From positions 1 through 62,990 of the forward strand of contig JAFTYI010000042.1 in the NCBI GenBank assembly GCA_017464815.1: a stretch of DNA of 62,990 nucleotides, given 5' to 3'. The position numbers and the translations under genes are program-made. The notes below the pieces were generated by a model. That model ran no database searches. It was not told the DNA's origin and worked only from the letters and a program-made list of their open reading frames with translations. Shown in pieces: positions 1 through 62,990 of the stretch (its first letter is position 1; each line of letters opens with the position of its first letter). The stretch comes from Bacteroidaceae bacterium (GTDB lineage: Bacteria; Bacteroidota; Bacteroidia; Bacteroidales; Bacteroidaceae).

Positions 1-27
1 CGTACCTTATATTAATAATAATCATAC

Positions 28-285
28 GGATGGCCGGAATCCTTCTTTTGGGGACGGACAGTCCACGATGTCCTGATCGGGCATCCGGTGGCAGCCCGAA
101 TGAACAGCTGATGGCAGTCGGGACGGCCAGTTTGCGGCTGTCCGAGTGAACAGTTTGTGTTACTCCAGGTGGATAACTAACAGCTACCTCAAGTGAATGA
201 CTTGCGGCTACCCCAAATGGATAACTTGCGGCTACCCCAAATGGATAACTTACGGCTTGACAAGTGGATAATAGTTCACTTGAAT
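28..285. repeat. Degenerate 24-bp tandem array
   Basis: About eleven head-to-tail units of 22-24 bp fill most of the gap before purB. The best preserved units lie at 170-193, 194-217, 218-241 and 242-264, with the core TGGATAACTTGCGGCTACCC. Units further left are progressively diverged but keep the spacing. A short open frame crosses the array and would encode a repeated NLRLPQMD peptide; it is better read as a by-product of the 24-bp (8-codon) period than as a gene. The rest of the 450 bases before purB holds only the purB promoter. Confidence 0.7.
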
Positions 286-417
286 AGCCTCAAAATGTTC
301 GCTTGGGAAGGAATAAATTGTTCGTTTTTTTTGCTTTATTTTGGTGAATGGGAAGTTTTGTTTGGCCGGCCTCGAAAAAAATGTATTATGGGGGGTGGTT
401 AATTCAATAAAAAGCAG

Positions 418-425
418 TACTTTTG
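418..425 (+). promoter_or_regulatory. Promoter -7 element for purB
   Basis: TACTTTTG matches the Bacteroidota -7 consensus TAnnTTTG and lies 25 nt before the purB ATG. No clear TTTG is seen at the -33 position. Confidence 0.55.
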
Positions 426-450
426 CAGCCTGATAATTATCTTAGAATTT

Positions 451-1797
451 ATGGAGCTCAATATTCTTACGGCCGTATCGCCGATTGATGGCCGATATAG
501 AGGGAAGGCGGGAGCCTTGGCCGCTTATTTTTCGGAGTATGCACTCATCAAGTATAGGGTGCAGGTGGAGATTGAATATTTCATCACTCTTTGTGAATTG
601 CCGTTGCCGCAGTTGGAGGGTTTTCCGACTGGGATGTTTGATGCGTTGCGCAATATTTACCGGAATTTTTCGGAGGCTGATGCGGCGCGTATCAAGGAGA
701 TTGAGGGGGTGACGAACCACGACGTGAAGGCTGTGGAGTATTTCATCAAGGAGCAGTTCGACAAGTTGGGCGGACTGGATGCGTACAAGGAGTTTATCCA
801 CTTCGGACTGACTTCGCAGGACATAAACAACACGTCGGTGCCGCTTTCTGTCAAGGAGGCTCTGAATGACGTGTACTATCCGCTGATGGATGAACTGGTT
901 GCCCAGTTGAAGGCGTATGCCGAGGAGTGGAAGGAGATTCCCATGTTGGCCAAGACGCACGGACAGCCTGCATCGCCGACGCGCTTGGGCAAGGAGGTGA
1001 TGGTGTTTGTCTATCGGTTGGAGCGGCAGTTGGCTGTGTTGAAGGCGTGTCCGCTGACGGCGAAGTTTGGTGGTGCCACGGGTAACTACAATGCTCATCA
1101 TGTGGCTTATCCGCAGTATGACTGGAAGGCGTTCGGCAACAGGTTTGTTGCTGAGAAGCTGGGGCTGGAGCGTGAGGAGTATACGACGCAGATTTCGAAT
1201 TACGACAATCTGGGTGCCATTTTCGACACGATGAAGCGCATCAACACCATCATGATTGACATGAACCGCGACTTCTGGCAGTATATCTCCATGGAGTACT
1301 TCAAGCAGAAAATCAAGGCTGGCGAAGTGGGCTCGAGTGCGATGCCTCACAAGGTGAATCCGATTGACTTTGAGAACTCTGAGGGAAACCTGGGCGTGGC
1401 CAACACGTTGCTGGAGCATCTGGCTTCGAAGTTGCCCGTTTCGCGTCTGCAGCGCGACTTGACGGACTCGACTGTGCTGCGTAACGTGGGTGTGCCGTTC
1501 GGCCATATCGTGATTGCTGTGCAGAGTTCGCTGAAGGGCTTGCGCAAGTTGTTGCTGAACGAGCCGGCCATCTATCGCGACTTGGACAATTGCTGGAGTG
1601 TGGTGGCTGAAGCCATTCAGACGATTTTGCGCCGCGAGGCTTATCCTAACCCGTATGAGGCGCTGAAGGCGCTGACCCGTACGAACCAAGCGATTACTGA
1701 AGAGTCAATAAAGACGTTTATTGAAGAACTAAATGTCGGCGAAGATGTTAAGAAGGAATTGAGGGTGATAACGCCGCGTACCTACACTGGTGTGTGA
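451..1797 (+). CDS. purB: Adenylosuccinate lyase
   Basis: A cytoplasmic enzyme of purine synthesis that makes two fumarate-releasing cleavages: SAICAR to AICAR, and adenylosuccinate to AMP. At 448 aa it has the usual length. The fumarate lyase superfamily signature GSSAMPHKVNP lies at about residues 294-304; its mobile loop carries the catalytic serine (S295/S296). The conserved THGQPASPT segment has the general-acid histidine candidate H170. The ATG at 451 follows a TACTTTTG promoter element at close range. The next gene starts 94 bases downstream on the same strand, with no strong terminator between. Identity is secure from the motifs and full-length match to the family pattern. Confidence 0.96.
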   Translation: MELNILTAVSPIDGRYRGKAGALAAYFSEYALIKYRVQVEIEYFITLCELPLPQLEGFPTGMFDALRNIYRNFSEADAARIKEIEGVTNHDVKAVEYFIKEQFDKLGGLDAYKEFIHFGLTSQDINNTSVPLSVKEALNDVYYPLMDELVAQLKAYAEEWKEIPMLAKTHGQPASPTRLGKEVMVFVYRLERQLAVLKACPLTAKFGGATGNYNAHHVAYPQYDWKAFGNRFVAEKLGLEREEYTTQISNYDNLGAIFDTMKRINTIMIDMNRDFWQYISMEYFKQKIKAGEVGSSAMPHKVNPIDFENSEGNLGVANTLLEHLASKLPVSRLQRDLTDSTVLRNVGVPFGHIVIAVQSSLKGLRKLLLNEPAIYRDLDNCWSVVAEAIQTILRREAYPNPYEALKALTRTNQAITEESIKTFIEELNVGEDVKKELRVITPRTYTGV

Positions 1798-1891
1798 TGG
1801 TGTCTTTCTCCCCCCCAAAAAAAAGAAAGAACTTAAATGAAAAGCCCGCGAGGGCTAACGTAAAAAATATTATTATTAAAGTAAAAGAGAT

Positions 1892-3259
1892 ATGATGACA
1901 GACAATGAAAAATGGCGCAATGGATCTGATGAGAATCAGGAAAGCGCGAATGGTTACAACAGAACGTATAACCGTGAGAACCGTTTTAACAGCTACAACA
2001 ATTACGACCGTGAGGAGGGTGGTGTCCAGCGCTCTTTCCGTCCCAGTGGTTATGGAAGCCGCATGGGCGGTGGTGCAAGCAATCGTGCGGAGCGTCCGCA
2101 GCGTCCTCGCTTTACCCGTTCTTCAGAGAATGCCGGTGGAGAACATCGTCCCCGTTTTACCCGTGTGAATGATCGTGCAGAGGGTGGCTATGCTCCTCGC
2201 TACTCACGTCCGCAACGTCCGTATGAGGGTCGTCAGGATGGTGGTGAGGGACGTCCGTTCCGCCCTTCTTCCTATAACAGCGGCCGCCCTTCTTATGGTG
2301 GTGCTCAGCCTCGTCCCCGTTATACCAACAATGGTTATGAGAATGGCGAATCTTGGCATGGCAATGCAGGTGGTGGCTACGGACAGGGTCGTCCGCAGCG
2401 TCGTCCGGGAGGTTACAACAATGGTGGTGGCCGTCCCCAACAGGGTGGTGGTATGCGTCGGCGTACGCCCGGCTACAACCCCAATGCCAAATATAGCAAG
2501 AAGAAGCAGATTGAATACAAGGAGATTCTGGCCGATCCGAACGAACCAATCCGCTTGAACAAGTATCTGGCCAATGCCGGCATCTGCTCGCGTCGCGAGG
2601 CTGATGAGTTCATCACAGCAGGCGTTGTGACGGTAAATGGTGAGGTCGTTACCGAATTGGGAACTAAGGTGAAACGCTCGGATGTCATCAAGTTCCACGA
2701 TCAGCAGGTGAACGCCGAACGCAAGGTGTACATCCTGTTGAACAAACCGAAGGACTGTGTGACAACGTCGGATGATCCGCAGGAGCGCAAGACCGTTATG
2801 GACTTGGTGAAGGGCGCTTGTGCCGAGCGCATCTATCCCGTTGGCCGATTGGACCGTAACACGACTGGTGTGTTGCTGTTGACCAACGATGGCGACTTGG
2901 CCTCTAAGTTGACACATCCTAAGTTCCTGAAGAAGAAGATTTACCATGTCTTCTGCGACAAGAATGTGACCAAGGCCGACCTCGACCAGATTGCAGCCGG
3001 CATCACGTTGGAGGACGGTGAAATTCATGCTGATGCCATCAGCTATGCCCATGAAACGGACAAGAAGCAGGTGGGCATCGAAATCCATTCAGGCAAAAAC
3101 CGCATTGTGCGCCGTATATTCGAGTCGTTGGGTTACAAGGTGACCAAGCTCGACCGTGTGTCATTTGCGGGATTGACCAAGAAGGGTGTCCGTCGTGGCG
3201 ACTGGCGCTTCTTGACCGAGGCCGAAGTGAACATGCTGCGAATGGGTGCATTTGCATAA
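1892..3259 (+). CDS. RluB/RsuA-family rRNA pseudouridine synthase with long RG-rich N-terminus
   Basis: Converts a specific uridine of rRNA to pseudouridine. Residues 1 to about 205 are low complexity, rich in Arg, Gly, Tyr, Asn and Pro, with repeated RPRFTR- and GRPQRRPGG-like segments. An S4 RNA-binding domain follows at about 219-275 (RLNKYLANAGICSRREAD), then the catalytic domain with GRLDRNTTGVLLLTNDG, where D321 is the predicted catalytic aspartate. Total length is 455 aa; E. coli RluB is roughly 290, so the extra length is the N-terminal tail. The tail resembles RG-rich disordered RNA-binding regions, and that role is inferred. A second ATG directly follows the first. asnS starts 32 bases downstream, probably in the same transcript. 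RluB versus RluE/RsuA specificity cannot be settled here. Confidence 0.9.
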   Translation: MMTDNEKWRNGSDENQESANGYNRTYNRENRFNSYNNYDREEGGVQRSFRPSGYGSRMGGGASNRAERPQRPRFTRSSENAGGEHRPRFTRVNDRAEGGYAPRYSRPQRPYEGRQDGGEGRPFRPSSYNSGRPSYGGAQPRPRYTNNGYENGESWHGNAGGGYGQGRPQRRPGGYNNGGGRPQQGGGMRRRTPGYNPNAKYSKKKQIEYKEILADPNEPIRLNKYLANAGICSRREADEFITAGVVTVNGEVVTELGTKVKRSDVIKFHDQQVNAERKVYILLNKPKDCVTTSDDPQERKTVMDLVKGACAERIYPVGRLDRNTTGVLLLTNDGDLASKLTHPKFLKKKIYHVFCDKNVTKADLDQIAAGITLEDGEIHADAISYAHETDKKQVGIEIHSGKNRIVRRIFESLGYKVTKLDRVSFAGLTKKGVRRGDWRFLTEAEVNMLRMGAFA

Positions 3260-3290
3260 AATGGAGTGAACTAAAGAGAGAAATGACAAT

Positions 3291-4694
3291 ATGGAAAAGA
3301 TTTGTAGAACAAAGATAGTTGACCTGTTGAAGCGTACCGACTTCGGCGCAATGGTCAATGTGAAAGGTTGGGTGCGCACCCGCCGTGGCAGCAAACAGGT
3401 GAACTTTGTTGCCTTGAACGACGGCTCGACCATCAACAACGTGCAGATAGTGGTGGACGTGGCCAACTTCGACGAGGAGATGCTGAAGCAGATTACCACC
3501 GGTGCCTGCTTGAGCGTGAATGGTGAATTGGTGGAGTCTGTCGGTTCCGGTCAGGCTGCTGAAATCCAGGCCCGCGAGATTGAGATATTGGGAACCTGCG
3601 ACAACACCTATCCGCTCCAGAAGAAGGGGCACTCCATGGAGTTCCTGCGCGAGATTGCCCACCTTCGTCCGCGTACCAACACGTTTGGCGCCGTGTACCG
3701 CATTCGTCACAACATGGCTATGGCCATCCATAACTTCTTCCACCAGAAGGGATTCTTCTACTTCAATGCCCCCATTATCACGGCGTCGGATTGTGAAGGT
3801 GCCGGTCAGATGTTCCAGGTGACCACGATGAATCTCTACGACCTGAAGAAGGACGAGAACGGCTCTATCATTTATGACGACGACTTCTTTGGCAAGCAGG
3901 CCAGCCTCACCGTGTCGGGCCAGTTGGAAGGCGAGTTGGCCGCTACGGCTATGGGCGCCATCTACACCTTTGGCCCCACGTTCCGTGCCGAGAATTCCAA
4001 TACTCCGCGCCACTTGGCCGAGTTCTGGATGGTTGAGCCGGAAGTGGCTTTTGCCGACTTGAAGGAGTTGATGGATTTGGAAGAAGAGTTCATCAAGTAT
4101 TGCGTCAACTGGGCACTTGAGAACTGCAAGGATGACTTGGAGTTCCTCAACAAGATGGTTGACAAGGGACTCATCGAGCGTCTTCAGAGCGTTGTGAAGG
4201 CCGACTTCGTGCGTTTGCCTTATACCGAGGGAATCAAGATTCTGGAAGAGGCCGTTGCCAAAGGCCGCAAGTTTGAGTTCCCCGTATACTGGGGATGCGA
4301 CTTGGCCAGCGAGCACGAGCGCTTCCTTGTGGAAGAGCATTTCCAGAAGCCCGTCATCATGACCGACTATCCCAAGGAAATCAAGGCCTTCTATATGAAA
4401 CAGAACGAGGATGGAAAGACCGTTCAGGGTACCGATGTGCTCTTCCCTCAGATTGGAGAAATCATTGGTGGAAGTGTGCGTGAAGAGAGTCACGACAAAC
4501 TGATGACACGCATCAACGAGCTGAACATCCCGATGAAGGACATGTGGTGGTATCTCGATACCCGCAAGTACGGAACCTGTCCTCATGCCGGCTTTGGCCT
4601 CGGTTTCGAGCGCTTGCTGTTGTTCGTTACGGGTATGACCAACATTCGCGACGTCATCCCCTTCCCGCGTACACCCCGCAACGCCGAATTCTAA
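3291..4694 (+). CDS. asnS: Asparaginyl-tRNA synthetase
   Basis: A class II aminoacyl-tRNA synthetase charging tRNA-Asn. At 467 aa it has the bacterial AsnRS length. The first ~100 residues form the OB-fold anticodon-binding domain ([23 protein letters not shown]). The class II core shows motif 2 ([21 protein letters not shown]) and motif 3 ([22 protein letters not shown] near the C-terminus). The ending DVIPFPRTP is typical of the AsnRS/AspRS group, and [11 protein letters not shown] favours Asn. It follows the pseudouridine synthase gene by 32 bases and ends just before a strong hairpin terminator. That would make purB, rluB-like and asnS one translation/purine housekeeping block. Confidence 0.95.
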
Positions 4695-4742
4695 AAAAAC
4701 GTCAAATTGCTTTGTCTGTGTGGCAAAGCAGGTCAAAAAGAG

Positions 4743-4784
4743 ACTCATTCTTCCTGTTTTGGCAGGGAGAATGAGTTTTTTTTG
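4743..4784 (+). terminator. Rho-independent terminator after asnS
   Basis: A 14-bp stem (4743-4756 with 4763-4776, one wobble) with a 6-base loop is followed by a run of T residues. It closes the purB-asnS block. Confidence 0.9.
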
Positions 4785-4812
4785 TGTTCAAGCAAAGAAA
4801 TCCTTAAAAAGA

Positions 4813-4844
4813 TTTGTGCTTTACTTAAAAAAAGAATAATTTTG
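4813..4844 (+). promoter_or_regulatory. Promoter for the small secreted protein
   Basis: TTTG at 4813-4816, a 20-base spacer and TAATTTTG at 4837-4844 match both halves of the Bacteroidota housekeeping consensus. The start codon lies 43 nt downstream. Confidence 0.75.
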
Positions 4845-4886
4845 TCTTGCCAAGAGAAGAACTATTAACTTAAAAACTTACCATTT

Positions 4887-5366
4887 ATGAAAAAAACATG
4901 TTTATTGACTTTGGTTGTGGCATTGCTCAGCATGTCGGCAACTGCAGCTTGGGGACAAAAGAAGGCCGACTTGGAAGGTATTTGGCAGATGCATTTCTAT
5001 GTTTCAGGCGCCCAGGGTTCTCCCAGTACGTTGCGTGCAGGAAACACGTTCAAGATTCTTTCGGAAGACGGACACATCACGAACTTTACAGTTATCCCCG
5101 GTAGGGGAGCCATCATCACGGGTGTAGGAACCTATAAGGTAAAAAACAATCTGCTCCGTGAAAGCATAAAGAAAAACATCCATTTGCCCATGCTCGACGG
5201 TCAGGACAATGATTTGCATTTCACACTCAGTGAGGATGGCAACATCATGTCAGTGAAATTCTTTGTGAAGGAAGACACCCAAGGCAATGTGATTGATGCG
5301 TGGCATTATGAGACATGGCGCCGTGTGGAGATGCCGGCCGAATATCCGCAGGATTTGGTAAGATGA
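4887..5366 (+). CDS. Small secreted protein, DUF4488/lipocalin-like
   Basis: A 159-residue exported protein with a signal peptide of about 23 residues ending in AAWGQ. The mature part begins DLEGIWQMHFY, the G-x-W start seen in lipocalin-like and DUF4488 proteins of Bacteroidales. It continues as short alternating strands (FKILSEDGHITNFTV, GVGTYKVKNNLLRESI, LHFTLSEDGNIMSVKFF), as expected for a small beta-barrel. There is no lipobox, so it is probably periplasmic. It is transcribed alone, between its own promoter and a hairpin terminator. Family assignment rests on the overall pattern; ligand and role are unknown. Confidence 0.75.
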   Translation: MKKTCLLTLVVALLSMSATAAWGQKKADLEGIWQMHFYVSGAQGSPSTLRAGNTFKILSEDGHITNFTVIPGRGAIITGVGTYKVKNNLLRESIKKNIHLPMLDGQDNDLHFTLSEDGNIMSVKFFVKEDTQGNVIDAWHYETWRRVEMPAEYPQDLVR

Positions 5367-5394
5367 TATCTAAGAAGATACAGACAAACACATA

Positions 5395-5440
5395 AAAGAG
5401 AGAATCCGTTGTTGAAAAACAATGGGGTTCTCTCTTTCCT
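5395..5440. terminator. Hairpin terminator
   Basis: An outer stem (5395-5407 with 5425-5437) is extended by an inner TTGTT/AACAA stem, giving a hairpin of about 18 bp. It lies after the small secreted gene. The T-tract is short. Confidence 0.7.
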
Positions 5441-5511
5441 ATGTCTTTGGGCGTTTGGATAGAGCGTCCGACGGAAGACAAAACACCTAACCTAAGAAAT
5501 ATAACAAGAAT

Positions 5512-6933
5512 ATGATGAGAAAAATAGCAATCCTTTTGACCGTAGCGTGTTGCGCGACAGCATGTACAAAGAAACAAGACGTGATGACCGAAGCATTTGC
5601 TCAAGCCGAAGCAATTGTGGCATCCATCAAACAACCCGTTTTCCCTGACAAGACGTTCCTGATTACCGATTTTGGAGCCGTGGAAGGTGACACAACCTCG
5701 TTGTACCACGAGAGCATAAACAAGGCTATCCGGGCGTGCCACGAGGCAGGTGGCGGTCGGGTTGTTGTGCCACAAGGTACGTTCTACACCGGTCCTGTCA
5801 CATTGTTGAGCAATGTAAACCTGCACATTGAGAAAGGGGCCACACTGAAGTTCTCGACCAATCCCACCGACTACTTCCCCGCCGTGCTCAGCCGTTGGGA
5901 AGGCATCGACTGCTACAATGCCCATCCGCTGATCTATGCTTATGAGGCCGACAACATCGCACTGACGGGTGAGGGAACCCTTGACGGGCAGGGCAGCCGC
6001 ACCGATTGGTGGTACATGAAGGGGGGCCGCTACACCGTGGAAGGTATGCCCGACCAGATTACCAGCGGAGGCCGTGCCCGCCTCTTCGGCGCAGCTGAGA
6101 ACGAACAGCCTGTGGAGGAGCGCGTGATGACCCCCGAAGACGCCCTTCGTCCGCCGTTTGTCAGCTTCATGAATTGCAACAGTGTGCTTATCGAGGGTGT
6201 CTACATCACCAACTCGCCCTTCTGGGTCATCCATCCCATTTTCTGTCAGGACCTGATTGTGCGTGGGGTGAGAATCAACAGCCACGGCCCCAACAACGAC
6301 GGTTGTGACCCCGAGTCGTGCAAAAATGTGCTGATTGAAGACTGTGTGTTCGACACTGGCGACGACTGCATCGCCATCAAGAGCGGGCGCAACAACGACG
6401 GCCGCAAGTGGAACATTCCCAGTGAGAACATCGTGGTGCGCCGTTGTCAGATGAAGGACGGTCACGGTGGTGTGGTCATTGGCAGTGAAATATCGGGTGG
6501 CTACCGCAATCTCTATGTGGAGGATTGCGAGATGGACAGCCCAAACCTGGACCGCATTGTGCGCATCAAGACCAATGCCTGCCGTGGCGGAATCATTGAA
6601 AACATTTTTGTGCGCAATGTCCGCGTGAACGAATGCAACGAGGCTGTCATGCGCATCAACCTGCTCTACGAGCCGGGCGAAGCCTGCAACGCAGCCTTCC
6701 CGCCCACGGTGCGCAATGTCTACTTGAGCAATGTCACCTCCCAGAAGAGCAAGTATGGCATCATCATCGACGGCTTCGAGGATAAGGCCAACGTTCGCGA
6801 CATCCACGTAGAGAACTGCGAATTCAACAACGTTCGCAAAGGAAGCACCCGCATTGCCGGTCTGACTGAGAACATCTGTTTCAATAACCTGAAAATAAAT
6901 GGCGAAGTTGTGACACTTTCGCCGGATAAGTAA
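5512..6933 (+). CDS. GH28 polygalacturonase-type lipoprotein
   Basis: A pectin-cleaving glycoside hydrolase of family 28, a right-handed parallel beta-helix that hydrolyses alpha-1,4-galacturonosyl or rhamnogalacturonan bonds by inversion. All four family signatures are present: NNDGCDP (N261, D263), TGDDCIAIKSG (D284, D285), GHGGVVIGSE (H318) and RIK (R351-K353). The N-terminus MMRKIAILLTVACCATAC is a lipoprotein signal with Cys18 as the likely lipidated residue, so the enzyme should sit on the outer membrane or in the periplasm. At 473 aa the length is normal for the family. A GH2 gene starts 35 bases downstream and is probably cotranscribed, which suggests a pectin side-chain pathway. Endo versus exo action cannot be told from sequence. 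Confidence 0.94.
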   Translation: MMRKIAILLTVACCATACTKKQDVMTEAFAQAEAIVASIKQPVFPDKTFLITDFGAVEGDTTSLYHESINKAIRACHEAGGGRVVVPQGTFYTGPVTLLSNVNLHIEKGATLKFSTNPTDYFPAVLSRWEGIDCYNAHPLIYAYEADNIALTGEGTLDGQGSRTDWWYMKGGRYTVEGMPDQITSGGRARLFGAAENEQPVEERVMTPEDALRPPFVSFMNCNSVLIEGVYITNSPFWVIHPIFCQDLIVRGVRINSHGPNNDGCDPESCKNVLIEDCVFDTGDDCIAIKSGRNNDGRKWNIPSENIVVRRCQMKDGHGGVVIGSEISGGYRNLYVEDCEMDSPNLDRIVRIKTNACRGGIIENIFVRNVRVNECNEAVMRINLLYEPGEACNAAFPPTVRNVYLSNVTSQKSKYGIIIDGFEDKANVRDIHVENCEFNNVRKGSTRIAGLTENICFNNLKINGEVVTLSPDK

Positions 6934-6968
6934 GAATTTACAAACTTAAAAAAATAGAGCGAACAAGC

Positions 6969-9365
6969 ATGAAAAGAATCTTTTTCTCTTTGGCAGCCCT
7001 GCTTTGGGGCTTTGCCCTCCACGCTTCCGCGGAAGGAAGACGTGTCGAGAGTTTCAATTACGGTTGGCGCTTTGTGCTGGAAAATGTGGCCGGCGCCGAG
7101 CAGCCGCAATTCGACGACAGCCAATGGCGCACGGTGAATGTGCCCCACGATTTCCAGATTGAGCAGCCATGGGTGGCTCCCGATGCCAGCGAACGGGCCG
7201 ATAACAGCGACCCGGGTGCCAACATCCGCAGCCGTCTCAGCAGCCGTGGATTCAAGGAAATGGGCATTGGTTGGTATCGCAAGACCTTTACTCCTGACGC
7301 TAGTTGGAAGGGAAAGCGTGTTGTGTTGGATTTTGAAGGCATCATGTACGTCGGCGACGTTTATTTGAACGGCCAGCTCGTTGGTGGCACCGACTATGGT
7401 TATGTCGGTTTCGAGATTGACGTGACCAATCTGTTGAAGTACGGCCAACCGAACGTCCTGGCCGTGAAGGCCGACACCCGCGAGCCTAACAACTCCCGCT
7501 GGTACACGGGTGGCGGACTCTTCCGCAATGTGAATCTTCTCATCACCGATTCCAAGTACTACCTAATGCGTCATCCCCTCTATATCACCACACCGCAAGT
7601 GTCGGAGCAAGAGGCTACCGTAAGCGTTCAGATTGAGGTCGCCTCCCGGGAGCGTCACCCCATCAAGGCCGAGGTGGTAATCACTGACGCAGCAGGCAAT
7701 GAGGTGGCCCGTCAGACCGAAGAATTGAAGCGTCGTCAACCTACTTACGAATACCAGTTGAAGGACATCAAGTTGCAGAACCCCAAGTTGTGGGATTGCG
7801 ATAATCCTCATCTTTACAGTGTTACCGTTTCTCTGCTTCGCCCGAATGGCGAAGTGGCCGATCAGGTGACAGAGCGCTTCGGTGTGCGCACAGTTGAGTT
7901 CTCTCCCGAATACGGAATGAAACTCAATGGCAAGAAAGTCCTTCTGAAGGGAATCGCCAACCACCACTCTTTGGGCGCTCTTGGTGCCGCCGCCTATCCG
8001 CGTGCCATCGAAAAGCGCATCCAGCTCCTCAAGGAGTTTGGTGTGAACCACATCCGCACTTCGCATAACCCCTATAGCGAGGACTTCATGGACCTGTGCG
8101 ACCAGTATGGTATCCTTGTCGTTGACGAACTCTATGACAAGTGGCTCGACCAGTACTGTGGCGGACGTGCCCCCTGGGCTTTGCTTTGGCAGAAGGATAT
8201 CCCCGAGTGGATCAAGCGCGACCGTAACCATCCTTCCGTGGTGTTCTGGAGTCTGGGTAACGAGCTTCAGACCTATTGGCACCTGCCTCATGCCGACTGG
8301 GGCGTAACCCCTTATCGTATGCAGCGCGAACTGTTGAAGCGTTACGACGACACCCGTCTTATCACCGTGGCCATGCATCCGCGCGGCCGTCACATGGACA
8401 CCGATTCGTTGCCCGCCCCACTGGTTCACGAAACAGACATTGCTTCCTACAACTATCGCTACATGTACTTCCCCGGCGATTCAAAGAACTTCCCCCACAT
8501 GATGTTCTACCAGAGCGAGGCCAACACCAGCAACATGGGCCCCAACTACTTTGAAATGGATCTCGACAAGGTTATCGGTCTGGCTTACTGGGGACAGATT
8601 GACTACTTGGGCGAGAGTGGCGGATGGCCTGCCAAGGGATGGGCACAGGGTGTGTTCGACATCTCTCTCCAACCCAAGCCCATCGCCTATTTCCTGAAGA
8701 GCTTCTTCAGTGACGAACCGTTGGTACACATCGGTATTGTCGAAAGCGAAGAAGACCGCATGTGGAACGGTGTGCAGACGGGTGTGGCCCGCATGAACGA
8801 CCATTGGAACCACAAGGCTGACGAAGAACTCTCGCTCTTCACCTATACCAATGCCGACGAAGTGGAGCTGGTGATGAACGGCAAGAGCCTCGGAAAAAAA
8901 CAGAACACGGATGGCCGCGACCGCAACCGCATCCGTTGGAACAAGGTGAAGTATGCTCCCGGTTATCTGGAAGCACGAGCCTATAAGGATGGCAAGGTCA
9001 TTGCCCGTCACCGTATCGAGACAACCGGCAAGGTGAAGAAACTTATCGTTGAACCCGACAACAGCAATTGGAAGGCTGACGGACAGGACCTCCAGCACCT
9101 GCGCATCTACGCCGTTGACAGCAAGGGCCGCCGTGTGCCCGATGTAAACAGCCATCTCCGTTTCCGTGTGGAAGGTGACGCTTCCATTGTGGCTGTAGAT
9201 AATGGAAACATTGTTTCCCACGAACTCCATGCTGTGCCCGAGCGTGACCTCTTCCATGGTTCGGCTCTCGTTATCCTCCGTGCCGGTCAGTCTCCCAGTG
9301 AGATAACCCTCATTACAGAGTGCGACGACTTCAAGACTGTGAAGACGAAGTTGCAGACGAAGTAA
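6969..9365 (+). CDS. GH2 beta-galactosidase/beta-glucuronidase-type enzyme
   Basis: A retaining glycoside hydrolase of family 2 (798 aa) with a signal peptide ending near ALHASAEG, so periplasmic or exported. Domain order is: jelly-roll sugar-binding domain (about 25-195), Ig-like domain (about 200-305), TIM barrel (about 310-590), then a DUF4982-like Ig domain (about 625-690) and a C-terminal beta domain. The barrel contains the GH2 segment IRTSHNPYSEDFMDLCDQYG and the acid/base glutamate in WSLGNE (E432). The predicted nucleophile is E517 in FYQSEANTS. Pairing with the GH28 gene fits removal of galactose or glucuronate side groups from pectin. Substrate is inferred from the neighbour, not shown. 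Confidence 0.93.
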   Translation: MKRIFFSLAALLWGFALHASAEGRRVESFNYGWRFVLENVAGAEQPQFDDSQWRTVNVPHDFQIEQPWVAPDASERADNSDPGANIRSRLSSRGFKEMGIGWYRKTFTPDASWKGKRVVLDFEGIMYVGDVYLNGQLVGGTDYGYVGFEIDVTNLLKYGQPNVLAVKADTREPNNSRWYTGGGLFRNVNLLITDSKYYLMRHPLYITTPQVSEQEATVSVQIEVASRERHPIKAEVVITDAAGNEVARQTEELKRRQPTYEYQLKDIKLQNPKLWDCDNPHLYSVTVSLLRPNGEVADQVTERFGVRTVEFSPEYGMKLNGKKVLLKGIANHHSLGALGAAAYPRAIEKRIQLLKEFGVNHIRTSHNPYSEDFMDLCDQYGILVVDELYDKWLDQYCGGRAPWALLWQKDIPEWIKRDRNHPSVVFWSLGNELQTYWHLPHADWGVTPYRMQRELLKRYDDTRLITVAMHPRGRHMDTDSLPAPLVHETDIASYNYRYMYFPGDSKNFPHMMFYQSEANTSNMGPNYFEMDLDKVIGLAYWGQIDYLGESGGWPAKGWAQGVFDISLQPKPIAYFLKSFFSDEPLVHIGIVESEEDRMWNGVQTGVARMNDHWNHKADEELSLFTYTNADEVELVMNGKSLGKKQNTDGRDRNRIRWNKVKYAPGYLEARAYKDGKVIARHRIETTGKVKKLIVEPDNSNWKADGQDLQHLRIYAVDSKGRRVPDVNSHLRFRVEGDASIVAVDNGNIVSHELHAVPERDLFHGSALVILRAGQSPSEITLITECDDFKTVKTKLQTK

Positions 9366-9426
9366 TTAGAATTAGGCGCGGATTGCGCGGATAATTATAA
9401 AATACCTATGCCTTAGCCCACTGACG

Positions 9427-9531
9427 GTCTCTGTCATTCTGAACGTAGTGAAGAATCTGTATTCACAAGCAAAAGTTGTTATGCTGACGTTTCCAGATTC
9501 TTCGTCCTATCGTCCTCAGAATGACAGAGAC
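9427..9531. repeat. Palindromic dispersed repeat, core only
   Basis: Inverted halves GTCTCTGTCATTCTGA (9427-9442) and its complement (9516-9531), with inner GAAGAATCTG/CAGATTC arms. It shares the core of the elements at 38939, 58165 and 62853 but lacks their outer ends. A fragment of the second palindromic family (GCGCGGATTGCGCGGAT) lies just before it near 9376. Confidence 0.75.
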
Positions 9532-9557
9532 GGTATAGTGAAATAAAGAAGCACATC

Positions 9558-10115
9558 ATGAAGAAACTCATTCTTGCTACCTTTACGGTTCTCTCTCTTA
9601 TTGCTTGCGACAACGATGATGAGCGTATCGTTATCAGCGAAGAGATTCCTCCGACGGATAAGGAGGAAACCGTAGAGTTTACGACCTACCAAGTCAATTA
9701 CACTTTCTCTGCAAGCGAGGATTTCAGAGAATTCTACCATTTCCTTATCGGCTACATGGACGTGACCGGCCAACAGCACATTGACACGCTGAAAGATGAC
9801 AAGTGGCAATATTCTGCTACTCCCATTCCGTTGGCTGAAGCCCCTGACAAGTTTGTGTGCGTCATACGTGCCGAACGCAAAGAGGATGATTCCGAACTGA
9901 CAAAGTATGCCTATACGCTCAGCTACGAACAAGATATTTCGGTTACTCTTTCCAACGACGATGGCAGTGAGGTACGCACATTCGATGCAGGGCCGATGAC
10001 ATCATGGTCATGGCAGGCATCACCTGCGAGCATGGGAGAGTTCCTTGCGTCATATTCTAATACTACCTTGGTGAAGTTTGTATTGGAGAAATCTGCATTC
10101 TCAAATTTGGAGTAA
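9558..10115 (+). CDS. Hypothetical lipoprotein
   Basis: A 185-residue protein with a lipoprotein signal (MKKLILATFTVLSLIAC, Cys17) followed by an acidic linker DNDDERIV, as in many outer-membrane lipoproteins of Bacteroidales. The rest is beta-rich and acidic, with no motif I recognise. It starts 27 bases after a palindromic repeat that fills most of the gap behind the GH2 gene, and no promoter is evident. It may be read through from the glycosidase pair or be a relic neighbour. It ends before a perfect 18-bp hairpin shared with the convergent gene. Confidence 0.8.
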   Translation: MKKLILATFTVLSLIACDNDDERIVISEEIPPTDKEETVEFTTYQVNYTFSASEDFREFYHFLIGYMDVTGQQHIDTLKDDKWQYSATPIPLAEAPDKFVCVIRAERKEDDSELTKYAYTLSYEQDISVTLSNDDGSEVRTFDAGPMTSWSWQASPASMGEFLASYSNTTLVKFVLEKSAFSNLE

Positions 10116-10149
10116 TCATTCACAGCGCCACAAAAATACTAATTTTTGG

Positions 10150-10198
10150 GATAGGTGGGCTAAACTGGCGAAAAAATCATCAGTTTAGCCCACCTATC
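10150..10198. terminator. Bidirectional terminator, 18-bp perfect stem
   Basis: The stem 10150-10167 pairs perfectly with 10181-10198 around a 13-base A-rich loop. It sits between two convergent genes and can serve both. Confidence 0.85.
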
Positions 10199-10210
10199 GT
10201 CAATTCTTCT

Positions 10211-11998
10211 TTATCTTATGATTTTGAAGATGCCGTTATTGCTTTTAATCAGATATATTCCAGCGGGCAGGTCTGAAAGATGTGCATCCATGTTTTCATT
10301 GGGCATCGCTTCTGTCTCCTTGATAATGCGACCAGCAATGTTATATACGTAAATCTTTCCGTCGAAGCCTGTCGGATTTTGAGGAGTTTCTATGCTTTCC
10401 GGGACAGTCACGCTTGTGTGCCATTTGCCAGCACCTACGCCCAATTTGTAAATCTCGGAGTTGCGCACCGCGTCAGTATTCTGGAAATAGAGGTTTACGT
10501 TGTACGCGGTCGATGCCGTTCCGTCCAATGCATCTGCGCGGTGCATGTGTTGGTCGCTATGCGTCAAGGCTACATGCGGCGGACAGGGCTGCACCATCAG
10601 TTCAGTGGCCGAAATGTTGGCCACGCTCACCTCCAGCGAACCGTTCAAGGTCGCTTGGCTGTTTTTTACCAATTGGCCAAAGTTGTTCTTGGTTGAGGTC
10701 CAAGGATTGGCAGAGAAGATTTGTCCATTGGTCAAGTCGTTGTTGGTGGACCAGTTGTTGTTGAAGTTCAGGGTGACGTGTCCCTGCCCATATCCGCCGT
10801 CCGCCTTCCAAGTCTCCCTGATGTCGGCACCATAGCTTTCCAATATACGGACGTCTTCCGGCTGTTTGCACAGGACTATCAGATTGTTTTCCACATTGAA
10901 AACCGATCCGTCGGGCAGGTAGCGCATCTTGAAGATTGAGCCGTTACCACGGGTGTTGAAGTTTATCAGGGTGTTGTTGGAGAAGGTAATGTTCCAGATT
11001 ATCCCACTCACCCACTCGGTGCCACTTTCTTCGCGGAATACTGAAGGGAAAGGACTGTCGTAGAAAGTGTTTCCCACGATTTTGAAGTCGGCATAGAGGT
11101 TGGACTCATTGCAGTTGCCCGAACCGTCAATCCAAGGATATCCTCCAACCCATATGCTGTAGTAGCCGCAATCGTAGAAAAGGTTGTCTTTGATGAGCAC
11201 ATGATTCCATGTTTTGCGGTTGAGGCTCTGCTCACGGATAAAGCCGCGGACTATCCGTTTGAAACTGCAGTTCTCGATAACGAGGCTGTCGAGTGTCATG
11301 CTTATACCGTTGCTGTACATGCTCATGAAATAGTTTCCTGTGGCGTTGTTTCCAGCTTTGGCCGCTTGGTCTCCATAGTTGAAAGCCTTCGGATTGTCAA
11401 AGTCAATGTCGTGGAAGGCCAGTTTCTTCATGCTGAATTCAGCATTTTCTTCGCCAATTTCGGGGGAACGTCCCAACATGAACATGGCGTACGGACTTCC
11501 GTTCCATTGTTCGCCATTGATAGCTTGGTCAAATATCTTGTGTGCTCCTATGCCGCAAATCACACGGGCACGCTTCCCTTCAGCCACATCCTTCGGGTCG
11601 GTGCGGAGTACAAATCCTTTATGTATGCCGTCGTTCCCATCCAGATAATAGGTCTTTCCACCTTCCAATAAGAACGTCTGCCCCTCGGCATGGTCCGGAT
11701 TGGCCATAAAATCGTTCAACACCGGTGAGATGGGGGCTGCATCGTATGTCGCGGCTTGTGCACCGTACACATCCGCACGCTTGTAGGGAATCGTTGTGGA
11801 TATGCTGCTGTCTGCATACGCCTCTATCATTTCTGCATGTTTCAGAAGGATGGGAGGAACAGAATCCTCTCCCTCTGTATGCACTGCAATGTGGTTGCCC
11901 CCGACAGACGGTTGGGCACAGGCCTCGGTTGTGGCCGTCAGTGACTGGCTTGTCGACAATAGGATACATGCCGCAATTAATTTCGAAATACGTCTCAT
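10211..11998 (-). CDS. T9SS-sorted right-handed beta-helix protein
   Basis: A 595-residue secreted protein with a signal peptide (first ~28 residues). The middle (about 140-430) has repeated Asn/aromatic turns such as IENCSFKRIV, IKDNLFYDCG, IVGNTFYDSP and ITFSNNTLINF, the pattern of a parallel beta-helix as in pectate-lyase-like and DUF4957/DUF5123 proteins. The last ~70 residues form a T9SS type A sorting domain (KIYVYNIAGRIIKE ... DLPAGIYLIKSNNGIFKIIR). No GH28 catalytic set is visible, so enzymatic activity is uncertain; a pectate-lyase-like or adhesive role is possible. The HU-HIG gene lies 36 bases upstream on the same strand with no terminator between, so the two are probably one transcript controlled from 12.7 kb. 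Confidence 0.87.
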   Translation of the reverse strand: MRRISKLIAACILLSTSQSLTATTEACAQPSVGGNHIAVHTEGEDSVPPILLKHAEMIEAYADSSISTTIPYKRADVYGAQAATYDAAPISPVLNDFMANPDHAEGQTFLLEGGKTYYLDGNDGIHKGFVLRTDPKDVAEGKRARVICGIGAHKIFDQAINGEQWNGSPYAMFMLGRSPEIGEENAEFSMKKLAFHDIDFDNPKAFNYGDQAAKAGNNATGNYFMSMYSNGISMTLDSLVIENCSFKRIVRGFIREQSLNRKTWNHVLIKDNLFYDCGYYSIWVGGYPWIDGSGNCNESNLYADFKIVGNTFYDSPFPSVFREESGTEWVSGIIWNITFSNNTLINFNTRGNGSIFKMRYLPDGSVFNVENNLIVLCKQPEDVRILESYGADIRETWKADGGYGQGHVTLNFNNNWSTNNDLTNGQIFSANPWTSTKNNFGQLVKNSQATLNGSLEVSVANISATELMVQPCPPHVALTHSDQHMHRADALDGTASTAYNVNLYFQNTDAVRNSEIYKLGVGAGKWHTSVTVPESIETPQNPTGFDGKIYVYNIAGRIIKETEAMPNENMDAHLSDLPAGIYLIKSNNGIFKIIR

Positions 11999-12034
11999 GC
12001 TTTTTTTGTTTTTATGATTATTCTGTTTCTTCCT

Positions 12035-12658
12035 TTACTTCCGCTTTACATACACCTTATGCGTCCCATGCCCCTCGTAAGTAATGCCGCTTTCGGGGTC
12101 GTTGCGGAAGGCTTGCAGTTCCAGCGTGGCGGCGGTGCGCGACAGGCCGGTGAGCGACATGTATTGGGCGATGTTCATCGTGGTGTGTTTGTCCAGATAG
12201 TCCAAGGCGCGGGCCAGACGTTCTTCGCGCGTGTACTTCTGTTTACGGATGCGCTGTGTGCCACCACGTGTCAGGGTGCAGTTGTAATTCGTGTCCTTGA
12301 TGAGCTCTTTGTCCGGGCGGAAGTAGATGTCCGTCACCTGCAGGCTCTGTGCATTGAGGCTCGGTTTGCCATCGTCCAGCCCGTCCATCTCCTTTCCGCG
12401 TTTCAGCCCGATGCCAGCGCGGAATGTCCCCAGTCCGTCGATGGTTACGCTGTGTCCCAGTGCCATAGCAATGGCCAACTGATGGGTGATGTGTTTCAAC
12501 ACACTTTCGACATGTTTCGTGATAAACGGGTCTGCACTCTCCAACCACTCCAAAAAGTGCTCGTGGGTGAAGTGCAGGTTGCGCTTCATGCGGTAATAGA
12601 CTTTCTTCTCGCCTGTGCCGTGCAAGTCATTCATTTCCTGTTTGATATACTCTGCCAT
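12035..12658 (-). CDS. HU-HIG DNA-binding protein with C-terminal winged helix
   Basis: A 207-residue protein related to the nucleoid protein HU. Residues 1-130 match the HU-HIG type (HU fused to HTH, Ig or glycine-rich parts) common in Bacteroidota: a helical N-terminus, then GHSVTIDGLGTFRAGI at 69-83, equivalent to the HU beta-arm entry. Residues about 142-205 (YTREERLARALDYLDKHTTMNIAQYMSLTGLSRTAATLEL) look like a winged helix-turn-helix. There is no signal peptide, so it is cytoplasmic. A full consensus promoter lies at 12726-12696, and four phased palindromes sit directly upstream of it. The downstream beta-helix gene is probably cotranscribed. Autoregulation or control of the beta-helix gene is inferred. 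Confidence 0.88.
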   Translation of the reverse strand: MAEYIKQEMNDLHGTGEKKVYYRMKRNLHFTHEHFLEWLESADPFITKHVESVLKHITHQLAIAMALGHSVTIDGLGTFRAGIGLKRGKEMDGLDDGKPSLNAQSLQVTDIYFRPDKELIKDTNYNCTLTRGGTQRIRKQKYTREERLARALDYLDKHTTMNIAQYMSLTGLSRTAATLELQAFRNDPESGITYEGHGTHKVYVKRK

Positions 12659-12695
12659 AGTAACTGTTAAGATTAAAAGTGAATTTGCTAGTGTG

Positions 12696-12726
12696 CAAAG
12701 TTAATAAGACTTGCTGAAAAATCAAA
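12696..12726 (-). promoter_or_regulatory. Promoter of the HU-HIG operon
   Basis: Read on the minus strand: TTTG (12726-12723), exactly 19 bases, TAACTTTG (12703-12696). This is a full match to the Bacteroidota consensus, 38 nt before the ATG at 12658. Confidence 0.8.
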
Positions 12727-12737
12727 ATCGCTTAGCC

Positions 12738-12835
12738 GAAAACTTTAATCAGCAGTGGTGATTATATAATCAGCACTGTTAATTATATAATCAGCACTGC
12801 TGATTATGTGATTAGCACTGCTGATTAAAGTTTTC
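12738..12835. promoter_or_regulatory. Four phased 21-bp palindromes, candidate operator array
   Basis: Four units of exactly 21 bp lie at 12747-12767, 12768-12788, 12789-12809 and 12810-12830. Each is built on the palindrome AATCAGCACTGCTGATT, with 1-4 changes per copy. GAAAACTTT (12738-12746) and its complement AAAGTTTTC (12827-12835) bracket the set. The inner edge is 12 bp upstream of the HU-HIG -33 box. The 21-bp period equals two DNA turns, so all four sites face the same side. The other side of this 370-base gap has only short AT-rich direct repeats (a TTTTCTCTTAGGA motif at about 12831 and 12896) and the DUF554 promoter. Confidence 0.75.
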
Positions 12836-12997
12836 TCTTAGGACAGATTATAAAACACTGGTGACAAATTGATTTTTCTGTTCGGCAAATTGAATTTTTC
12901 TCTTAGGAATTGTTGTGTTATTATTGTTGGCTATGAGAAATTAGGAATTTCCCCCTATTTTTATCCCGATTCCTTTTCTTCTTTATCTGTATAATTG

Positions 12998-13005
12998 TAC
13001 CTTTG
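12998..13005 (+). promoter_or_regulatory. Promoter -7 element for the DUF554 gene
   Basis: TACCTTTG matches TAnnTTTG, 26 nt before the ATG at 13031. Its position inside the upstream-extended reading frame shows that the extension is not coding. Confidence 0.6.
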
Positions 13006-13030
13006 CACCCGCAATAAACATTTGAAGAAA

Positions 13031-13720
13031 ATGATAGGAACCATAGTGAACACTTGCACGATAATCGTGGGCAGCATCGTGGGTGCTGTGATGAACAGAG
13101 GGATAAAGGAAAAGTATAAGGACGCGCTGTACACCGGATTGGGGTTGGCCTGCTTGGGCATCGGCCTCAATGCGGTGATAAGCAATTTCAGCAAGAGCGA
13201 ATACCCTGTGCTCTTTATTGTGTCGATAGCCGTCGGGAGTGTGGTGGGTACAGCGCTGGACCTCGACGGACGGTTTGCCAAGCTGATAAACAAACGCTCG
13301 AAAGGCGGCAAGAACACCAACCTTGCTGACGGCCTCTCCACCGCCATCCTGCTCTACTGCATCGGGCCACTTGCCATGCTCGGCCCGGTGATAAGTGCGC
13401 TGAAGGGCGACAACACCTTTCTCTATACCAATGCTACACTTGACTTGGTGACCTCCGCCGTCTTTGCCAGCACCTACGGCATTTGGGTGATACTGGCTGC
13501 CCCCGTGCTCTTCTGTTGGCAGGGCATGTTCTATCTGGTGGCAAAGCTGTCGAGCACCGCCGTCAGCGACGCACTCATGGCAGAGCTGCTCATCGTTGGC
13601 GGACTGATGATTGTCGCTTCGGGACTCTCCCTCCTGAAACTGAAAGATTGCAAGACGTTGAATATGCTTCCCGCCCTGCTTGTCCCTGTACTTTGGTTCC
13701 TTGTGAGGAGTTTGGTGTAA
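13031..13720 (+). CDS. DUF554 membrane protein
   Basis: A 229-residue integral membrane protein of the DUF554 (YdfK/YqgA) family. It opens with MIGTIVNTCTIIVGSIVGAVMNRG, the family's characteristic N-terminus, and has about seven hydrophobic spans rich in Gly and Ala (GLGLACLGIGLNAVI, LFIVSIAVGSVVGTALDLDG, AILLYCIGPLAMLGPV, LLIVGGLMIVASGLSLL). The reading frame is open 12 codons further upstream from a TTG, but the start at 13031 is preferred because the promoter lies inside that extension and the family begins here. The function of DUF554 is not established; transport is often guessed. It stands alone, ending before a repeat array and a hairpin. Confidence 0.9.
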   Translation: MIGTIVNTCTIIVGSIVGAVMNRGIKEKYKDALYTGLGLACLGIGLNAVISNFSKSEYPVLFIVSIAVGSVVGTALDLDGRFAKLINKRSKGGKNTNLADGLSTAILLYCIGPLAMLGPVISALKGDNTFLYTNATLDLVTSAVFASTYGIWVILAAPVLFCWQGMFYLVAKLSSTAVSDALMAELLIVGGLMIVASGLSLLKLKDCKTLNMLPALLVPVLWFLVRSLV

Positions 13721-13744
13721 TATATAACATTTTTGAAAGTAGAA

Positions 13745-13850
13745 GTCAACAGTGCGCTGCAAGAAAACTGGATTATGAAAGTCCGCGACTGGACTATGAA
13801 AGTGCAGGCGTGGACTATGGAAGTTCACAGTTGAAGTTTGGCGGACAGTA
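13745..13850. repeat. Degenerate 21-22 bp direct repeats
   Basis: Units at 13767-13787, 13788-13809 and 13810-13831 share CTGGACTATGAAAGT, with diverged units on both sides. On the minus strand the array reads as repeated DFHSP-like peptides in a spurious open frame. It lies between the DUF554 gene and its terminator. Confidence 0.65.
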
Positions 13851-13870
13851 AGACAAGGAACATAGCAAAG

Positions 13871-13910
13871 CGCGGCACCCCGATGTCGCATCGGAGTGCC
13901 GCGTTCTTCA
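13871..13910. terminator. Hairpin terminator between convergent genes
   Basis: A 14-bp GC-rich stem with one mismatch (13871-13884 with 13890-13903) and a 5-base loop, then TTCTTC. It serves the DUF554 gene and probably the minus-strand GIN gene. Confidence 0.75.
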
Positions 13911-13947
13911 TGTTAAAACTTGTTTTTGTGCTTATGAGTTCACTGTC

Positions 13948-14841
13948 TTACAGTCCCTCTATCACCTCTTCCGTATCGACTTGTTTTCTGTTGGACTTCT
14001 TCACATTGTTGGAGTTGATGGTGGAGGGGTTGCCACTGTAGGTGATTTTCCCGCTTCCCTTGATGGTCTTGGTGGTGAGCTTGTCCACGGCATGGCACTC
14101 TATTTTTCCCGAGCCGATCATTTGGGCGTTCACGTTTTTCACCTTCATGTCATCAGCATGGATTTCGCCACTGCCAGTCACTTCGTATTTGGCCTTGGAG
14201 GCTGAACCTTTCAGAAAGACGCTGCCACTGCCCGTCACCTGTGCCTTGGCTTCCTGCACCTCCATTCCCTCGGCATGAATGGTGCCTCCGCCGGCTATCT
14301 GCAATGACAGGAATGCAGCACCTGCGTTGGTGATGCGGATGTCGCCACTGCCGACCACCTCTGCATTCAGGGTCTCCTCGATGTCCAGCGAACGGGCTTC
14401 GATGTTACCCGACCCGGCAACCTTGAACGCTACACGACGGGTGTTGAGGCTGCTCATCAGACGGATGTGTCCACTGCCTGTCACACTGGCCATTTCCAGT
14501 TGGGGGCTCTCGGCCACTATCTTCAGCTTCTGGTCACCGATGAATTGGAGGTCAGATTCTTTTTTCCAGTTGTTGCGCAGGATGCCACCCACCACTTCCA
14601 CTTCCAGAAACTCTCTCAAGTTTTCGGCCACGGTCACAGTCACGCGGGTCTGTCCGTCGGTACTTTGGCGGTACTCCACCGTGCCGTTTCCTACCAGACT
14701 GATGCGCTCAAAGACTTCGGGGTCCTCCAACTCGTAGGTGATGGTTTTCTTCGAAGCTTCAATCTTTTCTCTTCCCATTGCGGGGGTGCCACAGAGCAGC
14801 AGGCAGGCTGCCAACTGGGCGATGATGTGCTTTGTTTTCAT
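13948..14841 (-). CDS. Secreted GIN-domain (DUF2807) protein
   Basis: A 297-residue exported protein with a signal peptide ending near GTPAMG. The body is a stack of VTGSG-type repeats (VTGSGHI, VAGSGNI, VVGSGDI, IAGGGTI, VTGSGSV, VTGSGEI, MIGSGKI, IKGSGKI) about 20 residues apart, diagnostic of the head-GIN/DUF2807 domain, which folds as a beta-helix. The C-terminus is a polar tail. It is the last gene of a minus-strand operon headed by an ECF sigma factor and an anti-sigma-like protein, with 27 bases to the gene before it. GIN proteins commonly accompany envelope-response regulators in Bacteroidota, but the molecular role is unknown. Confidence 0.9.
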   Translation of the reverse strand: MKTKHIIAQLAACLLLCGTPAMGREKIEASKKTITYELEDPEVFERISLVGNGTVEYRQSTDGQTRVTVTVAENLREFLEVEVVGGILRNNWKKESDLQFIGDQKLKIVAESPQLEMASVTGSGHIRLMSSLNTRRVAFKVAGSGNIEARSLDIEETLNAEVVGSGDIRITNAGAAFLSLQIAGGGTIHAEGMEVQEAKAQVTGSGSVFLKGSASKAKYEVTGSGEIHADDMKVKNVNAQMIGSGKIECHAVDKLTTKTIKGSGKITYSGNPSTINSNNVKKSNRKQVDTEEVIEGL

Positions 14842-14868
14842 ACGGTTATCTTTCTTTTGTTAATTGAT

Positions 14869-15825
14869 TCATTTCTCATTTTCAGGAGTCTTGTAATGAG
14901 GACGCTTGCGCACGTTATCCTCCCACACGGCGCTGTCCTCGGCCCACAGTCGGGGAAGAGCGCCTGCATGACTCTCAATCAGGTAGAGTGTGCCATCGGG
15001 CTTCAGCGCCACGCCATAGGTGTGGAGGCTTCCATTGCTGTCGCGGAAGGCGATGGCTGTCTCTTCGTACTCCCAAAAGACATCGTTCGTGGCTATGAAG
15101 ACGTTGTACTGTTGCTGTATTTGCTGGAAATGTTCCACCACCTTGTCATAGTCCTTTTGCGTACAATTGGGGATGCGGTATCGGGTGGCGCGAGTGACCT
15201 TGGTGGTGTTGTCGGCCGCGATGCTCCTGTGGTATTTGCGAAGGTTCCAGTCGTAGGTTACCTGTTGCTCTCGGACACCCTGTCGCGAGGTGTATGGGCG
15301 AACCAGCTTGTGCATCTTCCCTCGGATTTCCTCCGCCTTCTGTTGGGGGACGGGGCGACGAAGGCCGTTGACATCGGCGTTCATCTTGCATTGGAGACCC
15401 ACCTTCTTGTCGCCCACCTCCAAGGATATGAAGTCCGTCTGCCCCTGCTTGGCTGAGGCGGTGGTCAGGGTGTACTTTTTGTAGCGATTCCCCTTTTCGT
15501 CGATAGACTCTGTGAATTTGCGCAGCGTCTTCCAATTGTCCAACTTGGAAAAGAGGCGGTCGAACATCTGCTGGTACGCCTGTCGCTCCTTCTCGTTCTT
15601 GAACCAATAGTTCAGGTCGTAGATGATCCACTCATTCGTCTGGCGGATGAGGTACGTTTGGGGCAACTGCCTCCTCAATTCGTGAAAGATGGCCTCCATC
15701 TCCTGATTCTCGTGATACTGCTTTTGGGCGACAGCCATGCCAATGCCCAAGGAAAAGAGCAGCAGAGCAATAAGGGCTGCCCGTAACTTGTAGTCCGTCA
15801 CTCGTAGCTTATTAAAGTTCTTCAT
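14869..15825 (-). CDS. Hypothetical membrane-anchored or secreted protein in the sigma operon
   Basis: A 318-residue protein I do not recognise. The ATG at 15825 is chosen over one ten codons upstream. It gives MKNFNKLRVTDYKLR followed by one hydrophobic span (about residues 16-33, ending GMAVAQ), which can be a signal peptide or an anchor. It overlaps the end of the anti-sigma-like gene by 14 bases. The exported part starts helical and charged (residues 35-110, EAIFHELRRQLPQ, EKERQAYQQMFDRLFSKLDNW) and continues as mixed alpha/beta. The overlap indicates translational coupling, so it probably works with the sigma/anti-sigma pair. Confidence 0.72.
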   Translation of the reverse strand: MKNFNKLRVTDYKLRAALIALLLFSLGIGMAVAQKQYHENQEMEAIFHELRRQLPQTYLIRQTNEWIIYDLNYWFKNEKERQAYQQMFDRLFSKLDNWKTLRKFTESIDEKGNRYKKYTLTTASAKQGQTDFISLEVGDKKVGLQCKMNADVNGLRRPVPQQKAEEIRGKMHKLVRPYTSRQGVREQQVTYDWNLRKYHRSIAADNTTKVTRATRYRIPNCTQKDYDKVVEHFQQIQQQYNVFIATNDVFWEYEETAIAFRDSNGSLHTYGVALKPDGTLYLIESHAGALPRLWAEDSAVWEDNVRKRPHYKTPENEK

Positions 15826-16294
15826 ATCGGATAGAGTTTGTATAGTGGTCTTCAAATTCGTTCATCTTCTCTTCGCAGGCATTGAAAGCCTCTTCGATGG
15901 TTGTGCCTGTCTCAGTCTTGAACAGGTCGTTGTATTGCGCCAAGTCCGTTTCGGGCAGTTCGTGCACAATCACCCTCGGATTCTCCCCAACCGACCATCG
16001 CCCGGCCAAGAAGATGAGGACAAACGAGGCGGCAATGCCGGCATAGCGCAGCCACGGTTTCAAGGTTATCCGCTTGACTCTCCTCTCTGTCAGTTCCAAT
16101 CCGTTCTCGCGGGCAAAGGCCGTCAGCTCCTCGTCGGTGGGAATCTCCATCGGCTCGTCTAACAAGGCAAACATCTCGCGGTAAGGCACATACTCCTCCG
16201 GCAAGTCGTCAGCCATCAGCAGGTGGCGAAGCCGCTCTTGCTCCTCGGGCGAAATCTCCGCCGCCATGTATCGGTCAATCAGTTGGTTTATCAT
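15812..16294 (-). CDS. Anti-sigma-factor-like single-pass membrane protein
   Basis: A 160-residue protein downstream of an ECF sigma gene. The N-terminal ~75 residues are acidic and helical (INQLIDRYMAAEISPEEQERLRHLL), like the sigma-binding zinc-less anti-sigma domains of Bacteroidota. A single membrane span (about residues 85-103, YAGIAASFVLIFLAGRW) is followed by a short periplasmic tail. This N-in topology with one span is typical of anti-sigma factors. No HxxxCxxC zinc motif is present. A palindromic repeat of about 150 bp separates it from the sigma gene. Function is inferred from architecture and context. Confidence 0.75.
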   Translation of the reverse strand: MINQLIDRYMAAEISPEEQERLRHLLMADDLPEEYVPYREMFALLDEPMEIPTDEELTAFARENGLELTERRVKRITLKPWLRYAGIAASFVLIFLAGRWSVGENPRVIVHELPETDLAQYNDLFKTETGTTIEEAFNACEEKMNEFEDHYTNSIRYEEL

Positions 16295-16326
16295 ATAATG
16301 TTTTATTTATTCCATTCATTCTAAAT

Positions 16327-16477
16327 GAGGCTGTGTCAAAAAGTCCTCTTTTCATTTTTTAGACGCGGATGACGCGGATGACGCAGATAAATTATAACCT
16401 ATTGGGGTATAATAATTACGAAAAATCCGCGTCATCCGCGTCATCTGCGTCTAAAAAGTTAATTTTGACACACCCTC
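16327..16477. repeat. Palindromic MITE-like element within the sigma operon
   Basis: Terminal inverted ends GAGG(C/G)TGTGTCAAAA enclose inverted GACGCGGATGACGCGGATGA arms, so nearly the whole 150 bp can fold back. It occupies most of the 198-base gap between the sigma and anti-sigma genes. Related elements lie at 57769 and 62739. Confidence 0.75.
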
Positions 16478-16492
16478 TAAGGTGAGTCTCCT

Positions 16493-16984
16493 TTACCTCT
16501 TTTTCAATTCCTCCAACAACTTGTGGCGCGCTTTGCAAAGAGCCGTGCGGACGGATGTCTCGGTGATACCCAGCACACGGGCAATCTGTTGGTTGCTCAT
16601 CCCCTCGGCTTGGCTCATCTTCAGGATGGTCATCTGTGCCGAGGGAAGCCCTCGTATGGTGCGGCACAGCCACGCATGGTCTTCGCGCTCCTCCAATGGT
16701 TGGTCGGCACTTTGGCTGCTTCCTATCTCCAGTCCCTCAGGCAAAGGCAAGGCTTCGGTCTGTCGTTCCCTCAATCGCGAAAGGCAGAGGTTCCTCACAA
16801 CCACCGTGGCCAGTGCGTCGGGCGAACGGTAGAGAGTCAAGCGGTCGCGCACAATCCACAGCTTCAGCAGCGCATCCTGCACTGCATCCTCGGCATCCTC
16901 CTCGTCGCCCAACATCCGCCTTGCGGCAGACAACAGCGACGGGCGTAGCCTCCGCACCCATGTTTCAAACTCTCTAATATCCAT
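16493..16984 (-). CDS. ECF-type RNA polymerase sigma factor
   Basis: A 163-residue extracytoplasmic-function sigma-70 factor. Region 2 lies at about 10-75 (LLSAARRMLGDEEDAEDAVQDALLKLW, the helix that binds core polymerase and the -10 region). Region 4 lies at about 105-160 (IRGLPSAQMTILKMSQAEGMSNQQIARVLGITETSVRTALCKARHKL, a helix-turn-helix for the -35 region). It is the first gene of a minus-strand set with an anti-sigma-like protein, an unknown exported protein and a GIN protein, so it likely answers an envelope signal and may drive its own operon. It is separated from its partner by a palindromic repeat that could form a large hairpin in the transcript. Confidence 0.92.
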   Translation of the reverse strand: MDIREFETWVRRLRPSLLSAARRMLGDEEDAEDAVQDALLKLWIVRDRLTLYRSPDALATVVVRNLCLSRLRERQTEALPLPEGLEIGSSQSADQPLEEREDHAWLCRTIRGLPSAQMTILKMSQAEGMSNQQIARVLGITETSVRTALCKARHKLLEELKKR

Positions 16985-17050
16985 CTATAATATAAATAGG
17001 TATATCGCCCGAAGCCCCCTTTTCCCTGGTGGCCTTCTGATAGTCTGACG

Positions 17051-17058
17051 CAAAAATA
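17051..17058 (-). promoter_or_regulatory. Candidate promoter -7 element for the ECF sigma gene
   Basis: On the minus strand this reads TATTTTTG, a TAnnTTTG match 66 nt before the ATG at 16984. No good -33 box is seen at the right distance. Confidence 0.4.
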
Positions 17059-17147
17059 GGCAAAACGTTCCTTCAAAAAGTGATTTTTTTGAAAAAAAGT
17101 AAGATTCTGCGGCAAACGAGCCGCTTTCCTGTGATAGGGTAAATGTC

Positions 17148-17236
17148 CTAATCCAAAAAATATAGGTGATTTTTCGGATTGTAATCCAAAAAATACTATA
17201 TAAATTTTGGATTAGACCGTTTTTGCTTTACTTTTG
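17148..17236 (+). promoter_or_regulatory. Promoter with three TAATCCAAAA operator-like boxes
   Basis: The promoter is TTTG at 17206-17209, 19 bases, TACTTTTG at 17229-17236. Three copies of one 10-mer lie over and upstream of it: TAATCCAAAA at 17149-17158 and 17182-17191, and inverted TTTTGGATTA at 17205-17214, which contains the -33 box. The outer two form an 11-bp inverted pair, and a short GGATT-N2-AATCC palindrome sits at 17176-17187. This fits a repressor or activator site for the lyase gene downstream. Confidence 0.65.
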
Positions 17237-17264
17237 CATCGTCTCAATAAAGGACGTATGATGA

Positions 17265-17390
17265 CGAGATTACCCGAGCCGTGAAAACTGGCTGCAAGAT
17301 GATGTCTCAAAGATATACATAGCAGTGGAACCTTCTCAAAAGGAGAAAGGGATTTATATTATCAACGGAGAAAAAGTGATATTGAAATGA
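17265..17390 (+). pseudogene. Remnant of a T9SS sorting-domain tail in the leader of the lyase gene
   Basis: A 41-codon open frame without its own start, entered after a TGA at 17262, ends EKGIYIINGEKVILK and a TGA at 17388. That ending closely matches T9SS type A C-termini, for example PAKGIYIQNGRKFVVE at the end of the 562-aa protein in this window. Its stop overlaps the ATG of the following gene (ATGA). It looks like the 3' end of a lost secreted-protein gene; a translated leader coupled to the downstream start is the alternative. The remaining leader (17237-17264) holds only a very short ATG frame. Confidence 0.5.
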
Positions 17391-19723
17391 AAAAGATACT
17401 AACCATTATATCTTTCTTGTCCTGTTTCCCTTTGTTTGGAAACGGATTGGTGGCCCAAGCCGATTATAGAATGGCCGGCCCCTACGAAGTGGTGGCCCGC
17501 GACGGACAACATCGTCACTCAAAGGGTGGTAGCGAGCGCGATATGCGTGCGGCTTACGACTTTGCAGTGGCTGGTAATGAAACCGCCTCGGTAACCATTA
17601 TCCATGCCTACGCCCGCACGTTGCAACGGCTCGACGGACACGATGCGCCGCTTTGTGCCATCCAGTGCTATGATCTCGTCAGAGCCATGACGCTGATGAA
17701 GGCTCATCGCACCACCACGTGGGACGACATGGTGCGCCGCGCCCTGCTGCCCATGATGGAGAAGTTCGAGGCTGACAGCCCCTACGCCAATGGCAACTGG
17801 GGCGCTATCGTCAACCGCCTGCGTATGGCGTGTGGCATTTATCTACAGGACACGACCATCTATCGGGCGGCCATCGATTACCATTTGACGGCCAATGACA
17901 ATGGCTCTTTGCCTAACTATATCAGCGAAACGGGTCAATGCCAAGAGACGGGGCGCGACCAGAACCATGTCCAGCTAGGCCTTGAAGCGCTTGCTCACAT
18001 CTGTGAAATGGCGTGGGAACAGGGCGACGACCTGTGGGGAGCCTTGGACAACCGCCTGATGAAGGGGTTTGAATACACGGCCCGATACAACCTTGGGCAC
18101 GATGTCCCCTTTGAGACATGGACCGACTGCACGGGCCTTTACAACGATTGGAGTGTGCCCGGCGAGATGGGGCGCGGCCGCCTGTGGGACATCTACGAAC
18201 TGCCCTACCAACACTATGTGGGAAGAAAGGGACTGAAGATGCCCTACACGAAGAAAGTGCTCGCTCTGCAAAAGAAGTCTGAAAAGCGGGGACAGGGACG
18301 AGAGACTCGGGCGCCTGGCGTGGAGGAAGGGAAGAAGTTGCACAGCATCTTCACCTATCCCGCCCCCAAGGGAGCACCGCTGAAGCAGGACTACGAGGTG
18401 TTTATCCGTCCGCGAGGGGTGGATGAGTGGACAAGGATTGACACCTACATGGCCAAGGTGAATGCCCCCATTGGAGAGAACAAACATAAGATTTCTGAAA
18501 TATCCTACGCCTTCTTCGACTTCACTGGCGATGTCTATGTGCGCGTGGTGACGAAGCACAAGAAGTTTCGCCAGGCGCGCATCCGCCCCGACTATCGGGG
18601 AGTGATAGCCAATGTGCAGAACGACTCTACCGTGCAGTTCCTCCTCTTCCAACCCGAGAATGTGAGTGTGGAGTTTGACGGAAGCATCACTGACAACCTG
18701 TTGCTCTTCACCTCCAAACCGCCTGTGACCGTGGAGGATGCAGAAAAGCAAGCACGTAAAGAGGGACGCAAGTTCATTGCCTACGAACCGGGCTTCTACC
18801 CCCAAGACACTATTCATGTGCCCTCCCACACGACTGTTTATTTGGCAGGCGGCAGCTACTTCACCGGCACCTTTGCCATCGAGGATGCCGAGAATGTGAG
18901 CATCCTTGGGCGTGGAGTGGCTCGTCCGCCTCGTGGCTACGAAGGGTGTCATGTGCATCGCAGCCGGGGTGTCCTCATCGACGGCCTCATCCTCAACACT
19001 TGCCCTGTGGGCGAAAGCGATGGAGTGACGTTGCACGACGTGCGTTGCATCTCACATCCTTCGTGGGGCGACGGCCTGAATGTGTTTGCCTCCAGCAATG
19101 TACTTTATGATAGAGTGTTCTGTCGCACCTCCGACGATTGCACCACCGCCTATGCTACCCGCAAGGGGTTCAACGGCTCAGTCCATAACGTGCGCATGAC
19201 CAACTCCACCCTGTGGGCCGATGTGGCTCACCCCATCTTCATCGGCATTCATGGCAACTCCGAAGTGCAGGACAGCATCGTGGGACTTGTCTATGAAAAC
19301 ATCGACATCCTTTGCCAAAGCGAGCCGCAGGTAGATTATCAGGGATGCCTGGCCATCAATTGTGGTGACAACAATTATGTGAAGGATGTCCTCTTCGACA
19401 ACATCCGCATCGAGCAGATTCATCAGGGAAGCCTCTTCCACGTGAAGGTGGGTTACAATCAGAAGTATTGCACTGCCCCCGGGCGTGGAGTGGAAAATGT
19501 TACCTTCAGGGGCATCCGTTACTACGGTGTGCAGCCCTACATGTCCGTCATCTGCGGATACGATGAAGAGCGCCGTGTGAAGAACATCACCTTTGAAGGG
19601 CTGAAGATTAACGGCCGCGCCATTTACGACGACATGCCTGGCAAACCCCGTTGGTACAGCACAGCCGACTTCGTACCCGCCTTCGTGGGCAACCATGTGG
19701 AGGGAGTGGTGTTCAGGAAATAG
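17387..19723 (+). CDS. Two-domain polysaccharide enzyme: alginate-lyase-like + GH28-like beta-helix
   Basis: A 778-residue secreted protein with a signal peptide of about 25 residues. Residues about 60-270 resemble the alpha/alpha-toroid alginate lyase superfamily (PF05426), with ETGQCQETGRDQNHVQLGLE followed by paired helices (LAHICEMAWEQGDDLWGAL). A beta-sandwich-like linker (about 300-440) follows. Residues about 460-778 form a right-handed beta-helix with GH28-like turns: WGDGLNVFAS, TSDDCTTAYATR and IFIGIHGN, where the paired Asp of GH28 is kept but NxD and RIK are altered. This suggests action on an acidic polysaccharide such as pectin, in line with the GH28, GH2 and CE12 genes nearby. 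Activity of either half is uncertain. The start overlaps a T9SS-tail remnant, and the 3' end overlaps the convergent gene by 11 bases. Confidence 0.83.
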   Translation: MKKILTIISFLSCFPLFGNGLVAQADYRMAGPYEVVARDGQHRHSKGGSERDMRAAYDFAVAGNETASVTIIHAYARTLQRLDGHDAPLCAIQCYDLVRAMTLMKAHRTTTWDDMVRRALLPMMEKFEADSPYANGNWGAIVNRLRMACGIYLQDTTIYRAAIDYHLTANDNGSLPNYISETGQCQETGRDQNHVQLGLEALAHICEMAWEQGDDLWGALDNRLMKGFEYTARYNLGHDVPFETWTDCTGLYNDWSVPGEMGRGRLWDIYELPYQHYVGRKGLKMPYTKKVLALQKKSEKRGQGRETRAPGVEEGKKLHSIFTYPAPKGAPLKQDYEVFIRPRGVDEWTRIDTYMAKVNAPIGENKHKISEISYAFFDFTGDVYVRVVTKHKKFRQARIRPDYRGVIANVQNDSTVQFLLFQPENVSVEFDGSITDNLLLFTSKPPVTVEDAEKQARKEGRKFIAYEPGFYPQDTIHVPSHTTVYLAGGSYFTGTFAIEDAENVSILGRGVARPPRGYEGCHVHRSRGVLIDGLILNTCPVGESDGVTLHDVRCISHPSWGDGLNVFASSNVLYDRVFCRTSDDCTTAYATRKGFNGSVHNVRMTNSTLWADVAHPIFIGIHGNSEVQDSIVGLVYENIDILCQSEPQVDYQGCLAINCGDNNYVKDVLFDNIRIEQIHQGSLFHVKVGYNQKYCTAPGRGVENVTFRGIRYYGVQPYMSVICGYDEERRVKNITFEGLKINGRAIYDDMPGKPRWYSTADFVPAFVGNHVEGVVFRK

Positions 19724-20633
19724 ATTTTTTCCCCTGCCAACTGCCGCGCTCTTCCATGCGGTGGCGTAGGCGGGCGGTGAACTCGTGGTTCTTCAGTCCC
19801 CAATCGGGGGCTATCAGCAGACTTTTGGGCGATTGGGAGACGAAACGCTCGAGTACGAGGGTAGGGCGGAGGTGTTCTACGTAGTCGATAACGAGGTCGA
19901 TGTATTCGTCCACGTCGTAGAGGTGGAAATCGTTGGGACACTCTTCGTATTCGTGCGCCATGCGCGTGCCGCGAATCAGTTGCAGTTGGTGTAACTTCAG
20001 GGTGGTCAGTGGCAAGGCCGACAGCTCCTCGGCTTGACACATCAGTTCTCCCTTCCCTTCGCCTGGAAGTCCCAAAATGACGTGTCCTCCCACGTGGATG
20101 CCCCGTGCGGCGGTGCGTTCCACGGCTTCTATGGTGTCGGCAAACGTGTGGCCGCGGTTGATGCGTCGAAGGGTGTTGTCGTTGATGCTCTCTATTCCAT
20201 ATTCTACCAACAGGAATGTCCGTCGGTTCAACTCTTCCAGGTAGTCCAACAACTCATCGGGCATACAGTCGGGACGGGTGCCGATGACCAGCCCCACCAC
20301 GTCGGGAGCCGCCAGTGCCTCTTCGTAGAGGGCGATGAGGCGATGGGTGTCGCCATACGTGTTCGTGTAGGCTTGAAAGTAAGCCAGATATTTCATGTCG
20401 GGATATTTGCGGGCAAAGAACAGTCGTCCCTCTTCCAACTGTTGGGTAACACTCTTCTCGGTGCGGCAATAGTCGGGGTTGAATGTCTGGTTGTTGCAAT
20501 AGGTGCATCCGCCCCATCCCCGTGTGCCGTCGCGGTTGGGGCAGGTGAAGCCCGCGTTGATGGAAATCTTCTGCACCTTATAGGGAAATTGCATGCGCAA
20601 CCATTGGCCGAATTCGTTGTATAACTTCTCCAT
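19713..20633 (-). CDS. Radical SAM protein, TIGR01212/YhcC family
   Basis: A 306-residue cytoplasmic iron-sulfur protein of the TIGR01212 (YhcC) group of radical SAM enzymes. The cluster cysteines are C31, C43 and C46 in CPNRDGTRGWGGCTYC; the long gap before CxxC is characteristic of this group and of Elp3-like proteins. Further conserved segments are GTRPDCMPDELLDYLEEL, LVEYGIESIND and GGHVILGLPGEG. The precise reaction is not established. It is monocistronic with its own -7 element at 20658-20651. Its last 11 bases overlap the end of the convergent lyase gene. Confidence 0.9.
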   Translation of the reverse strand: MEKLYNEFGQWLRMQFPYKVQKISINAGFTCPNRDGTRGWGGCTYCNNQTFNPDYCRTEKSVTQQLEEGRLFFARKYPDMKYLAYFQAYTNTYGDTHRLIALYEEALAAPDVVGLVIGTRPDCMPDELLDYLEELNRRTFLLVEYGIESINDNTLRRINRGHTFADTIEAVERTAARGIHVGGHVILGLPGEGKGELMCQAEELSALPLTTLKLHQLQLIRGTRMAHEYEECPNDFHLYDVDEYIDLVIDYVEHLRPTLVLERFVSQSPKSLLIAPDWGLKNHEFTARLRHRMEERGSWQGKKSIS

Positions 20634-20650
20634 GACTCCTGAAATTCCTG

Positions 20651-20658
20651 CAAAAGTA
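20651..20658 (-). promoter_or_regulatory. Promoter -7 element for the radical SAM gene
   Basis: Reads TACTTTTG on the minus strand, 17 nt before the ATG at 20633. Confidence 0.5.
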
Positions 20659-20711
20659 AAGAAAAGTAAGCGATTTGCAGCGATAAATCATAAAAAGTTT
20701 CCCATTTATGC

Positions 20712-20740
20712 TTGTATTATGGCAAAATGTTATAATTTTG
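20712..20740 (+). promoter_or_regulatory. Promoter for asd
   Basis: TTG at 20712-20714, 18 bases, TAATTTTG at 20733-20740. The start codon is 49 nt further on. Confidence 0.6.
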
Positions 20741-20789
20741 CGCCTTCAAACAGAGAAAGTACATTAGTGTTATTAAATAAAGAAGAAAA

Positions 20790-21800
20790 ATGAAAGTAGC
20801 AATTGTTGGTGCAAGTGGTGCCGTAGGACAAGAGTTCCTGCGTGTGCTTGAAGAGAGAAATTTTCCGCTCGATGAGTTGGTGTTGTTCGGTTCGTCACGC
20901 AGTGCCGGCCGGAAATATACCTTCCGTGGAAAAGAGATTGAGGTAAAACTCCTGCAACACAACGATGACTTTAAAGGTGTGGACATCGCTTTCACTTCTG
21001 CCGGAGCCGGCACGACCAAGGAGTTCACCGAGACCATCACCAAGCATGGTGCTGTGCTTATCGACAACTCCAGCGCCTACCGCATGGATGAGGACGTGCC
21101 TTTGGTAGTACCCGAAGTGAATCCTGAGGATGCGTTGAACCGTCCGCGGGGCGTGATTGCCAACCCCAACTGTACGACCATTCAGATGGTGGTTGCCTTG
21201 AAGGCCATCGAAGGACTTTCACACATAAAACGCGTACACGTAGCAACTTATCAGGCAGCCAGCGGTGCTGGTGCAGCTGCTATGGACGAATTGTACGAGC
21301 AGTATCGCCAAGTGTTGGCCGGTGAGCCTGTCACCGTAGATAAGTTCGCTTATCAGTTGGCCTTCAACCTCATCCCTCAGATTGACGTGTTCACCGACAA
21401 CGGTTACACCAAGGAGGAGATGAAGATGTTCAACGAGACACGCAAGATTATGCACAGCGACATTCAGGTGAGCGCCATGTGTGTGCGTGTGCCTGCCCTC
21501 CGTTCTCATTCCGAGAGCATCTGGGTAGAGACCGAGCGCCCCATCTCGCCCGAAGAGGCCCGCGAAGCCTTTGCCAAGGGCGAAGGTCTGGTGTTGATGG
21601 ACAATCCTGCCGAGAAGGAATACCCCATGCCCCTCTTCCTCGCTGGCAAAGACCCCGTTTACGTAGGACGTATCCGCAAGGACCTGGCCAACGAAAACGG
21701 CCTCACCTTCTGGATTGTGGGCGACCAAATCAAGAAGGGTGCCGCCCTCAACGCCGTGCAGATTGCCGAATACCTCATCAAGGTGGGCAACGTGAAATAA
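20790..21800 (+). CDS. asd: Aspartate-semialdehyde dehydrogenase
   Basis: Reduces L-aspartyl-4-phosphate to L-aspartate 4-semialdehyde with NADPH, the branch point to lysine/diaminopimelate, threonine and methionine. At 336 aa it has the usual length. The Rossmann start is [26 protein letters not shown]. The catalytic cysteine is C128 in [14 protein letters not shown], and the family pattern [22 protein letters not shown] precedes it. It has its own promoter and a clean rho-independent terminator, so it is a single-gene unit. Identity is secure. Confidence 0.96.
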
Positions 21801-21830
21801 AGAACAACTGTGATTGAAATCATAAAGATA

Positions 21831-21866
21831 AAAAGGCTGCTCCGATGAAGGAGCGGCCTTTTTTGT
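21831..21866 (+). terminator. Rho-independent terminator after asd
   Basis: A 13-bp stem with one wobble (21831-21843 with 21850-21862), a 6-base loop and a T6 run. Confidence 0.9.
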
Positions 21867-21880
21867 ATATAATATGGTTG

Positions 21881-22010
21881 GATGCGCTCCTAAACGTCCG
21901 CTGAAATTTAGGAGTACATCCGTTTGTGCGCAACTGCGTAGCGAATGAAGCGTAGGAGAACATCGGCGGATGTTTAGGAGTTCTTCAGCGGATGTTTAGG
22001 AGAGGTAAAA
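21881..22010. repeat. Five-unit 22-bp array, copy 1
   Basis: Five abutting units of exactly 22 bp (21901-21922, 21923-21944, 21945-21966, 21967-21988, 21989-22010) share the consensus CGGATGTTTAGGAG then NNCTTCGG. An inverted partial unit, CTCCTAAACGTCCG, sits on the left. Unit 2 differs from the others (TGTGCGCAACTGCGTAGCGA) but is matched by unit 2 of the arrays at 38486 and 57988. The rest of the asd-rplM gap (22011-22210) shows nothing I can interpret. Confidence 0.8.
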
Positions 22011-22210
22011 TGGGAGGAATGCGCCAGGTGAGTCAAAGTGTATTTCCGCACAGCCCCGATTTGATTCGCATGTGACTTTTCTGAGATGCCTGTTTGGTGG
22101 GGAAAAAGTTGTGGCTTATACCTTATTATATATAGTGTCACACATGGCTGTCAGGCCCTCCAGTTGCCCACTCTTTTTACAATAGATTGAAAAAAAGAGG
22201 GTTAAAACGC

Positions 22211-22240
22211 TTGTCGGTTGAGAAAAAATGCGTACCTTTG
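22211..22240 (+). promoter_or_regulatory. Promoter of the rplM ribosomal operon
   Basis: TTG at 22211-22213, 19 bases, TACCTTTG at 22233-22240. Confidence 0.7.
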
Positions 22241-22375
22241 CAGGCCGATTATTATCAGATTAGTGATAAAAGTTTAATTTATAGCGCATTACTGTGTCTT
22301 TTTGTGTCCGATGAGGCGCAGGGATGTTGCTGAAAAAAGTTTTTTAGTAGTTAACAAATTAAAAGTTTAAGAAGA
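22241..22375 (+). promoter_or_regulatory. Long 5' leader of rplM
   Basis: About 130 nt of untranslated leader between the promoter and the GTG start. The length is typical of r-protein leaders that bind a product of the operon. I did not identify a specific known structure. Confidence 0.35.
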
Positions 22376-22837
22376 GTGGATACTTTAAGTTACAAGACCA
22401 TTTCTGCAAACAAGGAGACTGCGACCAAGGAATGGGTCGTTGTTGACGCTACCGACCAGGTTTTGGGCCGTCTCGGTGCGAAAGTTGCGAAACTGTTGAG
22501 AGGAAAGTACAAACCTAACTTCACTCCCAACGCTGATTGCGGCGACAATGTGATTATCATCAACGCCGACAAAGTTGTATTGACAGGAAACAAGTGGACA
22601 GACCGTGTTTATCTGCGTCACACTGGTTACCCCGGTGGACAGCGCGAGATGACTCCTGCGGCTTTGATTGCCCGTCCTAACGGTCATGAGAGATTGTTCA
22701 AGAAGGTGGTAAAGGGTATGTTGCCCAAGAATCGTTTGGCTGCCCAGCAGTTGGCTAACCTCTACATCTATGTAGGTGGCGAACACAAGCACGAGGCTCA
22801 GACACCGAAGTTTATCGACATTAATACACTTAAATAA
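22376..22837 (+). CDS. rplM: 50S ribosomal protein L13
   Basis: A large-subunit ribosomal protein of 153 aa. It begins, from a GTG codon, with MDTLSYKTISANKETATKEWVV, the normal Bacteroidales L13 start, and has the L13 core WVVVDATDQVLGRLGAKVAKLLRGK and HTGYPGGQREMTP. GTG rather than ATG is chosen because no in-frame ATG lies nearby and the N-terminus matches relatives. rpsI follows after 5 bases, the universal rplM-rpsI pairing. Confidence 0.97.
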   Translation: MDTLSYKTISANKETATKEWVVVDATDQVLGRLGAKVAKLLRGKYKPNFTPNADCGDNVIIINADKVVLTGNKWTDRVYLRHTGYPGGQREMTPAALIARPNGHERLFKKVVKGMLPKNRLAAQQLANLYIYVGGEHKHEAQTPKFIDINTLK

Positions 22838-22842
22838 GCAAC

Positions 22843-23229
22843 ATGGAAGTAGTAAACGCATTAGGAAGACGTAAGCGCGCTATTGCCCGCGTATATGTTA
22901 CCGAGGGTACTGGAAAGATTACTATCAACAAGAGAGATCTGACTCAGTACTTCCCCTCAACAATCCTGCAGTATGTAGTGAAGCAGCCCTTGAACAAGCT
23001 GGAAGTGGCTGAGAAATATGATATTAAAGTGAATCTTTGTGGCGGTGGTTTCACCGGACAGTCACAGGCTTTGCGTCTGGCTATTGCTCGCGCATTGGTG
23101 AAGATCAATCCCGAGGATAAGAAGACTCTGCGTTCAGAAGGCTTCATGACTCGCGATCCCCGTGCTGTTGAGCGTAAGAAGCCGGGTCGTCCCAAGGCAC
23201 GTAGAAGATTCCAGTTCAGTAAGCGTTAA
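22843..23229 (+). CDS. rpsI: 30S ribosomal protein S9
   Basis: A small-subunit protein of 128 aa. It has the S9 hallmarks NALGRRKRAIARVYVTEGTGKITIN at the start, GGGFTGQSQALRLAIARAL in the middle, and a basic C-terminal tail ending RRFQFSKR that reaches the P site of the ribosome. It lies 5 bases after rplM in the same operon. rpsB follows after a 223-base gap. Confidence 0.97.
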   Translation: MEVVNALGRRKRAIARVYVTEGTGKITINKRDLTQYFPSTILQYVVKQPLNKLEVAEKYDIKVNLCGGGFTGQSQALRLAIARALVKINPEDKKTLRSEGFMTRDPRAVERKKPGRPKARRRFQFSKR

Positions 23230-23452
23230 TTTGAGTTTGTCAGTTTATTGGTGGATAAGTTGGAGCATTTCTTTAAGGAAACTCGTAAACTTGGAAACTC
23301 AAGAAAACCTAAGAACTGAAACAATAGCGTTTAGAATCTAAACCGACAGGATTCTTCGTGGACAAAAGACTACCTGACGGTTGGTGAACAAAATGCCGCA
23401 AGGCAGAGAAAAGCTAAAAAGAAAGTAAACGATTAAAAAAAGAAAAAACAAA
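23230..23452 (+). promoter_or_regulatory. rpsI-rpsB intergenic leader
   Basis: A 223-base gap without a gene. It has purine-rich, structured-looking sequence with several short complementary stretches and no clear terminator or consensus promoter. It may be an r-protein leader for rpsB-tsf; this is an inference from position only. Confidence 0.3.
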
Positions 23453-24277
23453 ATGTCAAGAATTAATTTTGATACACTGTTGGAAGCCGGTTGTCACTTC
23501 GGTCACTTGAAGAGAAAGTGGAACCCTGCTATGGCTCCCTATATTTTCATGGAACGCAATGGTATCCATATCATTGACCTCCACAAAACTGCTGCTAAGG
23601 TAAACGAAGCCGCTGAGGCTTTGAAGCAGATTGCAAAGTCAGGAAAGAGAATCCTGTTTGTGGCTACTAAGAAACAAGCTAAGCAGGTGGTTGCTGAGAA
23701 AGCTGCCTCTGTGAACATGCCCTACGTTATCGAGCGTTGGCCCGGTGGTATGTTGACCAACTTCCCCACTATCCGCAAGGCTGTGAAGAAGATGGCTACT
23801 ATCGACAAGTTGACCAGCGACGGTACTTACTCTAACCTCTCAAAGCGCGAAATCCTCCAGATTTCTCGTCAGCGTGCCAAGTTGGAGAAGAACCTCGGTT
23901 CTATCGCTGACCTGAGCCGTCTGCCGTCTGCCCTCTTTGTGGTTGACGTGTTGAAGGAGAATATCGCCGTGCGCGAGGCTAACCGTTTGGGCATCCCCGT
24001 ATTCGGTATTGTTGATACTAACTCTGATCCTAACGACATCGACTTCGTAATCCCCGCTAACGACGATGCTACAAAGTCAATCGAGGTTATCCTCGACGCT
24101 TGCTGCGCTGCCATCCAAGAGGGTCTCGAAGAGCGTAAGGCCGAGAAAGTTGATATGGAAGCTGCCGGTGAGTCTGCTGCTCCCGTAAAGCCCTCTCGCA
24201 AAAGAGGTGCTTCTAAGGCTCGTGTAGAGAAGGCTGAGGAGGCTGCTGAGGCTCCCGCTGCTACTGAAGAGGCTTAA
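23453..24277 (+). CDS. rpsB: 30S ribosomal protein S2
   Basis: A small-subunit protein of 274 aa. It has the S2 signatures FDTLLEAGCHFGHLKRKWNP, YIFMERNGIHIIDLHKT and ERWPGGMLTNFPTIRK, and the ending of the core GIPVFGIVDTNSDPNDIDFVIPANDDA. The C-terminal ~45 residues are an Ala/Glu/Lys-rich tail longer than in E. coli, as in other Bacteroidales. tsf follows, separated by an AT-rich 7-bp repeat array. Identity is secure. Confidence 0.97.
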   Translation: MSRINFDTLLEAGCHFGHLKRKWNPAMAPYIFMERNGIHIIDLHKTAAKVNEAAEALKQIAKSGKRILFVATKKQAKQVVAEKAASVNMPYVIERWPGGMLTNFPTIRKAVKKMATIDKLTSDGTYSNLSKREILQISRQRAKLEKNLGSIADLSRLPSALFVVDVLKENIAVREANRLGIPVFGIVDTNSDPNDIDFVIPANDDATKSIEVILDACCAAIQEGLEERKAEKVDMEAAGESAAPVKPSRKRGASKARVEKAEEAAEAPAATEEA

Positions 24278-24280
24278 TCC

Positions 24281-24401
24281 TTATAATTATGAATTATGAG
24301 TTATGAGTTATGAGTAGCCTTTGTGCTCTCATAGTTCATGGTTCATAGTTCATAATTGCGTTTTAATAAGAATCATAATTCATAATTAATAATTCATAAT
24401 T
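24281..24401. repeat. AT-rich 7-bp repeat array between rpsB and tsf
   Basis: Three blocks of a heptamer: AATTATG/AGTTATG units at 24284-24313, the inverted form TTCATAG/TTCATGG at 24335-24357, and TTCATAA units at 24373-24401. The first and later blocks are complementary and can form a long AU-rich hairpin inside the rpsB-tsf transcript. Confidence 0.7.
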
Positions 24402-24410
24402 GAAAGAAAT

Positions 24411-25400
24411 ATGGCTGTAACAATGGCTGAAATTACCAAGCTCCGCAAGATGACCGGTGCTGGTATGATGGATTGCAAGAACGCCTTGAACGAAGCTGAA
24501 GGCGATATCGATAAGGCAATGGAGATTATCCGCAAGAAGGGACAGGCAGTAGCTGCAAAGCGCTCTGACCGTGATGCTTCTGAAGGTTGCGTATTGGCTA
24601 AGGCCGATGGCAATTTCGCTGCTATCATTGCCCTCAAGTGTGAAACAGACTTCGTAGCTAACAATGCAGATTTCGTAAAGTTGACTCAGGATATCCTTGA
24701 CTTGGCTGTTGCCAACAAGTGCCAGACTCTCGACGAGGTGAAGGCTTTGACTTTGGGTAACGGAACTGTTCAGGATGCAGTTACTGACCGTAGCGGTATC
24801 ACAGGTGAGAAGATGGAACTCGATGGTTACATGACCGTTGAGGGTGAATACACCACCGTTTACAACCACCAGGGAAAGAACCAGCTCTGCACACTCGTGG
24901 CTATGAACAAGGTTGCCGAGGCTGCCGCTAAGGGTGTAGCTATGCAGATTGCTGCCATGAACCCCATCGCAGTTGACGAAGATGGCGTTTCTGAGGAAAT
25001 CAAGAACCAAGAAATCGCTGTGGCTATCGAGAAGACTAAGGCTGAGCAGGTACAGAAGGCTGTCGAGGCTGCTTTGAAGAAGGCCGGTATCAACCCCGCT
25101 CACGTAGATAGCGAGGATCACATGGAGAGCAACATGGCTAAGGGATGGATTACTGCTGAGGATGTAGCCAAGGCTAAGGAAATCATCGCTACCGTATCTG
25201 CCGAGAAGGCTGCCAACCTCCCCGAAGCTATGATTCAGAACATTGCCAAGGGACGTCTGGGCAAGTTCTTGAAGGAGGTTTGCTTGCTCAACCAGGAGGA
25301 TATCATGGATGGCAAGAAGACTGTACGCGAGGTGTTGAAGGAGGCCGACCCCGAGTTGAAGGTGGTTGCTTTCAAGCGTTTCACATTGCGTGCTGAGTAA
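24411..25400 (+). CDS. tsf: Elongation factor Ts
   Basis: The guanine-nucleotide exchange factor for EF-Tu, 329 aa. The N-terminal domain reads AEITKLRKMTGAGMMDCKNAL, followed by ALKCETDFVANNADF (the EF-Tu contact motif TDFVA) and a C-terminal dimerisation-like region. The length is the larger Bacteroidota form. A second ATG four codons in (24423) is the other possible start. It is downstream of rpsB as in most bacteria and is followed by a strong terminator. Confidence 0.96.
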   Translation: MAVTMAEITKLRKMTGAGMMDCKNALNEAEGDIDKAMEIIRKKGQAVAAKRSDRDASEGCVLAKADGNFAAIIALKCETDFVANNADFVKLTQDILDLAVANKCQTLDEVKALTLGNGTVQDAVTDRSGITGEKMELDGYMTVEGEYTTVYNHQGKNQLCTLVAMNKVAEAAAKGVAMQIAAMNPIAVDEDGVSEEIKNQEIAVAIEKTKAEQVQKAVEAALKKAGINPAHVDSEDHMESNMAKGWITAEDVAKAKEIIATVSAEKAANLPEAMIQNIAKGRLGKFLKEVCLLNQEDIMDGKKTVREVLKEADPELKVVAFKRFTLRAE

Positions 25401-25433
25401 TTCTTGGAAGTGAAATACTGAAAGATATAGAAC

Positions 25434-25475
25434 AGAAAGGAGGATGTTGGAAGAGACATCCTCCTTTCTTTTTTC
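25434..25475 (+). terminator. Rho-independent terminator after tsf
   Basis: A 14-bp perfect stem (25434-25447 with 25456-25469), 8-base loop and T6 run. Confidence 0.92.
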
Positions 25476-25515
25476 TGTGAAAGAGGCTTGTGAACTATTT
25501 TTTCACAGTGTAACG

Positions 25516-25546
25516 TTTGTGTGTTGCAGAAAAATGTGTAAGTTTG
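25516..25546 (+). promoter_or_regulatory. Promoter for the TonB-C lipoprotein
   Basis: TTTG at 25516-25519, exactly 19 bases, TAAGTTTG at 25539-25546. The ATG is 31 nt downstream. Confidence 0.8.
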
Positions 25547-25577
25547 CACCCTCATTTAATCAATCAGATAAAATAGT

Positions 25578-26168
25578 ATGCAGAGAAAAGTAAAGATGGT
25601 AATGTGCTTGCTGGGTTGCACTTTTATGCTCAGCTGTTCGGTGTTGAAGAGTAACAAGAGTGCTGTGGCTGAGGCCGAAGATGCCGCCACCGTATTGTCA
25701 GACACAGTAATACAGAGTACGCAAGTGGCGGAAAGCCAACCTGTTCAGGCCGATGCCTCGGTGAAGAAACAGGTCGTTGTGGGGTACAACGATGAAGTGC
25801 AGGGCAGCCTCGAAGGTGGAACTTATGTGCGTCGTGTGCTCTATCGTGAGAGTGAAGTCAATCCTAAGCCTCAGTTCCGTGGTGGCGATGCGGCTTACAA
25901 AAGATTCCTTGCTCAAAATGTAAAGTATCCTGCAGAGGCCATGAAGAAGCGTATTCAAGGTTCCGTCCGCATTGGATTCACCGTCAATCCGGATGGTTCC
26001 ATTGTCAATGCCAAAGTTGAGCGCAAGGTAAATCCCCTGCTTGACAATGAAGCCCTTCGTGTCGTAAAGGCTATGCCCAAGTGGACTCCTGGTAAGTTGA
26101 ATGGCGAACCCGTTCCCGTGAAGATGTATGTCCCTGTAAATTTCCGCCTGAAGACGGTGAAAAAATAG
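25578..26168 (+). CDS. TonB C-terminal domain lipoprotein
   Basis: A 196-residue protein with a lipoprotein signal (CTFMLSC, Cys20), a low-complexity Ala/Val/Glu/Gln linker (about 25-90) and a TonB C-terminal domain (about 100-190): FRGGDAAYKRFLAQNVKYPAEAMKKRIQGSVRIGFTVNPDGSIVNAKV, ending WTPGKLNGEPVPVKMYVPVNF. Classical TonB has an N-terminal membrane helix; here a lipid anchor replaces it, so this is probably not the motor-coupled TonB but one of the TonB-C proteins of Bacteroidota whose role is uncertain. It is transcribed alone between a consensus promoter and two hairpins. Confidence 0.88.
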   Translation: MQRKVKMVMCLLGCTFMLSCSVLKSNKSAVAEAEDAATVLSDTVIQSTQVAESQPVQADASVKKQVVVGYNDEVQGSLEGGTYVRRVLYRESEVNPKPQFRGGDAAYKRFLAQNVKYPAEAMKKRIQGSVRIGFTVNPDGSIVNAKVERKVNPLLDNEALRVVKAMPKWTPGKLNGEPVPVKMYVPVNFRLKTVKK

Positions 26169-26190
26169 GGGATTTTGAGGATATTTGACT

Positions 26191-26218
26191 AAAAGGGAGC
26201 GTCGGGCCTCCCTTTTTT
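26191..26218 (+). terminator. Rho-independent terminator
   Basis: A 9-bp stem (26191-26199 with 26208-26216) followed by T residues, 22 bases after the TonB-C gene. Confidence 0.8.
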
Positions 26219-26244
26219 ATTCTCCTATTTTGATGTTGATTGCG

Positions 26245-26292
26245 ATAAGGGACTTTCTTCCTCTGTGTTTGTACACGAAGAAAGTCCCTTAT
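26245..26292. terminator. Second hairpin, 16-bp perfect stem
   Basis: 26245-26260 pairs perfectly with 26277-26292 around a 16-base loop. There is no strong T-tract. It lies between the first terminator and ruvA and could be a back-up terminator or a processed element. Confidence 0.55.
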
Positions 26293-26389
26293 TTCCTGCA
26301 CAGATACAATAAAATGTGTAATTCTGCGTTTTTCTTTTGTTTACGTTTATTGTGCGATTAACGCATTTTGCCTATTAAAGAGAGAAACT

Positions 26390-27004
26390 ATGATCGAATA
26401 TATCAAAGGGGAGATTACGGAGATTACACCCGCCACGGTGACGCTGGAGACAAGTGGAGGGGTGGGGTATCTGCTCAATATATCGTTGAACACCTACACG
26501 GCCATACAGAATAAAGGGCAGGTACGCCTGTATGTGTACGAAGCCATCCGCGAAGATGCGTGGGTGCTCTTTGGCTTTGCTACCAAGGAGGAACGTGAAC
26601 TCTTCCTGCAATTGATAACTGTCAGTGGCATAGGTGGAAACACAGCCCGTATGATATTGTCGGCCCTTAGCCCCAGGGAATTATGTGACGTGATAGCCAC
26701 CGGTAACGACAAGTTGCTGAAGACCGTAAAGGGTATAGGCTTGAAGACAGCCCAGCGAATTATCGTGGATTTGAAGGATAAAATCAAGTTGTTGCCTTCG
26801 GTTGCCGGCATGTCAGGTGGCGATGGGGTATTGCCATTGTCAGGGGCTGGTGTTGCCAGTGCTGTTATGGACGAGGCTGTGTCGGCTCTCGCTATGCTGG
26901 GATTCCCTGTGGCCGCTTCTCAAAAGGTGGTGATGGGAATATTGAAAGAAGAGCCGTCGGCGCCTGTGGAAAAGGTCATCAAGGTGGCATTGAAGAGATT
27001 GTAG
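26390..27004 (+). CDS. ruvA: Holliday junction DNA helicase subunit RuvA
   Basis: Binds four-way DNA junctions and loads RuvB for branch migration in recombination repair. At 204 aa it has the standard length. The OB-fold begins [27 protein letters not shown]. Two helix-hairpin-helix motifs are visible ([22 protein letters not shown] and [23 protein letters not shown]), and the C-terminal RuvB-contact domain ends the protein ([16 protein letters not shown]). sprA follows 60 bases later; this ruvA-sprA order is frequent in Bacteroidota. Confidence 0.95.
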
Positions 27005-27064
27005 TTCGTTACTGACGGGGTGTGTCTGGTTGCTTGCATTTGTTGTTGACAGCTAAAGAAAAAC

Positions 27065-30000
27065 ATGAAGAGGAGTAAAAAACTTATCTATACGTTGCTG
27101 CTGGCCGTGGCCAGTTTGCAGGTGATAGCCGCTGTCAGTGGCGCAAGCCCTCTTTATGCCCAATTGATAGCTGAGCAACAGCAGGAACCTGTTGACACGA
27201 CCAAGCGGCGCAAGCCTCGCTATAGCGTGAAAAAGACGGTGGCCGAGCACAACGAGAACGACTTGAAGCAGGGAACTGCCGACTTGCGCGACCCTGAAAA
27301 TATCGAGCAAACAACTGAATATGATGAGAAAACGGGGCACTACGTGATAGGTTCGAAACTGGGCGACAGTTACTTGAATGCTCCCGTGCTGATGACTCCC
27401 GAGGAATACACAACGTGGAGCATGAAGCAATCAATGAACGCCTATTATCGCAACAAGAATGCGGAAGAATTTGAAAAGGCGGGAAAAGAGAAGTTTGACT
27501 TTACCGATATGAAGTTTGACTTGGGGCCGGCTGAAAAGATATTCGGACCTGGTGGTGTGCAGATAAAGACGCAGGGCTCGGCCGAACTGAAGTTTGGTGG
27601 GAAATATAAGAATACAGAGAATCCCAGTTTGCCAGAACGCCAGCGTAAAACCTTCGGATTTGATTTTGATGAAAAGGTGAACTTGAACGTGACCGGTAAG
27701 GTGGGTGACAAGATGAACCTGAACATGAACTACAATACCGATGCGACCTTTGATTTCGACACCAAAAAGATAAAGTTGGCCTATGAGGGCAAGGAAGATG
27801 AAATTATAAAATTGTTGGAGGCCGGTAATGTGAGCATGCCCAGCAATTCGTCGCTTATCCGCGGTGCCACATCGCTTTTCGGTGTGAGGGCCGATTTGCA
27901 ATTTGGTAAACTGAAACTGCAGACGGTGGTGTCACAAAAGGAATCATCCTCGAAAAGTGTCTCTTCCAAAGGTGGTGCCCAATTGACTGAATTTGAACTG
28001 AGTGCAGCCAACTATGATGAGAACCGTCACTTCTTCCTCAGTCACTATTTTCGTGACAACTACGACAAGAACATGGCTTCGTTACCCAATGTGTTGAGTG
28101 GAATCACCATCACTCGTGTTGAAATTTGGGTAACGAACAAGAGCAGCAACTACGATAATCCGCGTAACATTATAGCCTTTACCGACTTGGCTGAGCCGCG
28201 TAAAATCAGCAATCCGATGTGGGCGGGGACAGGTACTAACAATCCCTATAACAATGCCAACTCTCTGTATCAGAGCATGGTGAATCAGTATGCCGGAGCT
28301 CGTGACATTGAGCAGGCGACCAATGTGTTGGATGGAATACCAGGCTTTGAGGGTAGTGTGGACTATGAGAAGATTGAGAATGCCCGCTTGTTGAACAGTT
28401 CGGAATACACGCTGAACAAGGCTGTGGGATACGTGTCGCTGAAGCAGACTCTGCAACCCGATGATGTGTTGGCTATTGCCTATGAGTACACGCTGAATGG
28501 TACGCGCTATCAAGTGGGAGAGTTTGCGGCCGACGTGAGTGATACTCAACAGACCCTTTATGTGAAGTTGTTGAAGAATACCAGCAACCGTCCGGGCATG
28601 GGTACATGGGACTTGATGATGAAGAACGTGTATGCTTTGGGAGCAAGCAGTGTGCAGAAAGAGAAATTCCGTCTTGATATCAAGTATCAGAGTGACACGG
28701 CAGGTGTATATCTCAACTACATCCCCGAGCCTAAATTGAAGGAGATGACCTTGTTGCGTGCCATGAATCTTGACCGCTTGGATGACAATCAGCAAAGCCG
28801 TCCAAATGGTTTCTTCGACTTTGTGGAAGGGTACACGGTGACGGCACAGAATGGTCGTATCTACTTCCCTGTCGCTGAACCATTTGGTGACCACTTGCGT
28901 AAATTCATAGGTAACAACGAATTGGCGGACAAATATGTGTTTGACGAACTCTACGACTCAACCAAGACCATTGCCAAGCAGATTGCAGAGAAGGATAAGT
29001 TCATCTTTGTTGGACAATACAAGGCCACTTCGGGCAGTGAAATAGACTTGGGGGCATGGAATATTCCACAAGGTTCGGTGACAGTGACTGCCGGTGGTGT
29101 CACTTTGGTGGAGAATAGCGACTATACGGTGGACTACAGTTCAGGCCGTGTGACAATTATCAACCAAAGTATCATCGATGCCGGTACGGCCGTGAATGTG
29201 AGCTTGGAGAGCAACACTAATTTCAGTATGCAGCGCAAGACCATGCTGGGAATGAATTTTACCTATGACTTCAGTAAAGATTTCCAGTTCGGTGGTACCA
29301 TCATGCACTTGAGTGAGAAACCACAAACCAGCAAGGTTGCCATGGGAAGCGAGCCGCTGAAGAATACAATTTGGGGCGCTAACGTTGCTTGGAAGAAGGA
29401 GAGCCAGTGGTTGACAAACATGATAGACAAGTTGCCTTTGTTGGAGGCTACACGGCCTTCGTCTATCAATCTGACTGCTGAATTTGCCCAGCTGATAGCA
29501 GGGGAAGCCAGTGGTGTGCAGGGGAATGCCTCCTATCTGGATGATTTTGAAAGTACGGAAAATGGCATCGACATCCGTCAGCCAGAGAGTTGGATGATTG
29601 CCAGCACCCCCTCAGTTCTGCCCAATGCCACACTGACAAATGATGTGCGCTATGGTATGGACCGTGCCTTGCTTAGCTGGTATTACATCGATCCGCTCTT
29701 TACCCGCCGCAGTTCTTCTTTGACTCCCTCTCACATCAAGAGTGATTTGGAACAGCTCTCAAACCATTATGTGCGCGAAGTGTATGAGCGCGAGCTTTAT
29801 CCCAACAAGGAGGCTGAATACCAGTCTTCCTCCACATTGAACATCCTGAATTTGGCTTATTACCCCGATGAACGTGGTCCTTACAATCTTGATACAGACC
29901 TGACGAGCGAAGGTAAATTGAATAATCCGACCAAGCGCTGGGGTGGAATGATGCGTAAGCTGGAGACCAGCGATTTTGAGACGGCAAACATCGAGTATGT

Positions 30001-33000
30001 AGAGTTTTGGATGCTGGACCCCTTTATTTACGAGACGACCGATACCCGCGCACGTGGCGGTGATTTCTACATCAACTTGGGAGAGGTTTCTGAGGATGTG
30101 TTGAAGGATGGTAAAAAGTTCTTTGAGAACGGTATGCCCGCCGATGGCAGTCCGCGTTACACCGAGACGGTGTGGGGACGTGTACCTACCGACCGTAGCA
30201 TCGTGTATGCTTTTGACAATACAGGTGGTGCGCGCAGCCGTCAGGATGTAGGTCTCAATGGACTTACCAGTGCCGAGGAGGCAGAGTTCCCTACTTATCG
30301 CGATTATCTGAGTGCAGTTCAGGGAAAGGTGAGTGCTGAAACCTTTGCCCGTTTGCAGGCCGACCCTGCTGGCGATACCTACCACTACAGTCGTGGCCGG
30401 GATTACGATGAACGGGAGTTGAGTATCCTTGAGCGTTACAAGTATATCAATAATCCTGAAGGAAACTCCGTTTCTTCGGAAAACTCTCCTGAGAGCTACG
30501 ACATCTCTTATAAGCGCACACCTGACTTGGAGGATATCAATCAGGACTACACGTTGGGTGAATATGAGAAGTACTATCAGTATCACATCAGTATGCGTCC
30601 TGAAGACCTGCAGATAGGGCGTAACTATATTGTGGACAAACGCGTGAGTAGTGTGAAATTGCGTAATGGTAAGACGGAGGATGCCACTTGGTACCAGTTC
30701 CGCATCCCTGTGGATGAGTATGAAAAGGCTGTAGGCGGCATCAATGGAGTGAACTCCATCCGTTTCATGCGTATGTATCTGACAAACTTTGAACAGCCCA
30801 TTGTGCTTCGTTTTGCTACGCTCGACCTCATCCGTTCTGAATGGCGTACCTATGAGCAGGCTCTGTACAATACTCAGACAGCGCCTTCCATCAGTGGCTC
30901 GGTGAATGTGTCATCGGTCAATATTGAGGAGAATGGCGACCGCGAACCGGTGAACTATGTGTTGCCTCCTGGAATCAGTCGTGTGCTCGATCCCAGTCAG
31001 CCCCAATTGCGTCAGGATAATGAACAGTCTCTCTGTATCAAGGTGTCCGACTTGAATACGGGTGATGCACGTGCTATCTACAAGAATATCAACATCGACT
31101 TGCGCCAGTACAATCGCTTGCAAATGTTTACCCATGCCAATGCCTTTATTAATGATGTCACAGGCTTGCAGGATGGTGAAGTGTCGGTGTTTATCCGTCT
31201 GGGGTCAGATTACAAGAATAACTTCTATGAGTATGAAATCCCATTGAAACTGACCCCGGAAGGGAAGTACGACAAATTCTCCAGTACCTCTGCCACTTCC
31301 GTCTGGCCCGAGGAGAACATGTTGAACATCGACTTCAGTGTCTTCACCAACCTGAAGAAGGCACGCAACATTGCTCGTGGTGTGCCTGGCTCGGGAGTAA
31401 GCTATACCACGCTTTACTATGAGTATGACCCCAATCAACCTAAGAATAAGGTGAGTGTGATGGGTAATCCTTCGTTGGGTGAGGTGAAGACGGTGATGAT
31501 TGGTGTGCGCAACAATGCCCGTAGCAAGAAGTCGGTGGAGGTGTGGGTGAACGAATTGCGCCTGCAAGATCCTGCTATCGACGGTGGTTGGGCCGCACAG
31601 GGAAATTTGAATGTACAGCTTTCAGATTTGGGTAGCGTGAATCTGACCGGTCACGTGGAGACTGCCGGATTTGGAGGATTGGAAGAGAAAGTGAGCGAGC
31701 GTCGTATGGATAATTATTATCAGTATGCCTTCACTACCAATTTCGAGGCCGGTCGCTTCTTCCCCGAGAAGGCCAAAGTGAGCATTCCCCTTTACTTCTC
31801 GTACACAAAAGAGAAACTTTCACCGAAGTATAATCCGTTGGATACCGATATGTTGCTGGATGATGCTTTGGAAGCTGCCCTTGACGATCAAGAGCGCGAC
31901 TCCATCAGCAGCATTGCCGAGACGGTGACCACTTATCGCAACTTCAGCGTGAGCAATGCCCGTGTGAACATCACCAGTAAGAATCCCATGCTCTACGATC
32001 CCAGCAACTTCTCATTCAATTACTCCTACAGCAAGAAGGAGAACAGCGGGGAAACAACTACCTATGAGAACGAATTGGATTGGAAACTGGGTATGAATTA
32101 CAACTATGCACCCGTGTACAAACCACTGGAACCGTTCAAGAAGATAAAGAGCAAGTCCAAGTGGTTGCAGGTGTTCAAGGATTTCGGTTTGAATTGGTTG
32201 CCACAGAGTGTGGCTTTCAACACCGACATCAACCGCCACTACTATGAGTTGCAGGAGCGCGATGTGGAGAACCTGGATGTGGCAACCACATTACCTGTCT
32301 CCTATTCACAGCAGTACTTGTGGAACAGAGAATTTGCCATTCGTTGGGACTTGACCAAGAATCTGAAATTGAACTTCTCGTCGGCTACCCATGCCGAGGT
32401 GGAGGAACCATACGGACCGGTGAACAAAGACCTTTATCCTGACGAATATTCGGCATGGAAAGATTCTGTGAAGCACAGTCTTCTCCGTTTGGGACGTCCG
32501 ATGGATTATCAGCAGACTTTCTCTGCTTCGTATCAGGCGCCCTTCAACAAGATTCCCGCACTTGATTGGGTAACGGCTGATGCCAGCTTCAATTCCTCTT
32601 ACAATTGGAATCGGGGTACTATGCTTGACAATGGGGTGTCTTTGGGAAATACTATTGCCAACCAGCGCCGGTACAACATCAACGGCCGTTTTAATATGGA
32701 AACCCTGTACAATAAGGTCCCCTTCTTGAAGGAAGCCAACAAACGTTTCGCGACTAGTGCCAAGAAGGCGCCTCCCAAGAACGTGCGTAATAACCAGAAG
32801 CAGCAGGAGGCAAAGAAGAAGGAGGCTGAAAAGAAAAAGAATACCTACACCAAGGAGGTGCAACTGATGCCTGATACTACGGTGACGGTTGTTCATGCCC
32901 GCAAGAGCAAGCGTCTGCGTGTGACGGCCAAGACGGCTGATGGCAAGGTATACCCTATACGCTACAAGGTGTTGGATGAGAACAAGATTATGATCCGTAA

Positions 33001-34528
33001 CATGGACTCGGTGAAAATCAAGCTCTCGGTGGTTCCTGGTCCCAAACCAGAGGAACAGGGTTGGTACAAGACGGCTCAAGTGGTGGCCCGTGGTGCTATG
33101 ATGGTGCGCAACTTCAGCATCAGCTACAGCAACAGCTACGCCATGTCAGTTCCAGGCTTCATTCCTTCAGTGGGTGATGCTTTCGGACAAGGGAAGAACG
33201 GGGGTATATTTGCTCCTGGACTTGACTTTGCCTTTGGTCTCCAAGGTGACGGTTATTTGCAGCGGGCAGCAGACAAGGGGTGGTTGATGCAGAGTGACAG
33301 CGTAGCCACTCCGGCCACCACCAATGCCATGGAGGACTTCCAGTTCAAGATGACGCTAGAGCCTTTCCGCGACTTCAAAATTGACCTCAATGCCAGCCGG
33401 GCAATGAATCGTTCGCGCAGCATCCAGTACATGTATGCCGGTATGCCTGAGATTCAGAGCGGGAACTTTACCATGACTGTTGTCACCATCGGTTCGGCCT
33501 TTGGCGGGGTGGGGAACTCCGGCAATGGATACTCTTCCCGTCCGTTCAGCCGTTTCATCAGAAATCTCGATGTGATACAGCAACGTCTGGAGTCGCAGTA
33601 CGCCGGTGCTGTATATCCCGTGGGAACGACTTTGGCCGGACAACCCTATGACGCAGCCAATGGTGGAGTGGACAAGTATTCGCCCGACGTGATGATTCCC
33701 GCTTTCCTTGCGGCCTATACGGGCAGGGATGCAAACAGTTCGGCGCTTGACATTTTCCCCTCGTTGCTGAAGATGATGCCCAACTGGAGCATCAAGTATG
33801 CCGGCTTGGGTAAGTTGCCATGGTTCAGCGAACACTTCAAGAGTGTGACTCTTAGCCACGGATATAAGAGCATCTACTCCGTTGGGTCGTTCAATACTTA
33901 TCAGAGCTTCTGCTCCTTCATGGGCGACCGTGGATTCATTGAGAACACCCAGACGGGAAATCCCGTACCCAGCAGTATGTACGACGTGAGCACCGTCAGC
34001 ATCAACGAGTCATTCTCTCCGTTAATCGGACTCGATGTCACTCTGCAGAACAGCCTGTCGGTGAAGGTCGAGATGAAGAAGACGCGTGTGCTGAACCTCA
34101 GTATGGCGGCTAATCAGATAGTAGAGACCACGTCGGATGACTTTGTGGTGGGGTTGGGCTACAAGATTACCAACTTTAAACTCTTTGGTGGAAACGGTGG
34201 CAACCGCAAGCGTAGCAGTGCCTCGTCGGGCAAGACGTCGACTACCACCCGTCGTGGAGGGGTTAGCAACGACTTGAACCTGCGTGCCGACATTTCATGG
34301 CGTGAGCAGAGCGCCCTTTGTCGCGACATACAGACGGTGACCACTCAGGCTACCAGTGGCAACAAGGCGTTGAAACTCTCCCTTTCGGCTGACTACACCC
34401 TCAGTCGCCGTTTGACGCTGAACGCCTATTACGACATGCAACGCAACGAGCCCTTGGTGTCAGCCTCGGCCTACCCCGTCACCACCATCGACTTTGGTGT
34501 GAGCATGAAGTTCTCGTTAACAAGATAA
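27065..34528 (+). CDS. sprA: T9SS outer-membrane translocon SprA/Sov
   Basis: A giant outer-membrane beta-barrel (2487 aa) that forms the protein-conducting pore of the type IX secretion system; SprA of Flavobacterium and Sov of Porphyromonas are of similar size. It has a signal peptide (first ~33 residues) and long runs of alternating amphipathic strands, with SprA-family segments such as KVNLNVTGKVGDKMNLNMNY near residue 205 and SGVQGNASYLDDFESTENGID near 815. A Lys/Glu-rich insertion (about 1900-1930) breaks the barrel pattern and is probably a surface or plug loop. Four intact genes in the window encode proteins with T9SS sorting tails that would use this pore. It follows ruvA closely and has no separate promoter that I can identify. 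Confidence 0.95.
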   Translation: MKRSKKLIYTLLLAVASLQVIAAVSGASPLYAQLIAEQQQEPVDTTKRRKPRYSVKKTVAEHNENDLKQGTADLRDPENIEQTTEYDEKTGHYVIGSKLGDSYLNAPVLMTPEEYTTWSMKQSMNAYYRNKNAEEFEKAGKEKFDFTDMKFDLGPAEKIFGPGGVQIKTQGSAELKFGGKYKNTENPSLPERQRKTFGFDFDEKVNLNVTGKVGDKMNLNMNYNTDATFDFDTKKIKLAYEGKEDEIIKLLEAGNVSMPSNSSLIRGATSLFGVRADLQFGKLKLQTVVSQKESSSKSVSSKGGAQLTEFELSAANYDENRHFFLSHYFRDNYDKNMASLPNVLSGITITRVEIWVTNKSSNYDNPRNIIAFTDLAEPRKISNPMWAGTGTNNPYNNANSLYQSMVNQYAGARDIEQATNVLDGIPGFEGSVDYEKIENARLLNSSEYTLNKAVGYVSLKQTLQPDDVLAIAYEYTLNGTRYQVGEFAADVSDTQQTLYVKLLKNTSNRPGMGTWDLMMKNVYALGASSVQKEKFRLDIKYQSDTAGVYLNYIPEPKLKEMTLLRAMNLDRLDDNQQSRPNGFFDFVEGYTVTAQNGRIYFPVAEPFGDHLRKFIGNNELADKYVFDELYDSTKTIAKQIAEKDKFIFVGQYKATSGSEIDLGAWNIPQGSVTVTAGGVTLVENSDYTVDYSSGRVTIINQSIIDAGTAVNVSLESNTNFSMQRKTMLGMNFTYDFSKDFQFGGTIMHLSEKPQTSKVAMGSEPLKNTIWGANVAWKKESQWLTNMIDKLPLLEATRPSSINLTAEFAQLIAGEASGVQGNASYLDDFESTENGIDIRQPESWMIASTPSVLPNATLTNDVRYGMDRALLSWYYIDPLFTRRSSSLTPSHIKSDLEQLSNHYVREVYERELYPNKEAEYQSSSTLNILNLAYYPDERGPYNLDTDLTSEGKLNNPTKRWGGMMRKLETSDFETANIEYVEFWMLDPFIYETTDTRARGGDFYINLGEVSEDVLKDGKKFFENGMPADGSPRYTETVWGRVPTDRSIVYAFDNTGGARSRQDVGLNGLTSAEEAEFPTYRDYLSAVQGKVSAETFARLQADPAGDTYHYSRGRDYDERELSILERYKYINNPEGNSVSSENSPESYDISYKRTPDLEDINQDYTLGEYEKYYQYHISMRPEDLQIGRNYIVDKRVSSVKLRNGKTEDATWYQFRIPVDEYEKAVGGINGVNSIRFMRMYLTNFEQPIVLRFATLDLIRSEWRTYEQALYNTQTAPSISGSVNVSSVNIEENGDREPVNYVLPPGISRVLDPSQPQLRQDNEQSLCIKVSDLNTGDARAIYKNINIDLRQYNRLQMFTHANAFINDVTGLQDGEVSVFIRLGSDYKNNFYEYEIPLKLTPEGKYDKFSSTSATSVWPEENMLNIDFSVFTNLKKARNIARGVPGSGVSYTTLYYEYDPNQPKNKVSVMGNPSLGEVKTVMIGVRNNARSKKSVEVWVNELRLQDPAIDGGWAAQGNLNVQLSDLGSVNLTGHVETAGFGGLEEKVSERRMDNYYQYAFTTNFEAGRFFPEKAKVSIPLYFSYTKEKLSPKYNPLDTDMLLDDALEAALDDQERDSISSIAETVTTYRNFSVSNARVNITSKNPMLYDPSNFSFNYSYSKKENSGETTTYENELDWKLGMNYNYAPVYKPLEPFKKIKSKSKWLQVFKDFGLNWLPQSVAFNTDINRHYYELQERDVENLDVATTLPVSYSQQYLWNREFAIRWDLTKNLKLNFSSATHAEVEEPYGPVNKDLYPDEYSAWKDSVKHSLLRLGRPMDYQQTFSASYQAPFNKIPALDWVTADASFNSSYNWNRGTMLDNGVSLGNTIANQRRYNINGRFNMETLYNKVPFLKEANKRFATSAKKAPPKNVRNNQKQQEAKKKEAEKKKNTYTKEVQLMPDTTVTVVHARKSKRLRVTAKTADGKVYPIRYKVLDENKIMIRNMDSVKIKLSVVPGPKPEEQGWYKTAQVVARGAMMVRNFSISYSNSYAMSVPGFIPSVGDAFGQGKNGGIFAPGLDFAFGLQGDGYLQRAADKGWLMQSDSVATPATTNAMEDFQFKMTLEPFRDFKIDLNASRAMNRSRSIQYMYAGMPEIQSGNFTMTVVTIGSAFGGVGNSGNGYSSRPFSRFIRNLDVIQQRLESQYAGAVYPVGTTLAGQPYDAANGGVDKYSPDVMIPAFLAAYTGRDANSSALDIFPSLLKMMPNWSIKYAGLGKLPWFSEHFKSVTLSHGYKSIYSVGSFNTYQSFCSFMGDRGFIENTQTGNPVPSSMYDVSTVSINESFSPLIGLDVTLQNSLSVKVEMKKTRVLNLSMAANQIVETTSDDFVVGLGYKITNFKLFGGNGGNRKRSSASSGKTSTTTRRGGVSNDLNLRADISWREQSALCRDIQTVTTQATSGNKALKLSLSADYTLSRRLTLNAYYDMQRNEPLVSASAYPVTTIDFGVSMKFSLTR

Positions 34529-34533
34529 ACTTA

Positions 34534-34615
34534 AGACCTATAGAACCTACTGAACAATAGTTTCTATAATTCCTATAGTTTCTATGGTTTTCTATGGTTC
34601 CTATAAAACTATAAT
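34534..34615. repeat. 9-bp repeat array after sprA
   Basis: Nonamers of the type TTTCTATGG or TTCCTATAG repeat at 34561-34569, 34570-34578, 34579-34587, 34588-34597, 34598-34606 and 34607-34615, with looser units to the left. It fills the sprA-Smr gene gap. Confidence 0.6.
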
Positions 34616-34624
34616 ATAAATGAA

Positions 34625-35743
34625 ATGAAGAAAGGAGATAAAGTGCGCTTCCTCAGTGAGAAGGGAGGAGGCATTGTGGCCGGTTTCCAAGGCAAGGACA
34701 TTGTACTTGTTGAGGACGAAGACGGCTTTGAGATTCCTATGCCCGTCAGGGAGTGTGTGGTGATTGATACCGACGACTACAACATTGCCAAGGTAAACAC
34801 GTTGGGGATGAAAAAACAGCCGGTTGATCCGGTTCAAACCAGCCGGCAGGCAAGACCGTCGGGTGATGAATCCTCGTCAACCCGGAGGGCTATCAACGCA
34901 TTCACCGAGATAAAGGGGAACGACCTCCTCAACATCAAGTTGGCTTATGTGCCGCAGGACATCAAGGCGGTGACTACCACCCTGTTTGATGCCTATTTGG
35001 TGAACGACAGCAACTATTCTCTCTATTACACCTATCTGGTGGCCGAGGGAAAGAGTTGGACCGCCCGTGCCCACGGCCTGATGGAGCCGAATACGAAGGT
35101 CTTTTTGGAGGAGTTCGGAAAAGAGTTCCTCAACAATATGGAGCGTGTCGCCGTGCAACTGATTCCCTTTAAGGAGGAGAAAAGTTTCCTGATGAAGCCG
35201 GCCACAGCGGTGGAGTTACGCATCGATGCAGTGAAGTTCTACAAGCTCCACACCTTCCGCGACAGCGACTTCTTTGAAGAACCCGCTCTACTCTATGATG
35301 TGGTGAAGGACGATGCTCCCGTGCGTCAGGTGTTCGTGGATGCTGTGCAGTTGCAGGATGCGTTGTTGGGAAAGGGCGCCGTTCCCAAAGTGGCAAAGGA
35401 GAGTGCCGCGCACTCCTCTTCAGCCCGTCAGTTGGCCAATCCTTCGGCCAAGGTCATCGAGGTTGACCTTCATATCCATGAACTGCTTGACAACACCTCG
35501 GGCATGACCAATGGCGAGATGCTGGAGTACCAGCTCGGAGTTTTTCGTCGCACGATGGAGGAAAACCGTCGGAGGGTGGGGCAGAAGATTGTCTTCATCC
35601 ACGGCAAAGGTGAGGGTGTGCTCCGTCGCGCCATCGAGACGGAGTTGAAGACCAAGTACAAGAACTGTACCTTTCAGGATGCCTCGTTCCGTGAATACGG
35701 CTTTGGGGCAACGATGGTGACGATTAGGAGCGAACGACAGTGA
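34625..35743 (+). CDS. DUF2027 / Smr domain protein
   Basis: A 372-residue cytoplasmic protein. The N-terminus is a KOW/SH3-like segment ([37 protein letters not shown]), as in MutS2-associated and DUF2027 proteins. The middle (about 95-235) is the DUF2027 beta domain. The C-terminal ~95 residues form an Smr domain with [10 protein letters not shown] and the catalytic-type [13 protein letters not shown]. Smr domains nick or cleave nucleic acids in MutS2 and in ribosome-collision factors, so an RNA- or DNA-directed role is likely. The order sprA, this gene, S9 peptidase is on one strand with gaps of 96 and 25 bases. Confidence 0.88.
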
Positions 35744-35768
35744 GAGAATACTATAAAAGAAATGTAAC

Positions 35769-38204
35769 ATGAAGAATCACATTCTATTGAGTGCCTTGCT
35801 GGCACTGACCCTTCCTGCGGGGGCACAGCAGAAGACTGAAATAAGCGAGTTCAACTTGGCCGGTCCTTTCCGGGTGACAGCCCCCTTGAGTATGGACACG
35901 GTAAACGTGGCAGGAAAGAAGTACGACCCTGCTTCCCAACTGGAAGCCGTGCCATTGACGACCGATGCCACTACCACCTTCACCGGACAGGTGCTCCCCG
36001 GCATTGAGGGAGAACGCAGTGTGGGCGTGCTGAGTTTCTACATCAACAACAGCACCTTCCTCACGGGCAAACTGGAGGTGAAGGGACCGAAATCCTATAA
36101 ACTTTATGTAGACGGGCAGGAGTCGAAGGGTGAACTGAAACTCTCACCCGAGCACCACACCTTGGCCATCCGTTACCTGACCGAGCCGAAGGACACCGAC
36201 TCCATCCGTGTGACCATCGACGCGCCTCACCCCGTGGAGTATACCTTGAGCAAAGAACACCCCTTGATGGTGCACGACTTGGCCGACGGACGTCGGGTGA
36301 GAGGCATCTCCCTGTCGCCTGACGGACGCTATACCGTAGTCTCTTATCAGACAACCGAGCGCGGGGGCAAGTCCCACTGGGACTATGAACTGCGCGAGGT
36401 GAAGAGCGGACGCCTGTTGCGCACGTTGAACGGCTACTACAGCTGGATGCCCCGCACCACAGCCTTTCTGCAAGAGACGTGGGAGGGCAGCAGGCGCATG
36501 CTCTACAGGATGGATCCCCTGACGGGTGTTCGCGAGCAGTTGGCCGCCGATGTGCCCGAGGGTGGGTTCACGATGAGCCCCACCGAGGATTTCCTGATAC
36601 TGAGCCGCACCGAAGAGGGACCCAAGGAGGATGCCGACATCTACGAGATTGTGGAGATGGACGACCGGCAACCGGGCTGGCGCACACGGCGCTACCTGTG
36701 TCACTACGACATGGCCACGGGAGTCACCCAACGTCTCACCTTTGGCAGCCAGAGCGCATGGTTGATGGACATTTCGGCCGACGGACGCAAGTTGCTGGTG
36801 GGCACATCCCGCTCGCGGTTGACCAAGCGTCCCACCACGGTGATGGATGTCCTGATGGTGGACGTCGGAACCCTTCGTGCCGACACCCTCCTGCAGGCCG
36901 CTGAGTTCTTGGGTGGAGGCGGTTTCTCGCCCGATGGCAGCAAAGTGCTCTTCACAGGCAATCCCGAGGCGTTCGACCGCATCGGATGTGTCCTGCCCGA
37001 TGAGGTCACTCCCAGCATGACGGAGAATGAACTTTACCTCTTTGACATCGTTTCCAAGAAGGTGACCCCCTTGACCCGCGACTTCGACCCGTCGGTGAGC
37101 GATTACCAGTGGTCGGTGGCCGATGGCAAAGTCTACTTCACCGCCGAGGATAGGGACTATGTCCGCCTCTTTTCCCTCAATCCCGCTGATGGAGCTATCA
37201 GTGTGGTGCCCACTTCGGGCGAGTATGTCTACCGCCTGTCATTGGCTACCCAGTCGCCTGCCGTCGCTTATCTGGCCGAGGGGGTGATGCAACCTTCGTC
37301 GGCCTACGTGATGAACCTGAAGAAGGGGAAGGAACTGCAGCTGTTTGACGGCCTCACGACACTGGGCGACGCACGCATCGGACAGTGTACCGACTGGAAC
37401 TTCCTCAACTCACGGGGCGACACAGTCTATGGCCGTCGCTACCTGCCTGCCGACTTCGACGCGAGCAAGAAATATCCTCTGATTGTCTACTACTACGGTG
37501 GTTGTTCGCCTGTGTCGCGCAACTTCGGCCTCCACTACTGTGCCCACTATTGGAACTCCTTGGGCTACGTGGCTTACATCCTGCAACCCAGTGGTGCCAC
37601 GGGCTTCGGGCAAGAGTGGGCTTCGCGCCACGTAAACACGGCTGGCGTGGGACCTGCCGAGGACATCATCGAAGGCACTCGTCAGTTCTGTCGCGAACAT
37701 CCCTACGTCGACTCCACTAAAATCGGCTGTATGGGAGCCTCCTATGGCGGTTTCATGACCATGTATCTGCAGACGAAGACCGACCTCTTCGCTGCCGCAG
37801 TCAGCCATGCCGGCATTGCCAACCACACGAGCTATTGGGGGCAGGGATACTGGGGCTACAACTACAGCGAAGTGAGCATGGCAAACAGCTATCCCTGGAG
37901 CCATCGCGACCTTTACGTTGACCGTTCACCCCTGTTCAATGCTGACAAGATTCACACACCGCTCCTTCTGCTCCACGGCGATGTGGACACCAACGTGCCC
38001 CCCATCGAGAGCCTGCAGATGTTCACCGCCTTGAAACTGCTCGGCCGCGAAGTGGCCCTCGTGCAGGTGAAGGGGCAGGACCACCACATCCTCGATTACA
38101 CCAAGCGCGAGAAGTGGCTGGCCACACAGATGGCCTGGTTCCAACGCTGGCTCAAAGGTGACTCCTCATGGTGGGACGCCCTCTATCCGAAACGGCATTT
38201 GTAA
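35769..38204 (+). CDS. S9-family prolyl oligopeptidase / dipeptidyl peptidase IV-like
   Basis: A secreted serine peptidase of 811 aa with an N-terminal signal peptide (LALTLPAGA), a beta-propeller (about 170-530, with repeats such as SLSPDGRYTVVSYQTTERGGKSHWDYELRE split over several blades) and a C-terminal alpha/beta-hydrolase domain. The catalytic triad is visible: S658 in GASYGGFMT, D740 in HGDVDTNVP and H772/H773 in KGQDHHILDY. Members cleave after proline in oligopeptides in the periplasm, which would help feed on peptides brought in by the SusC/SusD-type operon at 44.8 kb. Exact specificity is not deducible. It ends before a 14-bp hairpin. Confidence 0.93.
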   Translation: MKNHILLSALLALTLPAGAQQKTEISEFNLAGPFRVTAPLSMDTVNVAGKKYDPASQLEAVPLTTDATTTFTGQVLPGIEGERSVGVLSFYINNSTFLTGKLEVKGPKSYKLYVDGQESKGELKLSPEHHTLAIRYLTEPKDTDSIRVTIDAPHPVEYTLSKEHPLMVHDLADGRRVRGISLSPDGRYTVVSYQTTERGGKSHWDYELREVKSGRLLRTLNGYYSWMPRTTAFLQETWEGSRRMLYRMDPLTGVREQLAADVPEGGFTMSPTEDFLILSRTEEGPKEDADIYEIVEMDDRQPGWRTRRYLCHYDMATGVTQRLTFGSQSAWLMDISADGRKLLVGTSRSRLTKRPTTVMDVLMVDVGTLRADTLLQAAEFLGGGGFSPDGSKVLFTGNPEAFDRIGCVLPDEVTPSMTENELYLFDIVSKKVTPLTRDFDPSVSDYQWSVADGKVYFTAEDRDYVRLFSLNPADGAISVVPTSGEYVYRLSLATQSPAVAYLAEGVMQPSSAYVMNLKKGKELQLFDGLTTLGDARIGQCTDWNFLNSRGDTVYGRRYLPADFDASKKYPLIVYYYGGCSPVSRNFGLHYCAHYWNSLGYVAYILQPSGATGFGQEWASRHVNTAGVGPAEDIIEGTRQFCREHPYVDSTKIGCMGASYGGFMTMYLQTKTDLFAAAVSHAGIANHTSYWGQGYWGYNYSEVSMANSYPWSHRDLYVDRSPLFNADKIHTPLLLLHGDVDTNVPPIESLQMFTALKLLGREVALVQVKGQDHHILDYTKREKWLATQMAWFQRWLKGDSSWWDALYPKRHL

Positions 38205-38266
38205 CTCCTAAGCATTCTCTTTTTTGAGAAACGACAGGCCGTTGAACTTCTGTTCAAACTGACTTA

Positions 38267-38306
38267 AATCCCCACAACCATCACCATTCGATTGGTTGTG
38301 GGGATT
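38267..38306 (+). terminator. Hairpin terminator after the S9 peptidase gene
   Basis: A perfect 14-bp stem (38267-38280 with 38293-38306), with TTGTAAATTCTTT following. Confidence 0.75.
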
Positions 38307-38485
38307 GTAAATTCTTTACACTCCTCAGTAATAAATCCCGCAATTCTATTTTGTCCCTATTTTGCTGAAAGGAAATGTCGCGTAGCGAGTGGTTTCCCGC
38401 ATAAATATGCATGAGAGTAAAGACAGATAGGTAAAAGAAAACGCTTGCAAACGGGCGTTCCCACTCATCCTATCCTAAACAGGTG

Positions 38486-38595
38486 CGGATGTTTAGGAAC
38501 GATTCCGCTCGTGCGCAGTTGCGCATGGGCGGAAATTCAGGAATTCTTCGGCGGATGTTTAGGAGCGCTTCGGCGGATGTTTAGGAGAGGTGCCC
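38486..38595. repeat. Five-unit 22-bp array, copy 2
   Basis: Units of exactly 22 bp lie at 38486-38507, 38508-38529, 38530-38551, 38552-38573 and 38574-38595, consensus CGGATGTTTAGGAG plus NNCTTCGG. Unit 2 (GTGCGCAGTTGCGCATGGG) is the same variant position as in copy 1. TATCCTAAAC lies inverted on the left. Confidence 0.8.
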
Positions 38596-38938
38596 TCCAA
38601 AGGAACCGCTGGACGGGATTTGCAATCACTCTTTTGTTTACCTTGAATGTATGATTATGCGCTCGTCCTGCATAAATATGCAAAACTGACCGCGCGAGAA
38701 TCGCCTGTATGCACACAACTTTTCTCTCGCGCAAAAAATGGGTAGAATTTCAATTGTATCGTAAGTTGTTGAGAGCCAATCTTGTACTAAGACGGTTTTA
38801 GCTTTGGGATAAGGCGGGCTTAGTCGTGGAATGATGTTGGTGGAGAAGTGGGTTTTTCTGTATCCTTACATGGCGGATGATGAAATGTTTACAAAAGGGT
38901 AGTTTGGTGAGGCGCTTGCAGTGTTGGGCGATATTCGG

Positions 38939-39119
38939 GGTCAGTCCTAAAACCCATTTGTAAATTATGCCGTCTCTCTGTCATTCTGAACGCAGTGAAG
39001 AATCTGAATACGTCAGCATCATAGTGTTCTGCTTGCGTTTACAGATTCTTCACTGCGTTCAGAATGACACAGAGACATCATGTAAACCAATTATGTACAA
39101 CCGACTTTTCGGACTGGCC
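38939..39119. mobile_element. Palindromic MITE with 10-bp target duplication
   Basis: A 181-bp element with inverted ends GG(T/C)CAGTCC(T/G)AAAA and inner inverted TCTGTCATTCTGAACGCAGT arms. It is flanked by identical 10-mers CGATATTCGG at 38929-38938 and 39120-39129, a target-site duplication. It has no coding capacity, so it would need a transposase elsewhere. A second full copy is at 58165. Confidence 0.8.
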
Positions 39120-39151
39120 CGATATTCGGTGTGGTAACTCGCGTTAAACTA

Positions 39152-39199
39152 TTAACTCCGTTCGAGAACCGTGTTTGTTCGGTTCGCGAACGGAGTTAA
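39152..39199. terminator. 20-bp inverted repeat, likely terminator of the CE12 gene
   Basis: 39152-39171 pairs with 39180-39199 with one mismatch and an 8-base loop. It lies 77 bases past the end of the minus-strand esterase gene. Confidence 0.55.
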
Positions 39200-39275
39200 T
39201 TCGGTTCGGGCGAATACTATATAGTATTAGGGGACGACGAATATAGTGTGTGGTGACGATTGCCGTGGCGTGTCA

Positions 39276-40892
39276 TCATCTTGTCAAATCCACGCCTGCG
39301 GCTTTCAGTCCCTTGGCCAGCATCTTGGCATTCAGCTCGGCTCCCTTCTTGGAGGTGTGGGTGTGGTCGCGCTTGTAGTAGGCGGCGGCTTTTTTCTGGC
39401 CCTTCTTGTCGAGGTAGTCGGCTGTCAGGTTGTGGAGGTCGACGAAGAGGCATCCCGTCTGCTCGGCCACCTGCTTGGTCCACAGGGCGGCACTGTTGTT
39501 GCGGCGCTCAATCTTCCCGTTGGGCCACTCGTTGCGCGGTGTAAAACTCACGAGGATGGGGGTGGCTCCTTTTTCGCGTACGTCCTGCACAAATTTACGC
39601 AGATACCAACCAAAGGTGTAGACGACCTTGTACTTGCGGGTATCCTCCATGCGATAGACGTGGCTGCTGTCGGCTATGCCGTTGATGACGGCGCGTGCTT
39701 TGCCCGTGTTGATGGGGCCCATGTCGTTGTGGCCGAACTGGATGAACACGTAGTCGCCCGGTTGGAGGCTGTTGTAGACTTCGTCCCAACGGCCTTCGTC
39801 CAGATAGGTGCGTGTGCTGCGTCCGGCCTTGGCTTGGTTGCAGAGGGTCACTTTGGTGGTGTCGAAGGCGCAGGCGGCCACGCTGCCCAAGCCCCACATG
39901 CCGTCTTCGTCGTTGTCAGAGTTCTTCACGGTGGAGTCGCCGGTGAAGAACACAACGGGTTTGCCCGGCTTGCGGTTCAGCCCCTTTACGGTGGGGGTTA
40001 CCAGGGGTTTCAGATATTTTTTCAGTTCCAGTTCGGGACAAGCGGCAATGCCCTCGGCTGCCGAGCGGGCGTTGATGCGGGCACCGAACTCGCTGGTGTG
40101 GATGCGGTCGCGGTAGAACATGTAGTTCACCTTCTCGGGGCCGAACTGTTCGAACTTGCGGGCGGTGATGCCTTCGAGGTCAACGAAGGGCACGTGTTCC
40201 TCGGCACAGACAATCTTTATCCAGGGGGTGAAGGTGTCCTTCTTGCGGCCGATGACGCCCTCTGACTCCCATGAGTTGCGCGGAGTGAGCGACATCAGCA
40301 CGGGGTGTGCCCCCTTGCTGCGCACATCGTTGATGAAGCGGCGCATGTATTCGCCATAGGTGTAGACGGTTTCCTTTACGCCCGTCTCTTTGATGGTGAC
40401 GTTCAACGAGTCCTTTCCTGTGCCGGGGATGCTGGCGCGGGCACGTCCTTCGTCGTAGGGGCCATTGTCGTTGTGACCCAGTTCGATGATGACCCAGTCG
40501 CCCTTCTGCACGCCCTTCAGCACATCGGGCCACAGACGGTTGTAGAAGGTGCGGCTGCTGGTGCCGCCCAAGGCGTGGTTTTCTACGGTGATGCGTTCTT
40601 GGTCGAAATTCTCTCCGGCAAAGTATCCCCATCCCCATTGGCCGTTGTTTCCATTGCCCAAGGTGCCGGTGCGCATGGTGGAGTTACCTACCAAGAACAG
40701 CACGGGATTGTTCCCCTTGCGGCTTGAACCGGCCACGGGACGTGCCGTGTTGGCTTTGTTGAGACTGTCCAACGTCAAGTCTCTCACTTTGTTCACATCT
40801 TCCAACCCTCCTCGGCGGGGTCTTTTCTCTTGCGCTGTCAGGCCTACAGTCATGGCCAAAGCTGCGCAGCATAGCAGTAAGTGCTTTTTCAT
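39276..40892 (-). CDS. Tandem CE12 (SGNH) rhamnogalacturonan acetylesterase-like protein
   Basis: A 538-residue secreted protein with two consecutive SGNH-hydrolase domains of the carbohydrate esterase 12 type, which remove acetyl groups from rhamnogalacturonan. The signal peptide ends near VGLTAQ. Domain 1 (about 60-285) has FLVGNSTMRTG, ELGHNDNGP and YRDRIHTSEFGA. Domain 2 (about 310-535) has FFTGDSTVKN, QFGHNDMGP and KRDHTHTSKKGA. Both keep the Ser, GHND and DxxH parts of the triad, but domain 1 has Asn where the family has Asp in the GDS block. It lies 40 bases after the 1231-aa T9SS protein gene on the same strand. With the GH28 and GH2 genes it supports pectin degradation. Confidence 0.92.
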   Translation of the reverse strand: MKKHLLLCCAALAMTVGLTAQEKRPRRGGLEDVNKVRDLTLDSLNKANTARPVAGSSRKGNNPVLFLVGNSTMRTGTLGNGNNGQWGWGYFAGENFDQERITVENHALGGTSSRTFYNRLWPDVLKGVQKGDWVIIELGHNDNGPYDEGRARASIPGTGKDSLNVTIKETGVKETVYTYGEYMRRFINDVRSKGAHPVLMSLTPRNSWESEGVIGRKKDTFTPWIKIVCAEEHVPFVDLEGITARKFEQFGPEKVNYMFYRDRIHTSEFGARINARSAAEGIAACPELELKKYLKPLVTPTVKGLNRKPGKPVVFFTGDSTVKNSDNDEDGMWGLGSVAACAFDTTKVTLCNQAKAGRSTRTYLDEGRWDEVYNSLQPGDYVFIQFGHNDMGPINTGKARAVINGIADSSHVYRMEDTRKYKVVYTFGWYLRKFVQDVREKGATPILVSFTPRNEWPNGKIERRNNSAALWTKQVAEQTGCLFVDLHNLTADYLDKKGQKKAAAYYKRDHTHTSKKGAELNAKMLAKGLKAAGVDLTR

Positions 40893-40932
40893 TGTTTCGA
40901 TTCTGTTTTTTTTATCTTTAAATATTAGTTGT

Positions 40933-43900
40933 TTACTTTATCACTTTGCGAATGAAGGATTGGCCATCGGCATCTTGCATCAACAGGATGTTGAGCCCCC
41001 TCTGAAATTCCTTCAAAGGTGTGCCATTGGCCGAATAGATGGCCATCACGCGGCCCGGGGTGGCGGAGGGGGTGGCTTGGATGCTTTCGGGATTACCATC
41101 GGTGAGGGCACAGACGTCGGCATTGATGACACGGCCGGTGTTGGCGTCGAGCAACATGCAGACAACCTTTGCATTCAACGGGTCGGACAATGCGGCCAAT
41201 ACTTTGTCGAAACTGACAGACGAGATGATTGCCTCGCCACTCTTGACATTGGCGGGGATGATGCCCGAATAACCGCCGATGATGCTTTGCTTCTCGGCCA
41301 AGACGGCACGTGCCACGTCGTGATAGGCTATCTGCACACTGGCTTGGCCGCCATACTTGCCATTCTTTCCCCAATCACCATAGATGGGGTCGGTGGCGTT
41401 GGCGCGTCCGTTGGTCTGTACACCCATGAGGCCATCTTCCACCACCACATAGAAGACGTTGGCTGCTACGCCGCTCTTGCTGATGGCGTAGGTTGCACTG
41501 ATGCCGATGGAGAGACTGCCTGTTGTGCGGTCAAACTCGGCTTGGGTGATGTTGATGTCGGCTTCGGCTCCTTCCTCCAACTCCTTCAGCACATGATCCA
41601 TCCATGACTCGTTGCCACTAGCGGAGGTGAAGGAGTATTCATACGTGTCGGTGTTGATGACGATGGGCGAGGTGATGGTGTCGCGACGGTTGACACGGGC
41701 GGTGGGCAAAGCAGTGAGTCCGAGCGCCTCCATGTAATCGTCGTTGGCATAGATGTCCTGATTGTGGATGCAGACGGGGATGATTTGTCCGGGAAAAGCC
41801 TCCTGTATATGCTCAAGGGCCACCATGCCATCGGGGCAGTTGCTGCACCAGGTGCCCGTGACCTCTTCGATGACAACCTTCTTGGTGGTCTCGAAGGCCA
41901 GGTTCTTGATGGTGAAGTCGGTGGTTTTGGTGTCGCTACCCAAGATGACGCCCACGGTGAGTGTGTTCTCTTCGCCCATGGTCAGCGGCATTTTCTTGTC
42001 GAAACTGAAATCGAAGGTGTCGCCCTTCTTGAGGTTGAGCCCTGTGGTGCGGAGGGTGTCGCTCACGCTCTTGTCCTCGTTGTGGAAGAAGACGGTGATG
42101 GCATCGTAGGTCTCCGTTTCGTCCGTAATCTTCACAATGCCGTTGACGGCAATGTCGTCGTGAGCCACTACCGTTGTCTTGGTATTGAGCGCCAACAGGC
42201 AGTTGCTCTTGTACACGACCTTGATGTTGTCCACGAAAATGGCGCTTTGGTTCTCGTTCTGATTGGCAAAGGCTATGTAGACATTCTTTCCTGCAAACTG
42301 CTCCAACGGGAGGCGGTGGCGGCTCCAGTCGCCTGTCAGATACTCCTCGTGTCCGCCCGGAGCCTCTTGGCGGTCATAGATGCACACGCCTTCGGCTTTG
42401 ATGCGGTTGATTGTCTCCTCGGTGAGGGTGGTGTACACGGCATCGTCGGTGTAGACGTATATCTTCAAGGTGTCCTTCTTGTTCTTCAAGTAGGATTGCA
42501 CGTAGAAGTCGAGGTAGCAAAAGGCATTGGGCAAGTATATCTGATGAGTGACCATCCAGTCGTCGGACTTTCCGGCGGGATTGTACATGGAGATGCTGCC
42601 GGCACAATAGTCATACGTCTCTTCGTTTTCGCGCAGGGCAAAGTACCAGGGGGTGTTGTCGGCGTCGAACATCCAGCCTTGTGCCACGCTGTTGGGTGTC
42701 AGGTGGTCGCCTTCGTAAAGCATGAAGTTGTTGTACGAGGTGGCGGGGTCGGTGAAGTCGTCGGCAAACAGCAGGGTGTCGGCAGGAGGCTCGGGGACAT
42801 AGGCACCTACGTAATTGTAGGTAATCTCCTCGTTTGCACAATTACCCATGATGTCGGTGACGGCACCGGCAGGGATTTTTACGATGTAGTTCACTCCCTT
42901 GAACAGGTTGCGCTTGGTGCCCGGATAAGCTGCCAGCATGTTGGCCGAAGTGGCCAACGTAAGGTCGCTGATGGGAGTGGCTACGCCCTCCTGATAAAGC
43001 GAACCTTTGCTGCCCTCTGCCAACGCAATCTTGGTGTCGAACTGCATGGTGACGGGTACGTTGTAGCTGAGCGAAGCCACCTCGGTGCCGTTCACCAAGT
43101 TTACGGCTACCACCTCCACGGGCTTTTCACTACGGCCGATGTAGGTCACTTCGATGTCGCGGTTATAAGTCTCGGTGTTTCCCAAGCGGAAAGTGCCTGC
43201 GGGGATTTTGACGGTGTACCTCACTCCGTCTTCAAGTGGGGTGTTGCGGAAGTTTACGTTGAAACTGAGGCTTTGCCCGGTGTTGTTCGTGGGGGTGATG
43301 GAGATGGAGTTGCGCACGGGCGTATCCGAACCCTCTTTATAAAGGGCGGCACGGGTGCCGTCAACTACGGAGGGGCTCTTGTCAAATGTGACGGTGATGC
43401 TGCGGAAATAGGTGAAAGCCGAGCCGTTCTCGGGACTTACCGCCGAACGGGCAAGCAGATTCACCTTGCTGGCAGCTTCTTCAATGCTTTGGGGAAGTTG
43501 TGCGGTGTAGCAACCCTCGTTCGCGGCAATGCAGGCCAATGTGCGTCCGTCGGTTGAGACGGATACGGCCAAACCTGAATTGTCGATGCCGGCGGATGAC
43601 TGGAAATCAATGCCGTAGGCTTCGCTGAGAATCAGTTCGAAACTGTAGTAGTAACCATTGATGAAGAACATCATCGTGCGGTAGGGATTGCCGATGGGCG
43701 AAGTCACCGCCATCAATCCGTTGTCGAACATGGCCGTAGCTGCCGCGCCATGATGCTCGGTGGTGGTGTAGGGGGTGAATGCTTTGGTTTTGGTGTTGTA
43801 AGTGTAGGGGATTTCTTGTTGGTCGGGGTAATCAGAGCCTTCGATGGGAGTGATGAGACGGGCGGTACCGCCTACCCACTCACCGTTGTTGCTGATGCAA

Positions 43901-44628
43901 GCAGTAGTGACGGTGCTTCCAGTGGAGAAGAACTCACTTGTGCCGATGATTTCCGCCTTTTGCTCAGCCACATAGTAGACATACTGTTGTATGTCCGCCG
44001 GGTAGATGTAGTTCAATCCGCCGATAAGGGTGTTGCCATCGGCAGACATGTCAAGCAGGCGGCTCAACTGATAACCGTTCTTGCCGGTGGGGATGGCGGG
44101 AAGCTCCATCACTTCACCATTTTTCCACATAACGGGATATTCCTGATAACCACCGTCGTAGTTCTGACTGTTGTTGTGGAGGGTTCCTGCTATGCAGGTG
44201 CCATCGGGTGTCACTGAGATGGCGTATCCTCCGGCGTTCGGCAAGGAGGAGGGGAGGGGGAGGTATTCCCACTTGTAGGTGCCATCTTCGGCTATCCGGC
44301 AAATGGCCGGTTTGCCCTGGTGGGCACCCACGATGGTCTTTCCATCGTCCGTCACGTCGCGTGCGCTACAATTGGGGGATGAAAGCTTCTCCTCGTCAGT
44401 CAACAGGGGAAGAACGGCCCCCGTCGTTACGTTGAACAGATAGGGATAGTTCTCCAACGTGGAGTTGTTGGCATCCACATTGCTGGCTACCGCCCAAAGT
44501 CCGTTGTCCGACAATTTGTTGATGTAGACCGTCTCAGCGGTGGCGTACGGCCGGATGACCGGTTGGGCAAAAATCCATTGAGTTGCGGTACACAAAACAA
44601 GGAACATTAGTACGAATATTTTTCTCAT
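40933..44628 (-). CDS. Large T9SS-sorted multidomain protein with Omp28/thioredoxin-like domain
   Basis: A 1231-residue surface or secreted protein. Order: signal peptide (~21); a propeller-like region (about 25-380, with repeated DGKTIVGA- and DGTCIAGTL-type strands); two Big_5-like Ig domains (about 395-505 and 510-620, each containing VKIPAG); a choice-of-anchor/cleaved-adhesin-like lectin domain (about 625-820, LLFADDFTDPATSYNNFML, IFVDNIKVVYK); an Ig-like stretch; an Omp28-type thioredoxin-fold domain (about 915-1135) with GTWCSNCPDG (C928, C931); and a T9SS type A tail (about 1165-1231, MAIYSANGTPLKEFQRGLNILLM). It is divergent from the nine-gene operon that also encodes an Omp28 protein and a TlpA protein. 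Ligand and redox activity are unknown. Confidence 0.87.
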   Translation of the reverse strand: MRKIFVLMFLVLCTATQWIFAQPVIRPYATAETVYINKLSDNGLWAVASNVDANNSTLENYPYLFNVTTGAVLPLLTDEEKLSSPNCSARDVTDDGKTIVGAHQGKPAICRIAEDGTYKWEYLPLPSSLPNAGGYAISVTPDGTCIAGTLHNNSQNYDGGYQEYPVMWKNGEVMELPAIPTGKNGYQLSRLLDMSADGNTLIGGLNYIYPADIQQYVYYVAEQKAEIIGTSEFFSTGSTVTTACISNNGEWVGGTARLITPIEGSDYPDQQEIPYTYNTKTKAFTPYTTTEHHGAAATAMFDNGLMAVTSPIGNPYRTMMFFINGYYYSFELILSEAYGIDFQSSAGIDNSGLAVSVSTDGRTLACIAANEGCYTAQLPQSIEEAASKVNLLARSAVSPENGSAFTYFRSITVTFDKSPSVVDGTRAALYKEGSDTPVRNSISITPTNNTGQSLSFNVNFRNTPLEDGVRYTVKIPAGTFRLGNTETYNRDIEVTYIGRSEKPVEVVAVNLVNGTEVASLSYNVPVTMQFDTKIALAEGSKGSLYQEGVATPISDLTLATSANMLAAYPGTKRNLFKGVNYIVKIPAGAVTDIMGNCANEEITYNYVGAYVPEPPADTLLFADDFTDPATSYNNFMLYEGDHLTPNSVAQGWMFDADNTPWYFALRENEETYDYCAGSISMYNPAGKSDDWMVTHQIYLPNAFCYLDFYVQSYLKNKKDTLKIYVYTDDAVYTTLTEETINRIKAEGVCIYDRQEAPGGHEEYLTGDWSRHRLPLEQFAGKNVYIAFANQNENQSAIFVDNIKVVYKSNCLLALNTKTTVVAHDDIAVNGIVKITDETETYDAITVFFHNEDKSVSDTLRTTGLNLKKGDTFDFSFDKKMPLTMGEENTLTVGVILGSDTKTTDFTIKNLAFETTKKVVIEEVTGTWCSNCPDGMVALEHIQEAFPGQIIPVCIHNQDIYANDDYMEALGLTALPTARVNRRDTITSPIVINTDTYEYSFTSASGNESWMDHVLKELEEGAEADINITQAEFDRTTGSLSIGISATYAISKSGVAANVFYVVVEDGLMGVQTNGRANATDPIYGDWGKNGKYGGQASVQIAYHDVARAVLAEKQSIIGGYSGIIPANVKSGEAIISSVSFDKVLAALSDPLNAKVVCMLLDANTGRVINADVCALTDGNPESIQATPSATPGRVMAIYSANGTPLKEFQRGLNILLMQDADGQSFIRKVIK

Positions 44629-44667
44629 ATTTATGCCTTTCTTTAATTTTAAGTGTTAAAACGTCGG

Positions 44668-44675
44668 CAAAAGTA
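44668..44675 (-). promoter_or_regulatory. Promoter -7 element for the 1231-aa gene
   Basis: Reads TACTTTTG on the minus strand, 39 nt before the ATG at 44628. TTG candidates for -33 lie at 44698-44696. Confidence 0.55.
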
Positions 44676-44749
44676 GGCGATTTTGATAAAAGATACAACA
44701 AATTGCGGTTTTTTAACTCAAAAGTGGCTAATTATTCAGTCTTTATACC

Positions 44750-44757
44750 TATTTTTG
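44750..44757 (+). promoter_or_regulatory. Promoter -7 element for the nine-gene operon
   Basis: TATTTTTG, 28 nt before the TlpA ATG at 44786. It is divergent from the element at 44668, so the two operons share a 157-base control region. Confidence 0.55.
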
Positions 44758-44785
44758 CAGTCGAAAAGAAAAAGATTTAAGGACT

Positions 44786-45295
44786 ATGAAGAAATTTTTG
44801 TGTTTTATTGCGTTTGCTTTGTTGGGCACAGTTTTGTATGCTCAACTCCCTTCAGTCAAGTTGAAAACTCTCGAAGGTAAGACGATTGATACGGCTAAAT
44901 TGAGTAACGATGGAAAACCATTTATCATCAGTTTCTTTGCAACCTGGTGCAAACCTTGCAACCGTGAGTTGAAGGCTATTCATGAAAACTATGCCGATTG
45001 GCAGGACGAAACTGGCGTAAAGGTGATAGCAGTCTCTATTGACCAGGCTCATCAGATTGCCAAGGTGAAACCTATGGTGGACGGCGCTGGTTGGGAGTAC
45101 GAGGTGTTGCTCGACCCGAACAGCGACTTCAAGCGTGCTTTGGGCGTGAATATGATACCCCACGTGTTCATCATCGATGGCAATGGCAAGATTGCCGACC
45201 AGCGTAGCGGATACACCGAAGGTGCTGAAGAACACTTGATAGAGAAGGTGAGAGAACTTGCTTCCAAGACAAGTACCAAGACCAAAAGTAAATAA
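44786..45295 (+). CDS. TlpA-like thioredoxin-fold protein
   Basis: A 169-residue exported thiol-disulfide protein. A signal peptide (ending VLYAQ) precedes a TlpA/ResA-type thioredoxin fold with FATWCKPCNRELKAIHENY (active site WCKPC), a central VKVIAVSIDQ strand, and the cis-proline segment MIPHVFIIDGNGKI. It should act in the periplasm, reducing disulfides or supplying electrons to partner proteins. It is the first gene of a nine-gene operon whose third member (Omp28-type) and divergent neighbour also carry CxxC, which suggests a shared redox function. The lysine-rich C-terminal tail is unremarkable. Confidence 0.93.
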   Translation: MKKFLCFIAFALLGTVLYAQLPSVKLKTLEGKTIDTAKLSNDGKPFIISFFATWCKPCNRELKAIHENYADWQDETGVKVIAVSIDQAHQIAKVKPMVDGAGWEYEVLLDPNSDFKRALGVNMIPHVFIIDGNGKIADQRSGYTEGAEEHLIEKVRELASKTSTKTKSK

Positions 45296-45333
45296 ACCTT
45301 TGGTTTAAATTAAGGAGTAAAGAATATTAGAGA

Positions 45334-47007
45334 ATGTTGAAAATTACACGATGTGTTGCCATATTCGGTATGGCACTAATGTCTGTGAGCCTCACTGCAC
45401 AGGAAAATGTCACTTTGAATGGTAGCATTCAGAGTGACATTTTACTGCCTCAAGAGGACGAGGCTATCGGGACAAAATATGATAGCAACTCGGACTTCCT
45501 GACCAACACGTATGCCGACCTCCACTTGCGCAGCAAATGGGTGGATGCAGGCGCACGGGTGGAGTTTATGGAATATCCGCTTCCTGGCTTTGAACGCGAC
45601 TTCGAAGGTTGGGGAGTGCCTCATCTGTATGTGAAAGGAAAGTTCGGTAGCGGATGGGAAGTGACGCTTGGCGACTTCTACGACCAGTTTGGTAGCGGAT
45701 TCATCTTCCGCGCTTACGAAGAGCGTAGCTTGGGAATCGACAATTCCATCCGTGGCCTTCGCCTGAACATGTCGGCAATCGACGGCTTGAATTTGAAAGT
45801 GTTGGGTGGCGTGCAACGCCGCTATTGGAGTTGGGACGATGAAGCCATTGTCGGTGGAGCTGATGCCGAACTGAATATCGACCGCTTCAGCACTCAGATG
45901 CAGGACAAGGGCATCAACTGGATGGTGGGTGCTTCGTTCGTGGCCAAGCAGGAAGAGGATGAAATGATTATGGTGAACCCTGTGCAACGTCTGAATCTTC
46001 CCGAAGTGGTGACAGCTTTCGATGTGCGCACCCGTTATCAGCAAGGAAACTACAGCTTGATGGCTGAGTATGCGATGAAGAGCCAAGACCCCTCGTTCGA
46101 CAATGGTTATATATATAAGAAAGGTAATGCATTGATGCTCTCTGCCTCCTATTCAAAGCGTGGCATGAGTGCACTGGTGCAAGCCAAGCGTAGCGAAGAT
46201 ATGTCCTTCCGTAGCCGTCGGTCGGTGAATGGAACCAGCGTGTTCCTCAATCACATGCCTGCCTTTGCTTATCAGCATACATATGCGTTGGCAGCTCTCT
46301 ACCCTTATGCCACACAGATGGCTAATGGCGAGTGGGCTATGCAGGGCGAATTTGGCTACACCTTCAAGCGCAAGACACCTTTGGGAGGTAAGTATGGCAC
46401 AACCCTTAAACTGAACATGAGCTACATCCGTGCTATCGATCGCGAACCGGTGACTGGGGGCAAACTGATGGGTACGGATGGATATACATCGTCATTTTTC
46501 AAGTTTGGAGACGAGACTTACTACCAAGATATTAATCTCCAGTTAGAGAAAAAAATCTCTCAGGCACTCAAAATAAATTTGATGTATATGAACCAACGCT
46601 ACAACCAGGGAGTGATTGAGGGACATGGTGGCATGATTAACTCCGACATCTTTGTGGGCGAAGGAAAATATCAGTTCAACAAGAAACTTACTTTGCGTGG
46701 TGAACTGCAATATCTGACCACTTCTCACGAGAGTGGCGATTGGATGTATGGCTTGCTCGAATTGTCGGTGTTGCCCTATCTGATGTTCACTGTTAGCGAT
46801 ATGTATGGCCAGCCAGCCATCAACGGTGGTCTTGAATATGGCGACAAGGAGCATTACTATATGGCCTCGGTCACCTTCAACTACAATGCCCACCGCATCA
46901 TGGCCGGATATGGACGTACACGTGCCGGCTACAATTGCTCGGGTGGTGTGTGCCGTTATGTGCCTGCCAGCAAGGGCGTGAATATTTCGTATAACTATAG
47001 CTTTTAA
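45334..47007 (+). CDS. DUF6029 outer-membrane beta-barrel
   Basis: A 557-residue outer-membrane protein. A signal peptide (ending VSLTAQ) is followed by strand after strand of alternating hydrophobic residues with aromatic ends (WVDAGARVEFMEYPLPGFE, WEVTLGDFYDQFGSGFIFRAYEERSLGIDNSIRGLR), and the protein finishes with the barrel signal YNYSF. The DFYDQFGSG/AYEERSLGIDNS segment is typical of DUF6029 proteins. The gene lies 38 bases after tlpA and directly abuts the Omp28 gene. DUF6029-Omp28 pairs recur in Bacteroidota next to thioredoxin-like genes. Function is unknown; a pore or anchor for the Omp28 lipoprotein is an inference. Confidence 0.86.
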   Translation: MLKITRCVAIFGMALMSVSLTAQENVTLNGSIQSDILLPQEDEAIGTKYDSNSDFLTNTYADLHLRSKWVDAGARVEFMEYPLPGFERDFEGWGVPHLYVKGKFGSGWEVTLGDFYDQFGSGFIFRAYEERSLGIDNSIRGLRLNMSAIDGLNLKVLGGVQRRYWSWDDEAIVGGADAELNIDRFSTQMQDKGINWMVGASFVAKQEEDEMIMVNPVQRLNLPEVVTAFDVRTRYQQGNYSLMAEYAMKSQDPSFDNGYIYKKGNALMLSASYSKRGMSALVQAKRSEDMSFRSRRSVNGTSVFLNHMPAFAYQHTYALAALYPYATQMANGEWAMQGEFGYTFKRKTPLGGKYGTTLKLNMSYIRAIDREPVTGGKLMGTDGYTSSFFKFGDETYYQDINLQLEKKISQALKINLMYMNQRYNQGVIEGHGGMINSDIFVGEGKYQFNKKLTLRGELQYLTTSHESGDWMYGLLELSVLPYLMFTVSDMYGQPAINGGLEYGDKEHYYMASVTFNYNAHRIMAGYGRTRAGYNCSGGVCRYVPASKGVNISYNYSF

Positions 47008-47013
47008 ATGACG

Positions 47014-47790
47014 ATGAAGAAACACCTTATATATATAATAGGTATAGCAGCCGCCCTTTTTACTGCTTGTGAGAACATCTCGGAAAACGAGCGTTTCTTG
47101 GAAGTGGAGGGCGTAACCGCCCAACGTGTCGTGCTTTTGGAAGACTACACAGGACAGGCATGTCCGAATTGCCCGAATGCACATGACATGGCTACAGAAT
47201 TGCATGAAGAATATCACGACAACTTGATAGTTGTAGCGATGCATGCAGGTGCTCAAGCGTATCAAGCCCCCGTTGGATTGAAAACGGAAGAAGGTGATGA
47301 GTATGCCGATTATTTTGGAGTGAAAACCTATCCGAACGGACTTGTCAATCGTCGTGGAGGATTGAAGGATTACCCTTCATGGGGTGCAGCTGTGTACGAA
47401 GAACTTCAGCGCGAATCAAACTTGAATCTTTCTGTCTCGTCTGTCGTGTCGGAAGGGAAATTGACGATAAACACAGAGTTGTTGGCATTGGAGGATGTAA
47501 CCGGCAAATTGCAACTGTGGATTACTGAAGATAGTATTATTGGATTTCAACTTTTTCCGAATAACAAATCTGAGATACAATATGTACACAACCACGTCTT
47601 CCGTGGCTCGGTTAACGGCACATGGGGAGAGGATGTCATGCTGACTCTAGGTGAACAAAAGGTGGTAGAGCATAAGGAACTCGTTTTGGATGTCGCATGG
47701 AAACCGGAGAATCTCTCGGTAGTAGCTTTCGTCTACAACAACGATGGCGTATTGCAAGCTGCTCAGTGTAAAGTAATGATAAACGAATAA
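47014..47790 (+). CDS. Omp28-family lipoprotein
   Basis: A 258-residue outer-membrane lipoprotein with signal LFTAC (Cys19). The Omp28 domain starts at about residue 35 (QRVVLLEDYTGQACPNCPNAHDMATELHEEY), a thioredoxin-like fold with a CPNC pair, and includes the cis-Pro-like KTYPNGLVNRRGG. A C-terminal Ig-like part follows. Omp28 was first described as a surface protein of Porphyromonas gingivalis. The start at 47014 is preferred for its MKKH beginning; an ATG two codons earlier (47008) directly follows the preceding stop and is equally possible. Either way translation is coupled to the DUF6029 gene. Confidence 0.9.
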   Translation: MKKHLIYIIGIAAALFTACENISENERFLEVEGVTAQRVVLLEDYTGQACPNCPNAHDMATELHEEYHDNLIVVAMHAGAQAYQAPVGLKTEEGDEYADYFGVKTYPNGLVNRRGGLKDYPSWGAAVYEELQRESNLNLSVSSVVSEGKLTINTELLALEDVTGKLQLWITEDSIIGFQLFPNNKSEIQYVHNHVFRGSVNGTWGEDVMLTLGEQKVVEHKELVLDVAWKPENLSVVAFVYNNDGVLQAAQCKVMINE

Positions 47791-47814
47791 TAACAATTAA
47801 ATCAGATAAGTAAT

Positions 47815-48558
47815 ATGAGGAAGATTTTTACTCTTTTAGCTGCCACGATGTGTAGCATTACCTTTTTTGCTCAAGACATTCAGCTTGAGACAAAAGATGG
47901 ACAAGTAATCGAAAATGGTTCGGTTGTAACTATCAAAGGGGAAATGGTTGATATTGCCCCTGGTTTTTTAGGCCAATTTGATTCACATCTTTATGTCAGA
48001 AATTTGACGGATTCAAATCAGGGAGTGTATGCTCAGATGAAAGCAATAAAGGAATATCCACAAATTTGTGGCTTTGCAAATCTATGCTATCCTACAACAG
48101 CGGATGAGCCGATGGTGACAACTGGAATGGGGTTAGTTACAGCAAATTCAACTCACGATATGCAAATACATACTCAATATAGTTCGATTTTATATCCGAA
48201 TTATATGACTGATGTATTTACTTGCACCATTGAAATCACAGTGTGGACAGACAAGAAACCTGAAGAAAAAGTATCTGCAACTGTAACATTCACCAACGAC
48301 CCCGCTTTGAGTATCGAAAACACTGAAGTGGTGGCTCCTGTAATCTACGCCAAGGACAATGTACTCTATTGTAACTTTGCAGACGCGGCCAATCGCCAAC
48401 TTCAGGTGTTTGATGTGGCAGGCAAATTGTGGAAGAATGTGCGCCTCAATAGCGAAAGTGAAACGCTTCCGCTTGAAGGACGTGCCAAGGGACTTTATAT
48501 CTATCGTGTGATGGAAGCTGGCAAACCAGCCATCAGTGGTAAGTTCTTGGTAAAGTAA
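47815..48558 (+). CDS. T9SS-sorted hypothetical protein
   Basis: A 247-residue secreted protein with a signal peptide (first ~19 residues, FFAQ), an Ig-like beta region (about 20-165: IQLETKDGQVIENGSVVTIKG, TCTIEITVWTDKK) and a T9SS type A sorting domain at about 175-247 (RQLQVFDVAGKLWKNV ... AKGLYIYRVM ... GKFLVK). No catalytic motif is visible. It sits between the Omp28 and SusC genes with short gaps (24 and 45 bases). Base composition is AT-richer than the flanking genes between about 47.9 and 48.3 kb, which may mark a recently acquired or fast-evolving ectodomain. Its role is probably surface ligand binding, by context only. Confidence 0.84.
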   Translation: MRKIFTLLAATMCSITFFAQDIQLETKDGQVIENGSVVTIKGEMVDIAPGFLGQFDSHLYVRNLTDSNQGVYAQMKAIKEYPQICGFANLCYPTTADEPMVTTGMGLVTANSTHDMQIHTQYSSILYPNYMTDVFTCTIEITVWTDKKPEEKVSATVTFTNDPALSIENTEVVAPVIYAKDNVLYCNFADAANRQLQVFDVAGKLWKNVRLNSESETLPLEGRAKGLYIYRVMEAGKPAISGKFLVK

Positions 48559-48603
48559 TCCAAAAACGTTTGAATCAAAACATTTAGAAATAGAATAAAA
48601 GAA

Positions 48604-51600
48604 ATGAAGAAACAACTATGTTTGTGGGTCTTGTCCCTCCTTATCCCTATCGGAGCTTTTGCGCAAGTGACGGCTTCGGGTACGGTGATTTCAGGAGAAG
48701 ACAATTTCCCCATTATTGGTGCTACCGTTGTGTGCAAGGAGAAACCGACGGTAGGTGCTGCCACTGATTTCGACGGAAACTTCACGTTGGAAGTGCCGGC
48801 AGGGGTGAAGACATTGGTGATTTCGTACATGGGTATGAAGAGCCAGGAGGTCACTCCTAAAGCTGGAATGAAGATAACACTTATGCCCGAATCGGAAGTG
48901 ATTGAGGATGTTGTGGTCACTGGTTTCCAAAAGATTGACCGCAAGATGTTTACCGGTTCGGCTCAGAAAGTGACTGCTGAAGAGGCTAAAATCGATGGTG
49001 TGGCTGACATAAGCCATGCGTTGCAAGGACGTGTGGCTGGTGTGACCGTTCAATCGGTGTCAGGTACATTCGGTGTTGCTCCTAAGATGCGTGTGCGTGC
49101 TTCTGCATCACTTTATGGAAACACCCAACCGCTGTATGTGGTGGATGGCGTAATCTTGGAAGATGTGCAGGAAATGTCAGCAGATGATCTTTCTTCAGGT
49201 GATGCTTCCACTATGCTCAGTTCGCGTATTGCTGGTATCAGCGCCGAGGATATTGAAGACTTCCAGGTGCTGATGGATGCCAACGCAGTGGGTCTTTATG
49301 GTGCTCGTGCCCGTAATGGTGTGATAGTTATCACCACCAAGCGAGGCAAGAAGGGACAGTCCTCCATGTCCTATTCAGGTGAGTTTACCTATCGTTTGCG
49401 CCCCTCTTATTCACAATACGACATCATGAACTCTCAGGATCAGATGTCTGTCTATCAGGAGATGAAGCAGAAAGGATTCTTGTATCATGCAGACATGTCT
49501 TCTGGTCGTGTGCAGAATGGTGGTAGCTATTTCTTGATGAACGACTTGATTTACAAAGGCAAGTTGATGAACACGCCTCAAGCTATTGCTGCCTATGAGC
49601 GCAACTTGGAGAGAGTTAATACCGACTGGTTTGAAGAACTTTTCAATCAGAATGTGCAGCAATATCACAGCTTGAGCATTACTGGTGGTTCCGAAAAGGG
49701 CGGTTATCGTGCTTCGCTGAGTTATCGTGGCGACCCGGGATGGACAAAGGGTAATGAGTTGGATTTGTACACCGCTTCATTTAACTCAACCTACGAATTG
49801 AGTAAGAACTTGAAGTTTACGATGCTTTCAAATGCCTCTTACCGTAATCAGAAAGGCCCTGGTACAGAAGACCGTAACTTGAATGTTGTAACGGGTGAAT
49901 ACGAACGCGACTTCGATATCAACCCCTATAGCTATGCTGTAACTACCAGCCGTACAATGTCTCCCTATGACAAAAATGGTAATTATCAGTATTACCGTCA
50001 ATATTATGCTCCTTTCAACATCTTGAGTGAGTTGGAGAACAACGTCATGGAAATGGAGCAGTTCGATGTGAAGTTGCAAGGAGAATTGGAGTGGAAGCCC
50101 ATTAAAGAGTTGACATTGACAGGTTTGTTGGCTTATAGTGCAAACGTTTTCCAAACTGAGCACAAGATTTATGACAACAGTAACTATGCCAATGCCTACA
50201 GAGCTGCAGATGACGCTACCATGGCAGGAAGCAACAAGTTCCTTTACCAAGATCCTGAAAACCCCGATGCATTGCCCGAAGTGGTGATGAAGGATGGTGG
50301 TTTCTACAACACCAAGCGTAACACGATGAACAGCATCTACATGCGTGCTACTGCCAATTACGACAAAATTATCGGTGAGGATTTCCGCATCAATCCGATG
50401 GTGGGTATCGACGTGAAGCGTACCGACCGTACAGCTAACATGTTCAACGGCTATGCCTTCTCTTGGAGTGGAGGTAATTCGCCTATGTTGGATTGGCGCA
50501 TGATGCAGGATTTGCTTGTCAAAGGTGCTGAATATTACGATTACGGTGAAGGTTACGACCGTCAGGTTGGTATGTTCACCACCGTCGGAATGTCATTCAA
50601 GGACAAGTACACATTGAGCCTGATTGGCCGCTATGACGGTTCAAACCGCATGGGACGTACTGACAACTCTCGTTGGTTGCCCACTTGGAGTGTCAGTGGA
50701 AAATGGAATATTGGTGACGAGGAGTGGATGAAAGATCAGGAAGTGTTCTCATCTTTGGCATTACGTGGTTCTTACGGTTTGACTGCCGATTTGGGTCCCA
50801 TCAACAACTCATATGTGATTTATTACTACAACAACACGTGGCGTCCGTTGACCAACCCTAACAAGTCCGATGAAGAGCCTTCACTCTACATCAATCAGTT
50901 GGCCAATGATGACTTGACTTGGGAAAAGCAGTATGAGTTGAACGTGGGTATCGATATGGGATTCTTGAACGAACGTATCAGCACCAGCACCAACTTCTAC
51001 ACGCGCAAAACTTTCGACATGATTGCACAGACCCAGAATTCCGGTGTCGGTGGACAAGGATGGAAATGGGGTAACGTGGGTAAAGGTAAGGCTTGGGGTG
51101 TGGAAACCACCATCACAACTCAGAATATTGTGAAGCGTAATTTCAACTGGAGCACCCATTTCACATTCTCTTATTCGAAGGATGAGGTAACCGAGTTGGA
51201 TGCTATCTACAATGCTATTGGCATGTGTATGCCTGAGGGTGTTCCTTTGGAAGGAAAAGCATTCCACGGCCTGTATTCATATAAGTTTGCAGGTTTGTCA
51301 GAAGAAGGTTTCCCCTTGGTTTACAACCAAAATGGGGTTGCTACCAGCACCGATATCAACTTCCAGGATCGTAACGGACAGGATTATTTGAAGTACGAAG
51401 GCAGTATTGATCCTTCTGTGACAGGAGGTTTGCGCAACTCTTTCCGCGTTGGAAACTGGAGTGCTGACATTTTCTTCTCATATCAGTTTGGTAACAAAAT
51501 CCGTCTGAACCCTGAGTTTGCTTCATCGTACAGCGACATGAAAGCCATGAGCAAGAGCTTCAACAATCGTTGGATGGTACCTGGTGACGAACACAAGACG

Positions 51601-51927
51601 AATGTACCCGTCATTGCATCGTCTCGTCAAGTTTCAACCATTTCAGGTTTGGAGTACGGTTACAATGCATATAATTATTCGGATGCACGTGTGGCAGATG
51701 GTGGCTTTATCCGTTTGAAGGAGATTGCATTGTCTTACAATTTCACTCAGCCTTGGGTGAAGGAGATAGGTCTGAACAATTTGACTTGTCGCATGACAGC
51801 TTCTAATCTCTGGCTGGTTTACAGCGATTCGAAGTTGAACGGACAAGATCCCGAGTTTGTCCAGTCTGGTGGTGTGGCCATGCCTACTCCTAAGCAGATT
51901 ACTTTCAAGGTTAGTACAAATTTCTAA
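48604..51927 (+). CDS. SusC/RagA-type TonB-dependent outer-membrane transporter
   Basis: A 1107-residue TonB-dependent importer. A signal peptide (~20) is followed by a carboxypeptidase-regulatory-like domain (about 23-95, GTVISGEDNFPIIGATVVCKE), a TonB box near 99-106 (EDVVVTGF), a plug (about 115-230, ending ARARNGVIVITTKRGKKG) and a 22-strand barrel to the C-terminus (ITFKVSTNF). The size is typical of SusC/RagA. The next gene encodes its SusD partner, then a zinc metallohydrolase and DUF4302. Such clusters in Bacteroidota import peptides or other non-glycan ligands more often than sugars, and no glycosidase lies in this operon. The ligand is unknown. Confidence 0.95.
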   Translation: MKKQLCLWVLSLLIPIGAFAQVTASGTVISGEDNFPIIGATVVCKEKPTVGAATDFDGNFTLEVPAGVKTLVISYMGMKSQEVTPKAGMKITLMPESEVIEDVVVTGFQKIDRKMFTGSAQKVTAEEAKIDGVADISHALQGRVAGVTVQSVSGTFGVAPKMRVRASASLYGNTQPLYVVDGVILEDVQEMSADDLSSGDASTMLSSRIAGISAEDIEDFQVLMDANAVGLYGARARNGVIVITTKRGKKGQSSMSYSGEFTYRLRPSYSQYDIMNSQDQMSVYQEMKQKGFLYHADMSSGRVQNGGSYFLMNDLIYKGKLMNTPQAIAAYERNLERVNTDWFEELFNQNVQQYHSLSITGGSEKGGYRASLSYRGDPGWTKGNELDLYTASFNSTYELSKNLKFTMLSNASYRNQKGPGTEDRNLNVVTGEYERDFDINPYSYAVTTSRTMSPYDKNGNYQYYRQYYAPFNILSELENNVMEMEQFDVKLQGELEWKPIKELTLTGLLAYSANVFQTEHKIYDNSNYANAYRAADDATMAGSNKFLYQDPENPDALPEVVMKDGGFYNTKRNTMNSIYMRATANYDKIIGEDFRINPMVGIDVKRTDRTANMFNGYAFSWSGGNSPMLDWRMMQDLLVKGAEYYDYGEGYDRQVGMFTTVGMSFKDKYTLSLIGRYDGSNRMGRTDNSRWLPTWSVSGKWNIGDEEWMKDQEVFSSLALRGSYGLTADLGPINNSYVIYYYNNTWRPLTNPNKSDEEPSLYINQLANDDLTWEKQYELNVGIDMGFLNERISTSTNFYTRKTFDMIAQTQNSGVGGQGWKWGNVGKGKAWGVETTITTQNIVKRNFNWSTHFTFSYSKDEVTELDAIYNAIGMCMPEGVPLEGKAFHGLYSYKFAGLSEEGFPLVYNQNGVATSTDINFQDRNGQDYLKYEGSIDPSVTGGLRNSFRVGNWSADIFFSYQFGNKIRLNPEFASSYSDMKAMSKSFNNRWMVPGDEHKTNVPVIASSRQVSTISGLEYGYNAYNYSDARVADGGFIRLKEIALSYNFTQPWVKEIGLNNLTCRMTASNLWLVYSDSKLNGQDPEFVQSGGVAMPTPKQITFKVSTNF

Positions 51928-51947
51928 TATAATTCAAGTAGAGCATA

Positions 51948-53594
51948 ATGAATAAAAGAATGAAATATTGGTTGTGTCTTGCCGTATTGTCCGTCTCGTT
52001 TGTATCTTGCGAAGATTTCTTGGACAAAGACCCGGATAACCGCGTATATCTTGACACACCGGAATTTATTGAGAATTTGCTTGCTACGGCTTACCCCGAG
52101 GCTGATTTTGCATTTGCCGAGGCGATGTCCGACTGTGCTGGCGACCGTGGATTGGATGCCATTTTGGATGATCCCGAGGTTGAACAATCCTATCTGTGGG
52201 GTGACGTGGTAGAGACATGGCAAGGAACTCCGGCCTATTATTGGAATGAGGCTTACAAAGCTATTGCAGCAGCAAATCATGCGTTGGAGGCTATCGAGAA
52301 GTTCGAAGCCGAAGGACGTGCCGATGACGTGCGCAATGCCCGTGGTGAAGCACTCCTTTGTCGCGCTTACGCCCACTTTATGTTGGCTAACATCTTCTGT
52401 ATGCCTTACAATCCTTCTACGGCAGACGCAGAGTTGGGTATACCCTATGTGACAGAGCCTGAAACCACTCTGAACCCGACTTATGAGCGTGAAACCTTGG
52501 CTGAGACCTATCGCCTGATTGAGGAGGATATGACAGAAGGATTGGAGCTGTTGCCCGCAAGCTATGAGAATGCTCCTGCTTATCACTTTACCCGCAAGGC
52601 TGCATACGCGTTTGCTTCTCGTTTCTACTTGTGGAAAGGTGGGGATGAGAATTTCCAGAAGTCACTGCTGTATGCGAATAAGGTGTTGGGTGATGTGAAG
52701 ACGGATGATCCTACCAGCATGCTGCGTCAGATGAATGACCCCGCAAGCGATTATATGGGTGACTATTACGATGGTCAGATGCTTTATACATCGTCAGCAG
52801 AGCCTGCCAACCTGCTTTTGGTTGCAGCTGCCTCAAACATGTACTATCAACCTTATTGGCGATATGGTATGACCGTTGCCATCCGTACAGAGTTGTACAA
52901 AAATGGAATATTCGGTTATGGTTGGGCTTATCAGACGAGCGGTGGATACGATTATTTGATTCATCGCCCCCTGTGGACTTATTATTTCCAACAGGATGGC
53001 TTGAATGCCAACTATGGTGTGATGATTTCATCCATCCCCTTGTTGACAACCGAAGAGGTGTTGTTGAACCGTGCAGAGGTCAACGTTTTGTTAGGCAATT
53101 ATGAGGATGCGTTGATTGATGTGAACACATTCCTCTCTACCCGTTTGAGCTTGAAGTCATGGAATGGCACCCCCATTACAGCAGCTGAAGTGAAAACTTA
53201 CTTCGGAATCGACCCCAAAGCGTTGCCGGCATGGCGTGAATATATTCCTTATTTCCCCTATTTCTGTGACTTTAAGGATGAAGCGAATCTTGAGAAATTC
53301 GCCTACTTGAATGCCATTCTGACCATGCGTAAGGCCGAGTTCTTGGGTACGGGTCTTCGTTGGTTCGACGTGCGTCGTTACGATATTCCCGTTATCCATT
53401 CATCTGTCACCCATCCTACAGACACGTTGAAGTCGGGCGACCGTCGTCGTGCTTGTCAGATTCCCGACCAGGCAATGGGTAACGGCATCAAGCCCAACCC
53501 CAGTAACGACATCATTCCCGAGAGTGCAAAGAATGCAGCCATCCAGCCCCATTCCAACAGTTGGGACGGTGTCATTTCTCCTAACAATAAATAA
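51948..53594 (+). CDS. SusD/RagB-type surface ligand-binding lipoprotein
   Basis: A 548-residue lipoprotein (SFVSC, Cys21) that should cap the SusC barrel at the cell surface. The mature start CEDFLDKDPDNRVYLDTPEFIENLLATAYPEADF is typical of SusD, followed by TPR-like helices (AIAAANHALEAIEKFEAEG, ARGEALLCRAYAHFMLANIF, YGIPYV-type turn) and the C-terminal SusD segment MRKAEFLGTGLRWFDVRRYDIPV. It lies 20 bases after susC. Binding specificity cannot be inferred. Confidence 0.95.
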   Translation: MNKRMKYWLCLAVLSVSFVSCEDFLDKDPDNRVYLDTPEFIENLLATAYPEADFAFAEAMSDCAGDRGLDAILDDPEVEQSYLWGDVVETWQGTPAYYWNEAYKAIAAANHALEAIEKFEAEGRADDVRNARGEALLCRAYAHFMLANIFCMPYNPSTADAELGIPYVTEPETTLNPTYERETLAETYRLIEEDMTEGLELLPASYENAPAYHFTRKAAYAFASRFYLWKGGDENFQKSLLYANKVLGDVKTDDPTSMLRQMNDPASDYMGDYYDGQMLYTSSAEPANLLLVAAASNMYYQPYWRYGMTVAIRTELYKNGIFGYGWAYQTSGGYDYLIHRPLWTYYFQQDGLNANYGVMISSIPLLTTEEVLLNRAEVNVLLGNYEDALIDVNTFLSTRLSLKSWNGTPITAAEVKTYFGIDPKALPAWREYIPYFPYFCDFKDEANLEKFAYLNAILTMRKAEFLGTGLRWFDVRRYDIPVIHSSVTHPTDTLKSGDRRRACQIPDQAMGNGIKPNPSNDIIPESAKNAAIQPHSNSWDGVISPNNK

Positions 53595-53602
53595 GTAGAA
53601 TT

Positions 53603-54562
53603 ATGCAGAATAATCAGATAAAAAGAATCTTTTGGTTGATGCCCTGTTTGATGTTAGGGCTGTCATCGTTCCTCTTCACGTCTTGTGACGAGGATGAGAT
53701 TAGTGGCTCCATCATCGAGATGCCTGAGTCGGCGATGTGGGACACTACGGAAATCGGCAAGTATATCTACGAGAACTTTACCAAACCGTACAATATCCGT
53801 ATTGTGTACCGTTGGGAAGATGGCCGTCAGGACATGGGTAAGAATCTGACCCCTGTGAAGGAGGAAAAGATGTTGCCCTTCCTCTCCATGTTGAAGCGTG
53901 TGTGGATGGATCCTTATATTGAATACTTGGATTCAACCGACTTTGCCACCTTTACCATCAAGGAGATGTTGGTGGTGGGTTCTCCTGCCCTCAACGAGTC
54001 CGGCACTGAGACGAAAGGTTTCGCCGAAGGTGGTCGTCAGATTTATCTTTATGACGTGAATAGCCTGTCTCCCCAGAATGTAGAGGAGTTCGTCATGTAT
54101 TTCCACACCATGCACCACGAGTTTGCTCATATCCTTCAGCAGAACAACAAGGATTATGATGGCGAATATCGTGTCCTTTCAAAGGGACTTTATACATCGG
54201 CATGGAGCAATACTACCAACGATGCGGCTCGTGAAGAGGGCTTCATAACAGCCTATTCCAAGGCTAAGGAAGACGAGGACTTTGTCGAAATCCTTTCAGT
54301 CAAGTTGGTAAACTCGCCTGCTGCATGGAACTATGTGGTCAATAGCATCAAGAGTGAGTCAGCCCGTAAAATCATCCGTGAGAAGGAGCGCATTGTGGAC
54401 GAGTGGATGATGGATGTGTGGGGCATCGATGTGGACAAGTTCCAAGATGCCGTTTACAAGGCCATCAAAGCCGAACTTGGCTGGCCTGAGGGTAAAGATT
54501 ACATTCACGATGGAAACTTTATTATAGGTGAAATTATTAACGGTGAGGTTGAATTGTATTGA
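53603..54562 (+). CDS. Substrate-import-associated zinc metallohydrolase lipoprotein
   Basis: A 319-residue lipoprotein (FLFTSC) with a zinc-hydrolase motif HHEFAH: H172, E173 and H176 form HExxH. It matches the family found beside SusC/SusD pairs (TIGR04549 / putative zinc-binding metallopeptidase PF15890), including FHTMHHEFAHILQQ and the downstream NDAAREEGFITAYSKAKEDEDFVEILS, which likely supplies the third ligand. It lies 8 bases after susD and 1 base before the DUF4302 gene, so the set is tightly coupled. It probably trims a peptide ligand at the surface before import. Substrate is unproven. Confidence 0.91.
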   Translation: MQNNQIKRIFWLMPCLMLGLSSFLFTSCDEDEISGSIIEMPESAMWDTTEIGKYIYENFTKPYNIRIVYRWEDGRQDMGKNLTPVKEEKMLPFLSMLKRVWMDPYIEYLDSTDFATFTIKEMLVVGSPALNESGTETKGFAEGGRQIYLYDVNSLSPQNVEEFVMYFHTMHHEFAHILQQNNKDYDGEYRVLSKGLYTSAWSNTTNDAAREEGFITAYSKAKEDEDFVEILSVKLVNSPAAWNYVVNSIKSESARKIIREKERIVDEWMMDVWGIDVDKFQDAVYKAIKAELGWPEGKDYIHDGNFIIGEIINGEVELY

Positions 54563-54563
54563 T

Positions 54564-55991
54564 ATGAAAAAGTTTAGATATATATTGCCTCTTGTGGCAA
54601 CCTTGTTCCTCACTGCATCTTGTGATGAAGAGGACTATCGCAATCCCAGTGAGATTGTGAGCGAGTACATCAGCGAGCATAAGGAGTTGTTGACCTCTTC
54701 TGAGTTGGGATGGCGTTTTGACTATTCTCCCGATGACACTCAGTATGGAGTCTACACGTTCTTGATGAAATTCCACGAGAACGGCCGTGTGACCATGCAG
54801 ACTGATAAGGACTTCTATTATCTTTTTGCCACCGAAGAGGAGTTGGCGAAAGATTACGAACCTCGTGAGTCGGACTACACCATCCAACAGTCCGAAGCCC
54901 CTGTGTTGACCTTTGCCACTTATAATCTGATTACAAAACTGGCCGACCCTGAATTGAACGTGCCTGGTTACGGATGGAATGGCGAGAACGACTTCATCAT
55001 CATGGGACACAGTGCTGATGGCGACACCATCTACCTCAAGTCGTTGAAAGCACAAAAGAAGTGCTACATGGTGAAGAACACTGTCGACTGGGACACCTAC
55101 TTCGATGGAGTAAACAAGGTTATCGAGGCGTTTGGAGCCGGGAACTCCTACTTCCGCGACATTGAAGTGGAGGGATACGACGCTGCTGTCATGACTGATT
55201 TTAACATGGCTACCCGCATGGGAGTTGTCTATCAGTATGTGAACGGCAAGATTCAGACCGATGTATGCCGTTTCCGTTTCACTCCTGAAGAGATTTGTCT
55301 GGAAAACCCCTTGTACATCGGTGGCGAGAAGGAGATTACCCACTTCAAGCACAGTGCTACCACGGAACACTTCTTGGTAAACGGTGTAGAAGGCTCTACC
55401 ATCAAAAATGCCGAGGAGGGTCGTCCCAAGATGACTTTTGACGTGAGCGGAAAGGTCTTCAAGGGTATCTTTGAAGAAGAGATTGACGGCGTTATGGTAG
55501 AACGCGACGACATGTATCAGCTTGACACCAATCCCGAGGATTGTAATGACCTTTGGGTCGACTTGGCCAAGAATATCAAGAACTATCTTTATATGTTGGT
55601 CGTTCCCGGATACGACAAGGATTATTATGTCGCCCTGTATGCAGAATTGCCCGATGCCAGTGGCCGTACCCACACGGTTGTAGCGCAAGTTCAAATCAAC
55701 TATTCATGGTCAACTGCTGCCACCGACGAAATCACGTTCCGTGGCATCGCAACCAACACATTGCTCTTTGCCGGAACTGATACGGAAACGGGTGATTTTG
55801 CAGTAAACACCCCCTTGTCATTGGAGTTCAAGGAGCAGGTGGGAGCCGAATTCCAGGCTTACCTCACCGGCGTGTTCGGCAGCAACCGTGAAAGAATCAA
55901 TTGCGTGGTTGTTCCCTCTGCCGACGACACCTACTTCAGTTTCGTCAACAAGCAGACAGGTGGCTATTTGGGAATTATGAAAGCTTATTAA
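54564..55991 (+). CDS. DUF4302 lipoprotein
   Basis: A 475-residue lipoprotein (LFLTASC, Cys20) of the DUF4302 family, which regularly follows the SusC/SusD/zinc metallohydrolase trio. The reading frame is open 12 codons further upstream, inside the metallohydrolase gene. The ATG at 54564 is chosen because it gives MKKFRYILPLVATLFLTASC, a proper lipoprotein signal, one base after the preceding stop. The N-terminus has EIVSEYISEHKELLTSSELGWRFDYSPDDTQYG, a conserved beginning of this family. Function is unknown; a surface accessory binding protein for the SusCD complex is plausible. Confidence 0.88.
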   Translation: MKKFRYILPLVATLFLTASCDEEDYRNPSEIVSEYISEHKELLTSSELGWRFDYSPDDTQYGVYTFLMKFHENGRVTMQTDKDFYYLFATEEELAKDYEPRESDYTIQQSEAPVLTFATYNLITKLADPELNVPGYGWNGENDFIIMGHSADGDTIYLKSLKAQKKCYMVKNTVDWDTYFDGVNKVIEAFGAGNSYFRDIEVEGYDAAVMTDFNMATRMGVVYQYVNGKIQTDVCRFRFTPEEICLENPLYIGGEKEITHFKHSATTEHFLVNGVEGSTIKNAEEGRPKMTFDVSGKVFKGIFEEEIDGVMVERDDMYQLDTNPEDCNDLWVDLAKNIKNYLYMLVVPGYDKDYYVALYAELPDASGRTHTVVAQVQINYSWSTAATDEITFRGIATNTLLFAGTDTETGDFAVNTPLSLEFKEQVGAEFQAYLTGVFGSNRERINCVVVPSADDTYFSFVNKQTGGYLGIMKAY

Positions 55992-56021
55992 TCACTATTA
56001 GGAATAAAAACGAGTATTTGT

Positions 56022-57710
56022 ATGTTTAAGAAAACATGGATGGTAGCGGCAGGCATCTGCCTGATGGCTACAACAGTGTGGGCACAGATGCCGCAATTGG
56101 TGGAGTTGCCCACGCAGAAAATGGCTCCGGTAAAGATTTCGATGGAGCAAATGAAGGGAAGTCTGGAATCTGTGAAGATGCAGCGTCCTTCAATGAAGGC
56201 GAACAATGTGGCTCTTTCCGACAAAGTCATGAAGCCCATGACAGGAATTATCCCCGGAACAAAGAGTGTGATGACCCGTGCCGGTGCCTTTGGTGCCTAT
56301 TACGAGCTTCCCAAAGGACTCTACAACCTGAAGCCTGGCTTTGAGTATCAAGAAGGAAAATTTTCACGCCATGGAATCTTGGCTCCTGTCTATCAGGATA
56401 TCGTGTTCAAGGATGCATCAACGGGTGCAGAAGGGATTGACTGGTATGTAAACGAAACATTGGTGTACGATGACTCCATTGTTGTCACTTATGTGCCCGG
56501 TAATCAGACATTCTACTCTCCCATGCCTGAGTTGACCGCTTATGCAAACGGCGGAAAAGTTGACTCCATTTACCAGTATGGTTATGCCTATGATTATGAA
56601 ACAAAGGAGTATACCGAAGGACAGGCTGTGAACATCGGCTTCGGCTATGTGCATAACTTGGACGTGGGTGCCGAGAGTTTCTACAATACCTACATGAATA
56701 CAATGAACGGTTATTGGACACAGATGCTTTTCGGTTATAACGAGGAGAATAAGGCCGACTATTTCGAAATCTTTGATAAGCCTTTCCACCCCGTTGTGCT
56801 GAATTCTATGTTTACCTACGTGGCCACTCCCGTGGGACAGAGCATTGCCGATGTAGACTTCTCGCTGTATGTCATGGAATTCGACGAGGCCAAGCAAGCA
56901 TGGAAAAAGGCTTCAGAGAAGGTGACCGCCAAACCCGCAGGCAAGTTGGGCTCTATGGAAGAGTGCGACGTGTGGAGCTTGGAAATCTATTTTGAGAAGC
57001 CTCTCCTCATCGACGAGCAGTTTGCTCTCGTGCTGAGCGGTCCTCAGGATGGCAGTGTCTATTGGGCCTTCATGTATCAGGACGACCGCGACCTTTATAC
57101 AGGCAAAGTCACAGCCGGATACATTCCCCAGACAGGCGACTATGCCGGTTATCTGACACCCTATGCCATGCAGCCCGAGGGTGCTACCGAGCCTATCGCT
57201 TATCCTGCATCCATTGACTTGGGCCTTCAGATGTTCATGCCCTACAACATGGCATTCGACCCCACCACGTATGATTTCGTAAACTATGGAGGCTACACCG
57301 AGATTGGTGCAGAAGGATTGAATGCTCCCACCCTGTTGTGGAACTGGGAGGCTTACATCATGGGTTCAAAGGCCAGCATGAACATCACCTCTGACGTCGA
57401 TTGGTTGCGTGCCGAAATCACCAAGTATGCAGCTGACAGCTCATTCTTCTACAGCGTGGACATCTTGGCCGACCCGCTTCCCGAGAGTGTGGCCGGACGT
57501 CGTGGCGTGCTCACCTTCACCGATGGACAGGGCTACCAGTCAACTTGGACATTCGTTCAGGGCGACCCCGCAGCAGGCATCAATGGTCCCGTTGCAGCTC
57601 AGCCTGCTCTCGACCCCAATGCTCCCATCTTCGACTTGACGGGTCGTCAGGTAATTGCTCCTGCAAAGGGCATCTACATTCAGAATGGCCGCAAGTTTGT
57701 GGTGGAATAA
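56022..57710 (+). CDS. T9SS-sorted surface protein with BACON-like domain
   Basis: A 562-residue secreted protein. A signal peptide (ending TVWAQ) is followed by a long region without recognisable family (about 23-440), then a BACON/Ig-like domain (about 445-525, INITSDVDWLRAEI-type start, RRGVLTFTDGQGYQSTWTFVQG). The T9SS tail at the end reads APIFDLTGRQVIAPAKGIYI then QNGRKFVVE. No catalytic motif is visible. It is the last gene of the nine-gene operon, 30 bases after the DUF4302 gene. A strong palindromic element followed by a T8 run lies just downstream and probably ends transcription. It is likely a surface-exposed partner of the SusCD complex, by context. Confidence 0.86.
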   Translation: MFKKTWMVAAGICLMATTVWAQMPQLVELPTQKMAPVKISMEQMKGSLESVKMQRPSMKANNVALSDKVMKPMTGIIPGTKSVMTRAGAFGAYYELPKGLYNLKPGFEYQEGKFSRHGILAPVYQDIVFKDASTGAEGIDWYVNETLVYDDSIVVTYVPGNQTFYSPMPELTAYANGGKVDSIYQYGYAYDYETKEYTEGQAVNIGFGYVHNLDVGAESFYNTYMNTMNGYWTQMLFGYNEENKADYFEIFDKPFHPVVLNSMFTYVATPVGQSIADVDFSLYVMEFDEAKQAWKKASEKVTAKPAGKLGSMEECDVWSLEIYFEKPLLIDEQFALVLSGPQDGSVYWAFMYQDDRDLYTGKVTAGYIPQTGDYAGYLTPYAMQPEGATEPIAYPASIDLGLQMFMPYNMAFDPTTYDFVNYGGYTEIGAEGLNAPTLLWNWEAYIMGSKASMNITSDVDWLRAEITKYAADSSFFYSVDILADPLPESVAGRRGVLTFTDGQGYQSTWTFVQGDPAAGINGPVAAQPALDPNAPIFDLTGRQVIAPAKGIYIQNGRKFVVE

Positions 57711-57768
57711 TGGAGAAGAAAGCCCCCGACGTGTACTTCGGACACGTCAGAACGCTATAGTGAAGAGG

Positions 57769-57889
57769 GTGTGTCATAAATAAATTTTAGGCACGGATTA
57801 CACGGATTAACACGGTTTTTATGCTTTCATGTATATAATTTATCCGTGTAATCCGTGTAATCCGTGCCTGAAATTTATTTATGACACAC
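57769..57889. repeat. Palindromic MITE-like element, likely operon terminator
   Basis: Inverted ends GTGTGTCATAAATAAATTT with inner GGCACGGATTACACGGATTA arms, 121 bp in all, followed at once by T8 (57891-57898). It lies 58 bases after the last gene of the nine-gene operon, with a 7-bp GACGTGT/ACACGTC hairpin (57728-57748) before it. Confidence 0.75.
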
Positions 57890-57967
57890 GTTTTTTTTGT
57901 TGCAGTTTTCTAAAAAAGGAAGTGCTGCAAAGGAGCGGATGACCGCCCCCTTGGCATACCATGCTTT

Positions 57968-58098
57968 TGTCCGCTCCTAAACATCCGCCGGTGTTTAGGA
58001 GTTCTTCCGCTCTTGTTTAACTGCACACCTATAGCTACCGCAGGAGAACTTCGGCGGAACTTTAGGAATTCTTCCCCGCATCTTTAGGAGCGGTGCAT
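57968..58098. repeat. Five-unit 22-bp array, copy 3
   Basis: Units lie at 57988-58009, 58010-58031, 58032-58054 (23 bp), 58055-58076 and 58077-58098, with the same unit order as at 21901 and 38486, including the divergent unit 2 (TGTTTAACTGCACACC). The left inverted partial unit CTCCTAAACATCCG makes a hairpin with unit 1. Confidence 0.75.
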
Positions 58099-58164
58099 CG
58101 CAAGGGGTGGGGAAGAATATGGGAATATGTCAAAAATGGATTTGGGAGTGTGTCAAAATTAAGG

Positions 58165-58342
58165 GTCAGTCCTAAAACCCATTTGTAAATTATGCCGTCT
58201 CTGTCATTCTGAACGCAGTGAAGAATCTGTAAACATAAGCAATGCATTTCTAAAGCACACGTTGTCAGATTCTTCGCTTCGCTCAGAATGACAGAGACAT
58301 CATGTAAACCAATTATATACAACCGACTTTTCGGACTGCCCA
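58165..58342. mobile_element. Palindromic MITE, second full copy
   Basis: Same ends (GTCAGTCCTAAAACCC and complement) and core as the element at 38939, with a different central 40 bp. The 10-mer AAAATTAAGG flanks it at 58155-58164 and 58343-58352, consistent with a target duplication. The short stretch to 58440 shows only an AT-rich weak hairpin. Confidence 0.78.
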
Positions 58343-58440
58343 AAAATTAAGGCCGCCTATTTTTATTCCTGACAACCCCCGAAAAATAAGGGTGGCGTCA
58401 TTTTAAGCCTTATAATAAAAAATAATGGCGGAAGCGGAGT

Positions 58441-59115
58441 TTACTTCTTGCAGCACTTGTCGCAAGAGAGCACCTTCCACACGAGGGCCGACAGGGCTGC
58501 ACCGATGAAGGGACCTACGATGAATACCCACAGTTGTGACAGGGCCTCGCCACCTTGGAATACGGCAGGAGCAATGCTACGGGCGGGGTTCACAGAGGTG
58601 CCTGTGTAGTGGATGCCCACCAAGTGGATAAGAATCAGCGACAGACCGATGGCCAATCCTGCAAAGTTGCCGGCGCCTACCTTGCTGTCAGTGGTGCCCA
58701 AAACCACCAGGACAAAGATGAATGTCAACACAATCTCGGCAATCAGTCCGTTGACAACGCCGCCTGCACACGTGTTGGCACCAGTCGTTGTTCCCTCGGG
58801 AGCCAAGCCCGAAACCAACAGGGCCAGCAGGGCCGAACCAATGAATGCACCGATTACCTGGAAGACCATGTACATGGCTGCGTCCTTTCCGCTGATGCGG
58901 CCTGTCAGAAGACAGCCCAGTGTAATGGCGGGATTGATGTGGCAGCCGCTAATGCCGCCGATGGTGTAGGCCATGGCCACTACGGCCAAACCGAAGGCTA
59001 CGGCTGTGCCGATAACTGAAGCGGGATCCACACCGCAATTGAGACTTACGGCTGTGCCGCAACCCATCAGTACGAGAACCATCGTACCAATCATTTCTGC
59101 TAAATACTTTTTCAT
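58441..59115 (-). CDS. aqpZ: Aquaporin (MIP family)
   Basis: A six-span inner-membrane water channel of 224 aa, the normal AqpZ length. The two pore-forming half-helices carry the NPA motifs: GCHINPAITLG (about residues 57-67) and GTSVNPARSIAP (about 171-182, with the selectivity-filter Arg). The spans are Gly/Ala-rich. A cysteine/lysine-rich tail (CDKCCKK) ends the protein. Water (AqpZ) is favoured over glycerol (GlpF) by length and by SVNPARS, but this is an inference. It is a single gene, divergent from proC. Confidence 0.92.
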   Translation of the reverse strand: MKKYLAEMIGTMVLVLMGCGTAVSLNCGVDPASVIGTAVAFGLAVVAMAYTIGGISGCHINPAITLGCLLTGRISGKDAAMYMVFQVIGAFIGSALLALLVSGLAPEGTTTGANTCAGGVVNGLIAEIVLTFIFVLVVLGTTDSKVGAGNFAGLAIGLSLILIHLVGIHYTGTSVNPARSIAPAVFQGGEALSQLWVFIVGPFIGAALSALVWKVLSCDKCCKK

Positions 59116-59164
59116 AACTTTGAAACTGAGTTAGATTAATGTTAGTTATATATTATTGTCGGTG

Positions 59165-59172
59165 CAAAAGTA
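59165..59172 (-). promoter_or_regulatory. Promoter -7 element for aqpZ
   Basis: Reads TACTTTTG on the minus strand, 49 nt before the ATG at 59115. Confidence 0.5.
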
Positions 59173-59288
59173 ACTTATTTCGCGTTATATACGAAAGAAA
59201 TAATCGGGAAATCGCAGAAAAACATACTTTTTTCTGACTTTTGACGCGATTTTCTTGAAAAATGTAAGCAAAAACACGCGTATTTCTG

Positions 59289-59296
59289 TATCTTTG
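59289..59296 (+). promoter_or_regulatory. Promoter -7 element for proC
   Basis: TATCTTTG, 26 nt before the proC ATG at 59323. No consensus -33 is seen. Confidence 0.5.
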
Positions 59297-59322
59297 CAAC
59301 CGTTTAACCAAAAAGGTATCCA

Positions 59323-60099
59323 ATGAAAGTAACAATCATCGGTGCTGGGAACATGGGTGGAGCTATTGCCCGTGGACTGGCCAAAGGTACGATAGTCGGA
59401 GCGGCGGACATCACCGTGTCCGACCCTTCAGAGAAGATGCTGCAACAGTTGCAGAAGGAATTTCCCGAAATGGTGGTGACGACGGATAACCGCACGGCCG
59501 TGGGGGATGCCGACTTTGTGATTGTGGCCGTGAAGCCGTGGCTGATGAAGCCCGTGTTGGCCGAACTGCCCCTTCAGTCCCAGCAGGTGTTGGTGTCGGT
59601 GGCCGCAGGTGTCAGCTTCGAGCAGTTGGTGGAGTACACCGCCGCCCCCGAAATGACTATGTTCCGCCTGGTGCCCAACACGGCCATGTCGCAACTGGAG
59701 AGCATGACCCTCATTGCCAGCCGTCAGGCTACTCCTGAACATGAGCGCCTGATGGTGGAGATTTTCAACGAGATGGGTCTTGCCATGCTGGTGCCCGAAA
59801 GTCAGATTGCCGCCACCACGGCTCTCACCTCGTGTGGCATCGCATACGTGCTGAAGTACATCCAGGCCGCCATGCAGGCCGGTGTGGAGATGGGCCTTTA
59901 TCCCAAGGATGCCCAGCGCATGGTGGCGCAGAGTGTGAAGGGAGCCGCCGCCCTCATCCTGAACAACGACAACACTCACCCCTCCCTCGAGATTGACAAG
60001 GTGACCACCCCTGGCGGCATCACCATCAAGGGCATCAACGAATTGGAACATGCAGGCTTCACCTCGGCCATCATCCGAGCCATGAAGGCCAGCCGATAA
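59323..60099 (+). CDS. proC: Pyrroline-5-carboxylate reductase
   Basis: The last step of proline synthesis: reduction of pyrroline-5-carboxylate with NAD(P)H. At 258 aa it is slightly short but complete. The Rossmann start is MKVTIIGAGNMGGAIARGLAKG; FVIVAVKPWLMKPVL and the P5CR signature region LTSCGIAYVLKYIQAAMQAGVEMGLYP follow, and VTTPGGITIKGINELEHAGF closes the family pattern. The next gene begins 122 bases on, behind a CTAG-rich repeat array. Identity is secure. Confidence 0.95.
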   Translation: MKVTIIGAGNMGGAIARGLAKGTIVGAADITVSDPSEKMLQQLQKEFPEMVVTTDNRTAVGDADFVIVAVKPWLMKPVLAELPLQSQQVLVSVAAGVSFEQLVEYTAAPEMTMFRLVPNTAMSQLESMTLIASRQATPEHERLMVEIFNEMGLAMLVPESQIAATTALTSCGIAYVLKYIQAAMQAGVEMGLYPKDAQRMVAQSVKGAAALILNNDNTHPSLEIDKVTTPGGITIKGINELEHAGFTSAIIRAMKASR

Positions 60100-60115
60100 G
60101 ATTGAAACTTAAACT

Positions 60116-60187
60116 ATAGATAATATAGAAGCTCTAGAAAATCTAGAAGTTCTAGGCCATCTAGAAAATCTAGCCCATCTGGGCCAA
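60116..60187. repeat. 9-bp CTAG repeat array between proC and the XRE-cupin gene
   Basis: Eight nonamers in exact 9-bp register. CTAG occurs at 60134, 60143, 60152, 60161 and 60170; ATAG-type units precede and CTGG follows. The 34 bases after the array are ACCAAATA-type repeats and lead to the start codon. Confidence 0.75.
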
Positions 60188-60221
60188 CCATAACAGATAA
60201 CCAAATAACCAAATAACAATC

Positions 60222-60776
60222 ATGAACGATCAAATCAAACAGATAGCAGCGCGCCTGCGTGGACTGCGCGACGTGCTGGAGTTGACAGAGCAGGAAGTGG
60301 CTGACAGTTGCAACCTGACAGTAGAGGAATACCAGGCAATGGAGAGTGGCGCACAGGACATCTCGGTGAGCGCTCTACAGATGATTGCCCGCCGTTATGA
60401 CATCACGCTTGACGTGCTGATGTTCGGCGAAGAACCCAAGATGAGTTCCTACTTCCTCACCCGTGCCGGAAAGGGAGTGTCGGTAGAGCGTAGCAAGGCG
60501 TATAAGTACGAGGCGCTGGCTTCGGGTTTCCGCGACCGCAAGATTGACCCCTTCATCGTGACTGTGGAGCCGAAGGACGACAACGCTCCCCTTCACCTCA
60601 ACAGCCATTCAGGGCAGGAAATCAGCTACATCCTCGAAGGCCGCCTGCTGGTGAACCTGGCCGGCAAGGAGATTGTCCTCAATCCGGGCGACAGCCTCTA
60701 CTTCGATTCACTCCAGCCACACGGCATGAAGGCTCTCGACGGAAAGCCCGTGAGATTCCTCGCTGCAATCATGTAA
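60222..60776 (+). CDS. XRE-family regulator with cupin domain
   Basis: A 184-residue DNA-binding regulator. The helix-turn-helix is at about 5-60 (IAARLRGLRDVLELTEQEVADSCNLTVEEYQAMESG) and the cupin sensor domain at about 105-180 (HLNSHSGQEISYILEGRLLVNLAGKEIVLNPGDSLYFDSLQPHGM). This architecture often binds a small metabolite in the cupin. An acyl-CoA synthetase gene starts 26 bases downstream, and this pairing is common in Bacteroidales, so the regulator probably controls, or responds to the product of, that enzyme. The ligand is unknown. Confidence 0.92.
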   Translation: MNDQIKQIAARLRGLRDVLELTEQEVADSCNLTVEEYQAMESGAQDISVSALQMIARRYDITLDVLMFGEEPKMSSYFLTRAGKGVSVERSKAYKYEALASGFRDRKIDPFIVTVEPKDDNAPLHLNSHSGQEISYILEGRLLVNLAGKEIVLNPGDSLYFDSLQPHGMKALDGKPVRFLAAIM

Positions 60777-60802
60777 ACTAACAATACACTGAACATACGT
60801 CT

Positions 60803-62458
60803 ATGATAAAACGATTCTTAAAACAGACAGTCTTTACCTCACAAGAGGATTACATAAAGAACTTGCACATCAATGTGCCCGAGAACTTCAACTTTGCTTA
60901 CGACGTGGTGGACGTCTACGCGGCTGAGCAACCCGACAAGAAAGCGTTGCTGTGGACCAACGACCGTGGCGAAGAGCGCCAGTTCACCTTTGCCGACATG
61001 AAGCGCGAGACCGACCGCACCGCCTCGTTTTTCCAGACATTGGGCATCGGAAAGGGCGACCCCGTGATTCTCATCCTCAAGCGCCGTTACGAATTCTGGT
61101 TATCCATCCTGGCCCTGCACAAGTTGGGTGCTGTGGTGATTCCTGCCACCCACCTGCTGACCAAGAAGGACATCGTATACCGTTGCAATGCGGCAGGCAT
61201 CAAGGCCATTATAGCCGCAGGCGAGAAGGTGATTACCGACCACATCGTTGAAGCCATGCCCGACTGTCCCACAGTGGAGTCACTGGTGAGCATCGGCCCC
61301 GAGATGCCCGAGGGATTCAAGGACTTCCATCAGGGCCTTGATGAGGCTCCGGCCTTTGTGCGCCCCGAGCAGGCGAACACCAATGACGATGTGATGCTGA
61401 TGTACTTCACATCCGGCACCACGGGCGAGCCTAAGATGGTGGCTCACGACTTTACCTATCCGCTCGGACACATCACAACCGGCTACCTTTGGCATCATTT
61501 GCATGAAAACAGCCTGCACTTGACCATTGCCGACACCGGTTGGGGCAAGGCTGCGTGGGGAAAACTCTACGGGCAGTGGTTTGCCGGTGCCAACATCTTT
61601 GTGTATGACCACGAGAAGTTCACCCCAGCCGACATCCTGCACAAGATTGAGCAGTACCGCATCACATCGCTTTGTGCACCTCCCACCATCTACCGCTTCC
61701 TCATCCGCGAGGATTTGCGCAAGTTCAACCTCTCATCGCTGGAGTATTGCACCACAGCCGGTGAGGCACTGAACGGTGCGGTCTACGACACCTTCAAGGA
61801 GCTTACAGGCATCCGCCTGATGGAGGGATTCGGACAGACGGAGACAACCCTGACATTGGCAACCTTCCCCTGGATGGACCCGAAGCCGGGCAGCATGGGT
61901 GTGCCCAATCCGCAATACGACATCGACCTGTTGACCCCCGATGGCCGCTCGGCCGAAGATGGCGAGCAGGGACAGATTGTCATCCGCACCGATAAAGGCA
62001 AGCCGCTCGGCCTCTTCAAAGAGTACTTCCGCAGTCCCGAAAAGACCAAAGACGTATGGAACGACGGCATCTACTACACCGGCGACGTGGCTTGGCGCGA
62101 CCAGGATGGCTACTTCTGGTTTGTCGGACGTGCCGACGATGTCATCAAGAGTTCGGGTTACCGCATCGGCCCCTTCGAGGTGGAGAGTGCCCTGATGACC
62201 CATCCCGCCGTGGTGGAGTGTGCCATCACGGGTGTGCCCGATGAGATTCGCGGACAGGTGGTGAAGGCTACCATCATCTTGGCCAAGGATTACAAGGACA
62301 AGGCTGGCGAGGCTCTCATAAAGGAGTTGCAGGACCATGTGAAGCGTGTGACGGCTCCCTACAAATATCCGCGTGTCATCGAGTTTGTGGACGAACTACC
62401 CAAGACCATCAGCGGAAAGATTCGTCGTGTGGAGATTCGCCAGAACGACAAGAAGTAA
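60803..62458 (+). CDS. AMP-dependent acyl-CoA synthetase
   Basis: A 551-residue member of the acyl-adenylate-forming family that activates a carboxylic acid with ATP and CoA. The P-loop-like core LMYFTSGTTGEPKMVAHD lies at about 198-215, the adenylate motif YYTGDVAWRDQDGYFWFVGR at about 425-445, the hinge DDVIKSSGYRIGPFEVE follows, and the catalytic lysine is K539 in TISGKIRR. The sequence resembles the medium-chain/acetyl-CoA-synthetase-like branch (WGKAAWGKLYGQWFAG). The substrate is probably a short or medium acyl acid. It is coupled to an XRE-cupin regulator upstream. Confidence 0.93.
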   Translation: MIKRFLKQTVFTSQEDYIKNLHINVPENFNFAYDVVDVYAAEQPDKKALLWTNDRGEERQFTFADMKRETDRTASFFQTLGIGKGDPVILILKRRYEFWLSILALHKLGAVVIPATHLLTKKDIVYRCNAAGIKAIIAAGEKVITDHIVEAMPDCPTVESLVSIGPEMPEGFKDFHQGLDEAPAFVRPEQANTNDDVMLMYFTSGTTGEPKMVAHDFTYPLGHITTGYLWHHLHENSLHLTIADTGWGKAAWGKLYGQWFAGANIFVYDHEKFTPADILHKIEQYRITSLCAPPTIYRFLIREDLRKFNLSSLEYCTTAGEALNGAVYDTFKELTGIRLMEGFGQTETTLTLATFPWMDPKPGSMGVPNPQYDIDLLTPDGRSAEDGEQGQIVIRTDKGKPLGLFKEYFRSPEKTKDVWNDGIYYTGDVAWRDQDGYFWFVGRADDVIKSSGYRIGPFEVESALMTHPAVVECAITGVPDEIRGQVVKATIILAKDYKDKAGEALIKELQDHVKRVTAPYKYPRVIEFVDELPKTISGKIRRVEIRQNDKK

Positions 62459-62525
62459 ACAATTGGAGCACCACGGGTGTTGTATCAGTCAATGAACGTT
62501 AAACCCTGTATATATATAATAAGGT

Positions 62526-62726
62526 ATGAAGGAAGTATTCGAAGGCTCTCTTTGGGAAGCCGAAGTGGTGAAAGGACTGCTACAAGCCGAGGAGGTGGAC
62601 TGCATGTTGCGTGACGAAACGCTGGGTGCTGTCACCTCGCCCTATCTGACGTTGGGCGGCAATGTGAAGGTGCTGGTCAACGACGAAGATTACTCGCGTG
62701 CCAGTCAAATAGTGGATGCGCGCTGA
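62526..62726 (+). CDS. DUF2007 putative signal-transducing protein
   Basis: A 66-residue protein matching the DUF2007 family: MKEVFEGSLWEAEVVKGLLQ, then AEEVDCMLRDE and a small ferredoxin-like beta-alpha fold ending GNVKVLVNDEDYSRASQIVDAR. There is no signal peptide, so it is cytoplasmic. Members are annotated as putative signal transducers, without established function. It starts 67 bases after the acyl-CoA synthetase gene and may be cotranscribed with it. Confidence 0.86.
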   Translation: MKEVFEGSLWEAEVVKGLLQAEEVDCMLRDETLGAVTSPYLTLGGNVKVLVNDEDYSRASQIVDAR

Positions 62727-62738
62727 GGACTATTATTT

Positions 62739-62818
62739 AGGCACGGGTTACACAGATTACACGGATGATTTTTAAGATAGAAACAAAAATCCGTGTTAAT
62801 CCGCGTAATCCGTGCCTA
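62739..62818. repeat. Palindromic repeat, GCACGGATTACACGG family
   Basis: Inverted arms AGGCACGGGTTACACAGATT and the complement of TCCGTGTTAATCCGCGTAAT-type sequence, 80 bp, of the same family as 57769 but without its left GTGTGTCA end. Confidence 0.7.
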
Positions 62819-62852
62819 TTATTGACACATTGGGCACACCCTTATCTCGGGA

Positions 62853-62990
62853 CAGTCCAAAAATCCAGTTGCAAATTATTCCGTCTCTGTGTCATTTTTC
62901 GCTACGCTCAACAACTCGTCTGAACGCAGTGAAGAATCTGAATACGTCAGCATTATAGTGTTCTGCTTGCGTTTACAGATTTTTCGGACA
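62853..62990. mobile_element. Palindromic MITE, copy cut by window end
   Basis: Starts CAGTCCAAAAATCCAG and contains the CTGAACGCAGTGAAGAATCT core of the elements at 38939 and 58165, with an extra ~30 bp in the left arm. The right end lies beyond the window. Confidence 0.7.

Follow-up and report, generated by a model that had tools for sequence, protein, structure and literature searches.

The locus described here raises the question of why four regularly spaced palindromes stand directly before the promoter of a gene for an HU-HIG protein. HU-HIG proteins form a large family of Bacteroidetes, expanded in Bacteroidales, and neither a binding site nor arrays of this kind were found for them in a limited search of the open-access literature. 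The HU clades are reportedly the subject of a 2017 paper. The window (the whole stretch of DNA analysed, 62,990 nucleotides of contig JAFTYI010000042.1 of a Bacteroidaceae bacterium) belongs to a source genome (G000) of 58 contigs and 2.63 Mb that is 79% complete.

The array and the neighbouring HU-HIG gene

In the window, four 17-bp palindromes spaced by 21, 21 and 21 bp lie between GAAAACTTT and AAAGTTTTC. On the plus strand the units are AATCAGCAGTGGTGATT (12747..12763), AATCAGCACTGTTAATT (12768..12784), AATCAGCACTGCTGATT (12789..12805) and GATTAGCACTGCTGATT (12810..12826), and the two outer arms, GAAAACTTT (12738..12746) and AAAGTTTTC (12827..12835), pair with each other. The initial annotation had described both the 21-bp spacing of four units and the enclosing 9-bp inverted repeat. 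The arms were found at these positions, and allowing up to three mismatches on both strands the window contains 8 unit matches against a chance mean of 0.23, a number reached in 0 of 100 shuffles. A generic scan for four palindromes scored the array at 49.0, compared with 34.5 for the runner-up, and it is the only strong one in the window. The array is real, but only one of its four units is exact AATCAGCACTGCTGATT with the full dyad, while the other three differ from it by two bases on the plus strand and have 1-2 mismatched pairs each. Across the four units, 27 of 32 dyad pairs are formed.

Positions 12738-12835 constitute a single 98-bp inverted repeat (49+49, 86% complementary), as first delimited, but conservation within the genus continues for about 80 bp in register on each side and then ends sharply. 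Both flanks consist of degenerate 21-22 bp bricks. The left one (12666..12746, minus strand, ends approximate) is directed away from the array and is delimited by register, by conservation to about 83 bp and by a lag-21 repeat; the right one (12827..12907, plus strand, ends approximate) is delimited by repeat, register and conservation. At lags of 21-22 the identity within the flanks is 0.40 and 0.36, compared with 0.22-0.30 at other lags.

The HU-HIG gene (12035..12658, minus strand) encodes 207 amino acids with an N-terminal HU-like domain and a C-terminal winged helix. The protein scores 46.6 bits with Pfam HU-HIG (PF18291; gathering cut-off 26.2) and has the HU domain fused to a further part (wHTH, Ig or Gly-rich) by which the family is recognized. 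Its promoter, read from the sequence and scored, falls within the conserved left flank and consists of TTTG as the -33 box (12726-12723) and TAACTTTG (12703-12696), both on the minus strand; the latter matches the -7 consensus. The TTTG-N19-TAACTTTG promoter had been called perfect, and indeed its score of 13.0 is the maximum possible; 11 bases separate the outer arm from TTTG. On the other side of the array lies a divergent DUF554 gene (13031..13720, plus strand; Pfam DUF554, 231.3 bits) with a TACCTTTG box nearby at 12998-13005.

The subfamily profile matches IHF-beta and HU chains across residues 31-81. The predicted structure is of moderate confidence (mean pLDDT 72.9, pTM 0.40) and best in the winged helix. 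Among the 50 fold matches listed, all were to the winged helix (residues 138-207) and none to an HU fold, which does not count against such a fold, and a single-sequence search for solved relatives returned just one irrelevant match.

Linkage of four-unit arrays to HU-HIG genes

Among Bacteroidales HU-HIG genes of the winged-helix type, a four-unit array with S>=33 lies upstream of 34 of 37 independent genes and of 9 of 262 control genes (Fisher 5.5e-33, for a score that rewards exactly this layout and a threshold set after arrays were seen). Relatives with half of their 4-mers in common were collapsed, reducing 49 HU-HIG genes to 37. The controls, taken from 461 kb of the source genome and scored identically, replaced an earlier set of 345 genes that was contaminated by loci picked for their arrays. 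One of the nine array-bearing controls is the DUF554 gene, which shares the window array; others adjoin arrays of other words. For 48 of 49 distinct subfamily proteins, the upstream array was better than all 200 shuffles of the gene's own upstream DNA.

Arrays detected with model R1 are present in 11 of 61 genomes (source genome included), all among the 22 that carry this HU-HIG at E<=1e-10 and none among the 39 without it (1.7e-6, kinship ignored). Outside the genus they occur in four genomes, all four belonging to the 10 of 46 with HU-HIG (1.3e-3). With a covariance model of 25 arrays, four-unit arrays of different words were located immediately before HU-HIG orthologues beyond the genus, in records of RUG13423, Parabacteroides faecalis, P. 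distasonis and another Parabacteroides. Seven of the eight genomes behind these loci (G007 appearing again as G068) contain matches, mostly at several places, and those inspected have one or two private word families each. Among 107 outward neighbours of arrays, HU-HIG is the largest family, with 12 genes in 9 genomes, the non-genus genomes having been chosen via HU-HIG or R1. The remaining neighbours mostly differ between genera, FtsX-type permeases recurring within the genus.

The linkage has its exceptions. One HU-HIG gene (L267) is without an array, and two others (L225, L230) score below 33. In four genomes with mostly distant members, where 36 of 52 HU-HIG matches were examined, no clear array was found at 19 of the 36, and z>=6 was reached at 17. 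The source genome itself has undergone a large HU-HIG expansion (17 PF18291 matches), many of its members having private arrays with a spacing of 21-24 bp. Leaving aside the 90-aa HU-like genes, 15 HU-HIG genes are found there, nine of them with a clear array (z above 7). Two genes have none (L140, L141), one upstream region is of low complexity (L133), L142/L143 are ambiguous and L144 shows two candidates of lower score (z 6.4-7.2). An array-like stretch (z 10.7) also stands 269 bp before one 90-aa HU-like gene (L149). In G013, a CASTG array is present, yet the sole HU-HIG is 57% identical and has another word, and in G002 the close orthologue is found only as a C-terminal fragment; both are incomplete MAGs.

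The initial annotation had proposed an operator array of the HU-HIG gene, which could be followed through orthologues by its 17-bp palindrome. What persists upstream of the orthologues, in the proportion given above, is the array with its four-unit layout; the 17-bp word is not kept in distant ones, and copies are dispersed elsewhere. A site at the regulator's own promoter that is kept in orthologues is what characterizes an autoregulatory operator, and such a site is found here, together with the promoter phasing described below.

Private words and dispersed copies

Array words differ from gene to gene, and for several of them further four-unit arrays exist in the genome concerned. For the window word, three further arrays were found in the source genome: C5:36307-36386, between genes for dipeptidyl-peptidase IV and an ABC transporter; C6:1329-1408, between DUF6922 and Band_7 genes; and C49:1-46, which is cut by the contig end and has a DciA gene on its single visible side. 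The word is thus not confined to HU-HIG. Random scatter of the palindromes over the genome had been named as a possible objection, and it is not what is seen: the arrays elsewhere are word-specific four-unit copies. By DNA search, 7 of 61 genomes including the source carry the word, all within the genus (7/15 of it), and one of them (G005) has it at 13 places. Contigs end inside arrays in G005 (C60, C100, C51), G004 (C45) and G000 (C49), which makes the numbers of arrays counted in draft genomes minimum values. At one locus the array is absent from G000, G012 and G013, without a sharp empty site, and decayed in G006, which indicates that distant copies are dispensable. In L343 (G013) and L344 (G012), the gap orthologous to that of the C5 array holds a different, weaker 22-bp array with ATGGCCAT (S about 35). 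Strong four-unit arrays of other words, with 22-23 bp spacing and S 43.5-48, stand in the source genome at C39:8384, C39:51273, C39:192224 and C6:42274; the word at C39:51273 is similar to that of the array upstream of the G006 HU-HIG L371.

The correspondence of word and protein was examined with motifs derived from distant arrays only. The G000 motif picked 1 of 17 HU-HIG promoters (111.9; next -22.1; shuffled maximum -10.9). In P. faecalis, words a and b coexist and point to two different HU-HIG promoters: the motif of word a (11 distant arrays) picked 1 of 16 (121.5; next -42.8), and that of word b (10 distant arrays) also 1 of 16 (65.6; next 8.8; shuffled maximum 13.6). The word b HU-HIG was found by family search after the word had been seen, and it is the sole carrier among the 16 promoters. 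G007 similarly has two words, each with an HU-HIG gene. In the source genome, the word of a paralogue on C53, TTTCACGTCGTGAAA, has a second four-unit copy at C23, and the words of five more paralogues recur within the 461 kb (L134, weakly; L136, L137, L139, L145). By eye, arrays match the word of an HU-HIG promoter of the same genome in G021, G026, G064, G065, G066 and G067; for the single arrays of G027 (L247) and G020 (L248) no HU-HIG with a matching word was found.

Within the genus, the core of the HU-HIG-adjacent array equals that of the distant arrays in G000 (CASTG), G004 (CGSCG, degenerate in every second core on average) and G007 (CGWCG), arrays cut off by contig ends not being counted. 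The intact HU-HIG gene of G005 agrees with the distant arrays in 2 of 4 cores. The same genome contains a relic (L275, 1507-1604) comprising a decayed CGWCG-like array and the first eight or nine HU-HIG codons followed by unrelated protein sequence; it probably marks the loss of a second HU-HIG. The exception is G006: CGWCG is found in 12 of 16 distant cores counted, whereas its only close HU-HIG has CASTG, and no separate HU-HIG with a CGWCG word upstream was found among the 16 examined. The CGWCG motif nevertheless ranks that CASTG promoter first of 16 (36.1; shuffled maximum -15.4), owing to the outer words in common. Between genomes with CASTG and those with CGWCG, the HU-HIG proteins share about 90% identity, so that either few changes switch the word or the specificities overlap.

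Promoter phasing and competing explanations

In 34 HU-HIG-adjacent and 74 distant arrays, 5.4-6.2 of 8 pairs per unit are formed inside the four units, compared with a background level of 2.2-2.6 outside them; ten cut, duplicate or decayed distant loci (L042 included) and three HU-HIG genes below 33 were left out of this test. The spacing is less uniform than the unit number. The initial remark that 21 bp makes two helical turns holds for the window subfamily, a few members of which have 22 bp, but not for the whole family, since the arrays of other HU-HIG paralogues are spaced at 22-24 bp.

The distance from the array to the -7 box of HU-HIG genes clusters near 22, 33 and 44 bp and lies within 22-54 bp in 18 of 20. 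With a period of 10.5 bp, the -7 box keeps phase with the array both in HU-HIG genes (n=20, p=4e-4) and in other genes (n=34, p=5e-4, some rows being orthologous). These sets comprise promoters scoring >=11.5, namely 28 of 42 HU-HIG genes, reduced to 20 by removing relatives, and 35 of 88 others, reduced to 34. In 26 of the 34 other genes, the array is 100-200 bp from the -7 box. None of 98 arrays falls inside a called gene. After exclusion of nine loci (contig-end cuts or duplicates) and of the 18 of 98 arrays with one neighbour undefined, arrays are rarer in convergent gaps (7/80 vs 21/82) and commoner in divergent ones (34/80 vs 18/82). A coding role of the array was rejected: judged by eye, changes seem to follow the palindrome rather than the codons, and a reading frame stays open through the array because 21 is a multiple of 3.

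Given the observed linkage, word privacy, recurrence within genomes, unit number and promoter phasing, the array is most readily understood as a private operator of the neighbouring HU-HIG protein, which would regulate its own promoter and act at other promoters; the probability of this reading is put at about three in four. That HU-HIG is the protein binding the arrays appears very probable, and its autoregulation is likely. Dimers of the protein would sit on the four palindromes along a single face of the helix, with about even chances that they bend or wrap the DNA, and would control the HU-HIG promoter from a position immediately before its -33 box; activation is as plausible a sign of this control as repression. 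The same protein would act at dispersed arrays of the same word, most of which precede the -7 box of another gene by 100-200 bp. Each such paralogue would own a word, and the words would be replaced from lineage to lineage under a constant four-unit layout.

The arrays could instead be miniature transposable elements of the MITE type, symmetric and about 245 bp long, that spread between genes and came to lie at HU-HIG by chance. They lie between genes in multiple copies and are found at some orthologous sites but not at others, and the genus element has symmetric ends and stops abruptly about 83 bp from the array. However, when the edges of 27 elements were compared for direct words of 4-9 bp, the count rose above the permuted maximum at no length (the nearest case, k=7, had 3 elements vs a mean of 0.9 and a maximum of 4), four units are found throughout, and linkage to HU-HIG across genera with unrelated words would be unexpected for chance insertion. 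Such an origin is improbable, and transposition as a mode of spread was rejected on the missing duplication signal and the lack of a sharp empty site at the locus compared. A phage or plasmid origin was likewise set aside, there being no match in plasmid or phage collections; the exact 17-mer occurs in 22 stretches of viral contigs, none with E<0.01 in model R1 (best 0.06). Recombination may have spread the array, or it may have arisen repeatedly.

A function in organising or segregating the chromosome, similar to that of parS or matS, would account for an HU-HIG linkage that stays while the neighbours change between genera, for the HU fold of the protein and for four-site platforms with phased flanks; the copy at HU-HIG would then let the organiser adjust its own level. 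The scarcity of arrays in convergent gaps and their phasing to promoters point to promoters instead, and we regard this explanation as unlikely. A role of the palindromes as RNA hairpins (attenuator, small RNA or terminator) is hardly credible. The minus-strand RNA does fold far better than shuffles (z -6.9), but good folding is expected of any long DNA palindrome, covariation in pair counts does not rise beyond shuffles (0.135 vs 0.130), and the 17 Rfam matches with E<=1 are all under gathering scores. Moreover, a promoter was scored for 28 HU-HIG genes, and in 26 of these its -33 box is at or beyond the array edge, which places the array outside the HU-HIG transcript.

Several known systems offer comparisons with the proposed private operator. 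IHF, whose beta chain the subfamily profile matches, is sequence-specific and reads one asymmetric site, whereas HU-HIG has palindrome arrays, an added winged helix and words private to paralogues. Regulators of the Lrp/FFRP type include octameric Lrp, which wraps DNA; four dimers on phased palindromes would resemble this arrangement, although HU-HIG is an unrelated protein. TetR-type local regulators are autoregulated through a private palindromic operator, and here too a putative operator of this kind stands at each paralogue's own gene, often in a divergent gap; the HU fold, the four-site arrays and the dispersed copies of the whole array distinguish HU-HIG from them.

The nearest published description is that of BrickBuilt in Porphyromonas gingivalis, tandem 23-nt units that are likewise intergenic and multicopy, many with leader and tail (PMC4596501). 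The unit number given for these elements, which are classed as MITEs, ranges from 1 to 22.8, and two loci have target-site duplications (PMC4596501), whereas arrays of the window type have four units at 21 bp and no duplication signal. The shortest copy by the text of that paper, BrickBuilt_14 (84 nt, no TIR listed there), lies between PGN_0871 (-) and PGN_0872 (+), the latter a 'DNA-binding protein (PF00216)' of the HU family (PMC4596501). Judged by its position upstream of an HU-family gene, BrickBuilt_14 may fit the array rule and be that gene's own array.

The sequence comparisons suggest a large, unstudied family of regulators, each member reading a private four-part code. If the operator reading is true, candidate operators could be read from sequence alone for most subfamily members, dispersed repeats of gut Bacteroidales could be assigned to a named protein, the co-evolution of a protein family and its DNA words would be open to study, and many orthogonal protein-operator pairs would be on offer for gut commensals. 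A broader and decidedly tentative proposal is that HU-HIG proteins are sequence-specific architectural proteins, each building a four-dimer particle on its private array, both beside the gene that encodes it and at dispersed places. Protein and word would change together at such a pace that no word is common to related genera, every genome would have several orthogonal, rapidly rewired nucleoprotein networks, and 'minisatellite MITEs' such as BrickBuilt would be their binding arrays.

Some smaller regularities concern the letters of the arrays. In genus arrays, the 6-mers flanking the cores (window 12746-12827) usually read TAATCA or TGATTA. The two members of a mirror pair have the same word in 17 of 18 clear cases for positions 2/7 and in 17 of 17 for positions 4/5 (21 arrays, kinship ignored), and by this the perfect 98-bp palindrome is broken. 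Downstream of the DUF554 gene, at 13766-13850, four direct repeats resembling GGACTATGAAAGTCC are spaced at 21 bp (S=34.5), and similar words are found in the source genome at C39:93124 and C39:190901.
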